Shown here in pieces: positions 1 to 64,000 of a stretch of 64,000 nucleotides of DNA. A program made the translations under genes and the position numbers. Origin of the DNA: an uncultured Eubacteriales bacterium (GTDB lineage: Bacteria > Bacillota > Clostridia > Christensenellales > Aristaeellaceae); NCBI GenBank assembly GCA_902799045.1, contig CADBZH010000017.1, positions 1 through 64,000 of the forward strand, written 5' to 3'. Under the pieces are notes generated by a model. That model saw only the letters and a list, made by a program, of their open reading frames with translations. It searched no databases and was not told the DNA's origin. Numbering within the stretch: position 1 is the stretch's first letter; every line of letters begins with the position of its first letter.

Positions 1-100
1 CAAGGCTAACCCCGCCCAGCCCGCTGTAAAGGGCCTTTCGCGGATTAATTCCTCACGCCTGCCTTTGTCTCTATTGCAAAAGTAAACCTGTTGCGTTCTA

Positions 101-123
101 TCGATATTCAGCTCTCAAGGTAC
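101..123 (-). promoter_or_regulatory. possible rRNA-operon leader (boxA-like)
   Basis: Read on the minus strand, this stretch is ACCTTGAGAGCTGAATA followed by a purine-rich run. It resembles the boxA-type sequence (CCTTGAAAACTGAATA) commonly found in Firmicutes upstream of 16S rRNA. If so, a 16S gene lies beyond the left edge and reads leftward. No mature rRNA sequence is visible inside the window, so this is a resemblance only. Confidence 0.3.
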
Positions 124-182
124 GGGTTTAGTTTTTCATTTTAGGTCTTGTCTGAAAACAGAATACCAGAAATAGTGTACGA

Positions 183-251
183 AAAAACGCCCTCGATTCG
201 GCTCGAAGGCGTTTTTGTGTACGAAAAATCACCCTTGATGAGGGTGATTTT
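183..251 (-). terminator. two tandem hairpin terminators
   Basis: There are two adjacent hairpins. In the first, AAAAACGCC (183-191) pairs with GGCGTTTTT (208-216). In the second, AAAATCACCCT (225-235) pairs with AGGGTGATTTT (241-251). Both are A/T-flanked on each side, so they can terminate in either direction. They lie just after the WYL regulator, which is transcribed leftward. They share the spacer TGTGTACGAAAAA, as if duplicated. Confidence 0.7.
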
Positions 252-322
252 GTGTCACAATCTGTTCGGAAAATCCCTCCGTCCCGCCGCTTCACGGCGA
301 GTCGCCCTGCTCAAAGAGGGGG

Positions 323-1315
323 TCAACCCTTCAGGTACTGGTCCGCCAGCTTCCCGACCTCCTCGCGCATCCGGCGCACCACCGGCTCCGGGCCGGTGAT
401 CCGGATGCCGCCGCCCATGCCCATCACCCAGCCGAAGAACTGAGAGCTGACGGCCACACGCACCTTCGCCTCGAAGCGGTCCGCGTCGAGGGGGACCAGG
501 GGAATGTTCTTGCCGAAGCGGTCGATCACCACGCCCACCAGCCGCGCCTCGCCCTGAAGCGTCACATCCGATTCCTCGCCGCCGTACATGCCGAAGAGGC
601 TGCGGACGTACTTCGCGCTGTCGAAGGCGCGGAAGGTCTCCCGGCCCAGGCGGCGCTCGTCCAAGGCCTTGATGCGCAGCATCTTGTCCACGCGATAGTG
701 CTTGATCTTCTGATCCCCGGCGTCATAGGCCACGAGGTAGTAGTTCTCGTCGTCCCAGATCAGCGCCCAGGGGCTCACCTGGTACCAGGCCCCGCCGCGG
801 CGCAGCGCCATCTCCTTCTCCACGGTCCACTGGTAGTATTGGAAGCGGATCTGGGCGTCCTCGTTGATGGCCTCGTGCAGCTTGTCGATGTTGTAGTAGA
901 TGCTCTCGTTCATGGTCTTGACCCGGCCGGAGATCAGCACCTGGCGGTGCAGCTGGCGGGCCTGGTGCACGGAGACGAGGCCCTCCAGCTTGCGGATCAG
1001 CTCGCGGGATTTCCGGTCGGTGATGAACTTCGCCGCCTGCACCGAATCCACCAGCAGCTTCAGCTCCGGCAGCTCGAAGTCCCGCGCGCCCAGGGCGTAG
1101 TAGGTCTGGCGGCCCACCTGCTCGGTCAGCAGGTCCAGCCCGTAGCGGCGCAGCTCCTCAAAATCCAGGTATAGCGTCTTGCGATCCGCGTTCACGCCCA
1201 GCGCGGCCAGCCGGTCGATGATCTCCGCCATCGTCAGGCCGTGCTCGTCGTCCGTCTGCTCCGCGAACAGCTTCCACAGGTACAGCATCTTCAGCTTTTG
1301 GTTTTCACCCTTCAT
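323..1315 (-). CDS. WYL-domain transcriptional regulator
   Basis: The protein has 330 residues. A short N-terminal winged helix (roughly 1-70, with a recognition segment containing DRKTLYLD) precedes a WYL domain near 130-220. The WYL domain has the family signature of a tyrosine-rich strand followed by KIKHYRVDKM, and a WCX-like C-terminal tail follows. WYL regulators bind DNA and sense ligands, often nucleotides or nucleic-acid fragments; here the ligand is unknown. The chosen ATG has GGGAGAG upstream, while a longer open frame lacks a ribosome site. An extended minus-strand -10 (TGCTATACT) lies at 1348-1356. The gene is divergent from a P-loop kinase and may control it or the glycan genes beyond; that is inference. 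Confidence 0.85.
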   Translation of the reverse strand: MKGENQKLKMLYLWKLFAEQTDDEHGLTMAEIIDRLAALGVNADRKTLYLDFEELRRYGLDLLTEQVGRQTYYALGARDFELPELKLLVDSVQAAKFITDRKSRELIRKLEGLVSVHQARQLHRQVLISGRVKTMNESIYYNIDKLHEAINEDAQIRFQYYQWTVEKEMALRRGGAWYQVSPWALIWDDENYYLVAYDAGDQKIKHYRVDKMLRIKALDERRLGRETFRAFDSAKYVRSLFGMYGGEESDVTLQGEARLVGVVIDRFGKNIPLVPLDADRFEAKVRVAVSSQFFGWVMGMGGGIRITGPEPVVRRMREEVGKLADQYLKG

Positions 1316-1347
1316 GGCTCCGACTCTCCCTTGCGCGTTCTGATTCC

Positions 1348-1376
1348 AGTATAGCACAGAAATGGGGAATTAGGAA
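1348..1376 (-). promoter_or_regulatory. promoter of the WYL regulator
   Basis: On the minus strand, TATACT (1348-1353) is preceded by TG to give an extended -10. A weak -35, TTCCTA, lies 17 bp upstream (1371-1376). Confidence 0.5.
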
Positions 1377-1490
1377 AGAAAAATGGCGGTTCAAATCCCC
1401 ACTGGCCTGCGCCCCCATCGGGGTAAGGCTTTGGGCGGGCGCTTGTCACGCGGCGCAATGCGTGATACACTGATGCAGGAGGTGATCGAC

Positions 1491-2225
1491 GTGCGCGCGA
1501 CCCTGATGAACAGCGGGCGGGCGGTGGAAGCCGCGTTCAGCGACGGGAACATCGAAACCATCTTCCTGCCGCTGCTGGAGCGCCTGACGGCGCTGCGGCG
1601 CCAAAAGGGACGGCGGGTGCTGGCGCTGCTGGCGGCCCCGCCCGCCGCGGGCAAGAGCACGCTGGCGGCGCTGCTGGAAAAGCTGTCCCGGGAGAACGAC
1701 GGCCTGGACGCGGTGACGGCCCTGGGCATGGACGGCTTCCACTATCCCCGCTCCTACCTGCAGTGCCACGCCGTCCCCGGCGGCAGCGCGCCGCTTTTGA
1801 GCGTCAAGGGCGCGCCGGAGACCTTTGACCTGGCGCGGCTGCGCGCGGCGCTTGCGCGGGTGGTGGCGGGGGAGGACTGCCCCTGGCCGGCCTATGACCG
1901 GACGCTCCACGACCCGGTGGAGGGCGCGCTGCGGGTGACGGGGCCGATCGCCCTCGTCGAGGGCAACTACCTGCTGCTGGACGCGGACGGCTGGCGCGAG
2001 CTGCGCAAGCTGGCCGACTGGACCGTCGCCGTCGAGGCGGAGCCGGCGCTGCTTCGCAGCCGGCTGATCGCGCGGCACGTCGCCGGGGGCCGCTCGCCGG
2101 AGGACGCGGCGGCCTTCGTCGACCGGAGCGACATGGCAAACGCCCGCCTCTGCCGGGAGCATGCCCTGCCCGCGGATCTGCGGCTGCGGCTCATGCCGGA
2201 CGGGAGTTTCACAAAACTTGCGTGA
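1491..2225 (+). CDS. P-loop nucleoside/sugar kinase-like protein
   Basis: The protein has 244 residues and belongs to the uridine kinase/pantothenate kinase-like P-loop group, sometimes annotated as nucleoside/nucleotide or fructose kinase. The Walker A motif PPAAGKST occurs near residue 50, MDGFHYPR forms the substrate-side motif, and VEGNYLLLD forms the Walker B-like strand. The start is GTG at 1491, because AGGAGG (1477-1482) sits 8 bases before it; the upstream in-frame ATG at 1383 has no such site. A candidate promoter, TTGTCA (1443) -17- TACACT (1466), would place transcription start almost at the ribosome site. The gene lies between the WYL regulator and the xylan-type hydrolases, so a sugar substrate is plausible but unproven. 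Confidence 0.75.
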   Translation: MRATLMNSGRAVEAAFSDGNIETIFLPLLERLTALRRQKGRRVLALLAAPPAAGKSTLAALLEKLSRENDGLDAVTALGMDGFHYPRSYLQCHAVPGGSAPLLSVKGAPETFDLARLRAALARVVAGEDCPWPAYDRTLHDPVEGALRVTGPIALVEGNYLLLDADGWRELRKLADWTVAVEAEPALLRSRLIARHVAGGRSPEDAAAFVDRSDMANARLCREHALPADLRLRLMPDGSFTKLA

Positions 2226-2250
2226 AGGGCTGGCGTTTGAAAACCGGATG

Positions 2251-2259
2251 TGATAGAAT
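2251..2259 (+). promoter_or_regulatory. extended -10 promoter before the GH8 gene
   Basis: The motif is TGATAGAAT, an extended -10 (TGnTAGAAT) starting 41 bases before the GH8 start codon. No good -35 is visible, as is usual for extended -10 promoters. It separates the glycosidase run from the kinase. Confidence 0.4.
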
Positions 2260-2291
2260 GTTGGCGAATCCATACGCGGGAGGCGCGAACC

Positions 2292-3401
2292 ATGCAGTAT
2301 CCCAACCTGTTTGCGAGGCTCGGCAGGAGCGAGGCGGAGATCGACGCGAAGATCGACGCGGCGTTCCGCGCCATCTTCGAGGACGAGGAAGAGAAGTTTT
2401 ACTTTGAACCGGACCCCGATCACGGCTACCTGATGGACACCGGCAACCTGGACGCCCGCACCGAGGGCATCAGCTACGGCATGATGATGGCCGTGCAGAT
2501 GGACCGGAAGGACCTGTTCGACCGCATCTGGCGCTTCGCCTGGGATTACATGCTGCTGCGGGAGGGCCGCCACGCGGGCTATTTCGCCTGGTCGGTGAAG
2601 CCCGACGGCAGCCACAACGCCGAGGGCCCCGCCCCGGACGGCGAGGAATACTTCGCCATGGCGCTGCTGTTCGCCTCGGCGCGCTGGGGCGAGGGGGAGG
2701 CGCCCTTCGACTACGCCGCCCAGGCGCGGACGATCCTGCGCCACTGCGTGCATCAGGCCGAGCTGAACGAGAACGGGCGCGCCATGTGGGATGCGGACAA
2801 CCACCTGATCCGCTTCGTGCCGGAGGTGGATTTCTCCGACCCCAGCTATCACCTGCCCCACTTCTACGCGCTGTTCGCCCGCGGCTGCGACCCGGAGGAC
2901 GCGCCGTTCTGGCGGGCGGCGGCCGCGGCCAGCCGGGCGTACATCGCCGCCTCCTGCGACCAGGCGACCGGCCTTGCGCCGGAATACGCCGCCTACGACG
3001 GCAGCGCGATCCTGCTGTTCGGCAAGAGCATGGCCTTCTTCTCCGACGCCTATCGCGTGGCGATGAACATCGGGCTGGACGCCGCCTGGAACGGCCCCAC
3101 GCCCGCGCTTTCCGAGGCCGTCGCCCGGCTGCAGCGGACGCTGGACGCCCATCCGGAGCTGATGGAGACCGCCTGCCAGCTGGACGGCACGCCCGAGGGC
3201 ACGCCGGTGATGCACCCGCTGGGGCTGCTGGCGACCACCGCCGCGGGCTCGCTGGCGCTGGGCGACGAGGGCCTCGGCTGGGCGCAGAGGCTGTGGGACG
3301 CCGAGCCCCGAAGGGGCGCGCGCCGCTACTACGACAACTGCCTGTATTTCTTCAGCCTGCTGATGGCGGCCGGAAGATACAGGAATTGGCTGGAGGAATA
3401 G
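2292..3401 (+). CDS. GH8 reducing-end xylose-releasing exo-oligoxylanase
   Basis: The protein has 369 residues with no signal peptide, so it is cytoplasmic. It matches family GH8 of the Rex type (Bacillus halodurans Rex is about 388 residues), which removes xylose from the reducing end of short xylo-oligosaccharides. The general acid is in ARTEGISYGMMMAV (Glu58), and the likely base is Asp236 in YAAYDGSAI. The (alpha/alpha)6 helices and the motif WDADNHLIRF are characteristic. The ATG at 2292 is preceded by GGGAGGCG. The product suits xylo-oligosaccharides imported into the cell. It is followed by a strong hairpin and then the alpha-xylosidase gene. Confidence 0.85.
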   Translation: MQYPNLFARLGRSEAEIDAKIDAAFRAIFEDEEEKFYFEPDPDHGYLMDTGNLDARTEGISYGMMMAVQMDRKDLFDRIWRFAWDYMLLREGRHAGYFAWSVKPDGSHNAEGPAPDGEEYFAMALLFASARWGEGEAPFDYAAQARTILRHCVHQAELNENGRAMWDADNHLIRFVPEVDFSDPSYHLPHFYALFARGCDPEDAPFWRAAAAASRAYIAASCDQATGLAPEYAAYDGSAILLFGKSMAFFSDAYRVAMNIGLDAAWNGPTPALSEAVARLQRTLDAHPELMETACQLDGTPEGTPVMHPLGLLATTAAGSLALGDEGLGWAQRLWDAEPRRGARRYYDNCLYFFSLLMAAGRYRNWLEE

Positions 3402-3418
3402 CAGGGCACGATCGAGGC

Positions 3419-3457
3419 GACCTCATCCGCCTGGCCTGCGGCCAGGCGGATGAGGTC
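3419..3457 (+). terminator. 18-bp perfect hairpin after GH8 gene
   Basis: GACCTCATCCGCCTGGCC (3419-3436) pairs perfectly with 3440-3457 around a TGC loop. It has no U-tract, so it may be an attenuator or mRNA stabiliser rather than a terminator. The CCTCATCCG/CGGATGAGG ends recur in the repeat blocks at 9.1-9.35 kb and 61.1-61.3 kb, so this is probably a mobile-type intergenic palindrome. Confidence 0.55.
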
Positions 3458-3493
3458 GAAGACCGCCATTCCATGGAAAAGGGGGTCGGGCCC

Positions 3494-3652
3494 ATGCCCT
3501 GGTACTGGATCGCGCTGATCGCCTGCCTGGTGATCGGGCCCTTTGACGCGCTGTACGTCTACATCAAGGCCCAGAGGCGAAAAGAGGAATTGAAGCGAAA
3601 GCGGGAGCATCCCGAAGCAAACACGAACGACGAGGAGAGGACACCTGAATGA
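3494..3652 (+). CDS. small single-pass membrane protein
   Basis: The protein has 52 residues: one hydrophobic helix (MPWYWIALIACLVIGPF), then a very basic stretch (KAQRRKEELKRKRE) and an acidic tail. The start at 3494 has AAGGGGG upstream; an ATG at 3473 would add 7 residues. The stop overlaps the GH31 start as ATGA, which argues for translational coupling and for a real gene. The function is unknown. The topology suggests a membrane-anchored, cytoplasm-facing basic peptide. Confidence 0.6.
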   Translation: MPWYWIALIACLVIGPFDALYVYIKAQRRKEELKRKREHPEANTNDEERTPE

Positions 3653-5868
3653 AATTCACCGACGGCTACTGGCTGAACAAGCCCGAATTTGACTTCAACT
3701 TTGCCATCCAGGCCTTCAGCGCCTCCCACACCCGGGACGCGCTGCGCGTGGTGTGCGCGACGGTGCCCATCGACGGGCGCGGCAACCTGCTGAACCACGG
3801 CACGCTCACCGTGACCTTCACCGCCCCGATGCCGGACGTGATCCGCGTCCAGGTGGAGCACTTCCTGGGCGTGGCGGACCACGGCCCCCATTTCGAGCTT
3901 GAGTGCGACCCCGTGGAGCCGGTCATCACCGAGACGGAGGACGCCTGGACCTTTTCAAGCGGCCGGGCGCGGGCCGTCGTCAGCAAGGCGAACCGCGGCT
4001 GGCGCGTGACCTATGAGGGCGACGGGAAGCCGCTGACCGAGTCGGAATACCACGGCATGGCCCACGCCCACAACCGCGATACCGGCCGGAATTACATGAT
4101 CGACAGCCTGACGCTGGACGTGGGCGAGCGGGTGTACGGCCTGGGCGAGCGCTTCACCGAATACGTGAAGAACGGCCAGTCGGTGGACATCTGGAACGGT
4201 GACGGCGGCACGGCCAGCGAGATGGCCTACAAGAACGTGCCCTTCTACATGACCAACCGGGGCTATGGTGTGCTGGTGGAGGATCCCTCGGACGTCAGCT
4301 TCGAGGTGGCCAGCGAGAAGGTGGAGCGTGTGCAGTTCAGCCTCCAGGGGGAGAAGCTGGTCTACGACGTGATCTACGGCGAGACCCCCAAGGGCGTGCT
4401 GGAGAAGTACACCGCGCTGACGGGCCGCCCGGCGCTGCCCCCGGCCTGGAGCTTCGGCCTGTGGCTTTCCACGTCGTTCACCACCAGCTATGACGAAAAG
4501 ACCGTGACCAGCTTCATCGACGGCATGGCCGAGCGCGACATCCCCCTCTCCGTGTTCCACTTCGACTGCTTCTGGATGAAGGAGAACCACCTGACGGACC
4601 TGACCTGGGACCCGGACGTGTTCCCGGACCCGGAGGGCCTCTTGAAGAAGCTGAAGGCGCGCGGGCTGCACATCTGCTGCTGGCTGAACCCCTACATCAG
4701 CCAGGAGAGCAGCATGTTCGCCGAGGGCGTCCGGAGGGGCTACTTCATCAAGAAGGAAAACGGCGACGTCTGGCAGACCGACATGTGGCAGCCGGGCACG
4801 GCGATCCTGGACGTGACGAACTCGTGGGCGAGGGAGTGGTACGCCGAAAAGCTGCGCAAGCTGATGGCCATGGGCGTGGACGCCTTCAAGACGGACTTCG
4901 GCGAGCGCATCCCGGTGCGCGGCGTCAAATACTTCGACGGCAGCGACCCGCTTCGGATGCACAACTGGTACACCTACCTGTACAACCAGATGGTGTTCGA
5001 GGCCATCGAGGCCTACCGGGGCGAGGGCGACGCGGTGGTGTTCGCCCGCAGCGCCACCGTGGGCGGCCAGAAGTTCCCGGTGCACTGGAACGGCGACAGC
5101 AGCGCCTCCTTCCGCAGCATGGCGGAGACGCTGCGCAGCGGCCTGTCGATCTCCCACAGCGGCTTCGGCTTCTGGAGCCACGACATCGCCGGCTTCGAGC
5201 AGACGGCCACCGCGGACGTCTACAAGCGCTGGGCGGTGTTCGGCCTGCTCTCCAGCCACAGCCGCCTGCACGGCTCGTCCAGCTATCGCGTGCCGTGGCT
5301 GTTTGACGACGAGGCCAACGAGGTGGTGAAGAAGTTCGCGCGGCTGAAGAACCGGCTGATGCCCTACCTGTACGGCGCGGCGGTGGAGGCCCACGAAAAG
5401 GGCGTGCCGGTGCTGCGGCCCATGCTGCTGGAGTTCCCGGATTCCATCGCCTGCGAAACCTGCGACCGCCAGTACATGCTGGGCGCGAACCTGCTGGTCG
5501 CGCCGGTGATGCATGCCGACGGCCACGTGGACTACTACCTGCCGCAGGGCGTGTGGACCAGCCTGCTGTCCGGCGAGACGGCGGTGGGCGACACCTGGCG
5601 GCGCGAGACGCACGATTTCCTGTCGCTGCCGCTGATGGCCCGCCCGAACAGCGTCATCCCCCTCGGCGCGAACGAGGAGAAGCCCGACTACGACTACTGC
5701 GACGGCCTGGAGCTGCACGTGTTCCGGCCCGAGGACGGCGTGATCACCGTCACCGTGCCCGACCTGAAGGGGAACGTCGCCGCGACCTACGCGGTCCGGA
5801 CCGAAGGCGGCGAGACCACCGTAGAGACCGACTGCGACAAGCCGTACAGGCTGGTCGTGCATCGCTGA
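3649..5868 (+). CDS. yicI: alpha-xylosidase, GH31 (YicI type)
   Basis: The protein has 739 residues, is cytoplasmic and has the full length of the YicI family. It hydrolyses alpha-1,6-linked xylose from xyloglucan oligosaccharides such as isoprimeverose. The nucleophile is Asp416 in FKTDFGERIP, the same number as in E. coli YicI. The acid/base is Asp483 in HWNGDSSAS. The segment HFDCFWMKENHLTDL and an N-terminal beta-sandwich (about 1-230) are typical. The start overlaps the preceding small gene by 4 bases. Together with the downstream fucosidase it covers two xyloglucan side-chain linkages. Confidence 0.92.
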   Translation: MKFTDGYWLNKPEFDFNFAIQAFSASHTRDALRVVCATVPIDGRGNLLNHGTLTVTFTAPMPDVIRVQVEHFLGVADHGPHFELECDPVEPVITETEDAWTFSSGRARAVVSKANRGWRVTYEGDGKPLTESEYHGMAHAHNRDTGRNYMIDSLTLDVGERVYGLGERFTEYVKNGQSVDIWNGDGGTASEMAYKNVPFYMTNRGYGVLVEDPSDVSFEVASEKVERVQFSLQGEKLVYDVIYGETPKGVLEKYTALTGRPALPPAWSFGLWLSTSFTTSYDEKTVTSFIDGMAERDIPLSVFHFDCFWMKENHLTDLTWDPDVFPDPEGLLKKLKARGLHICCWLNPYISQESSMFAEGVRRGYFIKKENGDVWQTDMWQPGTAILDVTNSWAREWYAEKLRKLMAMGVDAFKTDFGERIPVRGVKYFDGSDPLRMHNWYTYLYNQMVFEAIEAYRGEGDAVVFARSATVGGQKFPVHWNGDSSASFRSMAETLRSGLSISHSGFGFWSHDIAGFEQTATADVYKRWAVFGLLSSHSRLHGSSSYRVPWLFDDEANEVVKKFARLKNRLMPYLYGAAVEAHEKGVPVLRPMLLEFPDSIACETCDRQYMLGANLLVAPVMHADGHVDYYLPQGVWTSLLSGETAVGDTWRRETHDFLSLPLMARPNSVIPLGANEEKPDYDYCDGLELHVFRPEDGVITVTVPDLKGNVAATYAVRTEGGETTVETDCDKPYRLVVHR

Positions 5869-5889
5869 CCCTTCCGGAGGGGATTTTGG

Positions 5890-5972
5890 AAAAGTGTGGC
5901 GGCAGCCACGAACCATAACTCCCCGCAGCTCACTCCTCACGCCACTCTCCACACTCACAAGGAGGTTCTCCC
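5890..5972 (+). repeat. one-sided heptad-arm repeat in the GH31-GH29 gap
   Basis: From 5912 to 5960 the sequence runs in 7-base units (TCCCCGC, AGCTCAC, TCCTCAC, GCCACTC, TCCACAC). A GTGGCGGCAGCCAC-like core precedes them at 5894-5908. This belongs to the heptad-arm palindrome family found in other gaps. AAGGAGGT at 5959-5966 is the ribosome site for the fucosidase. Confidence 0.5.
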
Positions 5973-7436
5973 ATGAAGGAACGTCTGGAAGCCATTGAAA
6001 AGGTCATCGCCCAGGGGCCCTACAGCGACACCTGGGAATCCCTGTCGGCCTATCGCGTGCCGGAGTGGTATCGCGACGCGAAGTTCGGCATCTTCATCCA
6101 CTGGGGCGTGTACAGCGTGCCCGCCTATGACAACGAGTGGTATCCCCGGAACATGTACATGCCCGGCTCCAAGGCCTACGAGCATCACATCGCCACCTAC
6201 GGCCCCCATAAGGCATTCGGCTACAAGGACTTCATTCCCCTGTTCAGGGCGGAGAAGTTCGATCCGGACGCCTGGGCGGCGCTGTTTGAGCGGGCGGGGG
6301 CGAAGTACGTCGTGCCGGTGGCGGAGCACCACGACGGCTTCCAGATGTACAAGAGCGACATCTCCCATTTCAACGCCTTCGAGATGGGCCCGCACAGGGA
6401 CGTGCTGGGCGAGCTGAAGGCCAGCTGCGAGGCCCGGGGGCTGACCGTCGGCGCGTCGTCCCACCGCATCGAGCACTGGTTCTTCATGGGCCACGGGCGG
6501 GATTTTGACAGCGACATCCACGAGCCGCTGGTGCGCGGCGACCTCTACTGGCCCGCCATGCCGGAGGGGGACTTCGACAACCTGTTCAGCGTGCCCGCGC
6601 CCACCGACGAGTTCATGGAGGACTGGCTGGTGCGCACCTGCGAGCTGGTGGACAACTATCGCCCGAGGATCCTCTACTTCGACTGGTGGATCGAGCACAG
6701 CGCGGCCAAGCCCTGGATCCGCAAGCTGGCGGCCTACTACTACAACCGCGCCGCCGAGTGGGGCGTGGGGGTCGTGATCCACTACAAGCACGACGCCTTC
6801 CTGTTCGGCTGTGCCGTGCCGGACGTGGAGCGCGGCCAGTTCGCCGACGTGAAGCCCTATGTGTGGCAGACGGACACCGCCGTGGCGCTGAACTCCTGGT
6901 GCCACACCGAGGGGAACGAGTATCGCAAGGCCTCTGACCTGGTGCGCGACCTGGTGGACATCGTCAGCAAGAACGGCTGCCTGCTGCTGAACATCGGCCC
7001 CCGGGCGGACGGCACCATCCCGGAGGAGGACGCGGCGATCCTCAATGAGATTGGCGACTGGATGCGCGTCAACGGCGAGGCCCTCTACGGGGCGCGGCCC
7101 TGGCGGCGCTATGGCGAAGGCCCCACGCAGATCGCCGAGGCCCGCTTCACCGACGGCATCAAGAAGGCGTTCACCAGCCAGGACTTCCGCTTCACCGCCG
7201 CGAACGGCGCGATGTACGCCATCGCCCTGGCGCGTAGCGACGACGGGCGCTACTGCATCCACGCGCTGGGCGACCAGGACCCCGGCAAGCCCACCAACTT
7301 CCACGGCATCATCACGGGCGTCACGGCCCTGGAAACCGGCGAAGCCGTGCCCTTCGAGCGGGACGCCGAGGGCCTGCGCCTGACCTACCGGACCGATACG
7401 GACATGCCTGTGGCGTTCCGGATCGACATGGATTGA
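5973..7436 (+). CDS. alpha-L-fucosidase, GH29
   Basis: The protein has 487 residues with no signal peptide. It matches the GH29 fold: an N-terminal barrel beginning with WYRDAKFGIFIHWGVYSVPA, the segment FDPDAWAALFERAGAKYVV, and VAEHHDGFQMY, which are hallmark fucose-binding strands. The probable nucleophile is Asp237 in LYFDWWIEH. KNGCLLLNIGPRADGTIP and a C-terminal beta domain (about 370-487) complete the family pattern. It removes terminal L-fucose, consistent with trimming fucosylated xyloglucan or host-type glycans in the cytoplasm. The ribosome site AAGGAGGT is strong, and the macrodomain gene follows after 3 bases. Confidence 0.9.
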   Translation: MKERLEAIEKVIAQGPYSDTWESLSAYRVPEWYRDAKFGIFIHWGVYSVPAYDNEWYPRNMYMPGSKAYEHHIATYGPHKAFGYKDFIPLFRAEKFDPDAWAALFERAGAKYVVPVAEHHDGFQMYKSDISHFNAFEMGPHRDVLGELKASCEARGLTVGASSHRIEHWFFMGHGRDFDSDIHEPLVRGDLYWPAMPEGDFDNLFSVPAPTDEFMEDWLVRTCELVDNYRPRILYFDWWIEHSAAKPWIRKLAAYYYNRAAEWGVGVVIHYKHDAFLFGCAVPDVERGQFADVKPYVWQTDTAVALNSWCHTEGNEYRKASDLVRDLVDIVSKNGCLLLNIGPRADGTIPEEDAAILNEIGDWMRVNGEALYGARPWRRYGEGPTQIAEARFTDGIKKAFTSQDFRFTAANGAMYAIALARSDDGRYCIHALGDQDPGKPTNFHGIITGVTALETGEAVPFERDAEGLRLTYRTDTDMPVAFRIDMD

Positions 7437-7439
7437 CCG

Positions 7440-8237
7440 ATGGAACAGCAAAGGCGATTGGCGGAGCTGCTGGAGCGCTTCAAGGCGGACTCCGGGCGCT
7501 GGCGGGATTGGGACGTGCCGGGGGACGAGGGCTCCCGGCGCGCCGCCCTGCGCAGCTTGATGAACATCCGCCCGCCCCGGCCGATGGACGCGGGCACGCT
7601 GCGCCTCCAGGATGAATACCTGTCCGCACGGGCGCGGGAGAAGGGCGTCGTGGCCCTGGCGGACATTCCCGTCCTCCGGGAACCCATCTCCCTCTGGCAG
7701 GGGGATATCACGCGCCTTCAGGTGGACGCCATCGTCAACGCGGCCAACAGCCGGATGCTGGGCTGTTTCGTACCGATGCACACCTGCATCGACAACTGCA
7801 TCCACACCTTCGCGGGGGTGCAGCTGCGGCTGGAGTGCGCCCGGCGGATGGCGGCCCTGCGGGAGGCGCGCGGCGAGGACTATGAGCAGCCCACCGCCCT
7901 GCCGATGCTGACGGACGCCTACAACCTGCCGGCGAGAAAGGTCGTGCACGTGGTCGGGCCCATCGTGGAGGACGCGCTGACGCCGGCGCTGGAGCGCGAC
8001 CTGAAGGACTGCTATCGAAACACCCTCGACCTGTGCGCGGCGAACGGCCTGCGGAGCGTGGCGTTCTGCTGCATATCCACCGGCGTGTTCCGCTTTCCGA
8101 ACCGGCGGGCGGCGGAGATCGCGGTCGGGACCGTGGAGGCCTGGCTGGCGGCGCGCCCCGGGGCGATGGACAGGGTGGTGTTCAACGTGTTCAGGGACGA
8201 GGATTTGCGCATTTACGAAGAGCTGTTGGGAGAGTGA
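7440..8237 (+). CDS. zinc-dependent macrodomain ADP-ribosylhydrolase
   Basis: The protein has 265 residues. A helical N-terminal extension (about 1-85) is followed by a macrodomain with VNAANS (99-104). The insertion GCFVPMHTCIDNCIHTFAG contains the Cys/His set typical of zinc-containing macrodomains of the SauMacro/SpyMacro class. GGG-like ADP-ribose loops appear as CCISTGVFRFPN near 200. Known members remove ADP-ribose from protein side chains and usually sit with a SirTM sirtuin and a lipoylated GcvH-like carrier. Neither partner is seen here; the gene directly follows the fucosidase with a 3-base gap, so it is co-transcribed with glycosidases. Confidence 0.85.
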   Translation: MEQQRRLAELLERFKADSGRWRDWDVPGDEGSRRAALRSLMNIRPPRPMDAGTLRLQDEYLSARAREKGVVALADIPVLREPISLWQGDITRLQVDAIVNAANSRMLGCFVPMHTCIDNCIHTFAGVQLRLECARRMAALREARGEDYEQPTALPMLTDAYNLPARKVVHVVGPIVEDALTPALERDLKDCYRNTLDLCAANGLRSVAFCCISTGVFRFPNRRAAEIAVGTVEAWLAARPGAMDRVVFNVFRDEDLRIYEELLGE

Positions 8238-8315
8238 CCCGGCATCACGGAAAGCTGAGGGTTGCAAGGATAGACAGCAGAACACCGCCCTCCATGCCGC
8301 AGGACAACGCGACGT

Positions 8316-8346
8316 ACAGATCCTTCGCTGCGCTCAGGATCTGTGC
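8316..8346 (+). repeat. CAGATCCTTCGC...CAGGATCTG hairpin repeat
   Basis: The sequence reads TACAGATCCTTCGCTGCGCTCAGGAT in pieces. It is a short copy of the hairpin family also present at 34126-34200 and 52511-52589. The rest of the gap between 8238 and 8418 shows no gene. Confidence 0.55.
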
Positions 8347-8418
8347 GAAACATCAAGAGGCTGCGTTCTGCAAATCAATCCCTCAACCTTGCGTGAAGAA
8401 CCCAAAAAGGAGCCAAGC

Positions 8419-9111
8419 ATGAAGATTCACGGCCTGCAAAAGATGACCCTGCTGGATTTCCCCGGCCATGTGGCCTGCACGGTGTTCCTGGGCGGGTGCG
8501 ACTTCCGCTGCCCCTACTGCCACAATTTCGAGCTGGTGGACGGCAGCGCGCCCGCGATCCTGGAGGAGGGGGAGCTGTACGCCTTCCTGGAGAAGCGCCG
8601 CGGCCTGCTGGACGGCGTGGCCATCACCGGCGGCGAGCCCACGCTGCGGCCCGACCTGCCGGAGCTGATGCGGCACATCCGGGACATGGGCTACGCCGTG
8701 AAGCTGGACACCAACGGCGGCCACCCCGAGCGCCTCGCCGCGATCCTGGAGGCGGGCCTGGCCGACTACGTGTCGATGGACATCAAGAACAGCCCCGAAA
8801 AGTACGCCGCGACCTGCGGGCTGGAGGCGGTGGACCTCAACCCCATCCGCCAGAGCGTCCGGCTGCTGATGAACGGAGGCGCGGACTATGAGTTCCGCAC
8901 CACCGTGGTGGACGAGCTGCACGAGGCGGCGGATTTCGAGGCCATCGGCGCCTGGATCGCCGGGGCGAAGCGCTACTTCCTGCAGGCCTTCACCGACCGG
9001 GATTCCGTGCCCTTCGCCGGCCTGCACGCGCCCAGCGACGAAAAGCTGCGCCGGTACGCCGAGATCGCGCGGCGCTACGTGGGGGATACGCGGCTGCGGG
9101 GCGTGGAGTGA
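8419..9111 (+). CDS. nrdG: anaerobic NTP reductase-activating radical SAM protein
   Basis: The protein has 230 residues. It contains the radical-SAM cluster motif C27-x3-C31-x2-C34 (GGCDFRCPYCH), GVAITGGEP and a following TNG motif. This is the NrdG/pyruvate formate-lyase-activase group that cleaves S-adenosylmethionine to install the glycyl radical on NrdD. The N-terminus (LQKMTLLDFPGHVACTVFLGGC) is characteristic of clostridial NrdG-type activators. The ATG at 8419 follows AAAAAGGAG. The nrdD gene lies 740 bases downstream on the same strand, separated by repeats and its own regulated promoter. Confidence 0.85.
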   Translation: MKIHGLQKMTLLDFPGHVACTVFLGGCDFRCPYCHNFELVDGSAPAILEEGELYAFLEKRRGLLDGVAITGGEPTLRPDLPELMRHIRDMGYAVKLDTNGGHPERLAAILEAGLADYVSMDIKNSPEKYAATCGLEAVDLNPIRQSVRLLMNGGADYEFRTTVVDELHEAADFEAIGAWIAGAKRYFLQAFTDRDSVPFAGLHAPSDEKLRRYAEIARRYVGDTRLRGVE

Positions 9112-9113
9112 AG

Positions 9114-9353
9114 CCGCCTCCCCTTACACAGGGGAGGATTGACAACCCCTCCCGTGGTGCCGCGCTTTCCAAAAGCCTTCCCCGGGTGGGGAAGGTGGAT
9201 TCCGGCGAAATCGCTTGCGATTTTGCCGGAAGACGGATGAGGTCCTTCACCGATGGATCAGGCGCCTGTATTGCGACAGAGGCGCGTGGCGGAATGTGAG
9301 GGGACCTCATCCGACCTCGCTGCGCTCGGCCACCTTCCCCAAGGGGGAAGGCT
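9114..9353 (+). repeat. CCTCCCC/CCTTCCCC hairpin repeat block
   Basis: A mosaic of hairpins fills the gap: CCTCCCCTtacacAGGGGAGG, CCTTCCCCgggtGGGGAAGG, a CGGCGAAATCG palindrome, and CGGATGAGG...CCTCATCCG. The block at 61.09-61.31 kb shares long exact pieces, including a run around TTCCAAAAGCCTTCCCC. It carries no ORF of its own. It may act as a terminator for nrdG. Confidence 0.6.
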
Positions 9354-9355
9354 TA

Positions 9356-9485
9356 TACTAAATTCCATCTAATCCATGCACATCTGCGGGTGCCTTTTTT
9401 GCCCTGGCTGTGCTTCGCTTCGGTCAACGATGCGCTGCATCGCCTCCCTCCGCGCATTTGTACATGTTTTAGAAGGAATTTAGTA
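9356..9485. mobile_element. MITE-like element A, copy 1
   Basis: The element is 130 bp, bounded by inverted repeats TACTAAATTCC (9356-9366) and GGAATTTAGTA (9475-9485), and flanked by TTA on both sides (9353-9355 and 9486-9488). It has no coding capacity. It is identical to copy 2 at 43566-43675 over about 90 bp, except for a 20-bp extra segment near the right end (about 9451-9470). The features fit a non-autonomous transposable element; no matching transposase is in the window. Confidence 0.7.
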
Positions 9486-9512
9486 TTAAATTGTGGTTTG
9501 GACCCATTTCAG

Positions 9513-9528
9513 CCACAATATATTGTGT
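9513..9528. promoter_or_regulatory. distal NrdR-box-like palindrome
   Basis: CACAATATATTGTG (9514-9527) is a perfect palindrome. It matches the NrdR consensus acaCwAtATaTwGtgt at all but one position. It lies about 340 bases before nrdD, beyond the usual promoter-proximal pair. Confidence 0.55.
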
Positions 9529-9694
9529 TTTGACGCCTTTCCGTCGCATTTCTGCCTTCCAACCAAAATAACACAATTTTGTCGCAATTTGAAAAAAAAC
9601 GCGTGTCACAATTCTGTAATCCAACGGGCGCAAGGCGGCGGGCCGGAAAGCGCGCCCGGGCGCGCAAAGCGGCAAAGCAAACCGAAGTCGGAAA

Positions 9695-9742
9695 ACACAA
9701 TATATGACGTTTTTGATAAATCTCACATACAATATGTTGGTT
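9695..9742. promoter_or_regulatory. tandem NrdR boxes upstream of nrdD
   Basis: Box 1 (9695-9710) and box 2 (9727-9742) both resemble the NrdR consensus, with roughly 13 and 12 of 16 positions agreeing. They start exactly 32 bp apart, the three-helical-turn spacing typical of NrdR sites. They sit immediately upstream of the nrdD -35 element, so repression by dATP-loaded NrdR is expected. The nrdR gene itself is not in the window. Confidence 0.65.
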
Positions 9743-9751
9743 TGAACCCCC

Positions 9752-9780
9752 TTGACTTTCCCCATATTTTGTGGTACGTT
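9752..9780 (+). promoter_or_regulatory. nrdD promoter
   Basis: TTGACT (9752-9757) is followed after 17 bp by TACGTT (9775-9780). The -10 is weak. Box 2 of the NrdR pair ends 9 bases before the -35. Confidence 0.5.
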
Positions 9781-9851
9781 TATTCTGCTCCGTTTGGCGG
9801 AGGACGCCCGGACGCTGAAATGAACACCATTCCATCGAGGGGGATTTTTTT

Positions 9852-12356
9852 ATGTACGAAGTTTTGAAGCGGGACGGCAAGACGGTGGACTTCTCCATCG
9901 GAAAGATCAGCGCGGCCATCACCAAGGCCTTCGAGGCCACCGGCAAGCAGTATCACCCCAGCGTGATCGAGCTGCTGGCGCTGCACGTGACTTCCGATTT
10001 TGACAAGAAGATCCACGACGGCAAGATCGCCGTCGAGGACATTCAGGACAGCGTGGAAAAGGTGCTGTCCGAGTCCGGCTATGCCGATGTCGCCAAGGCC
10101 TATATCCTGTATCGCAAGCAGCGCGAAAAGGTGCGCAACATTAACTCCGCCCTGCTGAACTACAAGGACCTGGTGGACAACTACCTGCAGATCAACGACT
10201 GGCGCGTGAAGGAGAATTCCACGGTGTCCTACTCCGTGGGCGGCCTGATCCTGTCCAACAGCGGCGCCATCACGGCCAACTACTGGCTCAGCGAGGTCTA
10301 TGACGAGGAGATCGCCGAGGCGCATCGCTCCGCCGCCATCCACCTGCACGACCTGTCCATGCTCACCGGCTATTGCGCGGGCTGGAGCCTGAAGCAGCTG
10401 ATCCAGGAGGGCCTGGGCGGCGTGCCCGGCAAGATCACCAGCAGCCCCGCCGGCCACCTGTCCACCCTGTGCAACCAGATGGTCAACTTCCTGGGCATCA
10501 TGCAGAACGAGTGGGCCGGCGCCCAGGCGTTCAGCTCCTTTGACACCTACCTGGCCCCCTTCGTGCGCGTGGACAACCTGACCCAGAAGGAAGTCAAGCA
10601 GTGCGTGCAGAGCTTCATCTACGGCGTGAACACCCCCTCCCGCTGGGGCACCCAGGCGCCCTTCTCGAACGTCACGCTGGACTGGACCGTGCCGAACGAC
10701 CTGAAGAACCTGCCGGCCATCGTGGGCGGCAAGGAGATGGATTTCACCTACGGCGACTGCCAGAAGGAAATGGACATGGTGAACAAGGCGTTCATCGAGG
10801 TCATGATCGAGGGCGACGCCAACGGCCGCGGCTTCCAGTATCCGATCCCCACCTATTCCATCACCCGCGATTTCGACTGGAGCGAAACCGAGAACAACAA
10901 GCTGCTGTTTGAGATGACCGCGAAGTATGGCACGCCCTACTTCTCCAACTACATCAACAGCGACATGGAGCCCAGCGACGTGCGCAGCATGTGCTGCCGC
11001 CTGCGCCTGGACCTGCGCGAGCTGCGCAAGAAGTCCGGCGGCTTCTTCGGCAGCGGCGAATCCACCGGCTCCATCGGCGTGGTGACCATCAACCTGCCCC
11101 GCATCGCCTATCTGGCCAAGGACGAGGCCGACTTCTACAAGCGCCTGGACGACCTGATGGACATCGCGGCCCGCAGCCTGAACACCAAGCGCCGCGTCAT
11201 CACCCAGCTGATGGAGCGGGGCCTGTATCCCTACACCAAGCGCTATCTGGGCACCTTCAACAACCACTTCTCCACCATCGGCCTGATCGGCATGAACGAG
11301 GTGGGCCTGAACGCCCGGTGGCTGCGCGCCGACCTGACCCATCCCGAGACCCAGCGCTTCGCCCAGGACGTGCTGAACCACATGCGCGAGCGCCTGAGCG
11401 ACTATCAGGAGAAGTACGGCGACCTGTTCAACCTGGAGGCCACCCCGGCGGAGAGCACCACCTATCGCTTCGCCAAGCACGACAAGGCCCAGTATCCGGA
11501 CATCATCACCGCCAACATGAACGGCACGCCCTACTATACCAACTCCTCCCACCTGCCCGTGGGCTACACCGAGGACGTGTTCTCCGCCCTGGACATCCAG
11601 GACGACCTGCAGACCCTGTACACCTCCGGCACCGTGTTCCACGCCTTCCTGGGCGAGAAGCTGCCCGACTGGAAGGCCGCCGCGACCCTGGTGCGCAAGA
11701 TCGCCGAGAACTACAAGCTGCCCTACTACACCATGAGCCCCACCTACAGCGTGTGCAAGGACCATGGCTACCTGGTGGGCGAGCAGTTTACGTGCCCCCA
11801 CTGCGGCCAGAAGACCGAGGTCTACAGCCGCATCACCGGCTACTATCGCCCGGTGCAGAACTGGAACGACGGCAAGGCGCAGGAGTACAAGGATCGCAAG
11901 GTCTACAACATCGGTCACAGCCGCCTGACCCACGCCGGCCCGGTGACCACCATCACCAACGCCGAAGCCGCCATGGAGGCCGCCATGGAGCGCCCCTGCT
12001 GCGAGCCCGCCCAGCCGCTGATGAAGCCGGAGGCCGCCGCGGATGAAGCCAAGGTCGCCGTGCAGGCCGCCCACGCGGAGGAGCTCGCCGAAGCCCATGC
12101 CGCGTCTGCCGCAGACCTGACCGGGGAGGAGACCATCCTGTTCAAGTCCCCGACCTGCCCGAACTGCAAGGCCGCCATGGCCCTGCTGGATCGCGCCGGC
12201 GTCCACTACGCCACCGTCAACGCCGCCGACGCGCGGGACCTCACCGCCCAGTATGGCGTCAAGCAGGCCCCGACCCTGGTACTCCGCCACGGCGACAGCT
12301 TCGAGAAGTATCGCGGCGTCAGCGACATCAAGGGCTGGCTGATGGCCAGGCACTGA
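9852..12356 (+). CDS. nrdD: anaerobic ribonucleotide reductase fused to a redoxin domain
   Basis: The protein has 834 residues. An N-terminal ATP-cone (about 1-95) precedes the class III reductase barrel, with the active-site cysteine in MLTGYCAGWSL and the segment GFFGSGESTGSIGVVTINLPRIA. A zinc site follows (VCKDHGYL...FTCPHCG), and the glycyl-radical loop is SRITGYYRP with Gly663. Beyond a linker rich in Ala/Glu (about 700-755) there is an extra domain (about 760-834) with CPNC (Cys769-Cys772) and a cis-proline-like APTLVL. It resembles a glutaredoxin/thioredoxin. This suggests a redoxin-dependent rather than formate-dependent enzyme with its reductant built in. The start has GGGGG 8 bases upstream. 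Confidence 0.93.
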   Translation: MYEVLKRDGKTVDFSIGKISAAITKAFEATGKQYHPSVIELLALHVTSDFDKKIHDGKIAVEDIQDSVEKVLSESGYADVAKAYILYRKQREKVRNINSALLNYKDLVDNYLQINDWRVKENSTVSYSVGGLILSNSGAITANYWLSEVYDEEIAEAHRSAAIHLHDLSMLTGYCAGWSLKQLIQEGLGGVPGKITSSPAGHLSTLCNQMVNFLGIMQNEWAGAQAFSSFDTYLAPFVRVDNLTQKEVKQCVQSFIYGVNTPSRWGTQAPFSNVTLDWTVPNDLKNLPAIVGGKEMDFTYGDCQKEMDMVNKAFIEVMIEGDANGRGFQYPIPTYSITRDFDWSETENNKLLFEMTAKYGTPYFSNYINSDMEPSDVRSMCCRLRLDLRELRKKSGGFFGSGESTGSIGVVTINLPRIAYLAKDEADFYKRLDDLMDIAARSLNTKRRVITQLMERGLYPYTKRYLGTFNNHFSTIGLIGMNEVGLNARWLRADLTHPETQRFAQDVLNHMRERLSDYQEKYGDLFNLEATPAESTTYRFAKHDKAQYPDIITANMNGTPYYTNSSHLPVGYTEDVFSALDIQDDLQTLYTSGTVFHAFLGEKLPDWKAAATLVRKIAENYKLPYYTMSPTYSVCKDHGYLVGEQFTCPHCGQKTEVYSRITGYYRPVQNWNDGKAQEYKDRKVYNIGHSRLTHAGPVTTITNAEAAMEAAMERPCCEPAQPLMKPEAAADEAKVAVQAAHAEELAEAHAASAADLTGEETILFKSPTCPNCKAAMALLDRAGVHYATVNAADARDLTAQYGVKQAPTLVLRHGDSFEKYRGVSDIKGWLMARH

Positions 12357-12383
12357 GAATCGTGATCATTGGATCGTGAAAGG

Positions 12384-12411
12384 ATAGGGGCGGCCCCATC
12401 GCCGCCCCTAT
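12384..12411 (+). terminator. hairpin between nrdD and trxB
   Basis: ATAGGGGCGGC (12384-12394) pairs with GCCGCCCCTAT (12401-12411). No T-run follows, so read-through into the reductase gene 23 bases later is likely. It probably attenuates expression. Confidence 0.5.
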
Positions 12412-12433
12412 GTGTATGAATCGAGGCAAGCGT

Positions 12434-13354
12434 ATGTATGATATCATCGTGGTCGGGGGCGGCCCCGCAGGCATGACGGCGGCGCTGTACGCGCTGCGCA
12501 ACGGAAAGCACGCGCTGGTGATCGAGAAGGCTGGCTTCGGCGGGCAGATCACCCATTCCCCGAAGGTGGAGAACTATCCCGGCACGCTGCAGATGAGCGG
12601 CAATGAATTCGCGGACCGGATGCTGGACCAGATCCTGGCCCAGGGCGCCCAGATCGAGATCGAGCGCGTCGTGGCCGTGGAGGACCGGGGCGATTTCAAG
12701 GTCGTCACCACCGAGGAGGGCGGCGCCTATGAGGGCAGGGCCGTGGTGATCGCCACCGGCGTGAAGCACCGCATGCTGGGCCTGCCGGGCGAGAACGAGC
12801 TGGTGGGGGAGGGCATCTCCTTCTGCGCGGTGTGCGACGGCGACTTCTACAGCGGCCAGACGGTCTGCGTGGCGGGCGGCGGCAATTCCGCGCTGCAGGA
12901 GGCGATACTGCTGTCCGAGAAGTGCAGGGAAGTGATCATCCTCCAGGACCTGCCGAAGTTGACCGGCGAGCGCAAGCTGCAGGACGTGCTGGCGGCGCGG
13001 GCGAACGTGCGGGCGATTTGCGATACGAAGATCGACGCCCTCGTCACCGAAGACGGTGCGCTGAAGGGCGTGGCCATCTCCGGAAGGAGCACCGGCGAGA
13101 AGCAGACGGTCGCCTGCGACGGCCTGTTCGTTGCCATCGGCCTGATCCCCGAGAACGAGCCGTTCAAGGCGCTGGCGGCGCTGAACGACTGGGGCTACTT
13201 CGATTCTGACGAGCGCTGCCTGACGCGGACCCCCGGCGTGTTCGTGGCGGGGGACTGCCGGAGCAAGGGCGTGCGCCAGCTGACCACCGCCGTGGCCGAC
13301 GGCGCCACCGCGGCTCTGGCGGCGTGCCGGTATATCGACTATGAACTGGGCTGA
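12434..13354 (+). CDS. trxB: thioredoxin reductase-like flavoprotein
   Basis: The protein has 306 residues. It contains an N-terminal FAD site (IIVVGGGPAGMTAALYA), the redox-active CAVCDG and a C-terminal FAD motif TPGVFVAGDCRSKGVRQ, as in low-molecular-weight thioredoxin reductases. The second nucleotide site keeps GGGNSALQEA, but the usual NADPH phosphate-binding HRR is replaced by a stretch reading ILQDLPKLTGE. The electron donor could therefore differ (ferredoxin- or flavin-dependent relatives are known in Clostridia). The start at 12434 follows GAGG; an upstream in-frame ATG lacks a site. Its position after nrdD suggests it reduces the fused redoxin domain. Confidence 0.85.
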   Translation: MYDIIVVGGGPAGMTAALYALRNGKHALVIEKAGFGGQITHSPKVENYPGTLQMSGNEFADRMLDQILAQGAQIEIERVVAVEDRGDFKVVTTEEGGAYEGRAVVIATGVKHRMLGLPGENELVGEGISFCAVCDGDFYSGQTVCVAGGGNSALQEAILLSEKCREVIILQDLPKLTGERKLQDVLAARANVRAICDTKIDALVTEDGALKGVAISGRSTGEKQTVACDGLFVAIGLIPENEPFKALAALNDWGYFDSDERCLTRTPGVFVAGDCRSKGVRQLTTAVADGATAALAACRYIDYELG

Positions 13355-13470
13355 GGAACAGGGAACAGGGATTGGGAATGGTGGCTGCCGCAGCGACTGT
13401 TACTGTGTTCCAATAGAAATGGCGGCAGCGGCGTTTTCTAATCCCTGATCCCTCGTTCCTAATCCCTCTC
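13354..13470. repeat. heptad-arm palindrome (F1)
   Basis: The left arm is AGGAACA GGGAACA GGGATTG. The right arm is TAATCCC TGATCCC TCGTTCC TAATCCC. The core contains GTGGCTGCCGC and GCGGCAGCGGC. The arms are 7-base units with variable bases yet broadly complementary. No ORF is present. Confidence 0.6.
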
Positions 13471-13504
13471 TTCGTCGTTCCACGATATAGAAAGGAGCGT
13501 CAGC

Positions 13505-14521
13505 ATGAAGAACGTCACCATGCGCGACATTGGCGCGGCGCTGGGCGTCAGCACCGTCACGATCTCCAAGGCGTTGAGCGGCAAGGAGGGCGTCAGCGAC
13601 GCGGTGCGCGAGAAGATCATCGAGACCGCGCGGCAGATGGGCTATCGCTACAGCGCGCCCCAGGCCGACGATACCGGCCGCATCATCGGCATACTGATCG
13701 CCGACCGCTTTTTCAGCGCGCCGAGCTTCTATTTTTCGCTGTACCGGGCGCTTTTGAAGGAGCTGGCGGAGGCCGGCATGCTGGGCGTGCTGGAGATCGT
13801 GTCCGACCAGGACGAGCAGGGCCTGGTGATGCCGGCGGCGGTGACGATCCAGCGGGCGTCCGGCTTCGTGCTGCTGGGCCAGTTCGCGGTGGACTATGTG
13901 GCCGCGATCCTGGAGACGAACCTGCCGGCGGTGCTGCTGGACTTCACCTGCGACGGCCCGGACGTGGACGCCGTGACCAGCGACGGCCAGAGCGGCGCCT
14001 ACCAGCTGACGCGCTATCTGATCGAGCACGGCCACCGGAAGATCGGCTTCGTGGGCAGCGTGGAGGGCACCACCAGCATCATGGACCGCTACAGCGGCTA
14101 CCTGCGCGCGATGATGCAGTTCGCCCTGCCGGTGCGGGAGGACTGGGTGATCCCCGACCGGGACGCCGAGGGCCACTACGACGGAAACTTTCCGTTTCCC
14201 GAGGAGCTGCCCACCGCCTTCGTCTGCAACAACGACATGCTGGCCTGCTCGGTGGCCGAGGCGCTGGAGAAGCGCGGCCATCGGGTGCCGGAGGACATCT
14301 CGCTGGTGGGGTTTGACGACTTCGTCTACGGCAAGCACGCCCGCCCCCTCACTACCTACGCCGTGGACCAGCAGCGCATGGCCCAGGTGACCGTGCGCCG
14401 CCTGCGCTCCCGCGTCCGCGAGGGCATGGAGGGCCCGCTGCGCACGTCCGTGGGCGGCTGGTTCGTCGAGCGGGATTCCGTGATGGATCTGAACACCGGC
14501 CGGCGACTGGGTAAAAAATAA
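13505..14521 (+). CDS. LacI-family sugar repressor
   Basis: The protein has 338 residues. An N-terminal helix-turn-helix (VTMRDIGAALGVSTVTISKALSG) and hinge (about 1-60) precede a periplasmic-binding-protein-like sensor (about 65-330). The C-terminal domain has the usual VPEDISLVGFDD segment and the FVCNNDML dimer and ligand strands. The ribosome site is AAAGGAG. It ends in a strong terminator and is followed by the ABC importer genes, which it most likely controls through operators near 14592-14686. The ligand is probably a manno-oligosaccharide or a related disaccharide, inferred from the GH130 gene. Confidence 0.88.
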   Translation: MKNVTMRDIGAALGVSTVTISKALSGKEGVSDAVREKIIETARQMGYRYSAPQADDTGRIIGILIADRFFSAPSFYFSLYRALLKELAEAGMLGVLEIVSDQDEQGLVMPAAVTIQRASGFVLLGQFAVDYVAAILETNLPAVLLDFTCDGPDVDAVTSDGQSGAYQLTRYLIEHGHRKIGFVGSVEGTTSIMDRYSGYLRAMMQFALPVREDWVIPDRDAEGHYDGNFPFPEELPTAFVCNNDMLACSVAEALEKRGHRVPEDISLVGFDDFVYGKHARPLTTYAVDQQRMAQVTVRRLRSRVREGMEGPLRTSVGGWFVERDSVMDLNTGRRLGKK

Positions 14522-14529
14522 GCGGATTG

Positions 14530-14558
14530 GCCTTCCCCGGCGGGGGAAGGCTTTTTTT
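14530..14558 (+). terminator. intrinsic terminator of the LacI gene
   Basis: GCCTTCCCC (14530-14538) pairs with GGGGAAGGC (14543-14551), and seven Ts follow. This is a classic intrinsic terminator. Confidence 0.85.
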
Positions 14559-14591
14559 GTCCCTGTTCGTGTGTTAAATTTTCGATTTTTA

Positions 14592-14613
14592 GTAACTTTA
14601 TTAATTAAGTTAC
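14592..14613. promoter_or_regulatory. inverted repeat upstream of ABC promoter
   Basis: GTAACTT (14592-14598) and AAGTTAC (14607-14613) flank TATTAATT. It lies just before the -35 at 14625. It is a candidate site for the adjacent LacI regulator or for an activator. Confidence 0.45.
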
Positions 14614-14624
14614 GCTCTAGCCTA

Positions 14625-14653
14625 TTGACGAAACACAGCGGTAATGTTATAAT
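14625..14653 (+). promoter_or_regulatory. strong promoter of the sugar ABC operon
   Basis: TTGACG (14625-14630) and a consensus TATAAT (14648-14653) are separated by 17 bp. The expected start of transcription is near 14660, inside the overlapping inverted repeats at 14654-14686. Confidence 0.8.
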
Positions 14654-14686
14654 TTGTTCGACGGACAATGAAGCGTGAATCATTGT
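14654..14686. promoter_or_regulatory. overlapping operator-like palindromes at +1
   Basis: TTGTTCG-A-CGGACAA (14654-14668) is a near-perfect palindrome across the expected start site. ACAATGA (14665-14671) and TCATTGT (14680-14686) form a second inverted repeat. The position suits repression by the LacI protein encoded next door. Confidence 0.45.
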
Positions 14687-14714
14687 TCAAATCTGACAAA
14701 CGGAGGAAATTACC

Positions 14715-16061
14715 ATGAAGAAGCTGCTGGCTCTGGCGCTGTGCGCCCTGCTCGCAATCAGCTGCCTTGCCTTCGCGACCGCGGAGGAAGCGCTGCCCAC
14801 CTTCGACCAGATCGTTCTGGGTGAGAACACCGACCTGGCCGCTGACATCCACTTCGTCTATCACCGCACCGACCTGGCCGGTGACGACGGCAAGCTGGCC
14901 GGCTATGTGAAGCAGTTCCAGGAGATCTATCCCAACATCAACATCGAGTATGAGCTGATCACCGACTTCGCCGAGAACGCCCTGCTGCGCATCGGCAACG
15001 ACGACTGGACCATCATGGGCATCCCCACCGTGGACAAGGACGAGCTGCCCAACTACTTCATCCCGCTGGGCGACCTGGCGACCCTGGATGGCCTGTACAA
15101 CTTCATGAGCAGCTGGTCCTATGACGGCACCTGCTACGGCATCCCCTCCACCGCCGCGGCCCAGGGCGTGCTGTACAACAAGCGCATCTTCCAGGAAGCC
15201 GGCGTGACCGAGCTGCCCAAGACCCCCGATGAGTTCATCGCGGCCCTGCAGGCTGTGAAGGACAACACCGACGCCATCCCGCTGTACACCAACTACGCCG
15301 CGGGCTGGACCATGGGCGCTTGGGACGCCTACATCGGCGTGGCCGCCACCGGCAAGGCCGAGTACATGAACCAGGAGTTCCTGCATACCAAGGATCCCTT
15401 CACCATCAACGAGGACGGCACCGGCCCCGCCGCCGTGTACAAGATCCTGTATGACGCGGTTGCCAATGGCCTCATCGAAGAGGACTACTCCACCACCGAC
15501 TGGGAAGGCTGCAAGCCCATGCTGAACAACGGCGAGATCGCCACCATGGTTCTGGGCAGCTGGGCCTTCACCCAGATGCGCGACGCCGAGGGCGGCGAGC
15601 ATCCCGAGGATGTCGGCTACATGGCGTTCCCGATCACCATCGACGGCAAGCAGTATGCGCCCGCCGGCGGCGACTACAACTTCGGCATCAACGTGCAGGC
15701 GACCGACGAGCAGAAGCTGGCCTCCCTGTACTATCTGAAGTGGCTGACCGAGGAGAGCGGCTTCTCCTACAGCGAGGGCGGCCTGCCGATCGACAAGAAG
15801 GGCGAATACCCGGATCTGTACGCGGCCTTCGAGGGCATCGACATGGTGGCGGACGCCGACGCCCTGCCCGGCGAGGAGACCCTGCTGAGCGAGCTGAACA
15901 GCGAATCCGAGCTGAACTTCAACGCCGGCGGCAACACCAAGGTGCAGGCCATCGTTGAGCACGCCTTCAACGGCGACGAGAGCTTCGAGGACATCATGGC
16001 CGAGTGGAACCAGGCCTGGTCCGATGCCCAGGAGAGCCTGGGCGTGGAGGTCAACGAATAA
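14715..16061 (+). CDS. ABC sugar-binding protein
   Basis: The protein has 448 residues. A signal peptide (MKKLLALALCALLAISC) precedes a family 1-type extracellular solute-binding fold. The Cys at 17 could serve as a lipobox residue (AISC), otherwise cleavage after ATA is likely. The start follows GGAGG. Two permease genes follow in the same operon, and GH130 is downstream, so the ligand is most likely a manno-oligosaccharide or similar short glycan. The ATPase subunit is not encoded in this cluster. Confidence 0.88.
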   Translation: MKKLLALALCALLAISCLAFATAEEALPTFDQIVLGENTDLAADIHFVYHRTDLAGDDGKLAGYVKQFQEIYPNINIEYELITDFAENALLRIGNDDWTIMGIPTVDKDELPNYFIPLGDLATLDGLYNFMSSWSYDGTCYGIPSTAAAQGVLYNKRIFQEAGVTELPKTPDEFIAALQAVKDNTDAIPLYTNYAAGWTMGAWDAYIGVAATGKAEYMNQEFLHTKDPFTINEDGTGPAAVYKILYDAVANGLIEEDYSTTDWEGCKPMLNNGEIATMVLGSWAFTQMRDAEGGEHPEDVGYMAFPITIDGKQYAPAGGDYNFGINVQATDEQKLASLYYLKWLTEESGFSYSEGGLPIDKKGEYPDLYAAFEGIDMVADADALPGEETLLSELNSESELNFNAGGNTKVQAIVEHAFNGDESFEDIMAEWNQAWSDAQESLGVEVNE

Positions 16062-16166
16062 GCCCCCACTGACATCGGGTTGACCGGAAGATGGGGCGGA
16101 GTCACGAGCGAGTCTCATGGCTCCGCCCCTTCAAGTCTCACAGTTATCACAAGGAGGTGCATCCTC

Positions 16167-17132
16167 TTGTCCATGGCCAAAACCGCCAAATACTATGTGC
16201 CCGGCGGCAAGCGGATCAACTGGCAGAAGGTGGCGGTCATCGTCGCGTTCGGCATCGTGCCGCTGGCGCTGTTGATCATCTTCACCTATGTGCCCTTCGC
16301 CAAGATGATCCAGTTCAGCTTCTACAACATGAGCTACACCAAGAACAAGGGCTTCGTGGGCTGGCAGAACTATCTGCGCGTGTTCGGCAAGAGCGAATAC
16401 GTAGGCGCGATGCTGCTGAGCCTGTACTACATGGCCGGCGCGGTGGTGCAGCTTTCGCTGGCGCTGTTCTTCGCCTCGATCCTGAGCCTGGAGAGGATCC
16501 GCGGCGCGGGCATCTTCAAGTCCGCCATGTTCTTTCCGTTTCTGGTGAACGGCATCGCCATCGGCTACATCTTCAAGTTCTTCTACACCCGCGGCTTCGT
16601 GCTGGACAGCGTGCTGCAGGCGGTGGGCATACCGCTGGAGAACCTGCCCTACTGGCTGCGCGACCAGAGCATCAACAACTGGTCGCTGGTGTTCACGAGC
16701 CTCTGGAAGTATTGCGGCCAGAACATGATCCTGTTCATCGGCGCCATCGCATCCATCGACCCGACCCTCTACGAGGCGGCCACCATCGACGGCGCGAACC
16801 GCTGGCAGCAGTTTGTGCACATCATCCTGCCGGGCATCAAGACCGTGTTCATGCTGAACCTGATCCTGTCCATCACGGGCTCGCTGTCGGCGTTTGAGCC
16901 GGCCTACGTGGTGGCGGGCATGGGTGCCAACGGCACGGCCACGTTCTTCATCAAGATCCACCAGATGGCCCATGTCTCCGGCAAGGTGGGCCAGGCCTGC
17001 GCCATGGCGATGGTGCTGATGATCCTGATCCTGCTGTTCACCGCCGGCCAGCGCCTGTTCTTCCGCTTCGTGATGAAGGATTCCGACAACACCTTCAACG
17101 CCAAGTCGAACAAGGCCAAGGCGCTTTGGTAA
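16167..17132 (+). CDS. ABC sugar permease, UgpA/MsmF type
   Basis: The protein has about 321 residues. It has six predicted membrane helices and the binding-protein-dependent transport EAA loop (YEAATIDGANRWQQFVHIILPGI). It forms half of the membrane channel. The start is taken as TTG at 16167, 9 bases after AGGAGG (16152-16157); ATG at 16173 is an alternative but is 15 bases from the site. It is followed after 18 bases by the partner permease. Confidence 0.88.
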   Translation: MSMAKTAKYYVPGGKRINWQKVAVIVAFGIVPLALLIIFTYVPFAKMIQFSFYNMSYTKNKGFVGWQNYLRVFGKSEYVGAMLLSLYYMAGAVVQLSLALFFASILSLERIRGAGIFKSAMFFPFLVNGIAIGYIFKFFYTRGFVLDSVLQAVGIPLENLPYWLRDQSINNWSLVFTSLWKYCGQNMILFIGAIASIDPTLYEAATIDGANRWQQFVHIILPGIKTVFMLNLILSITGSLSAFEPAYVVAGMGANGTATFFIKIHQMAHVSGKVGQACAMAMVLMILILLFTAGQRLFFRFVMKDSDNTFNAKSNKAKALW

Positions 17133-17150
17133 GGAAGGGAGGCAGAGAAT

Positions 17151-18026
17151 ATGGCAAACAATACCACTTCCGTCACCGCTTCCAACACCGGCGCGCGCGT
17201 CAAGCGGGGCTTCATCAAATTCCTGGAATACTTTGCGCTGATCTTCGGCTCCTTCGTGGCGCTGCTGCCGATTATTTCCTCGTTCATGATCTCCTTCAAG
17301 ACGAACGCGGAATACGCCTCCACGAACGCCATGACCCCGCCGCAGAACTGGCTGAACTTTGAAAACTATCGCCAGGTGTGGGTGGACGGCGACATGCTGC
17401 GGGCGTTCCTGACGAGCTTCGGCGTGGTCGTCGTCGTGGTGCTGGTGAGCGTGATGATGGGCTCGATGCTGGCCTACGTGCTGAACCGCTTCGCCTTCCC
17501 CGGCAACAACCTGATCCGCAACCTGTTCATGATCGCGACGCTGATTCCCGGCATCGCCATGCAGGTCACCACCTATCAGATCATGAAGAACTTCGGCCTG
17601 CTGAACAGCATCGTGGGCTACATGATCCTGATGAGCGGCACGGACGTCATCTCGATTTACATCTTCCTGCAATTCTTCGAGAACCTGAACGTGGCGCTGG
17701 ACGAATCCGCCGTGCTGGAGGGCTGCACCTACTTCGGCGTGTTCTTCAAGATCCTGCTGCCGCTGACCAAGCCGGCCATCGTGACCGTGGCGGTGCTGAA
17801 GGGCGTGGGCGTGTACAACGAATACTACAACGCCAACCTGTACCTCCAGTCCAACACCTGGCGCACGATCTCCACGGCGCTGTATTCATTCTCCGGCCCC
17901 TTCAAGAGCAGCTACAACATCATCTGCGCGGGCGTTCTGCTGACGCTGATCCCCTCGCTGCTGATCTTCCTGTTCTTCCAGAAGCAGGTCTACGCGGGCC
18001 TGGCGAACGGCTCCGTGAAGGGCTGA
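17151..18026 (+). CDS. ABC sugar permease, UgpE/MsmG type
   Basis: The protein has 291 residues and six predicted membrane helices. The EAA-type loop reads DESAVLEGCTYFGVFFKILLP, with Glu-Gly replacing the usual Asp-Gly-Ala. It pairs with the upstream permease. The ribosome site is GGGAGG. It is followed by a large heptad-arm palindrome, then the GH130 gene. Confidence 0.88.
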   Translation: MANNTTSVTASNTGARVKRGFIKFLEYFALIFGSFVALLPIISSFMISFKTNAEYASTNAMTPPQNWLNFENYRQVWVDGDMLRAFLTSFGVVVVVVLVSVMMGSMLAYVLNRFAFPGNNLIRNLFMIATLIPGIAMQVTTYQIMKNFGLLNSIVGYMILMSGTDVISIYIFLQFFENLNVALDESAVLEGCTYFGVFFKILLPLTKPAIVTVAVLKGVGVYNEYYNANLYLQSNTWRTISTALYSFSGPFKSSYNIICAGVLLTLIPSLLIFLFFQKQVYAGLANGSVKG

Positions 18027-18031
18027 TGAAA

Positions 18032-18188
18032 AGGGAATAGGGAAAAGGCAATAGGCAATAGGGATTGTGGCTGCCGCGCGTTCTATTGCCGTCAGGATAA
18101 TGGCCTGCGTGCAGCGGCTTTTCCTATTGCCTATTCCCTATTCCCTATTCCCTATTGCCTATTCCCTATTTCCTATTGCCTATTGCCT
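18032..18188. repeat. heptad-arm palindrome (F2), longest copy
   Basis: The left arm has five units (AGGGAAT, AGGGAAA, AGGCAAT, AGGCAAT, AGGGATT; 18032-18066). The right arm has nine CTATTNC units in strict 7-base phase (18124-18186). The core contains GTGGCTGCCGCGCG and GCAGCGG. It is the clearest member of this family in the window. Confidence 0.75.
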
Positions 18189-18216
18189 CGAAATGAATCT
18201 GAAAGGTTGGGATACC

Positions 18217-19245
18217 ATGTCCAAGGTCAAGATCCTGAACTGCCAGAGCCTGCCGAACATTCCCTGGCAGGATCGCCCGGCGAACGACACGCACGACGCG
18301 CCCGTCTGGCGCTACAGCGAGAACCCCATCATCGGCCGCAACCCGCTGCCGGGGGTGGCGAGGGTGTTCAACTCCGCCGCCGCGCCCTATGAGGGCGGCT
18401 TCATCGCGCTGTTCCGCGGCGAGCGCACCAACGGCATTCCGATGATCTATCTGGGCCACAGCGCCGACGGCATCCACTGGGACATCGACCCGGAGATGGT
18501 GCCCTTCACCGACGAGGCCGGGAAGCCGCTGATGCCCCGCTATGCCTACGATCCCCGCCTGGTGAAGGTGGAGGACACGTGGTATGCCATGTGGTGCCAG
18601 GACAACTACGGCGCGTCCATCGGCATGGCGAAGACCACCGATTTCAAGACCTTCACCCGCCTGGAGAACCCCTTCATTCCCTTCAACCGCAACGCCGTGC
18701 TGTTCCCGCGGCGGGTGAACGGGCGCTATCAGCTGCTCTCACGGCCGTCAGACAGCGGCCACACGCCCTTCGGCGATATCTGGCTCAGCCAGAGCCCGGA
18801 CATGAAGTTCTGGGGCATGCACCGCCACGTGATGTCCTCCGGCAGCAAGTGGTGGGAGAGCGTGAAGATCGGCTCCGGCGCGGCGCCCATCGAGACCAGC
18901 GAGGGCTGGCTGCTGTTCTACCACGGCGCGTCCAGCACCTGCTCCGGCTTTGTGTATTCCTTCGGCGCGGCGATCCTGGACATCGACGAGCCCAGCCGGG
19001 TGAAGTATCGCTGCGAAAACTTCCTCATCACCCCCGAGGAGTGGTACGAGGAAAAGGGCTTCGTGCCCAGCGTCTGCTTCCCCTGCGCCACGCTGCAGGA
19101 CCCCGACACCGGCCGCATCGCCATCTACTATGGCGCTGCGGATACCTACCTCGCCATGGCCTTCACCGAGATCGACCCACTGGTGGATTACATCAAGGCC
19201 CACAGCGACGTGACCGAGAGCGACGCGGAGATCGGGATTCGATAA
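18217..19245 (+). CDS. GH130 glycoside phosphorylase
   Basis: The protein has 342 residues and a five-bladed beta-propeller. It shows GH130 features: ENPIIGRNPLPGVARVFNSAA at the N-terminus, GHSADGIHW, and the YDPRLV strand carrying the catalytic Asp. GH130 enzymes phosphorolyse beta-mannosides (mannobiose, mannosyl-glucose or manno-oligosaccharides) to mannose 1-phosphate, saving ATP. The subfamily cannot be fixed by eye. It lies downstream of the sugar importer, so the imported product is probably cleaved here. The ATG at 18217 was chosen; an ATG at 18193 lies inside the repeat tail. Confidence 0.85.
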   Translation: MSKVKILNCQSLPNIPWQDRPANDTHDAPVWRYSENPIIGRNPLPGVARVFNSAAAPYEGGFIALFRGERTNGIPMIYLGHSADGIHWDIDPEMVPFTDEAGKPLMPRYAYDPRLVKVEDTWYAMWCQDNYGASIGMAKTTDFKTFTRLENPFIPFNRNAVLFPRRVNGRYQLLSRPSDSGHTPFGDIWLSQSPDMKFWGMHRHVMSSGSKWWESVKIGSGAAPIETSEGWLLFYHGASSTCSGFVYSFGAAILDIDEPSRVKYRCENFLITPEEWYEEKGFVPSVCFPCATLQDPDTGRIAIYYGAADTYLAMAFTEIDPLVDYIKAHSDVTESDAEIGIR

Positions 19246-19297
19246 CAACATTCCTCTGGGAGGTGTCGAAGGGGCGCAAGCCCCTCTGACATAAGAT

Positions 19298-19326
19298 CGG
19301 CCCTGGCGACATGTGCGTCAGGGCCG
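19298..19326 (+). terminator. hairpin after the GH130 gene
   Basis: CGGCCCTG (19298-19305) pairs with CAGGGCCG (19319-19326), followed by TAGAATTTTAT. It is a likely terminator of the importer-phosphorylase operon. Confidence 0.6.
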
Positions 19327-19437
19327 TAGAATTTTATCGGAGGGAAATCCCATTTACCCGGAGAGAAAATTCTCTCCTTGCGGATTTTGCGACCGGATGG
19401 CCTTCAGGCCTCAAGCAAAAATCCGGAGGGGGTGGCA

Positions 19438-19465
19438 GTGGCGGGGGAGCTTGCTCCCCCGCCAC
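19438..19465. terminator. bidirectional hairpin between convergent genes
   Basis: GTGGCGGGGGAGC (19438-19450) pairs perfectly with 19453-19465 around TT. It lies only 4 bases past the ccsA stop. An additional CGGATTTTGC / GCAAAAATCCG pair sits at 19381-19425. Together they separate the plus-strand operon from the minus-strand one. Confidence 0.65.
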
Positions 19466-19468
19466 AAA

Positions 19469-20284
19469 TCATGCGTAAGAATGCACGCCCGGCAGGAACG
19501 TATTCACGCCGATATACGTGAAGATCACGCAGGCGAAGCCCACCACGGCGAAGATGGCGGCGGCGCGGCCCTGCCAGCCCCGGCGCAGGCGCAGGTGCAG
19601 GTAGGCGGCGTAGATGATCCAGGTGACCAGCGACCAGGTCTCCTTCGGGTCCCAGGACCAGTAGCTGCCCCAGGCCCGCTCGGCCCAGATCGCGCCGGTG
19701 ACGATGGTGAACGTCAAAAACAGCAGCCCCAGCGACACGCTGCGATAGGCGATCACGTCCAGCTTTTCCCGGTTCGGGATGTGCTGGTCCAGGAAGCCGC
19801 TGTTGCGCATGCGGTCGCGCAGCAGGAAGATCACGCCCAGCACGAAGCTGACGCCGAAGGCCCCGTAGGCGATGATGGCCGTGGAGACGTGGAAGCCCAG
19901 CCAGTTGCTGCGCAGCGCCGGCATCAGCGATCGCACTTCCTTGCTCTGCATGGCTGCGTAGCCGATGATCAGGAACGTCACCGGCGAGGCGAAGGCCCCC
20001 AGCACCGGGAATTTGAACCGCAGCACGAAGATCAGGCTCACCAGGCACAGGCCCCAGGCGAAGGAGGTGGCGAATTCATACTGGTTCGTCAGCGGCAGCC
20101 GCCCCGCGCCGATGCCCCGGCAGATCAGCGCCGCCGTGTGCAGCGCCAGCCCCGCCGCCTGAAGCCCGATGGCGACCTTCGCCACGCCGTCCTTCTTCAC
20201 CGCGATGAACGCGAAGTACAGCAGCATCGCCGCGAAATAGAGCAGCATGACGATTGTGAAGAGGGTGTTTTCGATTTGCAGCAT
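19469..20284 (-). CDS. ccsA: cytochrome c assembly protein CcsA/ResC
   Basis: The protein has 271 residues and about eight membrane helices. It has the tryptophan-rich heme-handling motif WGSYWSWDPKETWSLVTW typical of CcsA/ResC/CcmC. With ResB it exports heme and ligates it to CxxCH motifs on the outer face (system II). The ATG at 20284 follows AAGGAG; upstream in-frame residues come from intergenic repeats. It is the last gene of the rnf-nrfA operon, so its client is most likely the multiheme cytochrome encoded two genes upstream. Confidence 0.9.
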   Translation of the reverse strand: MLQIENTLFTIVMLLYFAAMLLYFAFIAVKKDGVAKVAIGLQAAGLALHTAALICRGIGAGRLPLTNQYEFATSFAWGLCLVSLIFVLRFKFPVLGAFASPVTFLIIGYAAMQSKEVRSLMPALRSNWLGFHVSTAIIAYGAFGVSFVLGVIFLLRDRMRNSGFLDQHIPNREKLDVIAYRSVSLGLLFLTFTIVTGAIWAERAWGSYWSWDPKETWSLVTWIIYAAYLHLRLRRGWQGRAAAIFAVVGFACVIFTYIGVNTFLPGVHSYA

Positions 20285-20302
20285 ACTGTTTCTCCTTTGC
20301 TT

Positions 20303-20450
20303 GGGGATGGGGGAAGGGGAGTGAGGAGGGTGGAGTGAGGAGGGTGGAGTTCCGGTGGAAATCCTTCGGATTTCTTTGATCCGTGGAGACCGGAATGCCA
20401 CGGCGCGCTTTCAGGGCTCCTCGCAATGTCGCAGGCTCAGGCCGATTCGC
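20303..20450. repeat. heptad arm plus family-C repeat in resB-ccsA gap
   Basis: From 20303 to 20350 the sequence is in 7-base phase (GGGGATG GGGGAAG GGGAGTG AGGAGGG TGGAGTG AGGAGGG). It is followed by GGTGGAAATCCTTCGGATTT and a GCCACGG...CTCGCAATG segment, shared with 33505-33706 and 54224-54408. This repeat sits inside an operon. Confidence 0.5.
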
Positions 20451-20451
20451 G

Positions 20452-21747
20452 TCATTCCTCGTTCGACGCCGTACCCGCCGCCCGCTCGAAGTCCTCGCGC
20501 CAGATCGCCCCGCCCTTCCGGCAGCGCCCGTGCACGGTCCAGCCGCCGTCGTCCTGACGGATGGCCCAGGCCCTGGCGGGCTGGACGTAGAACGCCAGCA
20601 GCAGGCCCAGCATCGTGACCAGGCCGCCGACGAGGGCGAGGGGCGTGAAGCGGTCGCGCTTGACGGAGATGAGCGTGTAGCTCTGGGGATCGGTGAAGGT
20701 GACGGTGTATTCGTCGATGGTCAGCTCCTCGTCCGCCATCAGCGCGTTCATGCCCAGCACCTGCCCCTGGTAGTAGACCGAATAGAGCCAGGCCGGATGG
20801 TTCAGCTGGCCGGAAGCCGTGGACGGGCCCTCGCCGGGAACGAACCGATAGTCCGGGTAGAAGGCGTTCAGCACTACCACCAGCTCCGGCTTGTCCGCCA
20901 CGGGCAGGTATTCGCCGGCGCAGATCACCGCCTCCTGCAGCGGCTCGCCGTCCTTGGCGATGTTCACCTTCCCGGCCCAGCCGGTGGAGTTCTGGTAGAA
21001 CTTCATGCCGAACAGGGTGGCGGGCTGGTTCACGCGGATCTCGGCGCTCTGGCTGGGCGCGCCGTCGGCGTTCATGTCGTAGACGGTGATTTTCGCGGTG
21101 TACTGCTCCACGGTGTCGTCGTCGCGCAGGCCCACGGTGAAATCGTCGATTTGCAGCATGCGGCCGGTGTCCCCGATGGGCTTCACGTCGCCCGGCACGC
21201 CGTAGACGGCGTACTGCTCCTGGGTCATCTGCCCCAGGCCGAAGCCCAGGATCAGCAGCAGGATGCCCAGGTGGCACACCCAGGCGCCCCACAGGCCCGC
21301 CCGGTGCTTCGAGGCGAACAGGGCTTCGCGGCCGTCCTCCGTCTGGCAGGCAATGGGCGCGGGCATGCGCAGGCGCGCGAACACGGCCCGCGGGTCCGCG
21401 ATGTTCGCGGCGGAGACGTCGCCCGGGTCCTTCAGCGCGCCCTCGGGGCGGCCCTCCGCCTTCGCGAGGCGGATCAGCCGGGGCAGCCGCGTCAGGTTGC
21501 ACAGCGTCAGGTTCAGGCACAGGAAGCCGGTGATGGCGATGAACCAGGCGCTGTGGAAGGCGTCGTCCAGCCCCAGCGCCAGGATCAACGCCGCCGTGCG
21601 CTCGGAGTAGCGCTGGGCGTACCAGTCGTAGCTCTGTCCCTGGGTGACCAGGCTGCCCACCGAGCACGCGACGGCCAGCACCACCAGCAGGGCGATGGCG
21701 AAGCGCATCGAGGCGATGAATTTGTAGATTCTCTTGAAAACACTCAT
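20452..21747 (-). CDS. resB: cytochrome c biogenesis protein ResB
   Basis: The protein has 431 residues. There are membrane helices near 10-35, 60-85, 155-180 and 385-405, with a large extracytoplasmic domain between the last two. This is the ResB/Ccs1 layout. The N-terminus (FIASMRFAIALLVVLAVACSVGSL) is characteristic of the family. It partners with CcsA/ResC to attach heme covalently. It lies 53 bases after nrfA in the same direction. Confidence 0.9.
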   Translation of the reverse strand: MSVFKRIYKFIASMRFAIALLVVLAVACSVGSLVTQGQSYDWYAQRYSERTAALILALGLDDAFHSAWFIAITGFLCLNLTLCNLTRLPRLIRLAKAEGRPEGALKDPGDVSAANIADPRAVFARLRMPAPIACQTEDGREALFASKHRAGLWGAWVCHLGILLLILGFGLGQMTQEQYAVYGVPGDVKPIGDTGRMLQIDDFTVGLRDDDTVEQYTAKITVYDMNADGAPSQSAEIRVNQPATLFGMKFYQNSTGWAGKVNIAKDGEPLQEAVICAGEYLPVADKPELVVVLNAFYPDYRFVPGEGPSTASGQLNHPAWLYSVYYQGQVLGMNALMADEELTIDEYTVTFTDPQSYTLISVKRDRFTPLALVGGLVTMLGLLLAFYVQPARAWAIRQDDGGWTVHGRCRKGGAIWREDFERAAGTASNEE

Positions 21748-21800
21748 TTTGCTTCAAAAAACGGGGGCGTCGTTGCGACGCCCCTGCGGGAATTTCCTTG

Positions 21801-23093
21801 CTATGCGTCTTCCGCGTCCAGCAGCGCCATGGCCTCGCCGATCTTCGCCTCGGCGGTGTCCAGGCAGCGCATGGACAGCTCGGAGTTGTGCGCGCCCTCG
21901 GAGTTCTCGACATAGCAGAAGTCGAAGAACCACTGGGCCTCGCGGTGCAGCCTGCGCACGGCCTCCAGGTCCTCCTCGGCCCACGTGCCGGAGGCCGCGG
22001 CGTCGGCCAGGGCCGTCTTCATGGCGCTGAGGGCGTTGCCCACCTCGGTTTCCCGGGCGGTGACGCGATCCTGGATGCCGCGCACCATCTTCACCATGTC
22101 GGTGTCGCCGTGGCAGGTGGCGCAGTTCTCCAGCAGCATCTGGTTTTCCAGCGGGCTCACCAGCAGGTGGCTGTGGTACACGGCGCCGTCCTCGCTCATC
22201 TCCATGGGCATGTGGCAGTCCGCGCAGTTGAGCAGCGCGGCGTGCTTGCCGGACAGGAAGGTCTCCATCTCCGGGTGCTGGGCCTTGAGCAGGCGGGTGC
22301 CGGTGCTCTCCTGGGTCCAGTCGGCAAAGTCGATGGAATCGTAGTAGGCCAGGATCGCCTCGGGGGTCATGGCGGCCACGCCGTCATAGGGCATCATGGT
22401 CTCGCTGTCGGCGGGGGTGAAGTAGTATTCGATGTGGCACTGGCCGCAGGACAGCGTGGCCGGGTCGATGGCGGCGGCGTTCTCGCCCAGGGCCTTGTTC
22501 ACGTAGCTGTGGGTCACCACCAGGGCGCCGCCGTTGCCGGCGTCGTTGCCGTGGCAGGTGTAGCAGCTGACGTTCTCCTCCATCATGGCCTCGACCTCTT
22601 CAAAGGGCATGCTGTACACGCCCACGCCCTGGTCGTTCACTAGCTTGGCGAAGTTCGGGGTCTTGCAGGTCAGGCAGTTGGCCTTGGCGTGGGGGCGCTG
22701 GGTCTTGTGCACGTCCTCCAGCGTGTATTCGTGGCCGCGGGCGCTGCCGTAATCCTTGGCGAAGCCGTAGCCCTCGTAGATGTTGACGAGGTACGGGTCC
22801 TCCTCCAGATAGTCGGTCACGTAGCTGTTCTTGGAATTGTCGCCCATCGTGGCCACGATTTCCGGGTACACCGCGGCCCAGTCGGAGGCGTTCACGGTGC
22901 CGTCCCTGCCGGTGGCCTCGGGGGCCTCCACGTTCAGATACTGAATGTCCGAGCGCGAAAGCGGGCCCAGCTCGCCGCGGTTTTGCAGGTGGTACATCAG
23001 CTTGCCGCCGGTGAACAGGCCCGCCAGGCCCAGCACCGTCGCGACCACCACCGCGCCCGCGCCGATCAGTTTGATGCGTTGCTTCTTATCCAT
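21801..23093 (-). CDS. nrfA: NrfA-type pentaheme cytochrome c nitrite reductase
   Basis: The protein has 430 residues. An uncleaved N-terminal membrane anchor (about 10-30) precedes five heme motifs: CLTCK (140-144), CYTCH (177-181), CGQCH (216-220), CADCH (290-294) and CATCH (324-328). The single CxxCK heme is the hallmark of NrfA, which reduces nitrite to ammonium with six electrons outside the membrane. It is somewhat shorter than the E. coli enzyme. No nrfH-like electron donor is present. Upstream neighbours are the Rnf genes and downstream ones are resB-ccsA, so Rnf subunits are candidate electron donors. The ribosome site is GAGGAGG. Confidence 0.88.
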   Translation of the reverse strand: MDKKQRIKLIGAGAVVVATVLGLAGLFTGGKLMYHLQNRGELGPLSRSDIQYLNVEAPEATGRDGTVNASDWAAVYPEIVATMGDNSKNSYVTDYLEEDPYLVNIYEGYGFAKDYGSARGHEYTLEDVHKTQRPHAKANCLTCKTPNFAKLVNDQGVGVYSMPFEEVEAMMEENVSCYTCHGNDAGNGGALVVTHSYVNKALGENAAAIDPATLSCGQCHIEYYFTPADSETMMPYDGVAAMTPEAILAYYDSIDFADWTQESTGTRLLKAQHPEMETFLSGKHAALLNCADCHMPMEMSEDGAVYHSHLLVSPLENQMLLENCATCHGDTDMVKMVRGIQDRVTARETEVGNALSAMKTALADAAASGTWAEEDLEAVRRLHREAQWFFDFCYVENSEGAHNSELSMRCLDTAEAKIGEAMALLDAEDA

Positions 23094-23108
23094 GGTATGC
23101 CTCCTCGA

Positions 23109-23930
23109 TCACGCGGGAATATCCTGCCGCGCTTCATCGCGCACCGGCGGGGTGATGACCCTCACCGGGCACTTCTCGGCGCACTTGCCGCACTGGACGC
23201 AATTTTCGTAATTCACGTGGGCCAGGCTGTTCTCCACGTGGATGGCGTCGTACTCGCACTGGCGGGTGCACACGCCGCAGCCGATGCAGCCCGCGGAGCA
23301 GACCTTCTTCACCATCGGGCCGCGATCGTGGTTGGAGCAGCGCACCGCCACCCGCTTGAATTCGGGCACCAGCTCGATCAGGCCGCGGGGGCACGCCTTC
23401 ACGCACAGGCCGCAGCCCACGCATTTCTTGCGGTTCACCATCGCCACGCCGTCGATCACGCGGATGGCGTCCTGCGGGCAGACAGTGGCGCAGGAGCCGA
23501 AGCCCAGGCAGCCGTAGCCGCAGTCCGTGACGTTCAAGCCGGCCAGGACGGCGCTTCGGCAGTCCTGGATGCCGATGTAGTTGCCCTGGTTGTGGGTGGC
23601 CTCGCAGGTGCCCGCGCAGCGCACGAACGCCACCTTGCGCTCCACCGCCCCGGCGTCCACGCCCATGATGGCGGCCACCTGCTTCGCCACCGGCGTGCCG
23701 CCCACGGGGCAGCCGTTGGCCGGGGCCTCGCCGCTGGCGATGGCGGCGGCCATGGCGTCGCAGCCGGCGTAGCCGCAGGCGCCGCAGTTGTTGCCGGGCA
23801 GCACCTCGCGCACGGCGCTTTCGCGTTCGTCCACCTTCACTTCAAACTTCTTGCCGGTATAGACCAGGCCCGCGCCGACCACGATGCCGATCACGGCGAT
23901 CACCAGCGTTGTAATGACAATCGTCTGCAT
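23109..23930 (-). CDS. rnfB: Rnf complex subunit B
   Basis: The protein has 273 residues. One N-terminal membrane helix is followed by the four-cysteine [4Fe-4S] motif CGACGYAGC...GCPVGG (49-75). Ferredoxin-type clusters follow: CGYGCLGFGSCATVCP, CVGCGLCVKACP, CIGCGVCTRQC and CVQCGKCAEKCP. RnfB accepts electrons from ferredoxin. It lies between rnfA and nrfA with 13- and 15-base gaps. Confidence 0.93.
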   Translation of the reverse strand: MQTIVITTLVIAVIGIVVGAGLVYTGKKFEVKVDERESAVREVLPGNNCGACGYAGCDAMAAAIASGEAPANGCPVGGTPVAKQVAAIMGVDAGAVERKVAFVRCAGTCEATHNQGNYIGIQDCRSAVLAGLNVTDCGYGCLGFGSCATVCPQDAIRVIDGVAMVNRKKCVGCGLCVKACPRGLIELVPEFKRVAVRCSNHDRGPMVKKVCSAGCIGCGVCTRQCEYDAIHVENSLAHVNYENCVQCGKCAEKCPVRVITPPVRDEARQDIPA

Positions 23931-23943
23931 ATCGACACCTCCA

Positions 23944-24525
23944 TCAGAACGACAGGCCGGAGAAGCCCAGGAACGCGATGGACATCAGCGCCGCGGAGAT
24001 CAGCACGATGGGCGCGCCGCGCAGCGGGGCGGGCAGGTCTTCCTCGTGGATGCGGCTGCGGATGCCCGCCAGCAGCACGATGGCGATGGTGTAACCCACG
24101 GCCGTGCCGAAGCCGGAGAGCACGCTCTCGATGAAGTTATAGCCGTCCTGCACGTTGGTCAGGGCCACGCCCAGCACGGCGCAGTTGGTGGTGATCAGCG
24201 GCAGGTAGATGCCCAGCGCCTTGTACACGGCGGGGGATTTCTTCTTCAGGAACATCTCCACCACCTGCACCAGCGCGGCGATCACCAGGATGAACACGAT
24301 GGTCTTCATGAAGTCCAGGCCCAGCGGGGCGAGGACGAAATCGTAGAGCAAGCTCGCCACGGCGCTGGCGATGGTGATGACGAAGATCACCGCGCCGCCG
24401 AGGGAAGCGCTGGCCTTCATCTGCTTGGATACGCCCAGGAATGAGCAGATGCCCAGGAACTGGTTCAGCACCACGTTGTTGATCAGGGCGCCGGAAATGA
24501 TGATGAGGATCAGGTTGTGGTTCAC
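23944..24525 (-). CDS. rnfA: Rnf complex subunit A
   Basis: The protein has 193 residues and six predicted membrane helices. It carries NNVVLNQFLGICSFLGVS near the N-terminus and TTNCAVLG in the centre, the Cys-bearing segments that share an iron-sulfur cluster with RnfE. The start overlaps the rnfE stop by 4 bases. Confidence 0.93.
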   Translation of the reverse strand: MNHNLILIIISGALINNVVLNQFLGICSFLGVSKQMKASASLGGAVIFVITIASAVASLLYDFVLAPLGLDFMKTIVFILVIAALVQVVEMFLKKKSPAVYKALGIYLPLITTNCAVLGVALTNVQDGYNFIESVLSGFGTAVGYTIAIVLLAGIRSRIHEEDLPAPLRGAPIVLISAALMSIAFLGFSGLSF

Positions 24526-25208
24526 TTGCCGGTCACCTCCTCAGACTTGACGCAGGCCTTGGCGCAGTTGGCGCACACGCCGTCGCAGCCGCTCTCCACC
24601 AGCTTGCGCTGGCGCGTCTTGATGCCCAGGGCGTTCATCACCGCGATGATCAGGGCGATGATGAGGAACGCTCCCGGAGGCTGCACGAAGATGCCCATCG
24701 GCTCGACGCCGGCCGGCAGGAAGGGGACGCCGAAGGCCGTGCCGTTGCCCAGCGCCTCGCGCAGCAGGCCGGCCAGGGTCAGCGCCAGCGTGAAGCCCAG
24801 GCCCATGCCCACGCCGTCCATCACGGAGAGCAGGGGGGTGTGCTTGTTGGCGTAGGCCTCCGCGCGGCCCAGGATGATGCAGTTCACGACGATCAGCGGG
24901 ATATAGATGCCCAGGGCCGTGTACAGCGAGGGCAGGTAGGCCTCGATCAGCAGCTCCGTCACCGTCACCAGCGAGGCCACCACCACGATGTAGGCCGGCA
25001 GGCGCACCTGGTCCGGAATGACCTTGCGCATCAGGCTGATCACCAGGTTGGACAGGATCAGCACCGCCGTGGTGGACAGGCCCATGCCGATGCCGTTCAT
25101 CGCCCGGGTGGACACGGCCAGCGTCGGGCACATGCCCAGCATCAGTATCAGCGTCGGGTTTTCCTTCACGACGCCGTTGTACAGGCGTTCGAGGTATTTG
25201 TTCATCAC
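24522..25208 (-). CDS. rnfE: Rnf complex subunit E
   Basis: The protein has 228 residues and six predicted membrane helices. LMLGMCPTLAVST and VNCIILGRAEA are the conserved half-site segments paired with RnfA. After the last helix there is a soluble tail with CDGVCANCAKAC, a compact four-cysteine motif that could bind metal or a cluster. Translation overlaps both neighbours by 4 bases. Confidence 0.92.
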   Translation of the reverse strand: MMNKYLERLYNGVVKENPTLILMLGMCPTLAVSTRAMNGIGMGLSTTAVLILSNLVISLMRKVIPDQVRLPAYIVVVASLVTVTELLIEAYLPSLYTALGIYIPLIVVNCIILGRAEAYANKHTPLLSVMDGVGMGLGFTLALTLAGLLREALGNGTAFGVPFLPAGVEPMGIFVQPPGAFLIIALIIAVMNALGIKTRQRKLVESGCDGVCANCAKACVKSEEVTGK

Positions 25209-26779
25209 TCGTTGCCTCCCTTCACCACATTCTGGAAGAAGTCGAGGGCGGCGTTCACGGCGTTCACCACGGCGCCGGAGGTGGTGCTCGCGCCGGAGAT
25301 CGTGTCGATCTGCTCCGGCTCGGTGGAGCCGCCAGCCTTGTTCAGCACGAAGGCGCTCACGGCCTTGCCGGCGAACTGGGCCTTGAATTCCGGCTCGTCC
25401 ACCCGCATGCCCATGCCGGCGGTCTCGTGCAGCTCGGTAAAGGCGATGCCGTTCACGGTGCCGTCGGTGGAGAGGCCCACGGCGAAGGTGATGTTGCCGT
25501 CGAAGCCGTCGGCGGTGGTGACGCTGATGGCATAGCCCACGGGCTCGCCCGCCGCGTCCGCGCCGACATACACTTCATTGATGGTGCTGCGGCCGAAGCC
25601 GGTGCCGTACACCGCGCCGCCCAGGTCCGCCACGGCCTGATCCAGCGCCGCGTCGCTTTCGATGCGGTCCGCCTCCGGCACGACCGCCTGGTAGGAGGCC
25701 GCCCGCGCCGCGCGGTTCTGCTCGTCGATGGTGTCCTTCGTCATGGAGTAGACGCCGGACAGCGCCAGGCCTGCCACCAGCGTGATCACGGTCAGCACCA
25801 CCACGGGGCGGGGGATCCGCTGGGACAGCGGCACCTTGCCCTCGCGCCGCACGGCGTTGCGCCGGAAGGCGAAGGGCTTCGGGATCACGTAGGTGTCGAT
25901 CAGGGGGGTGAACAGGTTGGCGATGATCACGGAATAGCTGAACGAATCCGCCGCGCCGCCCTTGATGCGGAACAGCGCGCCCAGCACGCCGATCAGCGCG
26001 CCGTAGACCGCCTGGCCGAGCTTGCCGACGGGGCTGGTCACGTAGTCGGTGGCCATGTAGAACGCGCCCATCACCACGCCGCCGCCGCACAGGTGGGCCA
26101 GCAGGAACTTCCAGTCGAAGCCCTGGCCGCCGAACAGCGCCATGAACAGCGTGAACGCGCCCAGCACGGAGAAGCAGATCTGGCCGTGGATGATGTCCAG
26201 CGCCCACAGCACCAGGCCGCCCGCCAGCAGCGCCAGCACGGAGCCGCCGATGACGCCGCTGGCCGTGCCGAGGAACATCTTCGAGATGTCCACGGCCTGG
26301 CCGGCCTTCATCATCGCGACCGGCGTGGCCGAGGACACGCCGTCCACCATCTGGAAGGTGGACATCGTGCGCCCGAAGGAGATCAGCAGGAAGCAGCGGG
26401 CTGCCAGCGCGGGGTTGACGAAGTTCTTGCCCAGGCCGCCGAAGCAGCACTTCACCACGATGATGGCGAACACGCTGCCGATGACCGGCATGCTCAGCGG
26501 CACGGTGGGCGAGAGGGAGAGTGCCAGCATCAGCCCGGTGACGACGGCGCTGCCGTCCTTCCAGGTGTCAGGCTTGTGGCACAGCTTGTCAAAGGCGAAT
26601 TCGGCGCCCACGGCCGCCGCCACCGCCAGCAGCACCACCAGCAGCGCGTGCAGGCCGTTGACGGCCACGCCCACGACGGTCGCCGGGAGCAGCGAGAGCG
26701 CGACCACGCGCATGATGAACCCGGTGGTCCATTTGTCCCGCGCGTGGGGGCTGGAGGAGAGGTTCAACGCGGTGTTCAC
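25205..26779 (-). CDS. rnfDG: fused Rnf subunits D and G
   Basis: The protein has 524 residues. Residues 1-310 match RnfD: multiple membrane helices and the FMN-attachment region SSATP with Thr152. A short basic linker (RRNAVRREGK) follows. Residues about 325-524 match RnfG: a membrane anchor, then an FMN-binding domain ending in DTISGASTTSG (Ser498/Thr499 region for covalent FMN). The two are separate genes in the usual rnfCDGEAB order, and this single frame sits exactly at their position. There is no stop or frameshift signature between the halves. Start and stop overlap rnfC and rnfE by 4 bases. An ApbE flavin transferase is needed but not in the window. Confidence 0.9.
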   Translation of the reverse strand: MNTALNLSSSPHARDKWTTGFIMRVVALSLLPATVVGVAVNGLHALLVVLLAVAAAVGAEFAFDKLCHKPDTWKDGSAVVTGLMLALSLSPTVPLSMPVIGSVFAIIVVKCCFGGLGKNFVNPALAARCFLLISFGRTMSTFQMVDGVSSATPVAMMKAGQAVDISKMFLGTASGVIGGSVLALLAGGLVLWALDIIHGQICFSVLGAFTLFMALFGGQGFDWKFLLAHLCGGGVVMGAFYMATDYVTSPVGKLGQAVYGALIGVLGALFRIKGGAADSFSYSVIIANLFTPLIDTYVIPKPFAFRRNAVRREGKVPLSQRIPRPVVVLTVITLVAGLALSGVYSMTKDTIDEQNRAARAASYQAVVPEADRIESDAALDQAVADLGGAVYGTGFGRSTINEVYVGADAAGEPVGYAISVTTADGFDGNITFAVGLSTDGTVNGIAFTELHETAGMGMRVDEPEFKAQFAGKAVSAFVLNKAGGSTEPEQIDTISGASTTSGAVVNAVNAALDFFQNVVKGGNE

Positions 26780-28125
26780 TTCTTGGCGCCCCCTTCCGCG
26801 CGCTTGCGCGCCAGTATTTCAGACTTGGTTTGCTTGAACGTCTGCATCAGCGGCCGCTTGGCCGGGCAGATGTAGGTGCAGGAGCCGCATTGGATGCACT
26901 CCAGGCCGTAGAGCCGCGTCTCATAGCGCTTCAGATCGCCCATCAGCACGGCCTCGGCCATCAGCTGGGGCAGCAGGCCCACCGGGCACACCGTGGTGCA
27001 GCGCCCGCAGCGCAGGCAGGACGTGCGCTGCAGCTCGGCCTTCTCGTTCGGATCGTCCGCCAGCAGCGTCAGGCCGTTGTTCTGCTTCTGGATCGGCACG
27101 TCCAGGCTGGACAGGGCGATGCCCATCATCGGGCCGCCGGCCAGCGCCTTTTTGAGGGTCACGCCCGCCTTGACGCCGCCCGCGGCCTCCAGCAGCTCTG
27201 CAAAGCTGGTGCCGTCGCGCACGATGTAGTTGCCGGGGTTCGCCGCCGCCTCGCCGGAGAGGGTGAGGCACTGGGAAAACAGCGGCTCGTTGTACAGCGC
27301 GGCGCGCTGGATGGCGTAGAGGGTGCCCACGTTGTCCACGATGCAGCCCACGTCCGCCGGCAGCTTCGACAGCGGGAAATCCACGCCGGCGATGGCCTGG
27401 ATCAGGCTGCGCTCGCCGCCCTGGGGATACTTGGTCTTCATGGCCTGCACCCGCACGCGGCTCTTGCCGGAGGCCGCGCCCTGCATGGCGGCGATGGCCT
27501 CGGGCTTGTTGTCCTCGATGGCGATGACGCCCTCGGCGTTGGGGAACAGCCTGAGCGTCAGCTCCAAGCCCTCGACGATCTCGGCGGCCCGGGTGCGCAT
27601 CAGCTGGTCGTTGCCGGTCAGGTAGGGCTCGCACTCCGCGCCGTTGGCGATCACGAAGCGGATGGCCTGCGGATCGCGCGGCTTCAGCTTCACGTGGGTG
27701 GGGAAGCCCGCGCCGCCCAGGCCGACCACGCCGGCGTCCTGCACGCGCTGGAGGATCTCGTCGTTGGTGACGGCGGAGGGCTCCTGGCGCCGGCCAAAGC
27801 CCTCCATGGGCGTGAACTGGCCGTCGTTGTCCACCACGATGCACTCCATCATGCCGCCGGTCAGCACCCGCCGCTTCTCCACGGCCTTCACCGTGCCGGA
27901 GCAGGAGGACGCGATGTGGGCGGAGACGAAGCCGTCCGCCTCGGCGATGCGCTGGCCCACCAGCACGGCGTCGCCCTTCTTCACGATGGGCTTGGCGGGC
28001 TTTCCGATGTGCTGCGACAGCGGAAAGACCATTTCGCCCGTGGGCAGGAATTCGCGCAGCGGCATTTCCCGGCTCAGCTCCTTGCGGCCCGCCGGATGCA
28101 CTCCGCCACGAAAGGTGTCCTTCAA
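26776..28125 (-). CDS. rnfC: Rnf complex subunit C
   Basis: The protein has about 449 residues. TFRGGVHP begins the conserved N-terminal region, GLGGAGFPTHVKL is the flavin/NADH-type loop, and IANGAECEPYLTGN follows. Two ferredoxin motifs, CLRCGRCTTVCP and CIQCGSCTYICP, lie at the C-terminus. RnfC is the NAD-interacting peripheral subunit. The start is taken as TTG at 28125, giving LKDTFRGGVHP with AGGGGAG upstream; another TTG at 28170 adds 15 residues. It is first in the operon. Confidence 0.92.
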   Translation of the reverse strand: MKDTFRGGVHPAGRKELSREMPLREFLPTGEMVFPLSQHIGKPAKPIVKKGDAVLVGQRIAEADGFVSAHIASSCSGTVKAVEKRRVLTGGMMECIVVDNDGQFTPMEGFGRRQEPSAVTNDEILQRVQDAGVVGLGGAGFPTHVKLKPRDPQAIRFVIANGAECEPYLTGNDQLMRTRAAEIVEGLELTLRLFPNAEGVIAIEDNKPEAIAAMQGAASGKSRVRVQAMKTKYPQGGERSLIQAIAGVDFPLSKLPADVGCIVDNVGTLYAIQRAALYNEPLFSQCLTLSGEAAANPGNYIVRDGTSFAELLEAAGGVKAGVTLKKALAGGPMMGIALSSLDVPIQKQNNGLTLLADDPNEKAELQRTSCLRCGRCTTVCPVGLLPQLMAEAVLMGDLKRYETRLYGLECIQCGSCTYICPAKRPLMQTFKQTKSEILARKRAEGGAKK

Positions 28126-28195
28126 GTTCCTCGACTCCCCTCGTCCTATATTTTTGAAATGTGCTATCAACCCATATTAGCGATGGTATACAAAT

Positions 28196-28224
28196 ATTCT
28201 ATCATATATAGGTGACTTTGTAAA
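28196..28224 (-). promoter_or_regulatory. rnf operon promoter
   Basis: On the minus strand, TTTACA (28219-28224) and TAGAAT (28196-28201) are separated by 17 bp. It is divergent from the PTS promoter, with about 67 bp between the two -35 elements. Confidence 0.65.
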
Positions 28225-28264
28225 TGGCAGTTCCCATCAAAACGCTTGCAATTCGACGCAAAAA

Positions 28265-28302
28265 GCAAATGTAAATTTGAGGCCTTTTCCCTTTACATTT
28301 GC
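28265..28302. promoter_or_regulatory. 11-bp inverted repeat over the PTS -35
   Basis: GCAAATGTAAA (28265-28275) and TTTACATTTGC (28292-28302) are perfect inverted copies separated by 16 bp. The right half contains the -35 hexamer of the PTS promoter. It is a likely repressor operator for the PTS operon, perhaps affecting the rnf side as well. Confidence 0.6.
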
Positions 28303-28320
28303 GCCGGTTTATAGTAAAAT
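28292..28320 (+). promoter_or_regulatory. PTS operon promoter
   Basis: TTTACA (28292-28297) and TAAAAT (28315-28320) are separated by 17 bp. Confidence 0.7.
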
Positions 28321-28368
28321 AACAGTTAATCAGGGCGTTTACGCCCAATGAAAAGAGGGGGAGAGATC

Positions 28369-30219
28369 ATGGCACTGGACTATCGCAAGTGCGCGGAGGA
28401 GATCGCCGCCAATATCGGCGGGGGCTCCAATGTCATCAGCGCGGCACACTGCGCGACCCGGCTTCGACTCGTCATTGCCGACAACAGCAAGGTGAACAAG
28501 GAGGTGCTGGAGAACATCGACGGCGTGAAGGGCATGTTCGAATCCAACGGACAGCTCCAGCTGATCATCGGCACCGGCACCGTGAACAAGGTCTACGACG
28601 AATTCCTGTCCGTCACGGGCGCGTCCGCGGCCAGCAAGGCCGACGTGAAGGCCGCCGCGGCCAGCAAGATGCCGTGGTGGAAGAAGGTGTTGAAGACGCC
28701 GGGCGACGTGTTCGTGCCGATCCTTCCCGCCATCGTGGCCTCCGGCCTGATGATGGGCATCGTGGAGGCCATCCCGAAGTTCTGGCCCGCCTTCGGCACC
28801 AGCGACTGGTATGCCTTCCTGGACCTCGTGGCCAACACGGCCTTCGCGCTGCTGCCGGTGCTGGTGGCCATTTCCGCCGCCCGCGTGTTCGGCGGCAACA
28901 TCTTCCTCGGCGGCGTCATCGGCCTGATGATGGTGCATCCGGCGCTGATCAACGCCTGGACCGTGGGCAACTATGCCGCCGGAGAGATACCAACCTGGCA
29001 TCTGTTCTTCTTCAACGTCCAGCAAGTGGGCTACCAGGGGCACGTGATCCCGGTCATACTGGCGGTGCTCCTGATGAGCATCATTGAAAAATGGCTGCAC
29101 AAGAAGGTGCCCGAGATGATCGACCTGTTCGTCACCCCGCTGGTGACGGTGCTGGTCACCTCCTTCGTCACCTTCACCATCATCGGGCCCGTCTTCTCCA
29201 TCCTGGAGAACTGGGTGCTGACCGGCGCGAAGTGGCTGGCCAGCTCGCTGTTCGGCTCCGTGGTCATGGGCGCGCTCTATCCCTGGACGGTCGTCATGGG
29301 CCTGCACCACATGTACAATGTCATCGAGGCGGGCATGATCGCCCAGACCGGCCTGAACACCTGGATGCCCATCGCCTCCGCGGCGAACTTCGCCCAGTTT
29401 GGCGCGTGCCTGGCGGTGGCGCTGAAGGTGAAGAACCAGAAGACCAAGTCCGTGGCGCTGCCCTCGTCGCTGTCCGCTTCGCTGGGCATCACCGAGCCGG
29501 CCATCTTCGGCATCAACTTCCGCTTCATGAAGCCCTTCATCTGCGGCATGATCGGCGGCGCGGTGGGCTCGCTGTTCGGAAGCCTGTTCAAGCTGGGCGC
29601 GCCCGTCTACGGCGTCACCGGCATTCCCGCCATCCCCGCGGTGAACAACGTTCCGCTGTATCTGGTCCAGCTGCTGATCTCCGCGGGCGTGGCCTTCGCG
29701 CTGACCACGATCATCTGGAAGGAAGACGCGCCGAAGCCGGTCACGGCGGCGGGCCCGGCGGTGCAGCCGGCGAAGATCGAGGCCCCGACGGTTTCGGTCA
29801 TCCGCTGCGCCAACGGCACGGTGCTGCAGCCCGTGAAGGGCAATGTCATCCCCTACGACCAGATCCCGGACGACACCTTCGCCTCCGGCGTGCTGGGCGT
29901 GGGCGTGGGCGTGCAGCCGACGGACGAGGTGGTCGTCGCGCCCTTTGACGGCGAGATCAGCTCCGTCGCGGACAGCAAGCACGCCGTGGGCCTCTCCGCC
30001 AACGACATGGAGCTGCTGATCCACGTGGGCGTGGACACCGTGGCCATGAACGGCGACGGCTTTGAGTGCCTCGTCAGCGAGGGCGACCAGGTGAAGGCCG
30101 GCCAGCCGCTGATCCGCTTCAGCCGCGAGAAGATCAGGGCCGCCGGCTACAGCGACACCGTGGCCGTGCTGCTGACCAACTCCGACGACCTCGACGGCGT
30201 GGAGTACGGGGCAAAGTGA
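28369..30219 (+). CDS. PTS sugar transporter IIBCA, sucrose/trehalose type
   Basis: The protein has 616 residues. The IIB domain (about 1-85) has the phosphorylated Cys28 in AAHCATRLRL. The IIC membrane domain (about 105-455) has ITEPAIFGINF and resembles the sucrose/trehalose branch. An Ala/Pro linker follows, then a IIA-Glc-type domain (about 490-616) with His552 in LLIHVGVDTV. It imports and phosphorylates a glucoside; the exact sugar cannot be read from sequence. No cognate phospho-glycosidase is adjacent. The ATG at 28369 follows GAGGGGGAGA. Confidence 0.88.
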   Translation: MALDYRKCAEEIAANIGGGSNVISAAHCATRLRLVIADNSKVNKEVLENIDGVKGMFESNGQLQLIIGTGTVNKVYDEFLSVTGASAASKADVKAAAASKMPWWKKVLKTPGDVFVPILPAIVASGLMMGIVEAIPKFWPAFGTSDWYAFLDLVANTAFALLPVLVAISAARVFGGNIFLGGVIGLMMVHPALINAWTVGNYAAGEIPTWHLFFFNVQQVGYQGHVIPVILAVLLMSIIEKWLHKKVPEMIDLFVTPLVTVLVTSFVTFTIIGPVFSILENWVLTGAKWLASSLFGSVVMGALYPWTVVMGLHHMYNVIEAGMIAQTGLNTWMPIASAANFAQFGACLAVALKVKNQKTKSVALPSSLSASLGITEPAIFGINFRFMKPFICGMIGGAVGSLFGSLFKLGAPVYGVTGIPAIPAVNNVPLYLVQLLISAGVAFALTTIIWKEDAPKPVTAAGPAVQPAKIEAPTVSVIRCANGTVLQPVKGNVIPYDQIPDDTFASGVLGVGVGVQPTDEVVVAPFDGEISSVADSKHAVGLSANDMELLIHVGVDTVAMNGDGFECLVSEGDQVKAGQPLIRFSREKIRAAGYSDTVAVLLTNSDDLDGVEYGAK

Positions 30220-30315
30220 GAGTGAGGAGTGAGGGGTGTGGAGTGAGGAGTTAATGACCAGATCCCGACAGGATTCCTGCGACAACTCTACGCTCCATTC
30301 TCCACACTCCGCTCT
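30220..30315. repeat. heptad-arm palindrome (F4)
   Basis: The left arm is GAGTGAG GAGTGAG GGGTGTG GAGTGAG. The right arm is CGCTCCA TTCTCCA CACTCC. The core includes GATCCCGACAGGAT. It fills the gap between the IIBCA and enzyme I genes. Confidence 0.6.
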
Positions 30316-30355
30316 TTTGAAATCAAATAAACACATCGAAAGGAGTAAAAAGCAA

Positions 30356-32035
30356 ATGATTTCCATCCAGGGCAAAGGTGTATCCACCGGCGTGGCGATG
30401 GGTCCGCTCTATTTCTACACCCGCGCCAAGAGCACCATCCGCCGCATCAAGGTGACGGACACCGAGGCCGAGTGGGGCCGCTTCAAGGCCGCCCAGGCCA
30501 AGGCCATCGAGCAGCTGGGCGAGCTGTATGAAAAGGCGCTGGCCGAGGCCGGCGAGGAGGCCGCCATCCTGTTCGAGACCCACCAGATGATGGCCGAGGA
30601 CGACGACTATGTGGAGTCCATCGAAAACCTCATCAAGGAGGACAAGCTGAACGCCGAGGCCGCCGTGACCGACACCGCCGCGCAGTTTGCCGACATGTTC
30701 GCCCAGATGGACGACGCCTACATGCAGGCCCGCGCCGCGGACGTGAAGGACGTGTCCGGCCGCATCATCGGCATCCTGACCGGCGTGGTGCAGGGCGGCA
30801 TCGATTCCGACGTGCCCGTGGTGCTGGCGGCGGACGACCTGGCCCCCAGCGAGACCGTGCAGCTGGACAAGGCCAAGATCCTGGGCTTCATCACCGAGGG
30901 CGGCAGCGGCTCCAGCCACACCGCCATACTGGCCCGCACGATGGGCATTCCCGCCATCATCGGCGTGGGCAAGCAGCTGAAGGAGGAGTATGAGGGCCGC
31001 GAGGTGATCGTGGACGGCTCCACCGGCGGCATCGTCATCGACGCCGACGAAGCCACCCGCAACGTGATGATGGCCAAGCGCGAGGAGCAGCTGAAGCAGC
31101 GCAAGCTGCTGGAGCAGCTGAAGGGCCAGGAGAACATCACCCGCGACGGCCAGAAGATCCGCGTCTACTGCAACATCGGCAATCCCGAGGACGTGTCCAC
31201 CGTGCTGTCGAACGACGGCGGCGGCGTGGGCCTGTTCCGCTCGGAGTTTCTGTACCTGAACTGCTCGGACTATCCTTCCGAGGACTATCAGTTCGAGGCC
31301 TACAAGCAGGTGCTCTCCGACATGGGCGACAAGGAGGTCATCATCCGCACGCTGGACATCGGCGCGGACAAGCAGATCGACTACTTCCAGATGCCCAAGG
31401 AGGAGAACCCGGCGCTGGGCAACCGCGCGCTGCGCATCTGCCTGAACCGGCCGGAGATCTTCAAGACCCAGCTGCGCGCGCTCTATCGCGCCTCCGCCTA
31501 CGGCAAGCTCGGCATCATGTTCCCGATGGTCACCAGCGTTTGGGAGGTCAAGGAAGCCAAGAAGCTGTGCGAGGTCGTGAAGAAGGAGCTGGACGCCGAG
31601 GGCAAGCCCTACAGCCCGGACGTGGAGATTGGCATCATGATCGAGACCCCCGCCGCGGCGGTGATGAGCGACCGGCTTTCCAAGTTGGTGGACTTCTTCT
31701 CCTGCGGCACCAACGACCTGACTCAGTATACGCTGGCCTGCGACCGGCAGAACAACGACCTGGGCCGCTTCTTCAACCCCCACCATCCGGCCGTGCTGCG
31801 CCTTTTGAAGATGGTGTGCGACAACGCCCACAAGAACGGCGTGTGGGTCGGCATCTGCGGCGAGCTGGGCGCCGACCTGGAGCTGACGGAGACCTTCCTC
31901 TCCATCGGCATCGACGAGCTGTCCGTCTCCCCGCGCAGCGTGCTGCCGCTGCGCCAGAAGATCCGCGAGACCACCGTCTCCGCCGTGAAGGAGAAGGTCC
32001 TGGCGGACCTGCTGGGGGATGGAAACGCGATCTGA
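30356..32035 (+). CDS. ptsI: PTS enzyme I
   Basis: The protein has 559 residues, close to the usual 570-575. It transfers phosphate from phosphoenolpyruvate to HPr. The phospho-histidine is His188 in GSGSSHTAILAR. The C-terminal PEP-binding domain contains GLFRSEFLYL, RTLDIGADKQ and the catalytic-cysteine loop WVGICGELG. The ATG at 30356 follows AAAGGAG; the longer frame runs through the repeat upstream. It lies between IIBCA and the HPr-dehydrogenase fusion. Confidence 0.95.
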   Translation: MISIQGKGVSTGVAMGPLYFYTRAKSTIRRIKVTDTEAEWGRFKAAQAKAIEQLGELYEKALAEAGEEAAILFETHQMMAEDDDYVESIENLIKEDKLNAEAAVTDTAAQFADMFAQMDDAYMQARAADVKDVSGRIIGILTGVVQGGIDSDVPVVLAADDLAPSETVQLDKAKILGFITEGGSGSSHTAILARTMGIPAIIGVGKQLKEEYEGREVIVDGSTGGIVIDADEATRNVMMAKREEQLKQRKLLEQLKGQENITRDGQKIRVYCNIGNPEDVSTVLSNDGGGVGLFRSEFLYLNCSDYPSEDYQFEAYKQVLSDMGDKEVIIRTLDIGADKQIDYFQMPKEENPALGNRALRICLNRPEIFKTQLRALYRASAYGKLGIMFPMVTSVWEVKEAKKLCEVVKKELDAEGKPYSPDVEIGIMIETPAAAVMSDRLSKLVDFFSCGTNDLTQYTLACDRQNNDLGRFFNPHHPAVLRLLKMVCDNAHKNGVWVGICGELGADLELTETFLSIGIDELSVSPRSVLPLRQKIRETTVSAVKEKVLADLLGDGNAI

Positions 32036-32046
32036 TGTTTTGATTG

Positions 32047-32149
32047 AGGGATCAGGGAGTAGGGAGTAGGGAGTAGGAATAGCTGCTGCCGCGCATACTA
32101 ACGGCATCTTCTGCACGGAAAACGCGGCAGCCCCTACTCCCTGCTCCCG
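32047..32149. repeat. heptad-arm palindrome (F5)
   Basis: AGGGATC is followed by three AGGGAGT units. The core has GCTGCTGCCGCGC and GCGGCAGCC, and the right arm is CTACTCC CTGCTCC. It lies between ptsI and the HPr fusion. Confidence 0.65.
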
Positions 32150-32185
32150 CTTCAAAACCACCATTTGCAAGGAGCCAAACCAACC

Positions 32186-33487
32186 ATGACCACCATCACC
32201 TATGAAGTCACCGGCCCGCTGGGGCTGCACGCCCGACCGGCGGCGTTCCTGGCGCAGACCTGCGTGAACCTTACCTCGCAGATCACCGTGAAGTATGACG
32301 GAAGGACCGCCAGCGGCTCGAATGTGCTGGAGCTGCTGGCGCTGCACGCCGGAAGGGGCGCGATGCTGGAGATCAGCGCCGAGGGCGGCGACGAGCGGGC
32401 GGCGCTGGACGAGATCAACCGGGTGCTGCGGGAGAAGCTGTGGGACCGGAACAAGACCCGTCTGCTGCGCATCGCCTTCTTCGGCACGAAGGATTATGAC
32501 CGGCTGTTCTTCAGCGAGCTGGCAAAGGACCGGGGCGCGGGCACCTACAACTGCGACATCCGCTATTTCAACTGCCGCCTGACGCCGGAGACGGCGAACC
32601 TGGCCCGGGGCTACGACGCGGTGTGCGTGTTCGTGAACGACGAGCTGCCCCGGGCGGCGGTGGAGACGCTGCGCAACGGCGGCGTGCGGCTGATCCTGCT
32701 GCGCTGCGCCGGCTTCAACAACGTGGATCTGCAGGCCGCGAAGGAATGCGGCATCAAGGTGGCGCGGGTGCCGGCCTATTCGCCCTACGCCGTGGCCGAG
32801 CACGCGATGAGCCTCATCATGACGGCCAACCGCCGGCTGCACAAGGCCGTGAACAAGGTGCGCGACAACAACTTCTCCCTCTCCGGCCTGCTGGGGCTGG
32901 ATCTGCACAACAAGGCGGCGGGCATCGTCGGCACCGGCAAGATCGGCGTCTGCATGGCCCGCATCTGCAAGGGCTTCGGCATGACCGTGCTGGCCTGGGA
33001 CGCCTACCCGAACCGGGCGCTGGAGGAGGAGGGGCTTCTGAGCTACGTGCCCCTGGAGGAGCTGCTGGAGCGGGCGGACCTGATCTCGCTCCACGCGCCG
33101 CTGATCGAAGGCCCGAACGGCACCTGGCACCTGATCGACGAGCGGGCCATCGCCCGCATGAAGGACACCGCCATGCTGGTGAACACCGCCCGAGGCGGCC
33201 TGATCGACACCGAGGCGCTGATCGAGGCGCTGAAGAACGGCAAGTTCCACGCCGTGGCGCTGGACGTGTACGAGGGCGAGGACGCCAACGTGTACACCGA
33301 CCGGTCCGACGAGTTCCTGAACAACGATATCACGGCGCGGCTGCAGATGTTCCCCAACGTGGTGCTCACCAGCCACCAGGCCTTCTTCACCCGCGAGGCC
33401 CTGCAGGCCATCGCCGCCGAGACGCTGGAAAACGCCCGTCGCTTCAACGAGGGGGCGGACCTGGGCGCGGCGGAGTGCAAGGCGTGA
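32186..33487 (+). CDS. HPr domain fused to D-lactate dehydrogenase
   Basis: The protein has 433 residues in one open frame. Residues 1-88 are an HPr phosphocarrier: GPLGLHARPAA puts the phospho-histidine at His15, its canonical number. Position 46 (regulatory Ser in Gram-positive HPr) is Asn, with Ser at 45. Residues about 97-430 are a D-2-hydroxyacid dehydrogenase of the LdhA type: Rossmann loop GIVGTGKIG (246-254), Arg336 in TARGGLID, Glu363 in DVYEGED and His397 in LTSHQAFFTREAL. The ATG follows AAGGAG. As third gene after IIBCA and enzyme I it supplies the operon's only HPr. I infer a link between sugar import and D-lactate formation. Confidence 0.9.
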   Translation: MTTITYEVTGPLGLHARPAAFLAQTCVNLTSQITVKYDGRTASGSNVLELLALHAGRGAMLEISAEGGDERAALDEINRVLREKLWDRNKTRLLRIAFFGTKDYDRLFFSELAKDRGAGTYNCDIRYFNCRLTPETANLARGYDAVCVFVNDELPRAAVETLRNGGVRLILLRCAGFNNVDLQAAKECGIKVARVPAYSPYAVAEHAMSLIMTANRRLHKAVNKVRDNNFSLSGLLGLDLHNKAAGIVGTGKIGVCMARICKGFGMTVLAWDAYPNRALEEEGLLSYVPLEELLERADLISLHAPLIEGPNGTWHLIDERAIARMKDTAMLVNTARGGLIDTEALIEALKNGKFHAVALDVYEGEDANVYTDRSDEFLNNDITARLQMFPNVVLTSHQAFFTREALQAIAAETLENARRFNEGADLGAAECKA

Positions 33488-33734
33488 GGAGGGAGGAGTT
33501 GTGGTTCAAATCCCTTCGGGATTTGTCGAATTGAATGAGTCCCGGATTGCCACGGCCCTGCGGGCCTCGCAATGACGCGGTCATGTGCCGACGCACCATT
33601 CCTGCAGGCGTGAAAGATGAGAGCAAAGCCACGTCATTGCGAGGAGGGCCCAGGCCCGACGTGGCAATCTGGTTTCCCCTGAATTCTGAAATCCGAAGGA
33701 TTTCTTCCACAACTCCTCCTCCTCGCTCCGGCCT
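33484..33734. repeat. heptad arms flanking a family-C repeat
   Basis: The outer arms GTGAGGA GGGAGGA GTTGTGG (33484-33504) and CCACAAC TCCTCCT CCTCGCT (33707-33727) are mutually complementary. They enclose family-C sequence: AAATCCCTTCGGGATTT, ATTGCCACGG, GCCTCGCAATGAC and its mirror GTCATTGCGAGGAGGGCC (33631-33660). No gene is seen in this gap. Confidence 0.55.
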
Positions 33735-33770
33735 TCCAAAGTATACGACCATTACAAGGAGGTTCCTTCC

Positions 33771-34058
33771 ATGAAACACATCATGCTGATCAAACTGAAG
33801 CCCGGCACCGACGCCATGGCGATTCAGGAGAGGCTCTTCAAGACCTTCCGCAAGCTGGACGACGAGCTGGACTGGCTGAACCATCCGGTGATCGTGCGCC
33901 GCTGCGAGGGCACGGACGCCAGCTATGACCTGATGGCCTCCTTCGAGCTGGAAAAGGAGGAGCAGGTGGCCGAGTACCAGGCCCTGCCGCAGGTGGAAAA
34001 GCTGCGGGGAAAGATCCTGGAGTTCGTCGAGCACAAGGCGACCTTCGATCACTATTGA
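33771..34058 (+). CDS. Dabb-domain protein
   Basis: The protein has 95 residues. The stress-responsive dimeric alpha/beta-barrel (Dabb) fold is recognisable from KHIMLIKLKPG, the central NHPVIVRRCEGTDASYDLMASFEL strands and a tail ending in HKATFDHY. Such proteins are small cytoplasmic dimers of mostly unknown role. It is preceded by AAGGAGG and stands alone between repeat blocks. Confidence 0.8.
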   Translation: MKHIMLIKLKPGTDAMAIQERLFKTFRKLDDELDWLNHPVIVRRCEGTDASYDLMASFELEKEEQVAEYQALPQVEKLRGKILEFVEHKATFDHY

Positions 34059-34125
34059 CGGACAGTATCTGCTGTCCCGAGGGCGAAGCGATCGCGTCCG
34101 ACCTCGCTTCGTTCGCTGACGGAAT

Positions 34126-34200
34126 GTACAGATCTTTCGCTTCGCTCAGGATAACAGGGATCGCGATGCGTTGTCATCCTGAGCGAAGCGATGTTGCAAT
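34126..34200. repeat. CATCCTGAGCGAAGCGA hairpin repeat
   Basis: An imperfect long hairpin: GATCTTTCGCTTCGCTCAGGAT (in pieces) faces CATCCTGAGCGAAGCGATG (34176-34194). It is the same family as 52511-52589 and is probably a terminator of the Dabb gene. Confidence 0.6.
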
Positions 34201-34305
34201 CTGCTCCTCCGGCTTTCGCATCGGCGCTCCTGCGTGATAATGCGACGCCATTTCATCCATTATTCGCCGTTTATGCGTGAGTCGCGATTGTTAACCCTTC
34301 GGGGG

Positions 34306-34334
34306 TTGACAAGCGCGCCTTTTTGTGATACCAT
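34306..34334 (+). promoter_or_regulatory. promoter of the lysine operon
   Basis: TTGACA (34306-34311) is followed after 17 bp by TACCAT (34329-34334). A small AACCCttcggGGGTT hairpin precedes it at 34293-34307. Confidence 0.7.
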
Positions 34335-34362
34335 GCCACCACAGTCGAATACCGCAATTAAA

Positions 34363-34523
34363 GGATAGAGGCGCAGCTGTCATCAGTAAGCCCCGGCGCG
34401 CAAGGCTTCGCAGGCCGTTGCCGGGAACGAAAGGGGCCGCTGCCGAAGGGAAGGGAGCGCGAGCCCGGCCCTGGGCAAACGGACAACATCCGTTTGACTG
34501 CCGCACCAGCGGAGCGCTATGGA
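34363..34523 (+). ncRNA. lysine riboswitch (L box)
   Basis: The leader before dapA contains conserved lysine-aptamer pieces in order: GATAGAGGCGC (34364-34374), AGTAAG (34385-34390), GGGGCCGCTGCCGAAGG (34433-34449), a CAAACGGAcaacaTCCGTTTG hairpin arm and a closing GCGCTATG. The P1 stem pairs ATAGaGGCGC with GCGCTAT. Lysine binding should lower expression of the downstream operon. Confidence 0.85.
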
Positions 34524-34570
34524 TTAATTGTGATTTCCCAGGTCGGGCTGCGTCCGGCGCGGGAACCACA

Positions 34571-34628
34571 GTCAATGCACGGCGTGTATTGGCTGATTCT
34601 TTTATACCGACGAGTGAGGTGCATTGAC
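34571..34628 (+). promoter_or_regulatory. RBS-sequestering stem of the lysine riboswitch
   Basis: GTCAATGCAC (34571-34580) and GTGCATTGAC (34619-34628) are perfect inverted repeats. The right half covers the end of GTGAGGTG and reaches the dapA start codon. No strong terminator is visible, so control is probably at translation initiation. Confidence 0.55.
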
Positions 34629-35516
34629 ATGAAGAAGCATACCGTGTTCCGCGGCGCCGCCACAGCGCTGATCACGCCCCTGAATGAAACGGGCGTGGAC
34701 TATGAGGCCTTCGGCAGGCTGATCGACTGGCAGATCGAAAAGGGCATCGACGGCCTGGTGATCGCCGGCACCACCGGCGAGGGCGCCACGCTCACCTATC
34801 AGGAGCACGAGGAGTGCATCCGCTTTGCCGTGGAGCGGGCGGCGGGCCGCGTGCCGATCATCGCGGGCAGCGGCTCCAACGACACCAACCGCGCCATCAC
34901 GCTCTCGAAGTTCTCCTGCCGGGCCGGCGCGGACGCGCTGCTGGTGGTGACGCCCTACTACAACAAGGCTACCCAGAAGGGTCTGATCGCCAGCTACAAC
35001 GCCATCGCCGACGCGGTGGACAGGCCCATCATACTCTACAACGTGCCCAGCCGCACCGGCGTGAACATCGAGCCCGCCACCTATGTGGAGCTGGCGAAGC
35101 ACCCGAACATCGTGGGCATCAAGGAGGCCAGCGGCAACATCTCCAAGATCGTGGAGACGGCCATGCTGGTGGGCGACGCCATCGACATCTATTCCGGCAA
35201 CGACGACCAGGTGGTGCCGGTGCTGAGCATGGGCGGCAGCGGCGTGATCTCCGTGCTGTCCAACGTCATGCCCGCCGAGACCCACGCGATGTGCCAGAAG
35301 TTCTTCGATGGCGACGTGGCCGGCAGCGCCCGCATGCAGATGGACCTGCTGCCCCTGATCAACGCGCTGTTCAGCGAGGTGAACCCCATTCCCGTCAAGG
35401 CCGCCATGGCCGCCATGGGCTGGTGTGAAAACCGCGTCCGCCTGCCCCTCACCCCGATGGAGGAGGCGCACTGGCAGAAGCTGGAAGCGATCATGAAAGG
35501 GCATGGGCTGATTTGA
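34629..35516 (+). CDS. dapA: 4-hydroxy-tetrahydrodipicolinate synthase
   Basis: The protein has 295 residues and is a (beta/alpha)8 aldolase. GTTGEGATLTYQEHE forms the pyruvate site, VTPYYNKATQKGLIASY the dimer tyrosine region, and NVPSRTG the substrate arm. The Schiff-base lysine is Lys165 in GIKEASG. It condenses pyruvate with aspartate semialdehyde, the committed step to lysine and diaminopimelate. It is first in the riboswitch-controlled operon. Confidence 0.96.
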   Translation: MKKHTVFRGAATALITPLNETGVDYEAFGRLIDWQIEKGIDGLVIAGTTGEGATLTYQEHEECIRFAVERAAGRVPIIAGSGSNDTNRAITLSKFSCRAGADALLVVTPYYNKATQKGLIASYNAIADAVDRPIILYNVPSRTGVNIEPATYVELAKHPNIVGIKEASGNISKIVETAMLVGDAIDIYSGNDDQVVPVLSMGGSGVISVLSNVMPAETHAMCQKFFDGDVAGSARMQMDLLPLINALFSEVNPIPVKAAMAAMGWCENRVRLPLTPMEEAHWQKLEAIMKGHGLI

Positions 35517-35521
35517 CATTG

Positions 35522-35613
35522 AGGGAGTAGGGAGCAGGGAACAGGGAGCAGGAAATGCCGGGAACGCGGCAGCCACTATTCCTGCTCCCTACTGCCTGCT
35601 GCCTGCTCCCTGG
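35522..35613. repeat. heptad-arm palindrome (F6)
   Basis: The left arm is AGGGAGT AGGGAGC AGGGAAC AGGGAGC. The right arm is CTATTCC TGCTCCC TACTGCC TGCTGCC TGCTCCC. The core contains GCGGCAGCCAC. It fills the dapA-dapB gap. Confidence 0.65.
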
Positions 35614-35640
35614 ACGAAGCAACAAAAGATGGAGGTACCC

Positions 35641-36372
35641 ATGAACATCATCATCAACGGTGCGAACGGGCGCATGGGGCGCATCGTTTCACAGGCGATC
35701 GAAGAGGGCGGCGCGCACAGCGTGGCCGCGCGGGTGGACTGGAGCTACGCCGCCGGGGACGGCCTGTCGGAGCTGAAGCAGTATCAGGGCCCGGCGGACA
35801 TCGTGATCGACTTTTCAAACCACGCGGCCACGGCCTCCGTGGCGGAGTATTGCGCCGGACGCGGCCTGCCGGTGGTGATCGGCACCACGGGCCAGACCGA
35901 CGAGGAGCGCGCGCAGATCGAGGCGCTCTCGAAGGAGGTGCCGGTGTTCCTGTCGGGGAACATGTCGCTGGGCATCGCGCTGCTGGCGAACATGGCCAGG
36001 CAGGCCGCGGCGATGTTCCCGAACGCCGACATCGAGATCGTCGAGCGTCACCACAACCAGAAGCTGGACGTGCCCAGCGGCACGGCGCTGCTGCTGGCCG
36101 ACCGGGTGCGCGAGGCGCGGCCGGAGGCGACGATCGTCGTCGGGCGGCATGAAAACGGCAAGCGCGAGCGCAATGAAATCGGCATCCACTCGCTGCGCTA
36201 CGGCGGCGAGGTGGGCACCCATGAGGTCATTATCGCCGCGGGCAGCGAGACCATCACGCTGAAGCACGAGGCGGAGGACCGCGGCCTGTTCGCCCAGGGG
36301 GCGCTGGCGGTGGCGGAGTTCCTGGCCGGGCAGGCGCCAGGCCTGTATGACATGCGGGACATCGTGAAATAG
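35641..36372 (+). CDS. dapB: 4-hydroxy-tetrahydrodipicolinate reductase
   Basis: The protein has 243 residues. IIINGANGRMGRIV is the NAD(P) site, GTTGQTDEE the cofactor loop, and EIVERHHNQKLDVPSGTA the substrate-binding catalytic segment with the His-His pair and Lys. It makes tetrahydrodipicolinate. The start at 35641 follows GGAGGT; the ATG at 35629 overlaps that site. Confidence 0.95.
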   Translation: MNIIINGANGRMGRIVSQAIEEGGAHSVAARVDWSYAAGDGLSELKQYQGPADIVIDFSNHAATASVAEYCAGRGLPVVIGTTGQTDEERAQIEALSKEVPVFLSGNMSLGIALLANMARQAAAMFPNADIEIVERHHNQKLDVPSGTALLLADRVREARPEATIVVGRHENGKRERNEIGIHSLRYGGEVGTHEVIIAAGSETITLKHEAEDRGLFAQGALAVAEFLAGQAPGLYDMRDIVK

Positions 36373-36381
36373 GAGAGAGAC

Positions 36382-37074
36382 ATGAACGCACAGGACTTGA
36401 TCAACTACATCGCCACCGCACCGAAGAAGACGCCGGTGAAGCTGTATGTGAAGGAGCGCGCGCCCGTGGATTTCGGCGGCGCGAAGGTGTTTGGCGCGGG
36501 GGACAAGGTGGTATTCGGCGATTGGAGCGAGCTTGAGCCGATCCTCGAGGCCAACCGCGACAACATCGAGGATATCGTCATCGAAAACGACCGGCGCAAC
36601 AGCGCGGTGCCGCTGCTGGACATGAAGGGCATTCCCGCCCGCATCGAGCCCGGCGCGCTGATCCGCGAGAACGTTTCCATCGGCAAGAACGCCGTCATCA
36701 TGATGGGCGCGGTGATCAACATCGGCGCGGTCATCGGCGACGGCACCATGATCGACATGGGCGCGGTGCTGGGCGGCCGGGCCATCGTGGGCAAGAACTG
36801 CCACGTGGGCGCGGGCGCGGTGCTGGCGGGCGTGATCGAGCCGGCCTCCGCGACCCCCGTGATCGTCGAGGACGGCGTGCTGATCGGCGCGAACGCCGTG
36901 GTGATCGAGGGCGTGCACGTGGGCAGGGGCGCGGTGGTTGCCGCCGGGGCCGTCGTCATCGAGGACGTGCCCGAGAACGCCGTCGTCGCCGGGTGTCCCG
37001 CGCGCGTCATCAAGCAGAAGGACGCCGGCACCACCCAGAAGACGGCGCTGGAGGCGGCGCTGAGGCAGTTATGA
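36382..37074 (+). CDS. dapH: tetrahydrodipicolinate N-acetyltransferase
   Basis: The protein has 230 residues. An N-terminal helical domain (about 1-80) precedes a left-handed beta-helix of hexapeptide repeats ([20 protein letters not shown] and following). This is the DapH/YkuQ form that uses acetyl-CoA, as opposed to the succinyl-CoA enzyme of Gram-negatives. It starts 9 bases after dapB. Confidence 0.93.
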
Positions 37075-37077
37075 GAG

Positions 37078-37101
37078 GGCGGGGGACCTGCTTCCCCCGC
37101 C
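37078..37101 (+). terminator. hairpin between dapH and the deacetylase
   Basis: GGCGGGGGA (37078-37086) pairs with TCCCCCGCC (37093-37101). No T-run follows, so attenuation within the operon is more likely than a true end. Confidence 0.45.
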
Positions 37102-37145
37102 ATTGCCATTCCTTTGACAGATTCGCCTGAAATAGGGAGGTTGTT

Positions 37146-38297
37146 ATGACCGATTACCTTGCCCAAGCCCAGGCCATTGCGGATGAACTGGCCGCCCTGC
37201 GCCACGCCTTTCACCGCCAGCCGGAGCTGGGCAACCAGGAGCGTCAGACCGCCGCGCGGATCGAAGCGTATCTGCGCGGGCTGAACATTCCCACGCAGAG
37301 GCTGCTGGACACGGCGGTGGTGGCGCGGTTGGAGGGCGGCGGGCCGGGAAAGACCGTGGCGCTGCGCGCGGACATGGACGCGCTGCCGCTGACGGAGGCC
37401 ACCGGCGCGGATTTCGCCTCTGAAACCCCGGGCGTGATGCATGCCTGCGGCCACGACGTGCACATGACCGCCGCCCTGGGCGCGGCCAGGCTGCTGTCGG
37501 CGCGGCGGGCGTCGCTGAAGGGCGCGGTGGTGTTCCTGTTCCAGCCGGACGAGGAGGGCCGCGGCGGCGCCCGACGGATGATCGAGGCCGGGGCGCTGGA
37601 GGGCGTGGACGCGGTGTTCGGCGCGCACGTCTCGCCGGAGCTGCCGCTGGGCGCGGTCGGCGTGCGCTACGGCAAGTTCTACGCGGCCTCGGACACGTTC
37701 AGGATCGCCGTGAAGGGCAGGAGCGCCCACGCCGCTGAGCGCGAGAAGGGCATCGACGCCCTGGGCGCGGCGGCGGAGCTGGCGACGCGGCTGATCGCGC
37801 TGCCCGGCGAGGTGCTGCCGGGGGAGCGCGCGGTGGTGACCGTGGGCACGCTGCACGCCGGAACCGCCGAAAACGCGCTGGCGGAGCGGGCGGAGCTGTC
37901 CGGCATCATTCGCACGCTGGGCCCGGACGCCCGGGCGAGGCTGAAGGCGCGCTTTGCCGGGGTGGTGCGCGAGACCCTGGCAAATTGGGGCGCGGAGGCG
38001 GAGGTCCGGCTGCGGGAGAGCTATCCCGGCGTGGTGAATCACGACGGCATGACCGCCCTGGCCGAGGGCGCGCTGAAGGGGCTGCTCGGCGCGGAGCAGG
38101 TGCGGGTGATCGACCGGCCAACCCTCACGACGGAGGACTTTGGCGAATTCCTGCTGGAGCGCCCGGGCAGCTTCTATCACGTCGGCGCGGGCTGCCCCCT
38201 GCCGCTGCACAACACGGCCTTCCTGCCGGACGACCGGGCCGCCGTGGTGGCCGCCGCTGCCCACGCCGCGGTGATCGAGGCGTTCCTGGGCGCATAA
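37146..38297 (+). CDS. M20 amidohydrolase, likely N-acetyl-diaminopimelate deacetylase
   Basis: The protein has 383 residues. It is an M20D metallopeptidase-type amidohydrolase with HRQPELGNQE near the N-terminus, LRADMDALPL, the metal motif HACGHDVHM and FQPDEEGRGGARRMIE. Related enzymes act on acetyl-amino acids or hippurate. Its place right after dapA-dapB-dapH supports removal of the acetyl group that DapH adds. That assignment rests on context. The ribosome site is GGGAGG. Confidence 0.8.
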   Translation: MTDYLAQAQAIADELAALRHAFHRQPELGNQERQTAARIEAYLRGLNIPTQRLLDTAVVARLEGGGPGKTVALRADMDALPLTEATGADFASETPGVMHACGHDVHMTAALGAARLLSARRASLKGAVVFLFQPDEEGRGGARRMIEAGALEGVDAVFGAHVSPELPLGAVGVRYGKFYAASDTFRIAVKGRSAHAAEREKGIDALGAAAELATRLIALPGEVLPGERAVVTVGTLHAGTAENALAERAELSGIIRTLGPDARARLKARFAGVVRETLANWGAEAEVRLRESYPGVVNHDGMTALAEGALKGLLGAEQVRVIDRPTLTTEDFGEFLLERPGSFYHVGAGCPLPLHNTAFLPDDRAAVVAAAAHAAVIEAFLGA

Positions 38298-38414
38298 TTA
38301 AGTAGACGATGATTAATTCGAGCATCGAGGCTGCGAGTGCATTTTTCGGCAGGTGGCCTTGCAGATTTCGAAGGTTTACTGGAGGTAAATCGAGATAATG
38401 ATCGCCCCCGCGCG

Positions 38415-38443
38415 TTGACAGCGCCGCGGGGGCATGCTATACT
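38415..38443 (+). promoter_or_regulatory. mntP promoter
   Basis: TTGACA (38415-38420) and TATACT (38438-38443) are 17 bp apart. Only 36 bases separate the -10 from the start codon, so a manganese riboswitch does not fit in the transcript. Confidence 0.75.
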
Positions 38444-38479
38444 GGACGGGTCAATACCGAACAACGGAGGGCCGCGCCG

Positions 38480-39070
38480 ATGGAATGGAGCCTCTCTTTT
38501 TTTGTCAACAGCGCGCTGCTGGGCGTGGGCCTGGCGATGGACGCCTTTTCGGTCTCCCTGGCGAACGGCCTGAACGACCCCGGCATGTCCCGCCGACGCA
38601 TGGCGCTGGTGGCGGGCACGTTCGCGTTTTTCCAGTTCCTGATGCCAATGGTCGGCTGGCTGTGCGTGCGCACGGTGGCGACAGCCTTCGCGGCGTTCCA
38701 GAAGGCCGTGCCGTGGATCGCGCTGGCGCTGCTGGGCTGCATCGGCGGCAAGATGCTCTATGAGGGCAGCATCCACCGCGAGGGCGGCGAGGACGGCGAG
38801 GGCGCGGCGCTGGGCGGCGGCACGCTGCTGATGCAGGGGGTGGCCACCTCCATCGACGCGCTGTCCGTGGGCTTCACGATCGAGCGCTATGGCTGGCCCC
38901 AGGCGCTGACGGCTTCGACGATCATCGCGGCGGTGACGTTCGCCATCTGCGCCGTCGGCCTCGTCCTCGGCCGCAAATTCGGCACGAGGCTGGCGGGCAA
39001 GGCCAGCCTCCTCGGCGGCGCCATCCTGGTGCTGATCGGGGTCGAGATCTTCATCACCCATATGTATTGA
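38480..39070 (+). CDS. mntP: manganese efflux pump MntP
   Basis: The protein has 196 residues, with six predicted membrane helices in two related halves. The paired acidic motifs GLAMDAFSVSLANG and GVATSIDALSVGF are the metal-binding signatures of MntP (formerly DUF204). It exports Mn2+ and protects against manganese excess. It is a single-gene unit with its own promoter and terminator. Confidence 0.9.
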   Translation: MEWSLSFFVNSALLGVGLAMDAFSVSLANGLNDPGMSRRRMALVAGTFAFFQFLMPMVGWLCVRTVATAFAAFQKAVPWIALALLGCIGGKMLYEGSIHREGGEDGEGAALGGGTLLMQGVATSIDALSVGFTIERYGWPQALTASTIIAAVTFAICAVGLVLGRKFGTRLAGKASLLGGAILVLIGVEIFITHMY

Positions 39071-39073
39071 CGC

Positions 39074-39159
39074 AAGGCGGGGAGCGATCCCCGCCTTAAG
39101 CAGACGCTGATTCATTCCCGCACCGCAGAGTTGGTGCGCGAATGAATCAGCGACTGCTT
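39074..39159. terminator. double hairpin between mntP and DUF378 gene
   Basis: First, AAGGCGGGGA (39074-39083) pairs with TCCCCGCCTT (39088-39097). Then a long imperfect palindrome follows, AAGCAGaCGCTGATTCATT facing AATGAATCAGCGaCTGCTT (39098-39159). Both sit between convergent genes. A degenerate half of the second one follows the deacetylase at 38299-38325. Confidence 0.7.
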
Positions 39160-39169
39160 GACCGCCCGG

Positions 39170-39385
39170 TCAGCGCATCTCCCCGTCCGGTTCGCTCACG
39201 CGCTCGCGGAACAGCAGGGATATGCACCACAGCGCCGCCACGCCCACGATGGTGTAGATGACGCGGCTGATCGTCGCCGCCTGCCCGCCGAACAGGTAGG
39301 CCACCAGGTCGAAGCGGAACAGGCCCACCAGCAGCCAGTTGATGCCGCCGATGATGCTCAGCACCAATGAAACGCGATCCAGCAT
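39170..39385 (-). CDS. DUF378 small membrane protein
   Basis: The protein has 71 residues and two membrane helices. The signature SIIGGINWLLVGLF in helix 1 and a VIYTIVGVAALWCI helix 2 match DUF378. The function is unknown. The start at 39385 is 9 bases from AAGGAG; the ATG at 39394 abuts the site. Related small genes are common as single genes in Firmicutes. Confidence 0.8.
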   Translation of the reverse strand: MLDRVSLVLSIIGGINWLLVGLFRFDLVAYLFGGQAATISRVIYTIVGVAALWCISLLFRERVSEPDGEMR

Positions 39386-39510
39386 GAATAACATCTCCTT
39401 CTCTCAGCCGGTTTTCCGGCGTAGTGCTCTTAGATTGGCCCGTTTTCGCACAAAATATACCACTGCCGGTAAAAAATGCGGGGCGAAGTGTGAATTCTTG
39501 CCGCGCGTTG

Positions 39511-39538
39511 TTGACAAAGGTGGGGGAGATGTTATACT
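39511..39538 (+). promoter_or_regulatory. promoter of the SH3b protein gene
   Basis: TTGACA (39511-39516) and TATACT (39533-39538) are separated by 16 bp. Confidence 0.65.
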
Positions 39539-39605
39539 GTTTTTGAACTCCGGAAGGGGTTTTATCGTCTCAGAGACACACTGTTTTTCAGGAGGTACAT
39601 ATTCC

Positions 39606-40460
39606 ATGAAGCGTTCCATCAAGAGGATCGCCGCGCTGGCGCTGGCGCTGATGCTGCTGTGCGGCCTGGCGCTGGCGGAGGTGCGCACCACGGCCAACGT
39701 CAACCTGCGCTCCGGCCCCGGCCTGAACTATGAGATCGTCACCAGCTACAAGGAGGGCAGGCAGCTGACCTACCTGAACGAGAGCAGCGCGGACGACCGC
39801 GGCGTCACCTGGTACAAGGTGTCCGACGGCAAGCACACCGGCTGGATCTCGGAGAAGTATGTCGAGCTGAAGGGCGAGGACGTCCAGCCCGCCGCCACGG
39901 CCCAGCCCACCGCCGCGCCCACTGCCGCGCCCTCGGCCCAGCCCTGGCCCAGCAGCGAGGCGGGGGACAACGCCCTGAACGCCGGCGGATTGTTTGCCGA
40001 CAGCCTGGGCGGCGAACAGCCCCAGCCCACCGCCGGGGTGGCCCTGCCGGACCTTTCCCGGAGCGTGGAGCTGTCCGGCTACTACGGCATCGACCTGGTC
40101 ACCGCTGCGAACGAGATCGGCCTGATCTCCTATCGCGAGGTGGTTTCCGAGGCCCCGTACCAGTATTACGACGCCGCGCTGATCCTCGCCGGCAACCAGA
40201 CCGTGGAGAGCATCGTGGTCTACGGCGCGGGCTATGAGGTCTACGGCGTCAGCGTGGGCATGGACGCCCAGACCGCCATGGCCTGCCTGAACGCCGCGGG
40301 CCTGGATTACATGGATTCCATGAACGGCATCACCTATGAGCATCGCGCCGCCGAGGGCGCGCCGTTTGCCGATGCCAACGGCCACGATTCCTGCCTCAAC
40401 CTGTGGATCAGCCCGGAGAACACCGTCACCGAGATCGATTGGTCCACCTATACGGGCTGA
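39606..40460 (+). CDS. secreted SH3b-domain protein
   Basis: The protein has 284 residues. A signal peptide (about 1-21, ending LALA) is followed by a bacterial SH3 domain (about 23-85) with TTANVNLRSGPG and GVTWYKVSDGKHTGWISEKYVEL. Next is a Pro/Thr/Ala linker (about 90-145), then a C-terminal domain of about 135 residues that I do not recognise. SH3b domains usually bind peptidoglycan, so a cell-wall role is likely. The ribosome site is AGGAGGT. It converges with a polysaccharide deacetylase. Confidence 0.8.
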   Translation: MKRSIKRIAALALALMLLCGLALAEVRTTANVNLRSGPGLNYEIVTSYKEGRQLTYLNESSADDRGVTWYKVSDGKHTGWISEKYVELKGEDVQPAATAQPTAAPTAAPSAQPWPSSEAGDNALNAGGLFADSLGGEQPQPTAGVALPDLSRSVELSGYYGIDLVTAANEIGLISYREVVSEAPYQYYDAALILAGNQTVESIVVYGAGYEVYGVSVGMDAQTAMACLNAAGLDYMDSMNGITYEHRAAEGAPFADANGHDSCLNLWISPENTVTEIDWSTYTG

Positions 40461-40581
40461 CCGGATAGAGAAGCCGTGACCCGTGGAAGCCGCGTTCCGG
40501 GCAAGGAAGGACCCGGATCGCAAGGGCGCCCCACCGGCCTGCGGCCACCTCCCCACCGCAGCGGGGTGGGGGACTCCTGAA

Positions 40582-40603
40582 CCTCCCCACCGCAATGGGG
40601 AGG
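40582..40603. terminator. hairpin between convergent envelope genes
   Basis: CCTCCCCA (40582-40589) pairs with TGGGGAGG (40596-40603), followed by CTTGCTTTT. A related CCACCTCCCCACCGC block precedes it. Confidence 0.6.
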
Positions 40604-40620
40604 CTTGCTTTTCCCCGCCG

Positions 40621-41832
40621 TCAGCCCTCGAGGATCAGCCGCTGGGTGGCCTCGTCCGCCTCACCGGAGGGTTCGAGCCCGTGGGCGGCCTGGAAGTCGG
40701 ACACGGCCCGGGCGGTCTTTTTGCCGAAGTAGCCGGTGCTGGGGCCGTCCATCACCAGGTAACCCTGGCTGCGCAGGGCGTCCTGCAGCCGCACGGTCGT
40801 CCAGGTGTAGTCGCCGAACTTCTGGGTGCGGTGGTCGTCGGTGAAGGACGCGGGCTGCGGCATGGCCTGCTCGGTGAGCGGCGCGGCGGCGTTCTCCGGG
40901 ATGCCCAGCAGCGCGTTCATGGTCACCAGCTCGTAGCCCTGGGACACGGCCCAGGGGATGAACTCCTTCAGCTTCGCGGTGTCCGCGTCGGTGGTGTGGA
41001 ACAGGTAGACCTGGCCCGGAGCCAGGGCGCTCTTGATGTGTGCCATGTCGGAATCGGAGCCGCTGACGCTCCACTTGGCGATGCCCAGGTAGCCCAGCTG
41101 CTTCAGATAGTTGTGGGTGCGCTGGTCGGTCTCGCCGTCGCCACCCATCAGGCGCAGGAAATGCTGCTCGTAGTCGCAGCCCAGCGCCTGGTTCAGCGCC
41201 ACGCGCTGGTTCCAGATCTCCGCGGCCATCTCCTCCTCCGGCAGGCGGAAGATGCGTGCGTGGGTGTAAGTGTGGTTTTCGATCTCAAAGCCCAGGTCGA
41301 AGGCGCTGTGGCGCATCAGCTCCGGCATGCCGGACTTGGCGAGGTTTTCGCCCACCGGGAACAGCGTCAGCTTCGCGCCGCAATCCTCCGCGAGGCGGAC
41401 GATGGCCTTCAGGTTCGCGACCTGATAGCAGTCGTCCACGGTCACGGCGATGCGCTTTTTCTCGGTGTGGGCCTGGTAGACGACCGGCAGGTACACGAAG
41501 GGCGTCGGCTCGGGCGTGGGCGCCAGCGTCGGTTCGCTCGTCGGCTCGGGCGTGGGCTGGGGGGTCGGCTCGATGGTCGGCATCGGGATGATCGGGTCGT
41601 CCGCCCGCTGGGGCGCCGGGGCCTCGGTCACCCGGGGCATGTTCACGTCCGCCAGCTCCAGGCCGGCCTGGGAATAGCCCGCGTCGGGGGCGTTCTGTCG
41701 CGCCCGCTGCGACAGCGTCAGCAGCACCGGCACCAGCGCCAGCGCCACGAACGCCAGCACCGCCACCGTCGCCACGAACGCGCCGAAGCGATTGCGCCTG
41801 CGTTTGCGATTTCCTCTCCGCTTGCGGTCCAT
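40621..41832 (-). CDS. membrane-anchored polysaccharide deacetylase with PG-binding domain
   Basis: The protein has 403 residues. A very basic N-terminus is followed by one membrane helix (about 18-40). A Pro/Thr/Glu linker of TPEPT-like repeats (about 80-112) comes next. The NodB-type deacetylase domain (about 122-340) shows TVDDCYQ and HTYTHA metal motifs, although the first Asp-Asp motif is followed by Cys instead of Gly. A peptidoglycan-binding domain type 1 (about 345-403) has PSTGYFGKKTARAVSDFQ. It probably modifies or binds cell-wall glycan outside the membrane. Confidence 0.85.
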   Translation of the reverse strand: MDRKRRGNRKRRRNRFGAFVATVAVLAFVALALVPVLLTLSQRARQNAPDAGYSQAGLELADVNMPRVTEAPAPQRADDPIIPMPTIEPTPQPTPEPTSEPTLAPTPEPTPFVYLPVVYQAHTEKKRIAVTVDDCYQVANLKAIVRLAEDCGAKLTLFPVGENLAKSGMPELMRHSAFDLGFEIENHTYTHARIFRLPEEEMAAEIWNQRVALNQALGCDYEQHFLRLMGGDGETDQRTHNYLKQLGYLGIAKWSVSGSDSDMAHIKSALAPGQVYLFHTTDADTAKLKEFIPWAVSQGYELVTMNALLGIPENAAAPLTEQAMPQPASFTDDHRTQKFGDYTWTTVRLQDALRSQGYLVMDGPSTGYFGKKTARAVSDFQAAHGLEPSGEADEATQRLILEG

Positions 41833-41876
41833 AACCGTCCCTCCCCGTCTTGACGCGCCGAACGATTCGGCTTATA

Positions 41877-42042
41877 CTAGAGCGTGTTTCTAAAATCCCT
41901 GAAGCGCATTTTCGGCGTTTTTGACTGCATTTCTGTGTTGCTTTTCCTCGACTTGCAACCAGCAAGCCTTCGGAAAATCGCCTTGAAATGCAGCCAAAAC
42001 CACTCGAAACTGCATCTCCCGGCATTTTAAAACACGCTCTGG
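41877..42042. mobile_element. MITE-like element B, full copy
   Basis: The element is 166 bp with 22-bp imperfect terminal inverted repeats: CTAGAGCGTGTTTCTAAAAT at 41877 onward and its mirror ending at 42042. It has no ORF. Related partial copies lie at 54151-54223 and 54409-54510. It sits in the 400-base gap before the pseudouridine synthase. The remaining part (42043-42230) is AT-rich with no clear gene. Confidence 0.6.
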
Positions 42043-42233
42043 AACCAGGCCGTGCGGCCTGTCGATAGTCATTTGCCCTCATTATAGCTGCAAAGGGCGA
42101 ATGTATCTATCATTTTTGCGGTACTAAGACGGGACTTTATTTCGAAAAGTTGCGGTTCAATGACACAGGAAAATCATAACTGAAACGGCTTTGTAAATAT
42201 TTAGCAAATTTGGGAAAAATTGGAGGCGAGCGC

Positions 42234-42947
42234 ATGCGATTGGACAAGGCCGCGGCGCTGGCGGGGCTGACCCGCAGCGAGGCGCGCAAGGCGATTGCCG
42301 CCGGCCGCGTGCGGGTGGACGGGCAGATCGCCCGGGACGCGGGGATGCAGGTCGATCCGGCGCGGGTGCGCGTGGACGGCGCTCAGCCCGCCGAAGCGGG
42401 GGAGCTGTACGTGATGGTGCACAAGCCCGCCGGGGTGGTCACCGCCACGGAGGACCGGCGCTTCCAGACCGTCGTGGACCTGCTGCCGGAGCCGCTGCGA
42501 AGGCGAAGCATCGGCCCGGTGGGGCGGCTGGACCGGGACGTGACCGGCCTGGTGCTGCTCACCACTGACGGCCAGCTGGCCCACCGGCTGATTTCGCCCC
42601 GCTGGAAGGCCGGGAAGGTGTATCGCGCGAGGTGCGAGGGGCGGCTCACCGACGGCGAGGTCGCGGCCTTCGCAAGCGGCCTGGTCCTCTCCGATTTCAC
42701 CGCCCGGCCCGCGGCGCTCGAGATCCTGGAGGCCGGGGAGGCGGAATCCCTCGCGGACGTGACGCTTTCCGAGGGCAAGTTTCACCAGGTCAAGCGCATG
42801 TTTGCCGCCGTCGGCCACCCGCTGATCGCGCTCGAGCGGCGGCGCATCGGCAGCCTCGCCCTCGACCCCGCGCTTCAGCCGGGGGAGTGCCGCGAGCTGC
42901 GCGAGGATGAAGTGGCCGCGCTGAAGCGGCTGTGCGAATTGGATTGA
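42234..42947 (+). CDS. RsuA/RluB-family rRNA pseudouridine synthase
   Basis: The protein has 237 residues. An N-terminal S4 RNA-binding domain (about 1-50; RLDKAAALAGLTRSEARKAI) precedes the synthase domain. The latter carries the catalytic GRLDRDVTGLVLL with Asp100 and LAHRLISPRWKAGKVY. The length favours the RsuA group (16S rRNA), but RluB/RluE/RluF cannot be excluded. The start follows GGAGG. The methyltransferase gene begins 21 bases after its stop. Confidence 0.88.
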   Translation: MRLDKAAALAGLTRSEARKAIAAGRVRVDGQIARDAGMQVDPARVRVDGAQPAEAGELYVMVHKPAGVVTATEDRRFQTVVDLLPEPLRRRSIGPVGRLDRDVTGLVLLTTDGQLAHRLISPRWKAGKVYRARCEGRLTDGEVAAFASGLVLSDFTARPAALEILEAGEAESLADVTLSEGKFHQVKRMFAAVGHPLIALERRRIGSLALDPALQPGECRELREDEVAALKRLCELD

Positions 42948-42968
42948 CGCGTAAAGAAGGAGTCCATC

Positions 42969-43565
42969 ATGAACGATCACTACTATACCGAGCATCCCGC
43001 CTCCGATCATGCCGAGCGAACGGTGCGCCTGACGGCGCTGGGAAACGCGCTGACCTTCACCACGGACGCGGGCGTATTCTCCCGGGACGGGCTGGACAGG
43101 GGCACGGAGGCGCTGCTGGAGGCGCTGCCGGAGCCGATGACGGGCCGGGTGCTGGACCTGGGCTGCGGCTGGGGGCCGGTGGGCGTGGCGCTGGGCAGGA
43201 GGTATCCGGCGCTGGAGATCGTGATGACCGACATCAACCAGCGGGCGGCGGACCTGGCCCGGCGCAACCTCGCCGCCAACGGCGTGTGGGCCGAGGTGGC
43301 GCAGGGCGACGGCTTTGAGCACGTGACGGGGCGCTTTGACGCGATCGTCACCAATCCGCCCATCCGCGCCGGCAAGGCCGTGATCTACGGCCTGTTTGAC
43401 CGCGCGCGGGACTTCCTCGTTCCCGGCGGCGCGCTGTACATCGTCATTCGCAAGCAGCAGGGCGCGCCCTCGGCCCTCAAGTACCTGCGCGGGATCTACG
43501 CCGGGGCAGAGGTCATCGCCCGCAGCGGCGGATTCCACGTGATGCGGGCGTGGGTGGAGGAATAA
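42969..43565 (+). CDS. class I SAM methyltransferase, RsmC-like
   Basis: The protein has 198 residues. LDLGCGWGPVGVALG is the S-adenosylmethionine loop, and the catalytic motif TNPPIRAGK is typical of RsmC/RlmG-type guanine-N2 methyltransferases. The N-terminal YYTEHPASDHAERTVRL is characteristic of short clostridial members that lack the N-terminal half of E. coli RsmC. Co-location with a pseudouridine synthase supports an rRNA target. Confidence 0.85.
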   Translation: MNDHYYTEHPASDHAERTVRLTALGNALTFTTDAGVFSRDGLDRGTEALLEALPEPMTGRVLDLGCGWGPVGVALGRRYPALEIVMTDINQRAADLARRNLAANGVWAEVAQGDGFEHVTGRFDAIVTNPPIRAGKAVIYGLFDRARDFLVPGGALYIVIRKQQGAPSALKYLRGIYAGAEVIARSGGFHVMRAWVEE

Positions 43566-43675
43566 TACTAAATTCCATCTAATCCATGCACATCTGCGGG
43601 TGCCTTTTTTGCCCTGGCTGTGCTTCGCTTCGGTCAACGATGCGCTGCATCGCCTCCCTCAGAAGGAATTTAGTA
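43566..43675. mobile_element. MITE-like element A, copy 2
   Basis: The element is 110 bp with inverted ends TACTAAATTCC (43566-43576) and GGAATTTAGTA (43665-43675), flanked on both sides by TAA (43563-43565 and 43676-43678). The left flank overlaps the methyltransferase stop codon. It lacks the 20 bp found only in copy 1 at 9356-9485; otherwise the two look identical. Confidence 0.7.
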
Positions 43676-43689
43676 TAAGGATTATTCAA

Positions 43690-43720
43690 GCGCCTGCCGC
43701 GAACGCGGCAGGCGCTTGAT
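43690..43720 (-). terminator. hairpin downstream of malK
   Basis: CAAGCGCCTGCCGC pairs with GCGGCAGGCGCTTG around GAAC. This near-perfect palindrome sits just past the end of the leftward malK gene. Confidence 0.65.
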
Positions 43721-43736
43721 GTGCGGATGTGATGCT

Positions 43737-44861
<1,125 letters not shown>

Positions 44862-44937
44862 ATTGTACAATCCTCCAATTCAACAACGGGTATACCCATT
44901 TCAATCGGGGGGAGCCTGCTCCCCCGTCCACAGGGCG

Positions 44938-46266
44938 TCAGCCCTTCACCGCGCCGCCGGTGACGCCTTCGACATAGTACTTCTGCAGCGCCAGGAACAG
45001 CGCCGTGATCGGCACCGCCACCAGCACGCCGCCCGCGCAGAAGCGGGTGAAGTAGTTCTGGAAGTCGTTGGTGTTCACCCAGTTGTACAGACCCACCGCC
45101 ACGTTGTAGCCGTCCTGGTGGCCGAAGGCCACGTAGCTGGCGAACACGTAATCGCCCCAGGGCGCCATGAAGGCCATCAGGATCGTGTAGATCACGATGG
45201 GCTTGGCCAGCGGCATGATGATCTTCAGGAACACCTGGAAGCGGGTCGCGCCGTCGATGCGGGCGGATTCGTCCAGGGACTTGGGGATCGTGTCAAAGAA
45301 GCCCTTGGAGATGTAATAGCCCATGCCCGAGGAGGCGCAGTAGATCAGGATCAGGCCGGGCACCGCGCCCGCCTGGGTCAGGCCCATCTGCTTCAGCAGG
45401 AAGTAGAGGGTGATCATGGTCAAGAAGCCCGGGAACAGGCCCAGGATCAGCACCACGTTCATGATCAGCTTCCGGCCTTTGAAGCGCAGGCGGGACAGGG
45501 CATAGCTGACGGACAGCACGATCACCGTCTGGATCACGGAGGTGAACAGCGCGATGGTCAGCGTGTTGCCGTACCAGCGGACGTACTGGCTCATGGTCAT
45601 CGGCGCGAGGATGCACTGCGCGATCAGGGCCAGCGCCCCGAATTCCGCAAACATCGCGCAGAACTTCTTCAGCCCCTCGTGTTTGTCCTCCACCACATAG
45701 CCGGGGATGGAGCGCAGCAGCTTGCTGTCTTGCTTCAGGTAGACGCGGGCCATGATCCAGCCCGCCAGCACGAACAGCGCCAGCGAAATCAGCGCCTTGA
45801 CCCAGCTGCCCGCGAGGGCGAAGCCCTGCAGCGCCATGGTCAGGCCCACCAGCGCGACAAAGCCGATCAGCAGGCTGCCGCCCAGCAGGGCGACGCGCGT
45901 GCCGCGGCCCTCGCCTTCGCCCTTGTCCAGCAGCCTTCCGCACACGTGGATCAGCACCGCCGTCACGGCGGCGACGGCGACGGCCACGATCAGCGCCTGG
46001 CCCAGCCAGGAGAAGAAGTTGCTGCCCTCGAACAGGAAGGCGTAGTTGTCCAGGGAGAAGGTCTTGGGGATCAGATAGTCCACCATGCCGCCCTTCTCCA
46101 GCTTGTAGGAGCGGAAGGACTGGAGGACCAGGAACACGAAGGGCACCAGCCACACGATGCTCATGATGACCAGCACCGTGTAGATCGTGCCGTTGATTCG
46201 GCGCTCGTGGCCCCTTTTGCTGCGCAGCTTCTGCTGGCCCGCAGCCACGTTTGCGTTGTTCGTCAT
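44938..46266 (-). CDS. maltodextrin ABC permease MalG-like, with insertion
   Basis: The protein has 442 residues, about 150 more than a standard MalG. Helix 1 lies near 30-50. The usual core resumes at about 230 (YVRWYGNTLTIAL) with the EAA loop DESARIDGATRFQVFLKIIMPLAKP. Between them (about 85-225) is extra sequence with three or four hydrophobic segments. There is no frameshift. The ATG overlaps the malF stop (TGATG). It pairs with MalF and MalK. Confidence 0.85.
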   Translation of the reverse strand: MTNNANVAAGQQKLRSKRGHERRINGTIYTVLVIMSIVWLVPFVFLVLQSFRSYKLEKGGMVDYLIPKTFSLDNYAFLFEGSNFFSWLGQALIVAVAVAAVTAVLIHVCGRLLDKGEGEGRGTRVALLGGSLLIGFVALVGLTMALQGFALAGSWVKALISLALFVLAGWIMARVYLKQDSKLLRSIPGYVVEDKHEGLKKFCAMFAEFGALALIAQCILAPMTMSQYVRWYGNTLTIALFTSVIQTVIVLSVSYALSRLRFKGRKLIMNVVLILGLFPGFLTMITLYFLLKQMGLTQAGAVPGLILIYCASSGMGYYISKGFFDTIPKSLDESARIDGATRFQVFLKIIMPLAKPIVIYTILMAFMAPWGDYVFASYVAFGHQDGYNVAVGLYNWVNTNDFQNYFTRFCAGGVLVAVPITALFLALQKYYVEGVTGGAVKG

Positions 46267-47741
46267 CACTGGAAATCCTCCTCATTCTTCACGGACGGTA
46301 TCAGGTTGTAGACCACCAGGTTGATCACGGCCAGCACTACGAACACCATGATGCCGATGACGGCGGCGATCTTGTAGTTCGTGTCGGACACGGTCATGCG
46401 GTAGAGCCAGGTGATCAGCAGGTCTGTGTGGCCGGCGTTGCCCGCCAGGCCCATCGGCTTGCCCTGGCTGAGCAGGAAGATGACGTTGAAGTTGTTGATG
46501 TTGCCGGTGAAGCTCGTCAGCAGGTACGGCCCCGTGACGAACAGCATGTAGGGCAGGGTGATCTTGCCGTACATCTGCACGGCGTTGGCGCCGTCGATGC
46601 GGGCGGATTCATACAGGTCCGCCGGGATGTTCATCAATATGCCCGTGGCGATCAGCATCAGATAGGGGATGCCGATCCAGATGTTGATGAGGATGATGGT
46701 GAAGCGCGCCCAGCCCGGGTTCGTCCAGAAGGGGATGGGCTGGCTGATCCAGTGCCACTTCATCAGGTAGGTGTTGATCAGGCCGTCCGCCGCGAACATC
46801 TTGGACACGTACAAAAGCGACACGAACTGGGGAATGGCGATGGTCATGACCAGGATCGTGCGCCAGACCTTCTTCAGCTTGATGCCCTTTTTGTTGATCA
46901 TGATGGCCACGAACATGCCCAGGAAGTAGTTCAGGAACGTGGCAAAGAAGGCCCACACCAGCGTCCAGAACAGCACCTGCTTGAAGGTGTCGCCATAGCT
47001 GGCCGAGCCGGAGGACAGCAGCGTCTTGAAGTTTTCAAAGCCCACCCAGGTGAACAGCTTGGCGGGGGGCTGGTGGTTGTAGTCAAAGTTGGTGAAGGCC
47101 ACCAGGATCATGAAGAAGATGGGCAGGATCGTGAACACGAACACGCCCAGCGTGGGCAGGGCCAGCAGCGTCTTGTGGAACTGGCTGTCCATCAGCGATT
47201 GCAGGTCGTCCTTCGTGCGCTTCAGCTTCCTGCCGGAGGCGAGGATCTGCTGGCTGATCTTGTTCTGCTTGATGTTCATGCGCCAGGTGTAGATGAAGGC
47301 CAGCACGAAGAACAGCGTCAGCACGCCGTAGAGCAGGATCAGGAAGGAATTGTCGCCGTAGACGGTCTTGCGGCCCACCTTCTCGGTGGCCACGGTGCCC
47401 AGCGTGTTCAACTTGGCCAGGTAGGCCATGCCGAAATTCACCATGTACAGGTTGAACACCGTCTGGAACAGGAAAAACAGCAGGCCGCGGCCCCACTGGC
47501 CCCGGGCCATCGAGCCGGAGCCCATGACGAGATAGGACAGGCGGGTCTTCCAGTCGCCGTCGCGGAAGGTGGTGATCAGGTCGACCACGGACAGCCACAG
47601 CCCCTTGAAGCAGCGGCCGATGTTCAGCCCCAGCTTCATGAAGCCCCGGCCGACGCGCCCCGGCAGCCCCGTGAAGAAGCGCCCCAGATCGTGGAGCATC
47701 TTCTGGGGCTTGCTCATTTTGAGATAGTCCAAATCAACCAT
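46266..47741 (-). CDS. maltodextrin ABC permease MalF-like
   Basis: The protein has 491 residues. There is an N-terminal extension with two or three hydrophobic segments. The standard permease core starts near 210 and carries the EAA loop YESARIDGANAVQMYGKITLPYM. Members of this longer class import maltodextrins (GanP/MdxF-like). The start at 47741 follows GGGGGAG. Confidence 0.88.
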   Translation of the reverse strand: MVDLDYLKMSKPQKMLHDLGRFFTGLPGRVGRGFMKLGLNIGRCFKGLWLSVVDLITTFRDGDWKTRLSYLVMGSGSMARGQWGRGLLFFLFQTVFNLYMVNFGMAYLAKLNTLGTVATEKVGRKTVYGDNSFLILLYGVLTLFFVLAFIYTWRMNIKQNKISQQILASGRKLKRTKDDLQSLMDSQFHKTLLALPTLGVFVFTILPIFFMILVAFTNFDYNHQPPAKLFTWVGFENFKTLLSSGSASYGDTFKQVLFWTLVWAFFATFLNYFLGMFVAIMINKKGIKLKKVWRTILVMTIAIPQFVSLLYVSKMFAADGLINTYLMKWHWISQPIPFWTNPGWARFTIILINIWIGIPYLMLIATGILMNIPADLYESARIDGANAVQMYGKITLPYMLFVTGPYLLTSFTGNINNFNVIFLLSQGKPMGLAGNAGHTDLLITWLYRMTVSDTNYKIAAVIGIMVFVVLAVINLVVYNLIPSVKNEEDFQ

Positions 47742-47783
47742 ATGCACTCCCCCTTTTTGTCGGTTATTTTGCTTCAATCTAAA

Positions 47784-47810
47784 ACGGACCGAGGCTGAAC
47801 CCCGGTCCGT
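47784..47810 (-). terminator. leaky terminator between malE and malF
   Basis: ACGGACCG (47784-47791) pairs with CGGTCCGT (47803-47810). On the minus strand the stem is followed by TTTTAG. Such attenuators are usual after binding-protein genes and lower permease expression. Confidence 0.6.
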
Positions 47811-47822
47811 CGGACGGTCGGA

Positions 47823-49022
47823 TTAGCCGACGTAGGAAGCGCAGGTCTCCTGGAACTCGGTCAGGACGCCCATCAGGGCCTCGTCGTCCATGTCGTCGAA
47901 TTCCTTGCCGATGATCCTGTCGCCCAGGCCGGTGGCCAGGCTCCAGTAGTCGCCGGGATACTGGCCCTGCGGGATGGTGAAGGCCAGCTGCTCGCCCAGA
48001 GCGGACAGCGCCACGTCAGCCTGCACGGCTTCGCTCTTCTGGGCCTCCAGGTTGGAGGGACCCCAGCCCAGCGCCTCGTAGCGGGCCAGCTGCACGTCGC
48101 CGGAGGTCAGCCAGGCAGCCAGAGCGTCGCAGGCGGCCAGCTTGGCCTCGTCCTCCTGGGGCTTCACGCCCAGCAGCTTGAAGCCGCCGAAGCCGGACAG
48201 CTGATAGCCGTCGCACATGGGCAGCTTGGCCGCGGCGTAGTTCTCGCCGAACAGCTCCTTGGCGGCCTCGGAATCCCAGGTGCCGTCCACGATCGCGGCC
48301 ACGTTGGTGGCGTTGGAGATGGAGGAGCCGTTCTGGAAGGCGGGGCTCTTGGCCAGCTTGATCATGCTCTTCAGGGCCTTCAGGCCTTCCTCGGAGGCGT
48401 AGGTGGCGTTGCAGGCGGTCAGGTTGCCGTCGTTGTCGGAATCATAGGTCAGGGTGCAGCCCGCGCCGAAGAAGAACGCGGTCTGATACCAGCCGGAGTT
48501 GATCTCCATGTAGAAGCTCTTGCCGGCGGCTTCGCAGTCGGCCAGGACGGCGTCCAGGTCGGACGGATCGGTCACGACGCTGGAATCATAGTACATGAAA
48601 TAGCCGTTGTCGCTGGTCAGCGGATAGGCGTACAGGGTGTCGCCCATGGTGGCGGCGGCCACGGAGCCGGCGTCGTTCTCGGCCTTGACGGCCTCGGCGT
48701 TGCCCTCTTCAACCACTTCCAGGGCGCCGGCGGCGACCATGCGGGCCAGCTGGTCCTGCGCGAAGTTGAACACGTCCGCGGCGGCATCCACGTCGGTGAT
48801 GACCTTGCCGGCGGCGTCGCCCTCGCCCACGGGCTCGATGACGACGTTCATGTCGGCGTACTCGGGATTGGCGGCCTTGAAGGCCTCAACCTGCTCGGCG
48901 GTGAAATCCACGGCGGCGTCCGGCACCCACACCTTCAGATCGCCGCTGTAGCCCTCCGCGAACGCGGAGCACAGGGTCAGCGCCAGCGCCAGGGCCAGCA
49001 CCAGAGTCAACAGTTTCTTCAT
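47823..49022 (-). CDS. maltodextrin-type ABC binding protein
   Basis: The protein has 399 residues. A signal peptide (MKKLLTLVLALALALTLCSA, cleaved near AFA) precedes a MalE/MdxE-like fold with DLKVWVPDAA, FNFAQDQLARMVAAGAL, YAYPLTSDNGYFMYYDSS and VDGTWDSEAAKELFGENYAAAKLP. It binds the sugar outside the membrane and delivers it to MalFG. The ribosome site is AAGGAGG. A near-consensus promoter lies upstream. Confidence 0.9.
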   Translation of the reverse strand: MKKLLTLVLALALALTLCSAFAEGYSGDLKVWVPDAAVDFTAEQVEAFKAANPEYADMNVVIEPVGEGDAAGKVITDVDAAADVFNFAQDQLARMVAAGALEVVEEGNAEAVKAENDAGSVAAATMGDTLYAYPLTSDNGYFMYYDSSVVTDPSDLDAVLADCEAAGKSFYMEINSGWYQTAFFFGAGCTLTYDSDNDGNLTACNATYASEEGLKALKSMIKLAKSPAFQNGSSISNATNVAAIVDGTWDSEAAKELFGENYAAAKLPMCDGYQLSGFGGFKLLGVKPQEDEAKLAACDALAAWLTSGDVQLARYEALGWGPSNLEAQKSEAVQADVALSALGEQLAFTIPQGQYPGDYWSLATGLGDRIIGKEFDDMDDEALMGVLTEFQETCASYVG

Positions 49023-49078
49023 GGTAGTTCCTCCTTTTGATTCGGCGCGCCAGGGACGCACCGTTTTCATTCAACCGT

Positions 49079-49107
49079 ATTATAGCACTCTGTTAAGGGA
49101 ATGTCAA
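49079..49107 (-). promoter_or_regulatory. consensus promoter of the maltodextrin operon
   Basis: On the minus strand, TTGACA (49102-49107) and TATAAT (49079-49084) are separated by exactly 17 bp. A perfect consensus promoter implies repression or high expression. Confidence 0.85.
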
Positions 49108-49112
49108 AAGAA

Positions 49113-49134
49113 AACCTGCCTTTTTTGGCAGGTT
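49113..49134 (-). terminator. terminator of the AraC-family gene
   Basis: AACCTGCC (49113-49120) pairs with GGCAGGTT (49127-49134). Minus-strand T-rich sequence TTTTCTTTTG follows. Confidence 0.7.
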
Positions 49135-49174
49135 GATAGAAATTTCCGATATCTGTGATAGGAAAGTATCAATT

Positions 49175-50056
49175 TTACGTATTCTTTGCGAGCCTCCGGT
49201 ATCGCCCGGGGGAGGTGCCGTACTTGGCGCGGAAGCGGCGGATGAAGTAGCTGATGTTCTCAAAGCCGCAGTTCGCCGCCACGGAGCCCACGTCGTCCTC
49301 CGTCTCCTTTAAATAGTACACCGCCGCCGAGAGCCGATAGTCCGTCAGGTATTCCACGAAGGTGCGGCCCGTCACCTGGCGGAAGATGCGCATGAAGTGG
49401 GAGGGGCTGTAGCCCGCCACCGCCGCCGCCTCCGCCACGGAGATGGGCTCGCGGAAGTGGGCGCTGACATAGCTGACCAGGCCCTTCAGCTTTTCCGCGT
49501 CCTCGCTGGGGCGGGGGTGGGAAGCCGCGTCGCGATGGGTGTGCAGCGCGTGGAGCAGCCGGAACAGCTCGCTCTTCACCAGCAGCGCGTAGCCCGGGGC
49601 GCGCTCGGCGCAGGCCGCGTCCGCCCTGTCCAGCGCCGCGCTCACCAGCCGGTGCAGCTCCGTGCCCGGGCGGATGGGCCGCTCGAAGCGCAGCTTGCCC
49701 TGGCGCAGGGCGTCCACCACGCTGCGGCACCAGTCGTCCGCCTCCAGGCTGTCCAGCAGCCCCAGCGAGAAGATGATGTTTTCATATTCCATGCGCACGC
49801 CGGCGTCGCCCTCGATGGCGTGCAGCTCCCCGGGCAGCACCGGCACCACGCAGCCCGCCGACACCGGATGGCGCACCAGGTCCACCCACACGGCGCCGCT
49901 GCCCTTCTTGATGTAGACCAGCTCCATCTGCTCGTGCCAGTGGGGGTTCACGCGGTCAAAATCCTGGGGGATCGTGCACAGGTAGGTGTTGTAGGCGAAG
50001 CCCGGCTGCTCGTGCACGCGGGTCTCCTGGTATTGGGTGTAGTTCGCCAGATCCAT
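49175..50056 (-). CDS. AraC-family transcriptional regulator
   Basis: The protein has 293 residues. A cupin-like sensing domain (about 20-150; HWHEQMELVYIKKGSGAVW) precedes two helix-turn-helix motifs at the C-terminus (about 195-290), with SVAEAAAVAGYSPSHFMRIFRQVTGRTF and VGSVAANCGFENISYFIRRFRAKYGTSPG. It is divergent from glgP and upstream of the maltodextrin importer, so it probably activates one or both. The start is ATG 50056 behind AAAGGTGG. Confidence 0.9.
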   Translation of the reverse strand: MDLANYTQYQETRVHEQPGFAYNTYLCTIPQDFDRVNPHWHEQMELVYIKKGSGAVWVDLVRHPVSAGCVVPVLPGELHAIEGDAGVRMEYENIIFSLGLLDSLEADDWCRSVVDALRQGKLRFERPIRPGTELHRLVSAALDRADAACAERAPGYALLVKSELFRLLHALHTHRDAASHPRPSEDAEKLKGLVSYVSAHFREPISVAEAAAVAGYSPSHFMRIFRQVTGRTFVEYLTDYRLSAAVYYLKETEDDVGSVAANCGFENISYFIRRFRAKYGTSPGRYRRLAKNT

Positions 50057-50177
50057 AACGACCACCTTTTGAAGCGCCCTTATAATGGTAGCGGGAGGAG
50101 CGCTCCCCGCCCCGCCGAATGATAGTATTGTATCACAAACTGCGCCAATCCTGCAAGATTTCCTAACAAAACGCGGC

Positions 50178-50183
50178 TATAAT
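50178..50183 (+). promoter_or_regulatory. -10 element of glgP
   Basis: A consensus TATAAT lies 31 bases before the glgP start codon. No convincing -35 is present at 17 bp, which fits activator dependence (the AraC protein is divergent). Confidence 0.5.
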
Positions 50184-50213
50184 ACTGGCAAAACACAGAT
50201 GGAGGGATGTGCC

Positions 50214-52469
50214 ATGAAGCATACCACCCTGCGGGAATATGTCGGAAGGCCGCTGGAGGAACTGACGCGGGCGGAGCTGTTCAACGCCCTGCTGCGCTAC
50301 GCGGACGAGGCCGCGAAGGCCCGGGGCTTCAACGCCGGCAAAAAGAAGCTGTATTACATCTCGGCGGAATTCCTGATCGGCAGGCTGCTGAGCAACAACC
50401 TGATCAACCTGGGCCTGTACGACGCCGTGCGCGACGAGCTGGCGGCGGCGGGCATCGCGCTGGCCGACCTGGAGGAGCTTGAGCTGGAGCCGAGCCTGGG
50501 CAACGGCGGCCTGGGGCGGCTGGCGGCCTGCTTCCTGGACAGCCTGGCCACGCTGGGCCTGCCGGCGGACGGCGTGGGCCTGGCCTACCACTGCGGCCTG
50601 TTCCGCCAGTGCTTCGAGGCCAACAAGCAGGCGGAGACGCCGGACGGCTGGCTGCGCTGGGGCACGGAGAGCTGGATGCGCCGTACCGACACCCATTACG
50701 AGATCCCCTTCGGCGGCATGACGCTGAAGAGCACGATGTATGAGATCGTCGTGACCGGCTATGAGGGCAAGTGCGACCGGCTGCGCCTGTTCGACGTGGA
50801 CACCGTGGACGAGCGGCTCATCAAGACCGGCATCGCCTTCGACCAGGCGGCGCTGGAGAAGAACCTGACGCTGTTCCTCTATCCCGACGATTCCACCGAC
50901 GCCGGCCGCCTGCTGCGCGTGTACCAGGAGTACTTCATGGTCGCCAACGCGGCGCGGCTGATCCTGGACGAGTGCGAGGCGAAGGGCGGTGACGTGCGCG
51001 AGCTGGCGGATTACGCCGCCGTGCAGATCAACGACACCCATCCCACGCTGGTGATCCCGGAGCTGATCCGGCTGCTCGCCGAGCGCGGCGTGGACGAGGA
51101 CGAGGCCATTGAGATCGTCACGAAGGTCTGCGGCTACACGAACCACACCATCCTGGCCGAGGCGCTGGAGAAGTGGCCCATCGGCTATCTGGAGCAGGCC
51201 GTGCCCCACCTGATGCCCATCATCCGCCGGCTGGACGAGGTGGCGAAGGCGCGCTGCGGCGAGCCGTTCACCCACATCATCGACGGCGCGGGCTTCGTGC
51301 ACATGGCGAACATCGACATCCACTTCAGCCATTCCGTCAACGGCGTGGCCCGGCTGCACACGGAGATTCTGAAGAACAGCGAGCTGGCGCCGTTCTACGC
51401 GCTGTATCCGGAGAAGTTCAACAACAAGACCAACGGCATCACCTTCCGCCGCTGGCTGATGAGCTGCAACCCGGAGCTGTCCGCCCTGATCGACGAGACC
51501 ATTGGCAAGGGCTGGCGCAGGGACGCGGACGAGCTTGAAAAGCTGCTGAAGCACGCGGGCGAGCCCGCGCTGCTGGAGCGGCTGGCCGCGGTGAAGCGGG
51601 TGAACAAGCAGCGGTTCGCCGACTGGATCTTCGAGCACCAGGGCGCGGTGATTGACCCGGATTCCGTGTTCGACGTGCAGAGCAAGCGGCTGCATGAGTA
51701 CAAGCGCCAGCAGCTGAACCTGCTGTGGCTGATCCGCGAATACCTGCGCATCCGCCTCGGCGCGACCCCGGCGCGGCCCATCACCGCCATCTTCGGCGCG
51801 AAGGCGGCCCCGGCCTACACCATCGCCAAGGACATCATCCATGCCATCCTGTGCCTGTCGAAGGTGATCGAGAGCGACCCGGTGGCCGGAAAGTGGCTGA
51901 AGGTCGTGATGGTGGAGAACTACAACGTCTCCGCCGCCGAGAAGCTGATCCCCGCCTGCGACCTGTCCGAGCAGATCTCCCTGGCCTCCAAGGAGGCCAG
52001 CGGCACCGGCAACATGAAGTTCATGCTCAACGGCGCCGTCACCCTGGGCACCATGGACGGCGCGAACGTGGAGATCGCCGAGCTGGTGGGCGAGGACAAC
52101 ATATACACCTTCGGCGCGTCCTCGGACGAGGTCATCGAGCGCTATCGCCGCGGCGATTACAACCCCCGCGCGTATCTGGACGCCGACCCGGCCCTGTCCG
52201 CCGCCGTGGATTTCCTCACCGACGGGCGCATGTTGGCCGTGGGCGACCGGACGTGCCTGGAGCGGCTGAAGAACGAGCTGGTGAACAAGGACTGGTTCAT
52301 GACCTTCCCGGATTTCGCCGACTACTGCCGCGCCAAGTCCGCGGCCCTCGCCGACTACGAGGACGCCGCCGCCTGGAACAAAAAGACCCTGGCGAACATC
52401 GCCCGGGCGGGATACTTCTCCTCCGACCGCACCATCGCGCAGTACAACGAGGAGATCTGGGGACTCTGA
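50214..52469 (+). CDS. glgP: glycogen/maltodextrin phosphorylase
   Basis: The protein has 751 residues of the GT35 family. Pyridoxal phosphate is bound at Lys602 in GTGNMKFMLNGAVTLGTMDGANVEI. LEPSLGNGGLGRLAACFLDSLATL and NDTHPTLVIPELIR are hallmark strands. It releases glucose 1-phosphate from alpha-1,4-glucans. It is slightly shorter than animal or E. coli enzymes, usual for clostridial forms. Placement beside the maltodextrin importer links import to phosphorolysis. The ribosome site is GGAGG. Confidence 0.95.
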   Translation: MKHTTLREYVGRPLEELTRAELFNALLRYADEAAKARGFNAGKKKLYYISAEFLIGRLLSNNLINLGLYDAVRDELAAAGIALADLEELELEPSLGNGGLGRLAACFLDSLATLGLPADGVGLAYHCGLFRQCFEANKQAETPDGWLRWGTESWMRRTDTHYEIPFGGMTLKSTMYEIVVTGYEGKCDRLRLFDVDTVDERLIKTGIAFDQAALEKNLTLFLYPDDSTDAGRLLRVYQEYFMVANAARLILDECEAKGGDVRELADYAAVQINDTHPTLVIPELIRLLAERGVDEDEAIEIVTKVCGYTNHTILAEALEKWPIGYLEQAVPHLMPIIRRLDEVAKARCGEPFTHIIDGAGFVHMANIDIHFSHSVNGVARLHTEILKNSELAPFYALYPEKFNNKTNGITFRRWLMSCNPELSALIDETIGKGWRRDADELEKLLKHAGEPALLERLAAVKRVNKQRFADWIFEHQGAVIDPDSVFDVQSKRLHEYKRQQLNLLWLIREYLRIRLGATPARPITAIFGAKAAPAYTIAKDIIHAILCLSKVIESDPVAGKWLKVVMVENYNVSAAEKLIPACDLSEQISLASKEASGTGNMKFMLNGAVTLGTMDGANVEIAELVGEDNIYTFGASSDEVIERYRRGDYNPRAYLDADPALSAAVDFLTDGRMLAVGDRTCLERLKNELVNKDWFMTFPDFADYCRAKSAALADYEDAAAWNKKTLANIARAGYFSSDRTIAQYNEEIWGL

Positions 52470-52510
52470 ATAATCTGAGGCGCACCCCCGATGCCGCAGG
52501 GCAACGGAAC

Positions 52511-52589
52511 GCACAGATCCTTCGCTCACGCTCAGGATGGCAGACGACGCGATGCTGTCATCCTGAGCGAAGCGAAGGATCTGTGCGCA
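52511..52589. repeat. GCACAGATCCTTCGC hairpin repeat, best copy
   Basis: GCACAGATCCTTCGCT...CGCTCAGGATG faces CATCCTGAGCG..GCGAAGGATCTGTGC with near-perfect pairing over about 30 bp. It is the clearest copy of this family in the window and lies between convergent genes, so it probably terminates both. Confidence 0.7.
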
Positions 52590-52641
52590 GCGTCAGGGGG
52601 CTGTGTTTGGCAAATCCATCCGCTTTTCGCGGTGGGCCTGT

Positions 52642-53172
52642 TCATTTGAACACCTTCGGCCGCAGCTTCTTCAGGTAGATCACCGCCATCACGCCCAGCA
52701 GCCGGTCGTACAGCAGCAGCGTGACGTTGGCCGTCAGGATGAACACGATCAGCATGGCGCGGCCCATCTCGCGGTATTCGGCGATCACCTGGTCCATGCG
52801 GAATACATGGAAGATCATCAGCGCCATGGCGCCGGCGCAGGCGTTCCACAGGAGCAGCTTCACCGGCACGCCCTTCAGGCCCCGCAGCCGCTCATCCAGC
52901 TTCCACTTCATCGCCGGATACCAGCCCAGGAACGCGAACAGCAGCGCCGCCTCCTTGTCCGCGCACAGGATCAGCGCAAGCGTGCTGACCGCCAGCCACG
53001 CGCCCAGGGCGTACTTTTGCCCGCCTTCCGCGAACACCGGCACCAGCAGGATCCCCGCCAGCGCCGGGCCGACGAACGTCGCCGCCGGGATCACCCCGCC
53101 CATCAGCAATATCGCCACCGCCAGCGCCACCATCATGCCGCTGATCGCGATTTTGCGCGTGCTCTTGTTCAT
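52642..53172 (-). CDS. ECF-S-like integral membrane protein
   Basis: The protein has 176 residues and five or six hydrophobic segments. The N-terminus (KIAISGMMVALAVAILLMGGVIPAATFVGPALAGILLVP) resembles substrate-binding S components of energy-coupling-factor transporters in Clostridia. There are no ECF ATPase or T-component genes next to it. The substrate is unknown. It is preceded on the minus strand by a GGAGGCG ribosome site. Confidence 0.6.
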   Translation of the reverse strand: MNKSTRKIAISGMMVALAVAILLMGGVIPAATFVGPALAGILLVPVFAEGGQKYALGAWLAVSTLALILCADKEAALLFAFLGWYPAMKWKLDERLRGLKGVPVKLLLWNACAGAMALMIFHVFRMDQVIAEYREMGRAMLIVFILTANVTLLLYDRLLGVMAVIYLKKLRPKVFK

Positions 53173-53270
53173 AAAATCGCCTCCGTCGCGTCAATCATTC
53201 GACGCGAGGAGGCCGGTTTCCTGCTTTGACGGACGGACAACCGGAGGGATCGTCTTGGCGCTCTTTATGG

Positions 53271-53311
53271 CTTGTATCCTTTCCATTCATCCTGTATAAT
53301 ATGGATACAAG
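53271..53311. promoter_or_regulatory. operator-like inverted repeat at the SDR promoter
   Basis: CTTGTATCC (53271-53279) and GGATACAAG (53303-53311) are perfect inverted copies. The left copy contains the -35, and the right copy lies at the expected start site. It is probably a repressor site; no regulator gene is adjacent. Confidence 0.55.
53272..53300 (+). promoter_or_regulatory. promoter of the SDR gene
   Basis: TTGTAT (53272-53277) and TATAAT (53295-53300) are 17 bp apart. Confidence 0.7.
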
Positions 53312-53333
53312 AATCACTTTCGGAGGGGATAGC

Positions 53334-54122
53334 ATGGAGAAGGTCGTCATACTGACCGGCGGGACCAGCGGCATCGGCCAGGCCACGGTGCGGCAGCTGC
53401 GGGAGAAGGGCTGCCGGGTGTACGAGTTCAGCCGCCGGGACGCGGCGGACCCGATGCACTTCAGCGTGGACGTGACCGACGCGGCGCAGGTGAGGGCCGC
53501 GGTGGAGGCGGTGTTTGAGAGGGAGGGGCGGATCGACCTGCTGATCAACAACGCGGGCTTCGGCATCTCCGGCGCGATGGAGTTCACCGACAGCGCCGAC
53601 GCCCACCGGCTGATGGAGGTGAACCTGTTCGGCATGGACAACGCCATCAAGGCCGTGCTGCCCCACATGCGCAAGGCCGGCTCGGGCCGCATCGTGAACA
53701 TCTCCAGCGTGGCGGGCGTGTTCGCCATCCCGTTCCAGGCCTGGTATTCGATCTCCAAGGCCGCGGTGCGCTCGCTGACGATGGCGCTGTACAACGAGGT
53801 GGCACCCTATGGCGTCGAGGTGTGCAGCGTGATGCCCGGCGACATCAAGACCGGCTTCACCGCCGCCCGCGTCAAGAGCGCGGCGGGGGACGCGGAGTAC
53901 GGCGGGCGCATTTCAAAGTCTGTGGCGAAGATGGAAAAGGACGAGCAGACCGGCATGTCGCCCGAGGCCGCCGCGAAGACCATCGTGAAGGTCGCGCTGA
54001 AATCGGGCCGGGTCAAGCCCTATTACACCATCGGCCTCTCCTACAAGCTGCTGGTGCTGCTGGACAGCCTGCTGCCCTGCCGCACGGTGCGCTGGCTGCT
54101 GGGGATACTGTATGGGAAGTGA
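53334..54122 (+). CDS. short-chain dehydrogenase/reductase
   Basis: The protein has 262 residues. The NAD(P) loop is TGGTSGIGQA, the NNAG motif is present, the catalytic Ser is in VNISSVAG, and YSISK holds the Tyr-Lys pair. It reduces or oxidises a carbonyl; the substrate cannot be named. A hydrophobic C-terminus (YKLLVLLDSLLPCRTVRWLLGIL) could associate with the membrane, as in classical SDRs of the DltE/YqjQ kind. The ATG follows GGAGGGG. It has its own regulated promoter. Confidence 0.9.
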   Translation: MEKVVILTGGTSGIGQATVRQLREKGCRVYEFSRRDAADPMHFSVDVTDAAQVRAAVEAVFEREGRIDLLINNAGFGISGAMEFTDSADAHRLMEVNLFGMDNAIKAVLPHMRKAGSGRIVNISSVAGVFAIPFQAWYSISKAAVRSLTMALYNEVAPYGVEVCSVMPGDIKTGFTAARVKSAAGDAEYGGRISKSVAKMEKDEQTGMSPEAAAKTIVKVALKSGRVKPYYTIGLSYKLLVLLDSLLPCRTVRWLLGILYGK

Positions 54123-54566
54123 GGCGTGAGGAGTTAGGTGGCGGTAAATCAAGGAAAAGCAACGCAGAAATGCAGCCAAATCCGCCGAAAATGCGCTTCG
54201 GGGATTTTAGAAACACACTCTAGGAGTTCAGGTGGAAATCCTTCGGATTTCTTTGATTGATGGGGAACCGGATTGCCACGGCCTTCGGCCTCGCAATGAC
54301 GTGGCAATGGAAGAGATGCTTCATTCCTGTCGAAAGGGTATTCATGTTTCCCGCAACGTCATTGCGAGGAGGCCATGGGCCGACGCGGCAATCCGGGTCC
54401 CCGGCATTCTAGAGTGTGTTTCTAAAATCCTGAACATGCATTTTCGGCGTCTAAGGCTGCATTTCTGTGTTGCTTTTCCTCGACTTGCAACCAGTAAGCC
54501 TTCGGAAAATGCCTCACTCCTCACTCATAAAACTCCACACGCCACACGCCACACTCCTGACTCACG
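54121..54566. repeat. nested composite of three repeat families
   Basis: Outer heptad arms lie at 54121-54142 and 54511-54566 (GCCTCAC TCCTCAC...ACGCCAC ACGCCAC). Inside them are two partial element-B copies with tips facing inward (54151-54223 and 54409-54510). Inside those is a family-C palindrome (54224-54408) with CAATGACG and CGTCATTGCGAGGAGGCC arms. There is no gene in these 450 bases. Confidence 0.65.
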
Positions 54567-54568
54567 CA

Positions 54569-54600
54569 AATTGGGCCGCGGCAAACGCCGCGGCCCAATT
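54569..54600. terminator. 14-bp perfect palindromic terminator
   Basis: AATTGGGCCGCGGC (54569-54582) pairs with GCCGCGGCCCAATT (54587-54600) around AAAC. It isolates the next operon from upstream transcription. Confidence 0.7.
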
Positions 54601-54645
54601 GTCACGATTTAGTCACCTTTTCTACCCATTAATACTCCATTGTAA

Positions 54646-54654
54646 TGCTATACT
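54646..54654 (+). promoter_or_regulatory. extended -10 of the motor operon
   Basis: TGCTATACT is an extended -10 of the same form as that before the coiled-coil gene at 59146. The transcript leader would be about 125 bases. Confidence 0.5.
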
Positions 54655-54785
54655 GGTAAATGAATAAATAGATACAGGGTGGGGAAGGCTGCCCACCCGT
54701 GCGGCGATATGGAAGAACGTGGAACCCGACCGGCCTGGGCCGCGTCAGAGGGAGTATGAAACCCACGACGGAACCGGAGGTGCGC

Positions 54786-56273
54786 ATGGATTTTATACAG
54801 TCGATCTTTTCCAATGCCTTCACCGGCATATTCAACCTGGTAGTCTACGCGGCCATCGTGGCGCTGTTCGTGGTGGGGCTGATCCGGTGCATTGCGCCGG
54901 TGGTGCACACGCGCAACACGCTGCGCCGGGCCGTGCGCAGCATCCGCTCGGAGGGGGACAAGTACGCCTGGCAGCAGGATGACTTCCTGGGCAAGGGCAC
55001 GCTGTTTCCCCACTGGAGCGAATACCTGAACAACCTGTTCTTCGCCGACGGCGTCTACCACAACGCCAGCAACGTGGAGGATTACATCAACGAGGAGACC
55101 GTGATGTACGGCCCGGGCCGGGCGTCGTTCGCGGAGTCGATCCCGGGGTTGATGACCTCGCTGGGCTTCCTGGGCACACTGATCGGCCTGGCCCAGGGCC
55201 TGTCCGGCTTCAACATGACGGATTCCGCCGCCGTGCAGCAGTCCATCGTCACGCTGATCCCCGGCATGCGCTATGCCTTCACCACGTCCATCTTCGGCGT
55301 GGTGGGCAGCGTGCTGTTCACGCTGATCACCCGCGCGGTGTACGGCTCCAGCGAGCACACGCTGAAGAGCTTCTACGGCGCCATGAGCCGCCACGCGGGC
55401 GTGCTGAGCGTGGACCCGATGACCCAGATCGCCATCTATCAGCAGGAGCAGACCGCCCTGATCCAGACCATGGCCAAGGACCTGAACGGCGCCTTCACCG
55501 AGAACATGGCCGCCGCCGTGCGCGAGGCCGTGGAGCCGCTGAACCAGTCGTTCAAGAACTTCGTCAGCGTCTCCACCAAGGAGCAGATGCGCTTCATGGA
55601 CGCGGTGATGCAGCGCTTTGCCGACCGCCTGGACGAGACCATGCGCGACAAGCTGAAGCGCTTCGGCGAGGTGCTGGAGGAGACCAGCCGCCTCCAGCAG
55701 GAGAACTGCGTGCTGGTGCGGGCCAGCCTGGGCGGCGCGAAGGACGCCGTGGAGGACCTGCAGGCGCTGCAAAAGATGAGCCGCGAGATCCTGACCGGCC
55801 TGGCGGGCTATGCCCAGCAGCTGGAGGACGCCCGCAGGCAGGCCGACGACGCCTATATGCGCGTGGCCGGGACCGTGGAGCAGATGGAGCTGGTCTCCCG
55901 CCAGCAGAACAACTACCTCAAGACCGTCAGCGCCATGCAGGCCGAGCTCACCCGCGTCAGCGACGCCATGCAGAAGGCCGCCGGCGATCTGCGCGGCTCC
56001 GCCGGCAGCATCGAGAAGGTGCACATGCAGGCCAGCAAGGCCCTTCAGGACGAGTTCAACAGCACCATGGACGCCTATCGCGACTATGTGAATCAGTTCA
56101 CCCAGCGGGTGGACTACCTCGCCAGCAGCATCTCCCGCTCGCTGAACGGCCTGCCCGACGCGGTGAGCGATGCTAACAACCGCTTCCTCGACCAGGTGGA
56201 CCGCCTCACCGACGCCATGGTGCAGGCCCAGCGGGCGCTGGAGGACACGGCGGACCGGATCTACCGAGGATGA
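54786..56273 (+). CDS. MotA/TolQ/ExbB-type proton channel with long coiled coil (ZorA-like)
   Basis: The protein has 495 residues. Helix 1 lies at about 12-34. Helices 2 and 3 (about 119-139 and 158-185) carry the MotA/TolQ signatures PGLMTSLGFLGTLIGL and GMRYAFTTSIFGVVGSVLF. Residues about 200-495 form a long cytoplasmic helix/coiled-coil tail. This is the architecture of ZorA of Zorya systems, a proton-driven stator with a tail. The start at 54786 follows GGAGGT at short spacing; an ATG at 54756 is possible. The OmpA-type partner follows after 91 bases. No Zorya effector genes are nearby. Confidence 0.85.
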   Translation: MDFIQSIFSNAFTGIFNLVVYAAIVALFVVGLIRCIAPVVHTRNTLRRAVRSIRSEGDKYAWQQDDFLGKGTLFPHWSEYLNNLFFADGVYHNASNVEDYINEETVMYGPGRASFAESIPGLMTSLGFLGTLIGLAQGLSGFNMTDSAAVQQSIVTLIPGMRYAFTTSIFGVVGSVLFTLITRAVYGSSEHTLKSFYGAMSRHAGVLSVDPMTQIAIYQQEQTALIQTMAKDLNGAFTENMAAAVREAVEPLNQSFKNFVSVSTKEQMRFMDAVMQRFADRLDETMRDKLKRFGEVLEETSRLQQENCVLVRASLGGAKDAVEDLQALQKMSREILTGLAGYAQQLEDARRQADDAYMRVAGTVEQMELVSRQQNNYLKTVSAMQAELTRVSDAMQKAAGDLRGSAGSIEKVHMQASKALQDEFNSTMDAYRDYVNQFTQRVDYLASSISRSLNGLPDAVSDANNRFLDQVDRLTDAMVQAQRALEDTADRIYRG

Positions 56274-56280
56274 TGTGGAC

Positions 56281-56298
56281 GGGGGAGCCAGCTCCCCC
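56281..56298 (+). terminator. hairpin between motor genes
   Basis: GGGGGAGC pairs with GCTCCCCC around CA. No T-run follows. It is probably an attenuator that sets the ratio of the two subunits. Confidence 0.4.
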
Positions 56299-56364
56299 GC
56301 CACTGCCGCCCCCGATGCCCCGGCAGGTTTGTGATTGGTTTACCCTTGTGGAAAGGAATTGCCT

Positions 56365-57384
56365 ATGCGAAACACCCGACAGCGCGTGTCCCATCGCCGC
56401 GCGGGCAACAACGGCACGCAGTGGCTGAGCTTTTCGGACCTGATGAGCGCGCTTTTGCTGATCTTCATACTGATCATGTTCTACATCATGTATCAGTATT
56501 TCGATATGTATGAGATTAACATGGCGGAGATCGCCCGCCAGCAGTTCGACCTGGACCAGGCCAACGCCAGCCTGGAGGAGGAGCGGACGAAGCTGAGCGA
56601 GGCCGAGGCCCAGATGGTGGTGCAGCAGATCCGGCTGAACGCGGCCCAGGCCGACCTGGAGGACGCCCAGAGCGTGCTCACCGCCCAGCAGGACGAGCTG
56701 AACGCGGCCCAGTCGCTGCTGGAGGAAAAGGAGGACGAGATCGCCGCCCAGCAGGAGCAGCTGGACGCGCTGAGCATCCAGCTGGGCGACCAGCAGAGCC
56801 AGATCGACGCCCAGCAGGCGGCGCTGGATAACCAGCAGCGCCAGCTGGAGGCGCTGGTGGGCATGCGCACGCGCATCATCACCTCGCTCTCCACGGCCCT
56901 GCGGGAGGCCGCCATCTCCGCCCAGGTGGACCCGACCAACGGCTCCATCGCCCTGGAATCGGACGTGCTGTTCGAGCTGGGCCGGTACGACCTGTCCGAG
57001 CGCGGCGAGCGCTTCATCGACCGGTTCCTGCCGGTCTACCTGAACGTGTTGTTCTCCGAGGAATATCGGGGCTACGTGGCCGAGATCATCATCGAGGGCC
57101 ACACCGATTCCACCGGCAGCTACATCGACAACCTGGAGCTTTCCCAGCAGCGCGCCCTGGCGGTGGCCGCCTACGTGCTGGACGACGACTATCGCGGCAT
57201 CACCGCCGAGCAGAAGCGCCAGCTGCGCGTCGTCGCCACGGCGAACGGCCGCTCCTTCAGCGACCCGGTGCTGGACGCGAACGGCAACGAGGACATGGAC
57301 GCCTCCCGCCGCGTGGTGTTCAAGTTCCGCCTGACCGACGAGCAGATGATCCGCCAGCTGCAGGCGATCCTGGAAGAAAACTGA
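56365..57384 (+). CDS. OmpA/MotB-domain stator protein (ZorB-like)
   Basis: The protein has 339 residues. A short basic cytoplasmic head leads into one membrane helix (about 22-45) that begins with SFSDLMSALLL, where Asp25 is the predicted proton-carrying residue (ZorB uses an Asp at almost the same number). An extracytoplasmic Gln/Glu-rich coiled coil (about 50-175) precedes an OmpA-like peptidoglycan-binding domain (about 190-335; IEGHTDSTGSYIDNLELSQQRA). The predicted job is anchoring a rotary motor to the cell wall. The ribosome site is AAAGGAA. Confidence 0.88.
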   Translation: MRNTRQRVSHRRAGNNGTQWLSFSDLMSALLLIFILIMFYIMYQYFDMYEINMAEIARQQFDLDQANASLEEERTKLSEAEAQMVVQQIRLNAAQADLEDAQSVLTAQQDELNAAQSLLEEKEDEIAAQQEQLDALSIQLGDQQSQIDAQQAALDNQQRQLEALVGMRTRIITSLSTALREAAISAQVDPTNGSIALESDVLFELGRYDLSERGERFIDRFLPVYLNVLFSEEYRGYVAEIIIEGHTDSTGSYIDNLELSQQRALAVAAYVLDDDYRGITAEQKRQLRVVATANGRSFSDPVLDANGNEDMDASRRVVFKFRLTDEQMIRQLQAILEEN

Positions 57385-57405
57385 CACTGATATGGAGAGA
57401 TAACT

Positions 57406-57972
57406 GTGCAATATGTACGCCGATTGACCTGGTTCGTCGCCGGACGCATGATATTGATCTGCGTGCTGGCGGGCATGCTGCTGTGCGGCTTCTTCATGGC
57501 CCTGAACGGCGCGAACATCTATGTGGTGCTGAACGACGGCATGGAGAAGCGCGTGGACGTGATCCTCACGCGCCAGCAGGCCGAGGAATTGAACAAGTAT
57601 TTCCACGCCGACTTCCTGATCGCCGACGAGGCGCTGGAGGGCGCGCTGAACGGCATGAGCGCCTATTCGGACTACAGCATCACCGGCTTCGATTACGAGC
57701 TGACCATCGAAAAGCTGTGGGCCTGGCCCTGGGACAGCTATGCCAACTGCACCGTGGTGGAGCGCGTGCCGTCCATCTCCGGCAGCGTCATCTCCAGCCG
57801 GCGCAGCGAGGTGTCCGAGCGCATCCCCCGCTGGCAGGGCGGCCGCTATGACGTGACGCTGGTGAAGGTCGGCGGCAGCTGGAAGATCATCGGCATGCAG
57901 CAGAAGACCGTGCTGGTCGAGCCGGAGACCGGCGATGACGACGGCCTGGAGACCGAGGTGCTGGTCTCGTAA
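57406..57972 (+). CDS. membrane-anchored protein of the motor operon
   Basis: The protein has 188 residues. One membrane helix (about 11-33) precedes a domain of about 150 residues, presumably extracytoplasmic. It ends in strands YDVTLVKVGGSWKIIGM that resemble NTF2-like folds. I do not recognise the family. The start is GTG at 57406, with GGAGAG 8 bases upstream, and it lies 21 bases after the ZorB-like gene, so it is co-translated with the motor. It could be a regulator, plug or load of the motor. Confidence 0.7.
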   Translation: MQYVRRLTWFVAGRMILICVLAGMLLCGFFMALNGANIYVVLNDGMEKRVDVILTRQQAEELNKYFHADFLIADEALEGALNGMSAYSDYSITGFDYELTIEKLWAWPWDSYANCTVVERVPSISGSVISSRRSEVSERIPRWQGGRYDVTLVKVGGSWKIIGMQQKTVLVEPETGDDDGLETEVLVS

Positions 57973-57986
57973 ATCAACGCGACGCT

Positions 57987-58014
57987 CCGAATTGCCGCGC
58001 AAGCGGCAATTCGG
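57987..58014 (+). terminator. hairpin before mnmA
   Basis: CCGAATTGCCG (57987-57997) pairs with CGGCAATTCGG (58004-58014), followed by CTTTAT. It is a probable end of the motor transcript, possibly with read-through into mnmA. Confidence 0.6.
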
Positions 58015-58030
58015 CTTTATGGAGGGTATC

Positions 58031-59107
58031 ATGCGGGTAGTGGTAGGCATGTCCGGCGGCGTGGACAGCTCGGTGGCGGCGCTGATGATGAAGCGGGCCG
58101 GTCACGAGGTGATCGGCGTGTTCATGAAGAACTGGGAGGAGAAGGACGAGAGCGGCGTCTGCACCAGCGAGGCCGATTGGGCCGACGCCCGCGCCGTGTG
58201 CGAAAAGCTGGACATTCCCTATTACTCGGTGAACTTCGCCAAGCAGTACATGGACCGGGTGTTCACCCACTTCCTGGAGGAATATCGGAAGGGGCGCACG
58301 CCGAACCCGGACGTGCTGTGCAACCGGGAGATCAAGTTCAACGTGTTTTTGGACTTCGCCGAGCAACTGGGGGCCGAGAAGCTGGTGACGGGCCACTTCG
58401 CGAACGTCGATTGCGCAAACGGGGAATACCGGCTGCTTCGGGCGGCGGACGAGAACAAGGACCAGACCTACTTCCTCTACATGATTGACCAGCGCGCGCT
58501 GTCGAAGGCGTGCTTCCCGGTGGGCGGGCTGCTCAAGAGCGAGGTGCGCCAAATCGCCCGGGAGGCGGGCCTGCCCGTCAGCGAGAAGAAGGATTCCACC
58601 GGCGTGTGCTTCATCGGCGAGCGCAACTTCAAGCAGTTTCTGTCCAATTATCTGCCCGCCATGCCGGGGGACATGGTCGACACCTCCGGGCGCGTGGTGG
58701 GCCGCCACGACGGGCTGATGTACTACACGCTCGGCCAGCGCCGGGGCCTGGGCATCGGCGGCGGCGGCAACGGCCAGCGCTGGTTCGTGGTGCGCAAGGA
58801 TTTGAAGAACAACGTGCTGGTGGTGCACCAGGGCGAGGACGAGGCGCTGCTTTACACCCACGAGGCCGTGGGCAGCGACCTGACCTGGCTCTCCGGCCGC
58901 GCGCCGGTGGGCGAGGGTGGCACGATCGAATGCCAGGCGCGCCTGCGCCATCGCCAGCCGCTGCAGGATTGCCGGCTTACGCTGTCGCAGGGTCGGGCCT
59001 TCATGGAATTCCCGGTGGCCCAGCGCGCCGTCACGCCGGGGCAGTCGGCGGTGTTCTATCAGGGCCAGGTGTGCCTCGGCGGCGCGATCATCGACGAAAA
59101 AACCTGA
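58031..59107 (+). CDS. mnmA: tRNA-specific 2-thiouridylase
   Basis: The protein has 358 residues. The PP-loop SGGVDSSVAALM binds ATP. The catalytic cysteines are Cys97 (CNREIKF) and Cys193 (GVCFIGERNF). The C-terminal RNA-contact domain has RHDGLMYYTLGQRRGLGIGG. It makes s2U34 in tRNA for Lys, Glu and Gln. The start at 58031 follows GGAGG. Confidence 0.95.
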   Translation: MRVVVGMSGGVDSSVAALMMKRAGHEVIGVFMKNWEEKDESGVCTSEADWADARAVCEKLDIPYYSVNFAKQYMDRVFTHFLEEYRKGRTPNPDVLCNREIKFNVFLDFAEQLGAEKLVTGHFANVDCANGEYRLLRAADENKDQTYFLYMIDQRALSKACFPVGGLLKSEVRQIAREAGLPVSEKKDSTGVCFIGERNFKQFLSNYLPAMPGDMVDTSGRVVGRHDGLMYYTLGQRRGLGIGGGGNGQRWFVVRKDLKNNVLVVHQGEDEALLYTHEAVGSDLTWLSGRAPVGEGGTIECQARLRHRQPLQDCRLTLSQGRAFMEFPVAQRAVTPGQSAVFYQGQVCLGGAIIDEKT

Positions 59108-59145
59108 AAAAGTTCTCGCGAGGGCTGTTCATCCGCGGGGTTTCA

Positions 59146-59154
59146 TGCTATAAT
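59146..59154 (+). promoter_or_regulatory. extended -10 of the coiled-coil gene
   Basis: TGCTATAAT is an extended -10 with consensus hexamer, 37 bases before the start codon. Confidence 0.6.
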
Positions 59155-59191
59155 ATAATATAGATACGTGTAAACACAGGGAGGCCGTCAT

Positions 59192-60994
59192 ATGAATTCC
59201 AAAAGCAAAGTCTGGCAGATCGTGCTGCTGGTGCTGTTGGTGCTCGCCATCGTCGCCATACTGCTGTTCAACAACAAGCTGAACGCCAGCAAGGAATCCC
59301 TCTCCAACACCATGGCCCAGCTGACCGAGGAGCAGGAGAATTCCGCGACGCTGAAGGCCAGCCTCGATTCCACCCAGGCCGACCTGGACGCCACGAAGGC
59401 GGATCTCGAAGCCGCGCAGTCCGATTACGCGGACGTGAGCGCTCAGCTGGACGAAGCGAACGCCAACGCGACCCAACTGCAGAGCGACCTGGACGAGGCC
59501 AACGCGAACGCCACCCAGCTGCAGAGCGACCTGGATGTGGCCAACGCGAACGCCACCCAGCTGCAGAGTGACCTGGATGTGGCCAACGCGAACGCCACCC
59601 AGCTGCAGAGTGACCTGGATGTGGCCAACGCGAACGCCACCCAGCTGCAGAGCGACCTGGACGAGGCCAACGCGCGGGTGACCGAGCTGGAGGCCGCCGC
59701 CGAGGAGGCCCAGGGCCGCATCACCGAGCTGGAGGCCGCTGCCACCGAGAAGGACGAGACCATCGCCCAGCTCGAGGGCGCCGTGGCCGAGCGGGACGAG
59801 GCTATCGAGACCATGAGCGCGGCCCAGGCTGCCGCCCCCGCCGAAGGGGACGGGACGGAGCCTGTCGAAGAGGACGGCACGGAGGTCGCCGCCCAGAGCG
59901 GAGCGGAGACCACCGAAGACAACGGCGCGGAAGCCGCCGACCAGAGCGGAGCGGAGACCACCGAGGACAACGGCACGGAGGTCGCCGCCCAGAGCGGAGC
60001 GGAGACTACCGAGGACAACGGCGCGGAAGCCGCCGACCAGAGCGGAGCGGAGACCACCGAGGACAACGGCGCGGAAGCCGCCGACCAGAGCGGAACGGAG
60101 ACCGGCGCGGAGCCGGAGACCGAGGCCGGGCACGGGGAGACGATTCAGGCTCCCAGCTCGCTGATGCTGGCGCAGGCGGGCGTCCTGGACGCCATCAACG
60201 CCCTGGAGGTGCTGCAGTCCACTGAAAACGCGCCGGAAGCCGCGACGGCGATCGACCTGGAGCAGACCCGCGCGGACGTGGACGCCATCCTGGCCGACGA
60301 GACCCTGACCCCCGAGGCGCAGGCCGAGGCCCTGACGGCCATCGAGCAGACGCTGAGCGAAGCGCTGCCGGCGGAAGTCGCCGACGCGGTGGAGGACCTG
60401 GCGGAGGTGCAGGCGCGCCTGGAGGTTTCCGAGCAGCAGGTGGAGCAGCTCTCCGGCGAGCTTCAGGAGAAGCTGGACACCATCGACGCGCTGAATCAGC
60501 AGATCGGCGAGCTGGACGCCCAGGCCGAGACCGACGCCGCCCAGCTGGGCGAGCTGCAGACGCAGCTGGCCGCGGCCGAGGGCGAAGCCCAGGCCATGAG
60601 CCAGGAGCTGGAAGCGGCCCGCACGGAATATGAGCAGAACGTCGCCGAGCTGGAGGCCTATCGCGTGCAGCGCGATCCCGCCGCCGGCGAGGCCCACATT
60701 GCCACCGCCGTGAACAACGCCATCGAGGTGGCCGCGGACGGCGTGACCGCCACCTGGCAGTACGCCAACAGCGATCTCTCCGGCAACGCCGCCACGCTGA
60801 GCCTGGTGCTGGACGGCGAGGCGATCTACACCTCCGAGGCGCTGAAGCCCGGCGAGGTGATCGACAGCGTGACCCTCGACAGGAAGCTGGAGCCCGGCAC
60901 CTACGAGGCCGTGGCCGTCACCACCGTCTACGACGACAACGGCGAGATGCAGCTCACCAGCCGCGTGCCCGTGACGCTGAACGTGGCGGGCTGA
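59192..60994 (+). CDS. membrane-anchored coiled-coil repeat protein
   Basis: The protein has 600 residues. One N-terminal membrane helix (about 5-25) is followed by a coiled coil made of nearly identical 14-residue units (LQSDLDxANANATQ, about residues 86-165). A second tract of 16-residue units rich in Glu, Thr and Asp (SGAETTEDNGAEAADQ, about 230-305) follows, then a further coiled coil. The C-terminal beta domain (about 505-600) resembles an Ig-like fold. The DNA repeats are 42 and 48 bp, so length variation between strains is expected. The domain layout suggests an envelope-spanning spacer. The function is unknown. Confidence 0.8.
   Translation: MNSKSKVWQIVLLVLLVLAIVAILLFNNKLNASKESLSNTMAQLTEEQENSATLKASLDSTQADLDATKADLEAAQSDYADVSAQLDEANANATQLQSDLDEANANATQLQSDLDVANANATQLQSDLDVANANATQLQSDLDVANANATQLQSDLDEANARVTELEAAAEEAQGRITELEAAATEKDETIAQLEGAVAERDEAIETMSAAQAAAPAEGDGTEPVEEDGTEVAAQSGAETTEDNGAEAADQSGAETTEDNGTEVAAQSGAETTEDNGAEAADQSGAETTEDNGAEAADQSGTETGAEPETEAGHGETIQAPSSLMLAQAGVLDAINALEVLQSTENAPEAATAIDLEQTRADVDAILADETLTPEAQAEALTAIEQTLSEALPAEVADAVEDLAEVQARLEVSEQQVEQLSGELQEKLDTIDALNQQIGELDAQAETDAAQLGELQTQLAAAEGEAQAMSQELEAARTEYEQNVAELEAYRVQRDPAAGEAHIATAVNNAIEVAADGVTATWQYANSDLSGNAATLSLVLDGEAIYTSEALKPGEVIDSVTLDRKLEPGTYEAVAVTTVYDDNGEMQLTSRVPVTLNVAG
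59452..59672 (+). repeat. 42-bp tandem coding repeats
   Basis: About five near-identical 42-bp units encode LQSDLDxANANATQ. Unit sequences differ at only a few third positions and at the GAC/GTG-type variable codon, which indicates recent expansion. Confidence 0.8.
59881..60100 (+). repeat. 48-bp tandem coding repeats
   Basis: Four to five 48-bp units encode SGAETTEDNGxEAADQ. Two alternating versions (GCGGAAGCCGCC and ACGGAGGTCGCC) point to duplication of a 96-bp pair. Confidence 0.75.
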
Positions 60995-61020
60995 CGCCGA
61001 ACGATTCTGAAAGCGCCTTC

Positions 61021-61068
61021 GCTGCGCCCAGGCTGACAGCATCGATCTGCTGTCAGCCTGGGCGCAGC
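61021..61068. terminator. 19-bp hairpin after the coiled-coil gene
   Basis: GCTGCGCCCAGGCTGACAG (61021-61039) pairs perfectly with its mirror ending at 61068. It resembles the CATCCTGAGCGAAGC hairpin family in layout. Confidence 0.65.
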
Positions 61069-61089
61069 GGTTTTCGGGGGAAAGCGCGG

Positions 61090-61310
61090 CGCCGCGCCTC
61101 CCCTGTGTAAGGGGAGGTGGCGCGAAGCGCCGGAGGGGTTGTCAGGCCTCCCCTTTCACAGGGGAGGCGAGGTGCTGCACTTTCCAAAAGCCTTCCCCGG
61201 GTGGGGGTTCGAGCGCTCGGAAAACAGTCCAGTGGACTGTTTTCAGTGAGAACGGGCTGGTAAGCCCCCGGTAGGTGGCCCGCGAAGCGGGTCGGATGAG
61301 GTCTTTTGCA
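61090..61310. repeat. CCTCCCC/CCTTCCCC hairpin repeat block, second copy
   Basis: It contains CCTCCCCTgtgtaAGGGGAGG, a second CCTCCCCTttcacAGGGGAGG, the TTTCCAAAAGCCTTCCCC piece shared with 9114-9353, an AAAACAGTCCAgTGGACTGTTTT palindrome and CGGATGAGG. No gene is seen. Confidence 0.6.
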
Positions 61311-61355
61311 CCAACGAAGAGTAAACGATGTCGCCCTGCGGGGGCTTCGTGGATG

Positions 61356-61384
61356 TTGCACAAATCCTTCCGTTGTGATATGAT
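61356..61384 (+). promoter_or_regulatory. lar operon promoter
   Basis: TTGCAC (61356-61361) and TATGAT (61379-61384) are 17 bp apart. Confidence 0.6.
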
Positions 61385-61413
61385 ATTACGGTAAATCGAA
61401 GGGAGGCGGAGGC

Positions 61414-62181
61414 ATGGGGGAGCACAACGCGGTCCCGACGTCCCTGCGGGCGTTTTTTGAGGCGCATCCCCGCCTCGCGCTGGCCTTCTCCGGCGGGGTG
61501 GACAGCGCCTACCTGCTCTATGCGGCGAAGGCCTGCGGCTGCGACGTGCGCGCCTTCTACGCCCAGTCGGCGTTCCAGCCGGCATTCGAGCGGGAGGACG
61601 CCCGCTGCCTGGCGGATCAGCTGCACGCGGCGCTGACGTTCGTGCCGCTGGACGTGCTGTCGGTGGAGGCGGTGCGCGCCAATCCCGCCGACCGCTGTTA
61701 CCACTGCAAGCGGGCCATCTTCACCCCGCTGCTGCGGGCCGCGGCGGAGGCGGGCTGCGAGGTCGTCATCGACGGCACCAACGCCTCTGACGACGCGGGC
61801 GACCGCCCCGGCATGCGGGCGCTGGAGGAGCTCTCGGTGCTCTCGCCGCTGCGGCTGTGCGGCATCGCCAAGGCCGACGTGCGGCGCTTTTCCCGGGAGG
61901 CGGGGCTGTTCACCTGGGACAAGCCCGCCTATGCCTGCCTCGCCACCCGCGTCCCCACGGGGACGCCCATCACCACGGAGCTGCTTCAGCGGGTCGAGGG
62001 CGCGGAGGCGGCGCTGTTTGCCCTGGGCTTCACCGATTTCCGCGTGCGCCTGTTCCACGACGCCGCCCGGCTGCAGCTGCCCGCCGGCCAGATGGAGCGG
62101 GCCGTCGAGCGCCGGGACGCCATCCGCGGGGCGCTGGCGCCGTGGTTTGACGTGGTGATGCTGGACTTGAAGGAGAGATAG
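61414..62181 (+). CDS. larE: sulfur transferase LarE
   Basis: The protein has 255 residues. The PP-loop is SGGVDS (26-31), and the segment RCYHCKRAIF is typical. The sulfur-donating Cys is Cys175 in AYACLATRVPTG, one residue off the sacrificial Cys176 of Lactobacillus plantarum LarE. It adenylates the carboxylates of pyridinium dicarboxylate mononucleotide and inserts sulfur to build the nickel-pincer cofactor of lactate racemase. It is first in the operon, with larB 2 bases later. Confidence 0.92.
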   Translation: MGEHNAVPTSLRAFFEAHPRLALAFSGGVDSAYLLYAAKACGCDVRAFYAQSAFQPAFEREDARCLADQLHAALTFVPLDVLSVEAVRANPADRCYHCKRAIFTPLLRAAAEAGCEVVIDGTNASDDAGDRPGMRALEELSVLSPLRLCGIAKADVRRFSREAGLFTWDKPAYACLATRVPTGTPITTELLQRVEGAEAALFALGFTDFRVRLFHDAARLQLPAGQMERAVERRDAIRGALAPWFDVVMLDLKER

Positions 62182-62183
62182 CC

Positions 62184-62942
62184 ATGGAACGCGAGCAAAT
62201 GCTGCAGGCCCTCCGGGCGGTGCAGGCCGGGATGATGACCCCGGAGGCGGCGCTGGGCCTGTTCGCCCAGGCCCCCTATGAGGACATCGGCTACGCCAAG
62301 ATCGACCACCACCGCGCCTTGCGCAACGGCACCGGCGAGGTGATCTACGGCGCGGGCAAGACCGGCGGGCAGATCGCGGGCATCGTCGAGCGCCTGGCGG
62401 CGGCGGGCGCGAGGAACATCCTCATCACCCGGATGGACGCGGAAAAGGCCGGGGTGGTGGAGCGGGTCGCGCCGCTGTTCTACGACGCGGTGAGCCGCGT
62501 GGGAGTGGCCCATCGCGAGGAGCGAACGCTGCGCGGCAGCGTGGTGGTGGCCTCCGGCGGCACCAGCGACCTGCCCGTGTGCGAGGAGGCGGCGCTGACC
62601 GCCGAGACGCTGGGCAGCCGGGTCACGCGCCTCTACGACGTGGGCGTGGCGGGGCTGCATCGGCTGCTCTCCCACATGGACGAGCTGCAATCGGCCCGGG
62701 CGGTGGTGGCCGTGGCCGGCATGGAGGGCGCCCTGGCCAGCGTGATCGGCGGGCTGGTGGACTGCCCGGTGATCGCCGTGCCCACCTCCGTGGGCTACGG
62801 GGCCAACTTCGGCGGGCTCTCCGCGCTGCTTTCCATGCTGAATGCCTGCGCCAGCGGCCTCTCCGTCGTGAACATCGACAACGGCTTCGGCGCGGGATTT
62901 CTGGCCAATCGAATCAATCTGATGAAGGGGCTTGACGAATGA
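62184..62942 (+). CDS. larB: LarB carboxylase/hydrolase
   Basis: The protein has 252 residues. The C-terminal half is a PurE-like AIR-carboxylase fold (VASGGTSDLPVCEEAALTAETLG and VPTSVGYGANFGGLSALLSML). It carboxylates and hydrolyses nicotinic acid adenine dinucleotide in the first step of pincer-cofactor synthesis. Its stop overlaps the larC start as ATGA. Confidence 0.92.
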   Translation: MEREQMLQALRAVQAGMMTPEAALGLFAQAPYEDIGYAKIDHHRALRNGTGEVIYGAGKTGGQIAGIVERLAAAGARNILITRMDAEKAGVVERVAPLFYDAVSRVGVAHREERTLRGSVVVASGGTSDLPVCEEAALTAETLGSRVTRLYDVGVAGLHRLLSHMDELQSARAVVAVAGMEGALASVIGGLVDCPVIAVPTSVGYGANFGGLSALLSMLNACASGLSVVNIDNGFGAGFLANRINLMKGLDE

Positions 62943-64000
62943 AGACGCTGTACATTGAATGCAACATGGGCGCGGCGGGGGACATGCTGATGGCGGCGCT
63001 GTCGGAGCTGATCGACGCGCCGGAGGATTTTGTTCGCGCCATGAACGGCCTGGGCCTGCCGGGCGTGCGCTTTGAGCGCCGGGCAGATGAGAAGTGCGGC
63101 ATCCGCGGCACCCACATGGCTGTGACCGTGGACGGCGAGGAGGAATACTCCCACGACGTGCACGACCACGACCATCACGACCACGACCATGAGCACCCCC
63201 ACGATCATCATCACGATCATGACCACCATCATGACCATGACCATGAGCATTCCCACGACCATCACGACCACGAGCACTCTGAACTCCACACTCATCATCA
63301 CGCCCACCTGTCGGACATCCGCGCCATCATCGACGGCCTGCCGGTGTCGGAGAAGGTGAAGGCGGACGCGAACGCCGTGTACGCGTTGATCGCCGAGGCG
63401 GAATCCGCCGCCCACGGCCAGAGCGTGGAGCAGATCCACTTCCACGAGGTGGGCACGCTGGACGCCGTGGCCGACGTGGTGGGCGTCTGCGCGCTGATGG
63501 AGCGCCTCGCGCCGGAGCGCGTGGTGGTCTCGCCGATCCACGTGGGCAGCGGCCAGGTGCGCTGCGCCCACGGCGTGCTGCCGGTGCCGGCGCCCGCCAC
63601 GGCCTACATCCTGAAGGGCGTGCCGATCTATGGCGGCGCGATCCGCGGCGAGCTCTGCACCCCCACCGGCGCGGCGCTGCTGAAGCACTTTGCCGACGCC
63701 TTCGGGCCGATGCCGACTATGGCCGTCGAGCGGACGGGCTATGGCATGGGCACCAAGGACTTTGAATGGGCCAACTGCGTGCGGGCGATGCTGGGCGAGG
63801 CGGCGGGCGGCGGGGACGCCGTATGCGAGCTGCGCTGCAACCTGGACGACATGACCGGCGAGGAGATCGCCTTCGCGGCGGACGCGCTGCGCGAGGCCGG
63901 GGCGCTGGACGTGTGGACGGAGGCCATCCAGATGAAGAAGGGCCGCCCCGGCACGCTGCTGGCCTGCCTGTGCGCCGCCGACCGGGAAGGGGAGTTCGCC
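62939..64000 (+). CDS. larC: nickel insertase LarC (partial, runs off the window)
   Basis: The first 354 residues are present. MKTLYIECNMGAAGDMLMAAL begins the LarC1 region (split here: GAAGDML is the conserved piece). A tract of about 45 residues that is almost entirely His and Asp (about residues 71-121) follows, then HFHEVGTLDAVADVVG. The frame continues without interruption into the LarC2-type part (GYGMGTKDFE...CNLDDMTGEEIA). In L. plantarum the two parts are joined by programmed frameshifting; here they are one frame. LarC inserts nickel using CTP. The His tract probably stores or delivers Ni2+. Confidence 0.92.
   Translation, partial: MKTLYIECNMGAAGDMLMAALSELIDAPEDFVRAMNGLGLPGVRFERRADEKCGIRGTHMAVTVDGEEEYSHDVHDHDHHDHDHEHPHDHHHDHDHHHDHDHEHSHDHHDHEHSELHTHHHAHLSDIRAIIDGLPVSEKVKADANAVYALIAEAESAAHGQSVEQIHFHEVGTLDAVADVVGVCALMERLAPERVVVSPIHVGSGQVRCAHGVLPVPAPATAYILKGVPIYGGAIRGELCTPTGAALLKHFADAFGPMPTMAVERTGYGMGTKDFEWANCVRAMLGEAAGGGDAVCELRCNLDDMTGEEIAFAADALREAGALDVWTEAIQMKKGRPGTLLACLCAADREGEFA

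What the first reader, a model, noticed from the sequence alone, without database searches (positions are those of the whole stretch)
32186..33487. HPr phosphocarrier fused to a D-lactate dehydrogenase
One frame joins a complete HPr (His15 at its canonical position) to a complete LdhA-type dehydrogenase with Rossmann loop, Arg336, Glu363 and His397. It is the third gene of a PTS operon (IIBCA, enzyme I, fusion), so the operon's HPr is this protein. Phosphorylation of the HPr part, which reflects the PEP/pyruvate ratio and sugar flux, could directly modulate the enzyme that disposes of pyruvate. I know of HPr fusions to PTS domains, but not to a fermentative dehydrogenase.
Basis: partly seen in the sequence, partly recalled or inferred. 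Interest (0 to 1): 0.88.

Follow-up and report, generated by a model that had tools for sequence, protein, structure and literature searches.

The report
Sugar-uptake HPr fused to lactate enzyme
A phosphate-carrying protein of the bacterial sugar-uptake system is permanently joined to an enzyme of the kind that makes D-lactate, in two bacterial classes, which suggests that sugar uptake may switch fermentation directly inside one molecule.

Summary
Window 32186-33487 (+) is one 433-codon frame holding a complete HPr domain (residues 4-82, His15) and a complete LdhA-type D-2-hydroxyacid dehydrogenase (95-425, Arg336/Glu363/His397). It is not an assembly artefact. The architecture occurs in 7 of 28 genomes of the genus (6 intact, 1 frame-broken). 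It also occurs in 9 of 189 genomes (6 of 30 genera) of an unnamed family in another class of the phylum. Each half groups as one clade, so one fusion followed by transfer between lineages is the simplest history. G13, H15-A20, Q24 and C26 are invariant in 16 of 16 copies; linker length is identical in 15 of 16. The IIBCA-EI-fusion operon is real, but in only 4 of 6 intact genus genomes. In the other family no enzyme I or IIBCA homologue lies near the gene. I favour a regulatory HPr: His15 phosphorylation by enzyme I, tracking PEP/pyruvate and sugar flux, sets the attached D-LDH. My capped literature searches listed no HPr-dehydrogenase fusion.

The parts
32186..33487 (+). HPr-LdhA fusion gene, 433 aa plus stop
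   Evidence: relatives
32186..32437 (+). HPr domain, residues 1-84; His15 codon 32228-32230; Asn at position 46 (codon 32321-32323)
   Evidence: PF00381 71 bits, TIGR01003 63.1 over cut-off 47.9; PDB HPr relatives; codons checked
32438..32467 (+). short linker, residues 85-94, variable in sequence; HPr-to-LDH distance fixed in 15 of 16 copies
32468..33484 (+). LdhA-type D-2-hydroxyacid dehydrogenase, residues 95-433; Rossmann loop 32930-32947, Arg336 33191-33193, Glu363 33272-33274, His397 33374-33376
   Evidence: PF00389, PF02826; PDB relatives
32528..32551 (+). fusion-specific insert region, residues 115-122 (G117, G119, T120 invariant in 14 of 14 fusions, in 0 of 50 standalone relatives)
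32169..32174 (+). ribosome-binding-like AAGGAG
28348..30219 (+). PTS IIBCA permease (best NCBIfam models sucrose and beta-glucoside type, below their cut-offs)
30356..32035 (+). enzyme I, the only one found in the genome
32036..32163 (+). palindromic repeat element between enzyme I and the fusion; strong hairpin; no terminator-like site listed here

Best explanation
A PTS-gated D-lactate dehydrogenase. Shown: an HPr domain with an intact His15 site is covalently joined, by a short linker of nearly constant length, to an LdhA-type dehydrogenase with intact catalytic residues, as a conserved two-domain family found in two classes. Inferred: enzyme I phosphorylates His15, so its phosphorylation state reports PEP/pyruvate and PTS flux. 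During rapid sugar import the HPr part is mostly unphosphorylated and LDH is active, draining pyruvate and NADH to D-lactate. When sugar runs out, phospho-HPr lowers LDH activity. The direction is a guess, by analogy with dephosphorylated HPr stimulating pyruvate kinase A in Vibrio vulnificus.
For: Fusion in two classes of the phylum. Each half is one clade: LDH 100/100 among 83 rows, HPr 0.939 among 38 rows. G13, H15, A16, R17, P18, A19, A20, Q24 and C26 are invariant in 16 of 16. HPr-to-LDH distance is identical in 15 of 16. R336/E363/H397 are invariant in 14 of 14 complete fusions. Both domains show constraint: pN/pS 0.046-0.612 for HPr and 0.094-0.292 for LDH over 15 pairs. The fusion is kept where it is separate from IIBCA-EI (G015, G026), so the HPr part is not just an operon passenger. 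In 5 of 7 fusion genomes no other LDH-like match exceeds 34% identity, and no PF02866 LDH match was found in any of the 7. Enzyme I was found in 6 of 7. The Ser46 place is Asn in 15 of 16, leaving His15 as the likely input. Precedents for HPr acting on metabolic enzymes: PMC5987630 (abstract), PMC5320558 (passages).
Against: The HPr part diverges faster than the LDH part: 38-48% against 70-75% identity between the two lineages. It is less similar than the type B HPr in 10 of 10 genome pairs, by 1-3 points in 7 of them. Presence of enzyme I in the f141 genomes was not tested. G1586 lacks the stretch with the catalytic His. In-frame Met codons lie near the junction in 13 of 16 copies, so a separate LDH product from an internal start is not excluded there, though the window, G010 and G1445 have none. 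A fixed linker length could also reflect simple folding needs.
Confidence: 0.5

Rival explanations
1. The HPr part is simply the working phosphocarrier of the IIBCA-EI operon, and LDH is tethered to it for joint supply or to remove pyruvate made by enzyme I; there is no regulation of LDH.
For: In 4 of 6 intact genus genomes the order is IIBCA-EI-fusion, with the only enzyme I found and no other HPr in that operon; His15 site intact.
Against: Ten fusion-free genomes of the genus have enzyme I, no HPr found beside it, and a type B HPr elsewhere (seven also a third HPr match). The fusion stands apart from IIBCA-EI in G015 and G026, and no enzyme I or IIBCA homologue lies near it in f141 (10 stretches, 138 kb). 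It is less conserved than type B HPr.
Confidence: 0.25
2. The HPr part is no longer phosphorylated and serves as a structural, oligomerisation or docking module for the dehydrogenase.
For: Fast divergence of HPr; invariant Cys26, absent from the standalone HPrs aligned; fusion-specific LDH insert.
Against: G13 and H15-A20 are invariant in 16 of 16 over large divergence; a dead active site would be expected to drift.
Confidence: 0.15
3. The dehydrogenase acts on another 2-oxoacid rather than pyruvate, so the link is to another pathway.
For: 45 LDH positions invariant in 14 fusions occur in at most 10% of 50 standalone relatives; none of the 25 NCBIfam models shown reaches an LDH cut-off (best 228.6 against 540).
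Against: Best solved relatives are named D-lactate dehydrogenases or D-2-hydroxyacid dehydrogenases; catalytic residues kept.
Confidence: 0.09
4. Assembly artefact or chance read-through.
For: Most of these genomes are draft assemblies; G007 shows a frame break.
Against: 14 complete loci in separate genomes with the same junction length, one residue shorter in one.
Confidence: 0.01

Closest known systems
HPr (PTS phosphocarrier, PF00381 / TIGR01003)
   Same: Full-length domain over curated cut-offs, His15 site intact
   Different: Covalently joined to a dehydrogenase; Asn at the Ser46 place in 15 of 16 copies; invariant Cys26
Multiphosphoryl transfer proteins (HPr joined to IIA and/or EI, such as FPr/FruB and IIA-Man-HPr)
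   Same: HPr as one domain of a larger polypeptide (PMC2405797, passages seen)
   Different: Partners in the passages seen are PTS domains; here a metabolic enzyme and no other PTS domain
Fermentative D-lactate dehydrogenase LdhA
   Same: Best PDB sequence relatives at 320-328 bits (their species are recalled, not shown); same catalytic residues
   Different: N-terminal HPr; insert and 45 subfamily-specific residues
HPr control of metabolic enzymes in trans (V. vulnificus PykA, E. coli glycogen phosphorylase)
   Same: Works-like candidate: HPr acting directly on an enzyme of central metabolism (PMC5987630 abstract, PMC5320558 passages)
   Different: There separate proteins, non-covalent; here one chain

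Membership tests
HPr family | Match over curated cut-off, whole domain | tested here: met
   PF00381 71 bits (23), TIGR01003 63.1 (47.9)
HPr family | His15-x-Arg17-Pro18 active site | tested here: met
   H15, R17, P18 in 16 of 16 fusions
HPr family | Ser46 site for HPr kinase (Gram-positive HPr; not required of all HPr) | tested here: not met
   Asn46 in the window and 15 of 16; Ser only in G1445; an HPr kinase match is present in the genome
HPr family | Accepts phosphate from enzyme I | not testable with these tools
   needs protein; an enzyme I gene is adjacent
D-2-hydroxyacid dehydrogenase / LdhA | PF00389 and PF02826 over cut-off | tested here: met
D-2-hydroxyacid dehydrogenase / LdhA | Catalytic Arg, Glu, His and GxGxxG loop | tested here: met
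   invariant in 14 fusions and 50 relatives
D-2-hydroxyacid dehydrogenase / LdhA | Curated LDH model score | tested here: not met
   vanH_gen 228.6 against 540; PRK12480 187.4 against 579; PRK08605 178.5 against 356
D-2-hydroxyacid dehydrogenase / LdhA | Pyruvate to D-lactate activity | not testable with these tools
   none
Multiphosphoryl transfer protein | HPr joined to another PTS domain | tested here: not met
   no IIA, IIB or EI match in P0001 by Pfam, nor among the 25 of 31 NCBIfam matches shown

The most novel reading that the evidence does not exclude
A covalent PTS-controlled fermentation switch: enzyme I phosphorylates the fused HPr, and this sets D-LDH activity in cis, so sugar-uptake flux decides pyruvate disposal within one molecule. 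It would be a kind of PTS output not described in the papers my searches listed, and it has spread between two classes of one phylum.
Probability: 0.45. Interest if true: 0.86.

Novelty: new variant of a known kind. Interest (0 to 1): 0.76.

Why it matters
HPr is known to act on metabolic enzymes in trans, but each link has to be found one at a time. A conserved fusion says that the two functions belong together. If phosphorylation of the HPr part alters LDH, the PEP/pyruvate ratio would control lactate formation inside one polypeptide. That gives a clean, two-protein test of PTS control of fermentation, relevant to rumen lactate and to engineered flux control.

Tried and rejected
Assembly artefact: rejected by relatives. 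Internal separate start for the LDH: the window has no ATG/GTG/TTG at codons 84-100, nor do G010 and G1445 have a Met there. But 13 of 16 copies have a Met at 84, 85, 93 or 94, not at one shared place, so this is unlikely as the general rule but not excluded in those copies; ribosome-binding sites there were not checked. Pre-fusion state (an HPr gene near a standalone relative of the LDH): none in 80 non-fusion loci (70 distinct proteins) of the 99 loci examined; flanks were mostly about 1.5 kb. Enzyme I positions that separate fusion from non-fusion genomes: only 2 among 20 genomes compared, uninformative. Plasmid records: the best 20 of 485 listed are LDH-type matches; 5 of the 485 have one place covering at least 80% of the query, of which the listed ones begin at residue 52 or later, so no fusion was seen. 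Naming family f141 by a transposase in plasmids gave no useful answer. A note of mine that all genus genomes carry type B HPr was wrong: it is seen in 20 of 28, counting the G000 fragments.

Limits of the genome counts: thresholds were strict (E 1e-100 family, 1e-12 order and class, 1e-25 phylum, 1e-30 f141), so very diverged fusions could be missed; the order, class and phylum sets are samples and overlap.

Full report
What is there. The frame 32186-33487 (+) encodes 433 aa. HPr covers residues 4-82 and the dehydrogenase about 95-425, each over its Pfam cut-off. The HPr part matches HPr chains in the PDB (best 51.3 bits, 33 distinct sequences). The dehydrogenase part matches D-lactate dehydrogenases best (327.7 bits). 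The linker is about ten residues. Upstream on the same strand are IIBCA and enzyme I; downstream is a Dabb-domain gene, a lysine riboswitch, then dapA and dapB; rnfC and rnfD lie upstream on the other strand.

Real, not artefact. Of the 28 genomes held for the genus, 6 have the full-length frame (the window's, and 91, 88, 87, 85 and 85% identity) and a seventh, G007, has it with a frame break inside the HPr part. G007 is also the only fusion genome in which no enzyme I was found, but it is only 67% complete. Three carriers are named in genome contigs: uncultured Clostridiales RUG14601, RUG11878 and RUG13544.

Spread. With the whole protein, 11 of 308 family genomes matched at E 1e-100: the 7 fusions and 4 LDH-only matches. 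With residues 1-177, full-length matches were 2 of 396 genomes in the order (both of the own genus), 1 of 391 in the class (the window's genome) and 3 of 398 in the phylum: the window's genome and two of another class. The family of those two, f141, has it in 9 of 189 genomes and 6 of 30 genera. Of its 10 loci, 8 are complete; G1461a is cut by a contig end, and G1586 lacks 31 residues that include the catalytic His, with no N in the locus.

History. In a tree of 83 dehydrogenase rows, the 16 fusion rows form one group (100/100). Their nearest standalone relatives are two genomes of another family of the class, and the genus's own standalone LDHs are elsewhere in the tree. The 16 fusion HPrs also group (0.939; 38 rows, FastTree), apart from the HPrs sampled from the genus. 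These two sets of 16 are not identical: the LDH set includes G007, and the HPr set includes G1461a. One fusion followed by horizontal transfer is the simplest reading; root and donor are unknown.

Anatomy. Invariant HPr positions in 16 of 16 are M1, G13, H15-A20, Q24, C26, T34, A42, G44, L48, L53, G58, G67, D69, E70 and A73. Position 46 is Asn in 15 and Ser in one, G1445, although an HPr kinase match is present in the window's genome. The LDH has 45 fusion-specific residues, with an insert around 115-122 (G117, G119 and T120 in 0 of 50 standalone relatives). Distance from HPr to LDH is 26 residues in 15 of 16 and 25 in one. pN/pS shows constraint on both domains, weaker for HPr; the linker exceeds 1 in 8 of the 14 pairs with a defined value.

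PTS context in the genus. An enzyme I match was found in 23 of 28 genomes, one each. Seven have a standalone HPr (type A) just before enzyme I. A different standalone HPr (type B) is seen in 20 of 28, counting G000's two fragments. In G010 and G026 it sits beside PTS genes of another kind (EIIC-GAT, IIB and IIA by Pfam in G010). Ten fusion-free genomes have enzyme I, no HPr found beside it and type B elsewhere; seven of these also have a third HPr match at 3-79. In G000, G010, G016 and G021 the order is IIBCA-EI-fusion-Dabb. In G015 and G026 it is fusion-Dabb-dapA-dapB beside rnfC, with IIBCA-EI on another contig. In f141 the neighbours differ between genera; seven were named by Pfam, and no homologue of this enzyme I or IIBCA was found in 138 kb around the 10 loci (other PTS classes were only looked for by eye). 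The operon is therefore one arrangement of a gene that is kept elsewhere too.

Mechanism. The pattern favours a domain kept for what it does to the enzyme it is joined to, rather than for carrying phosphate to permeases. His15 is the likely input, because Ser46 is gone in nearly all copies. The likely signal is the PEP/pyruvate ratio and PTS load, and the output is D-lactate formation. In 5 of 7 carriers no other match above 34% identity to the LDH was found (G007 and G010 have one at 51%), and no PF02866 LDH was found in the 7. All steps after the sequence facts are inference.

Literature. Searches listed no paper on such a fusion. Most lists were capped (20 of 57, 2 of 2, 15 of 50, 12 of 181, 5 of 5, 10 of 15, 9 of 10, 12 of 750 in that order), and I saw titles and abstract starts. 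PMC2405797 (passages seen) describes HPr fusions with PTS domains and has no 'dehydrogenase' in its main text. PMC6303947 (passages seen), a survey of the dehydrogenase family, has no 'phosphocarrier'. Only open-licence PMC text was searched; databases of domain architectures were not available.

Noticed in passing
window 32036-32163, 35518-35611, 18033-18173: Palindromic GGGAGTAGGGAGTAGG-type repeat elements (17 matches against 0.28 expected); the copy between enzyme I and the fusion folds strongly (z -4.93).
   Followed up: partly
window 33565-33644 and 54289-54369: CGTCATTGCGAGG as exact inverted pairs at two places; the total count with mismatches (6 against 3.0 expected) is not clearly above chance.
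   Followed up: no
window 34137-34191 and 52556-52575: TGTCATCCTGAGCGAAGCGA element, inverted pair and single copy (4 matches with up to 3 mismatches against 0 expected).
   Followed up: no
window 34358-34527: Lysine riboswitch (RF00168, 71.5 bits) ahead of dapA.
   Followed up: no
L197:3240-3491, L199:3147-3395, L200:3944-4198: HPr-like genes next to a WhiA gene (Pfam in L197 only) keep a Ser at the Ser46 place but lack His15, while the His15 HPrs of types A, B and C lack Ser46: the two phosphorylation sites may be divided between proteins in this genus.
   Followed up: partly
L202:4151-4408: A third HPr type (HARHA in place of HARPA) directly after ResB and cytochrome c assembly genes.
   Followed up: no
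L002 and L003 (own genome): The standalone type B HPr appears twice as the same N-terminal fragment, once at a contig end and once before a run of N.
   Followed up: no
L040 (G007) 6991-8288: Frame break inside the HPr part of a fusion whose LDH part stays open, in the one fusion genome where no enzyme I was found (67% complete).
   Followed up: partly
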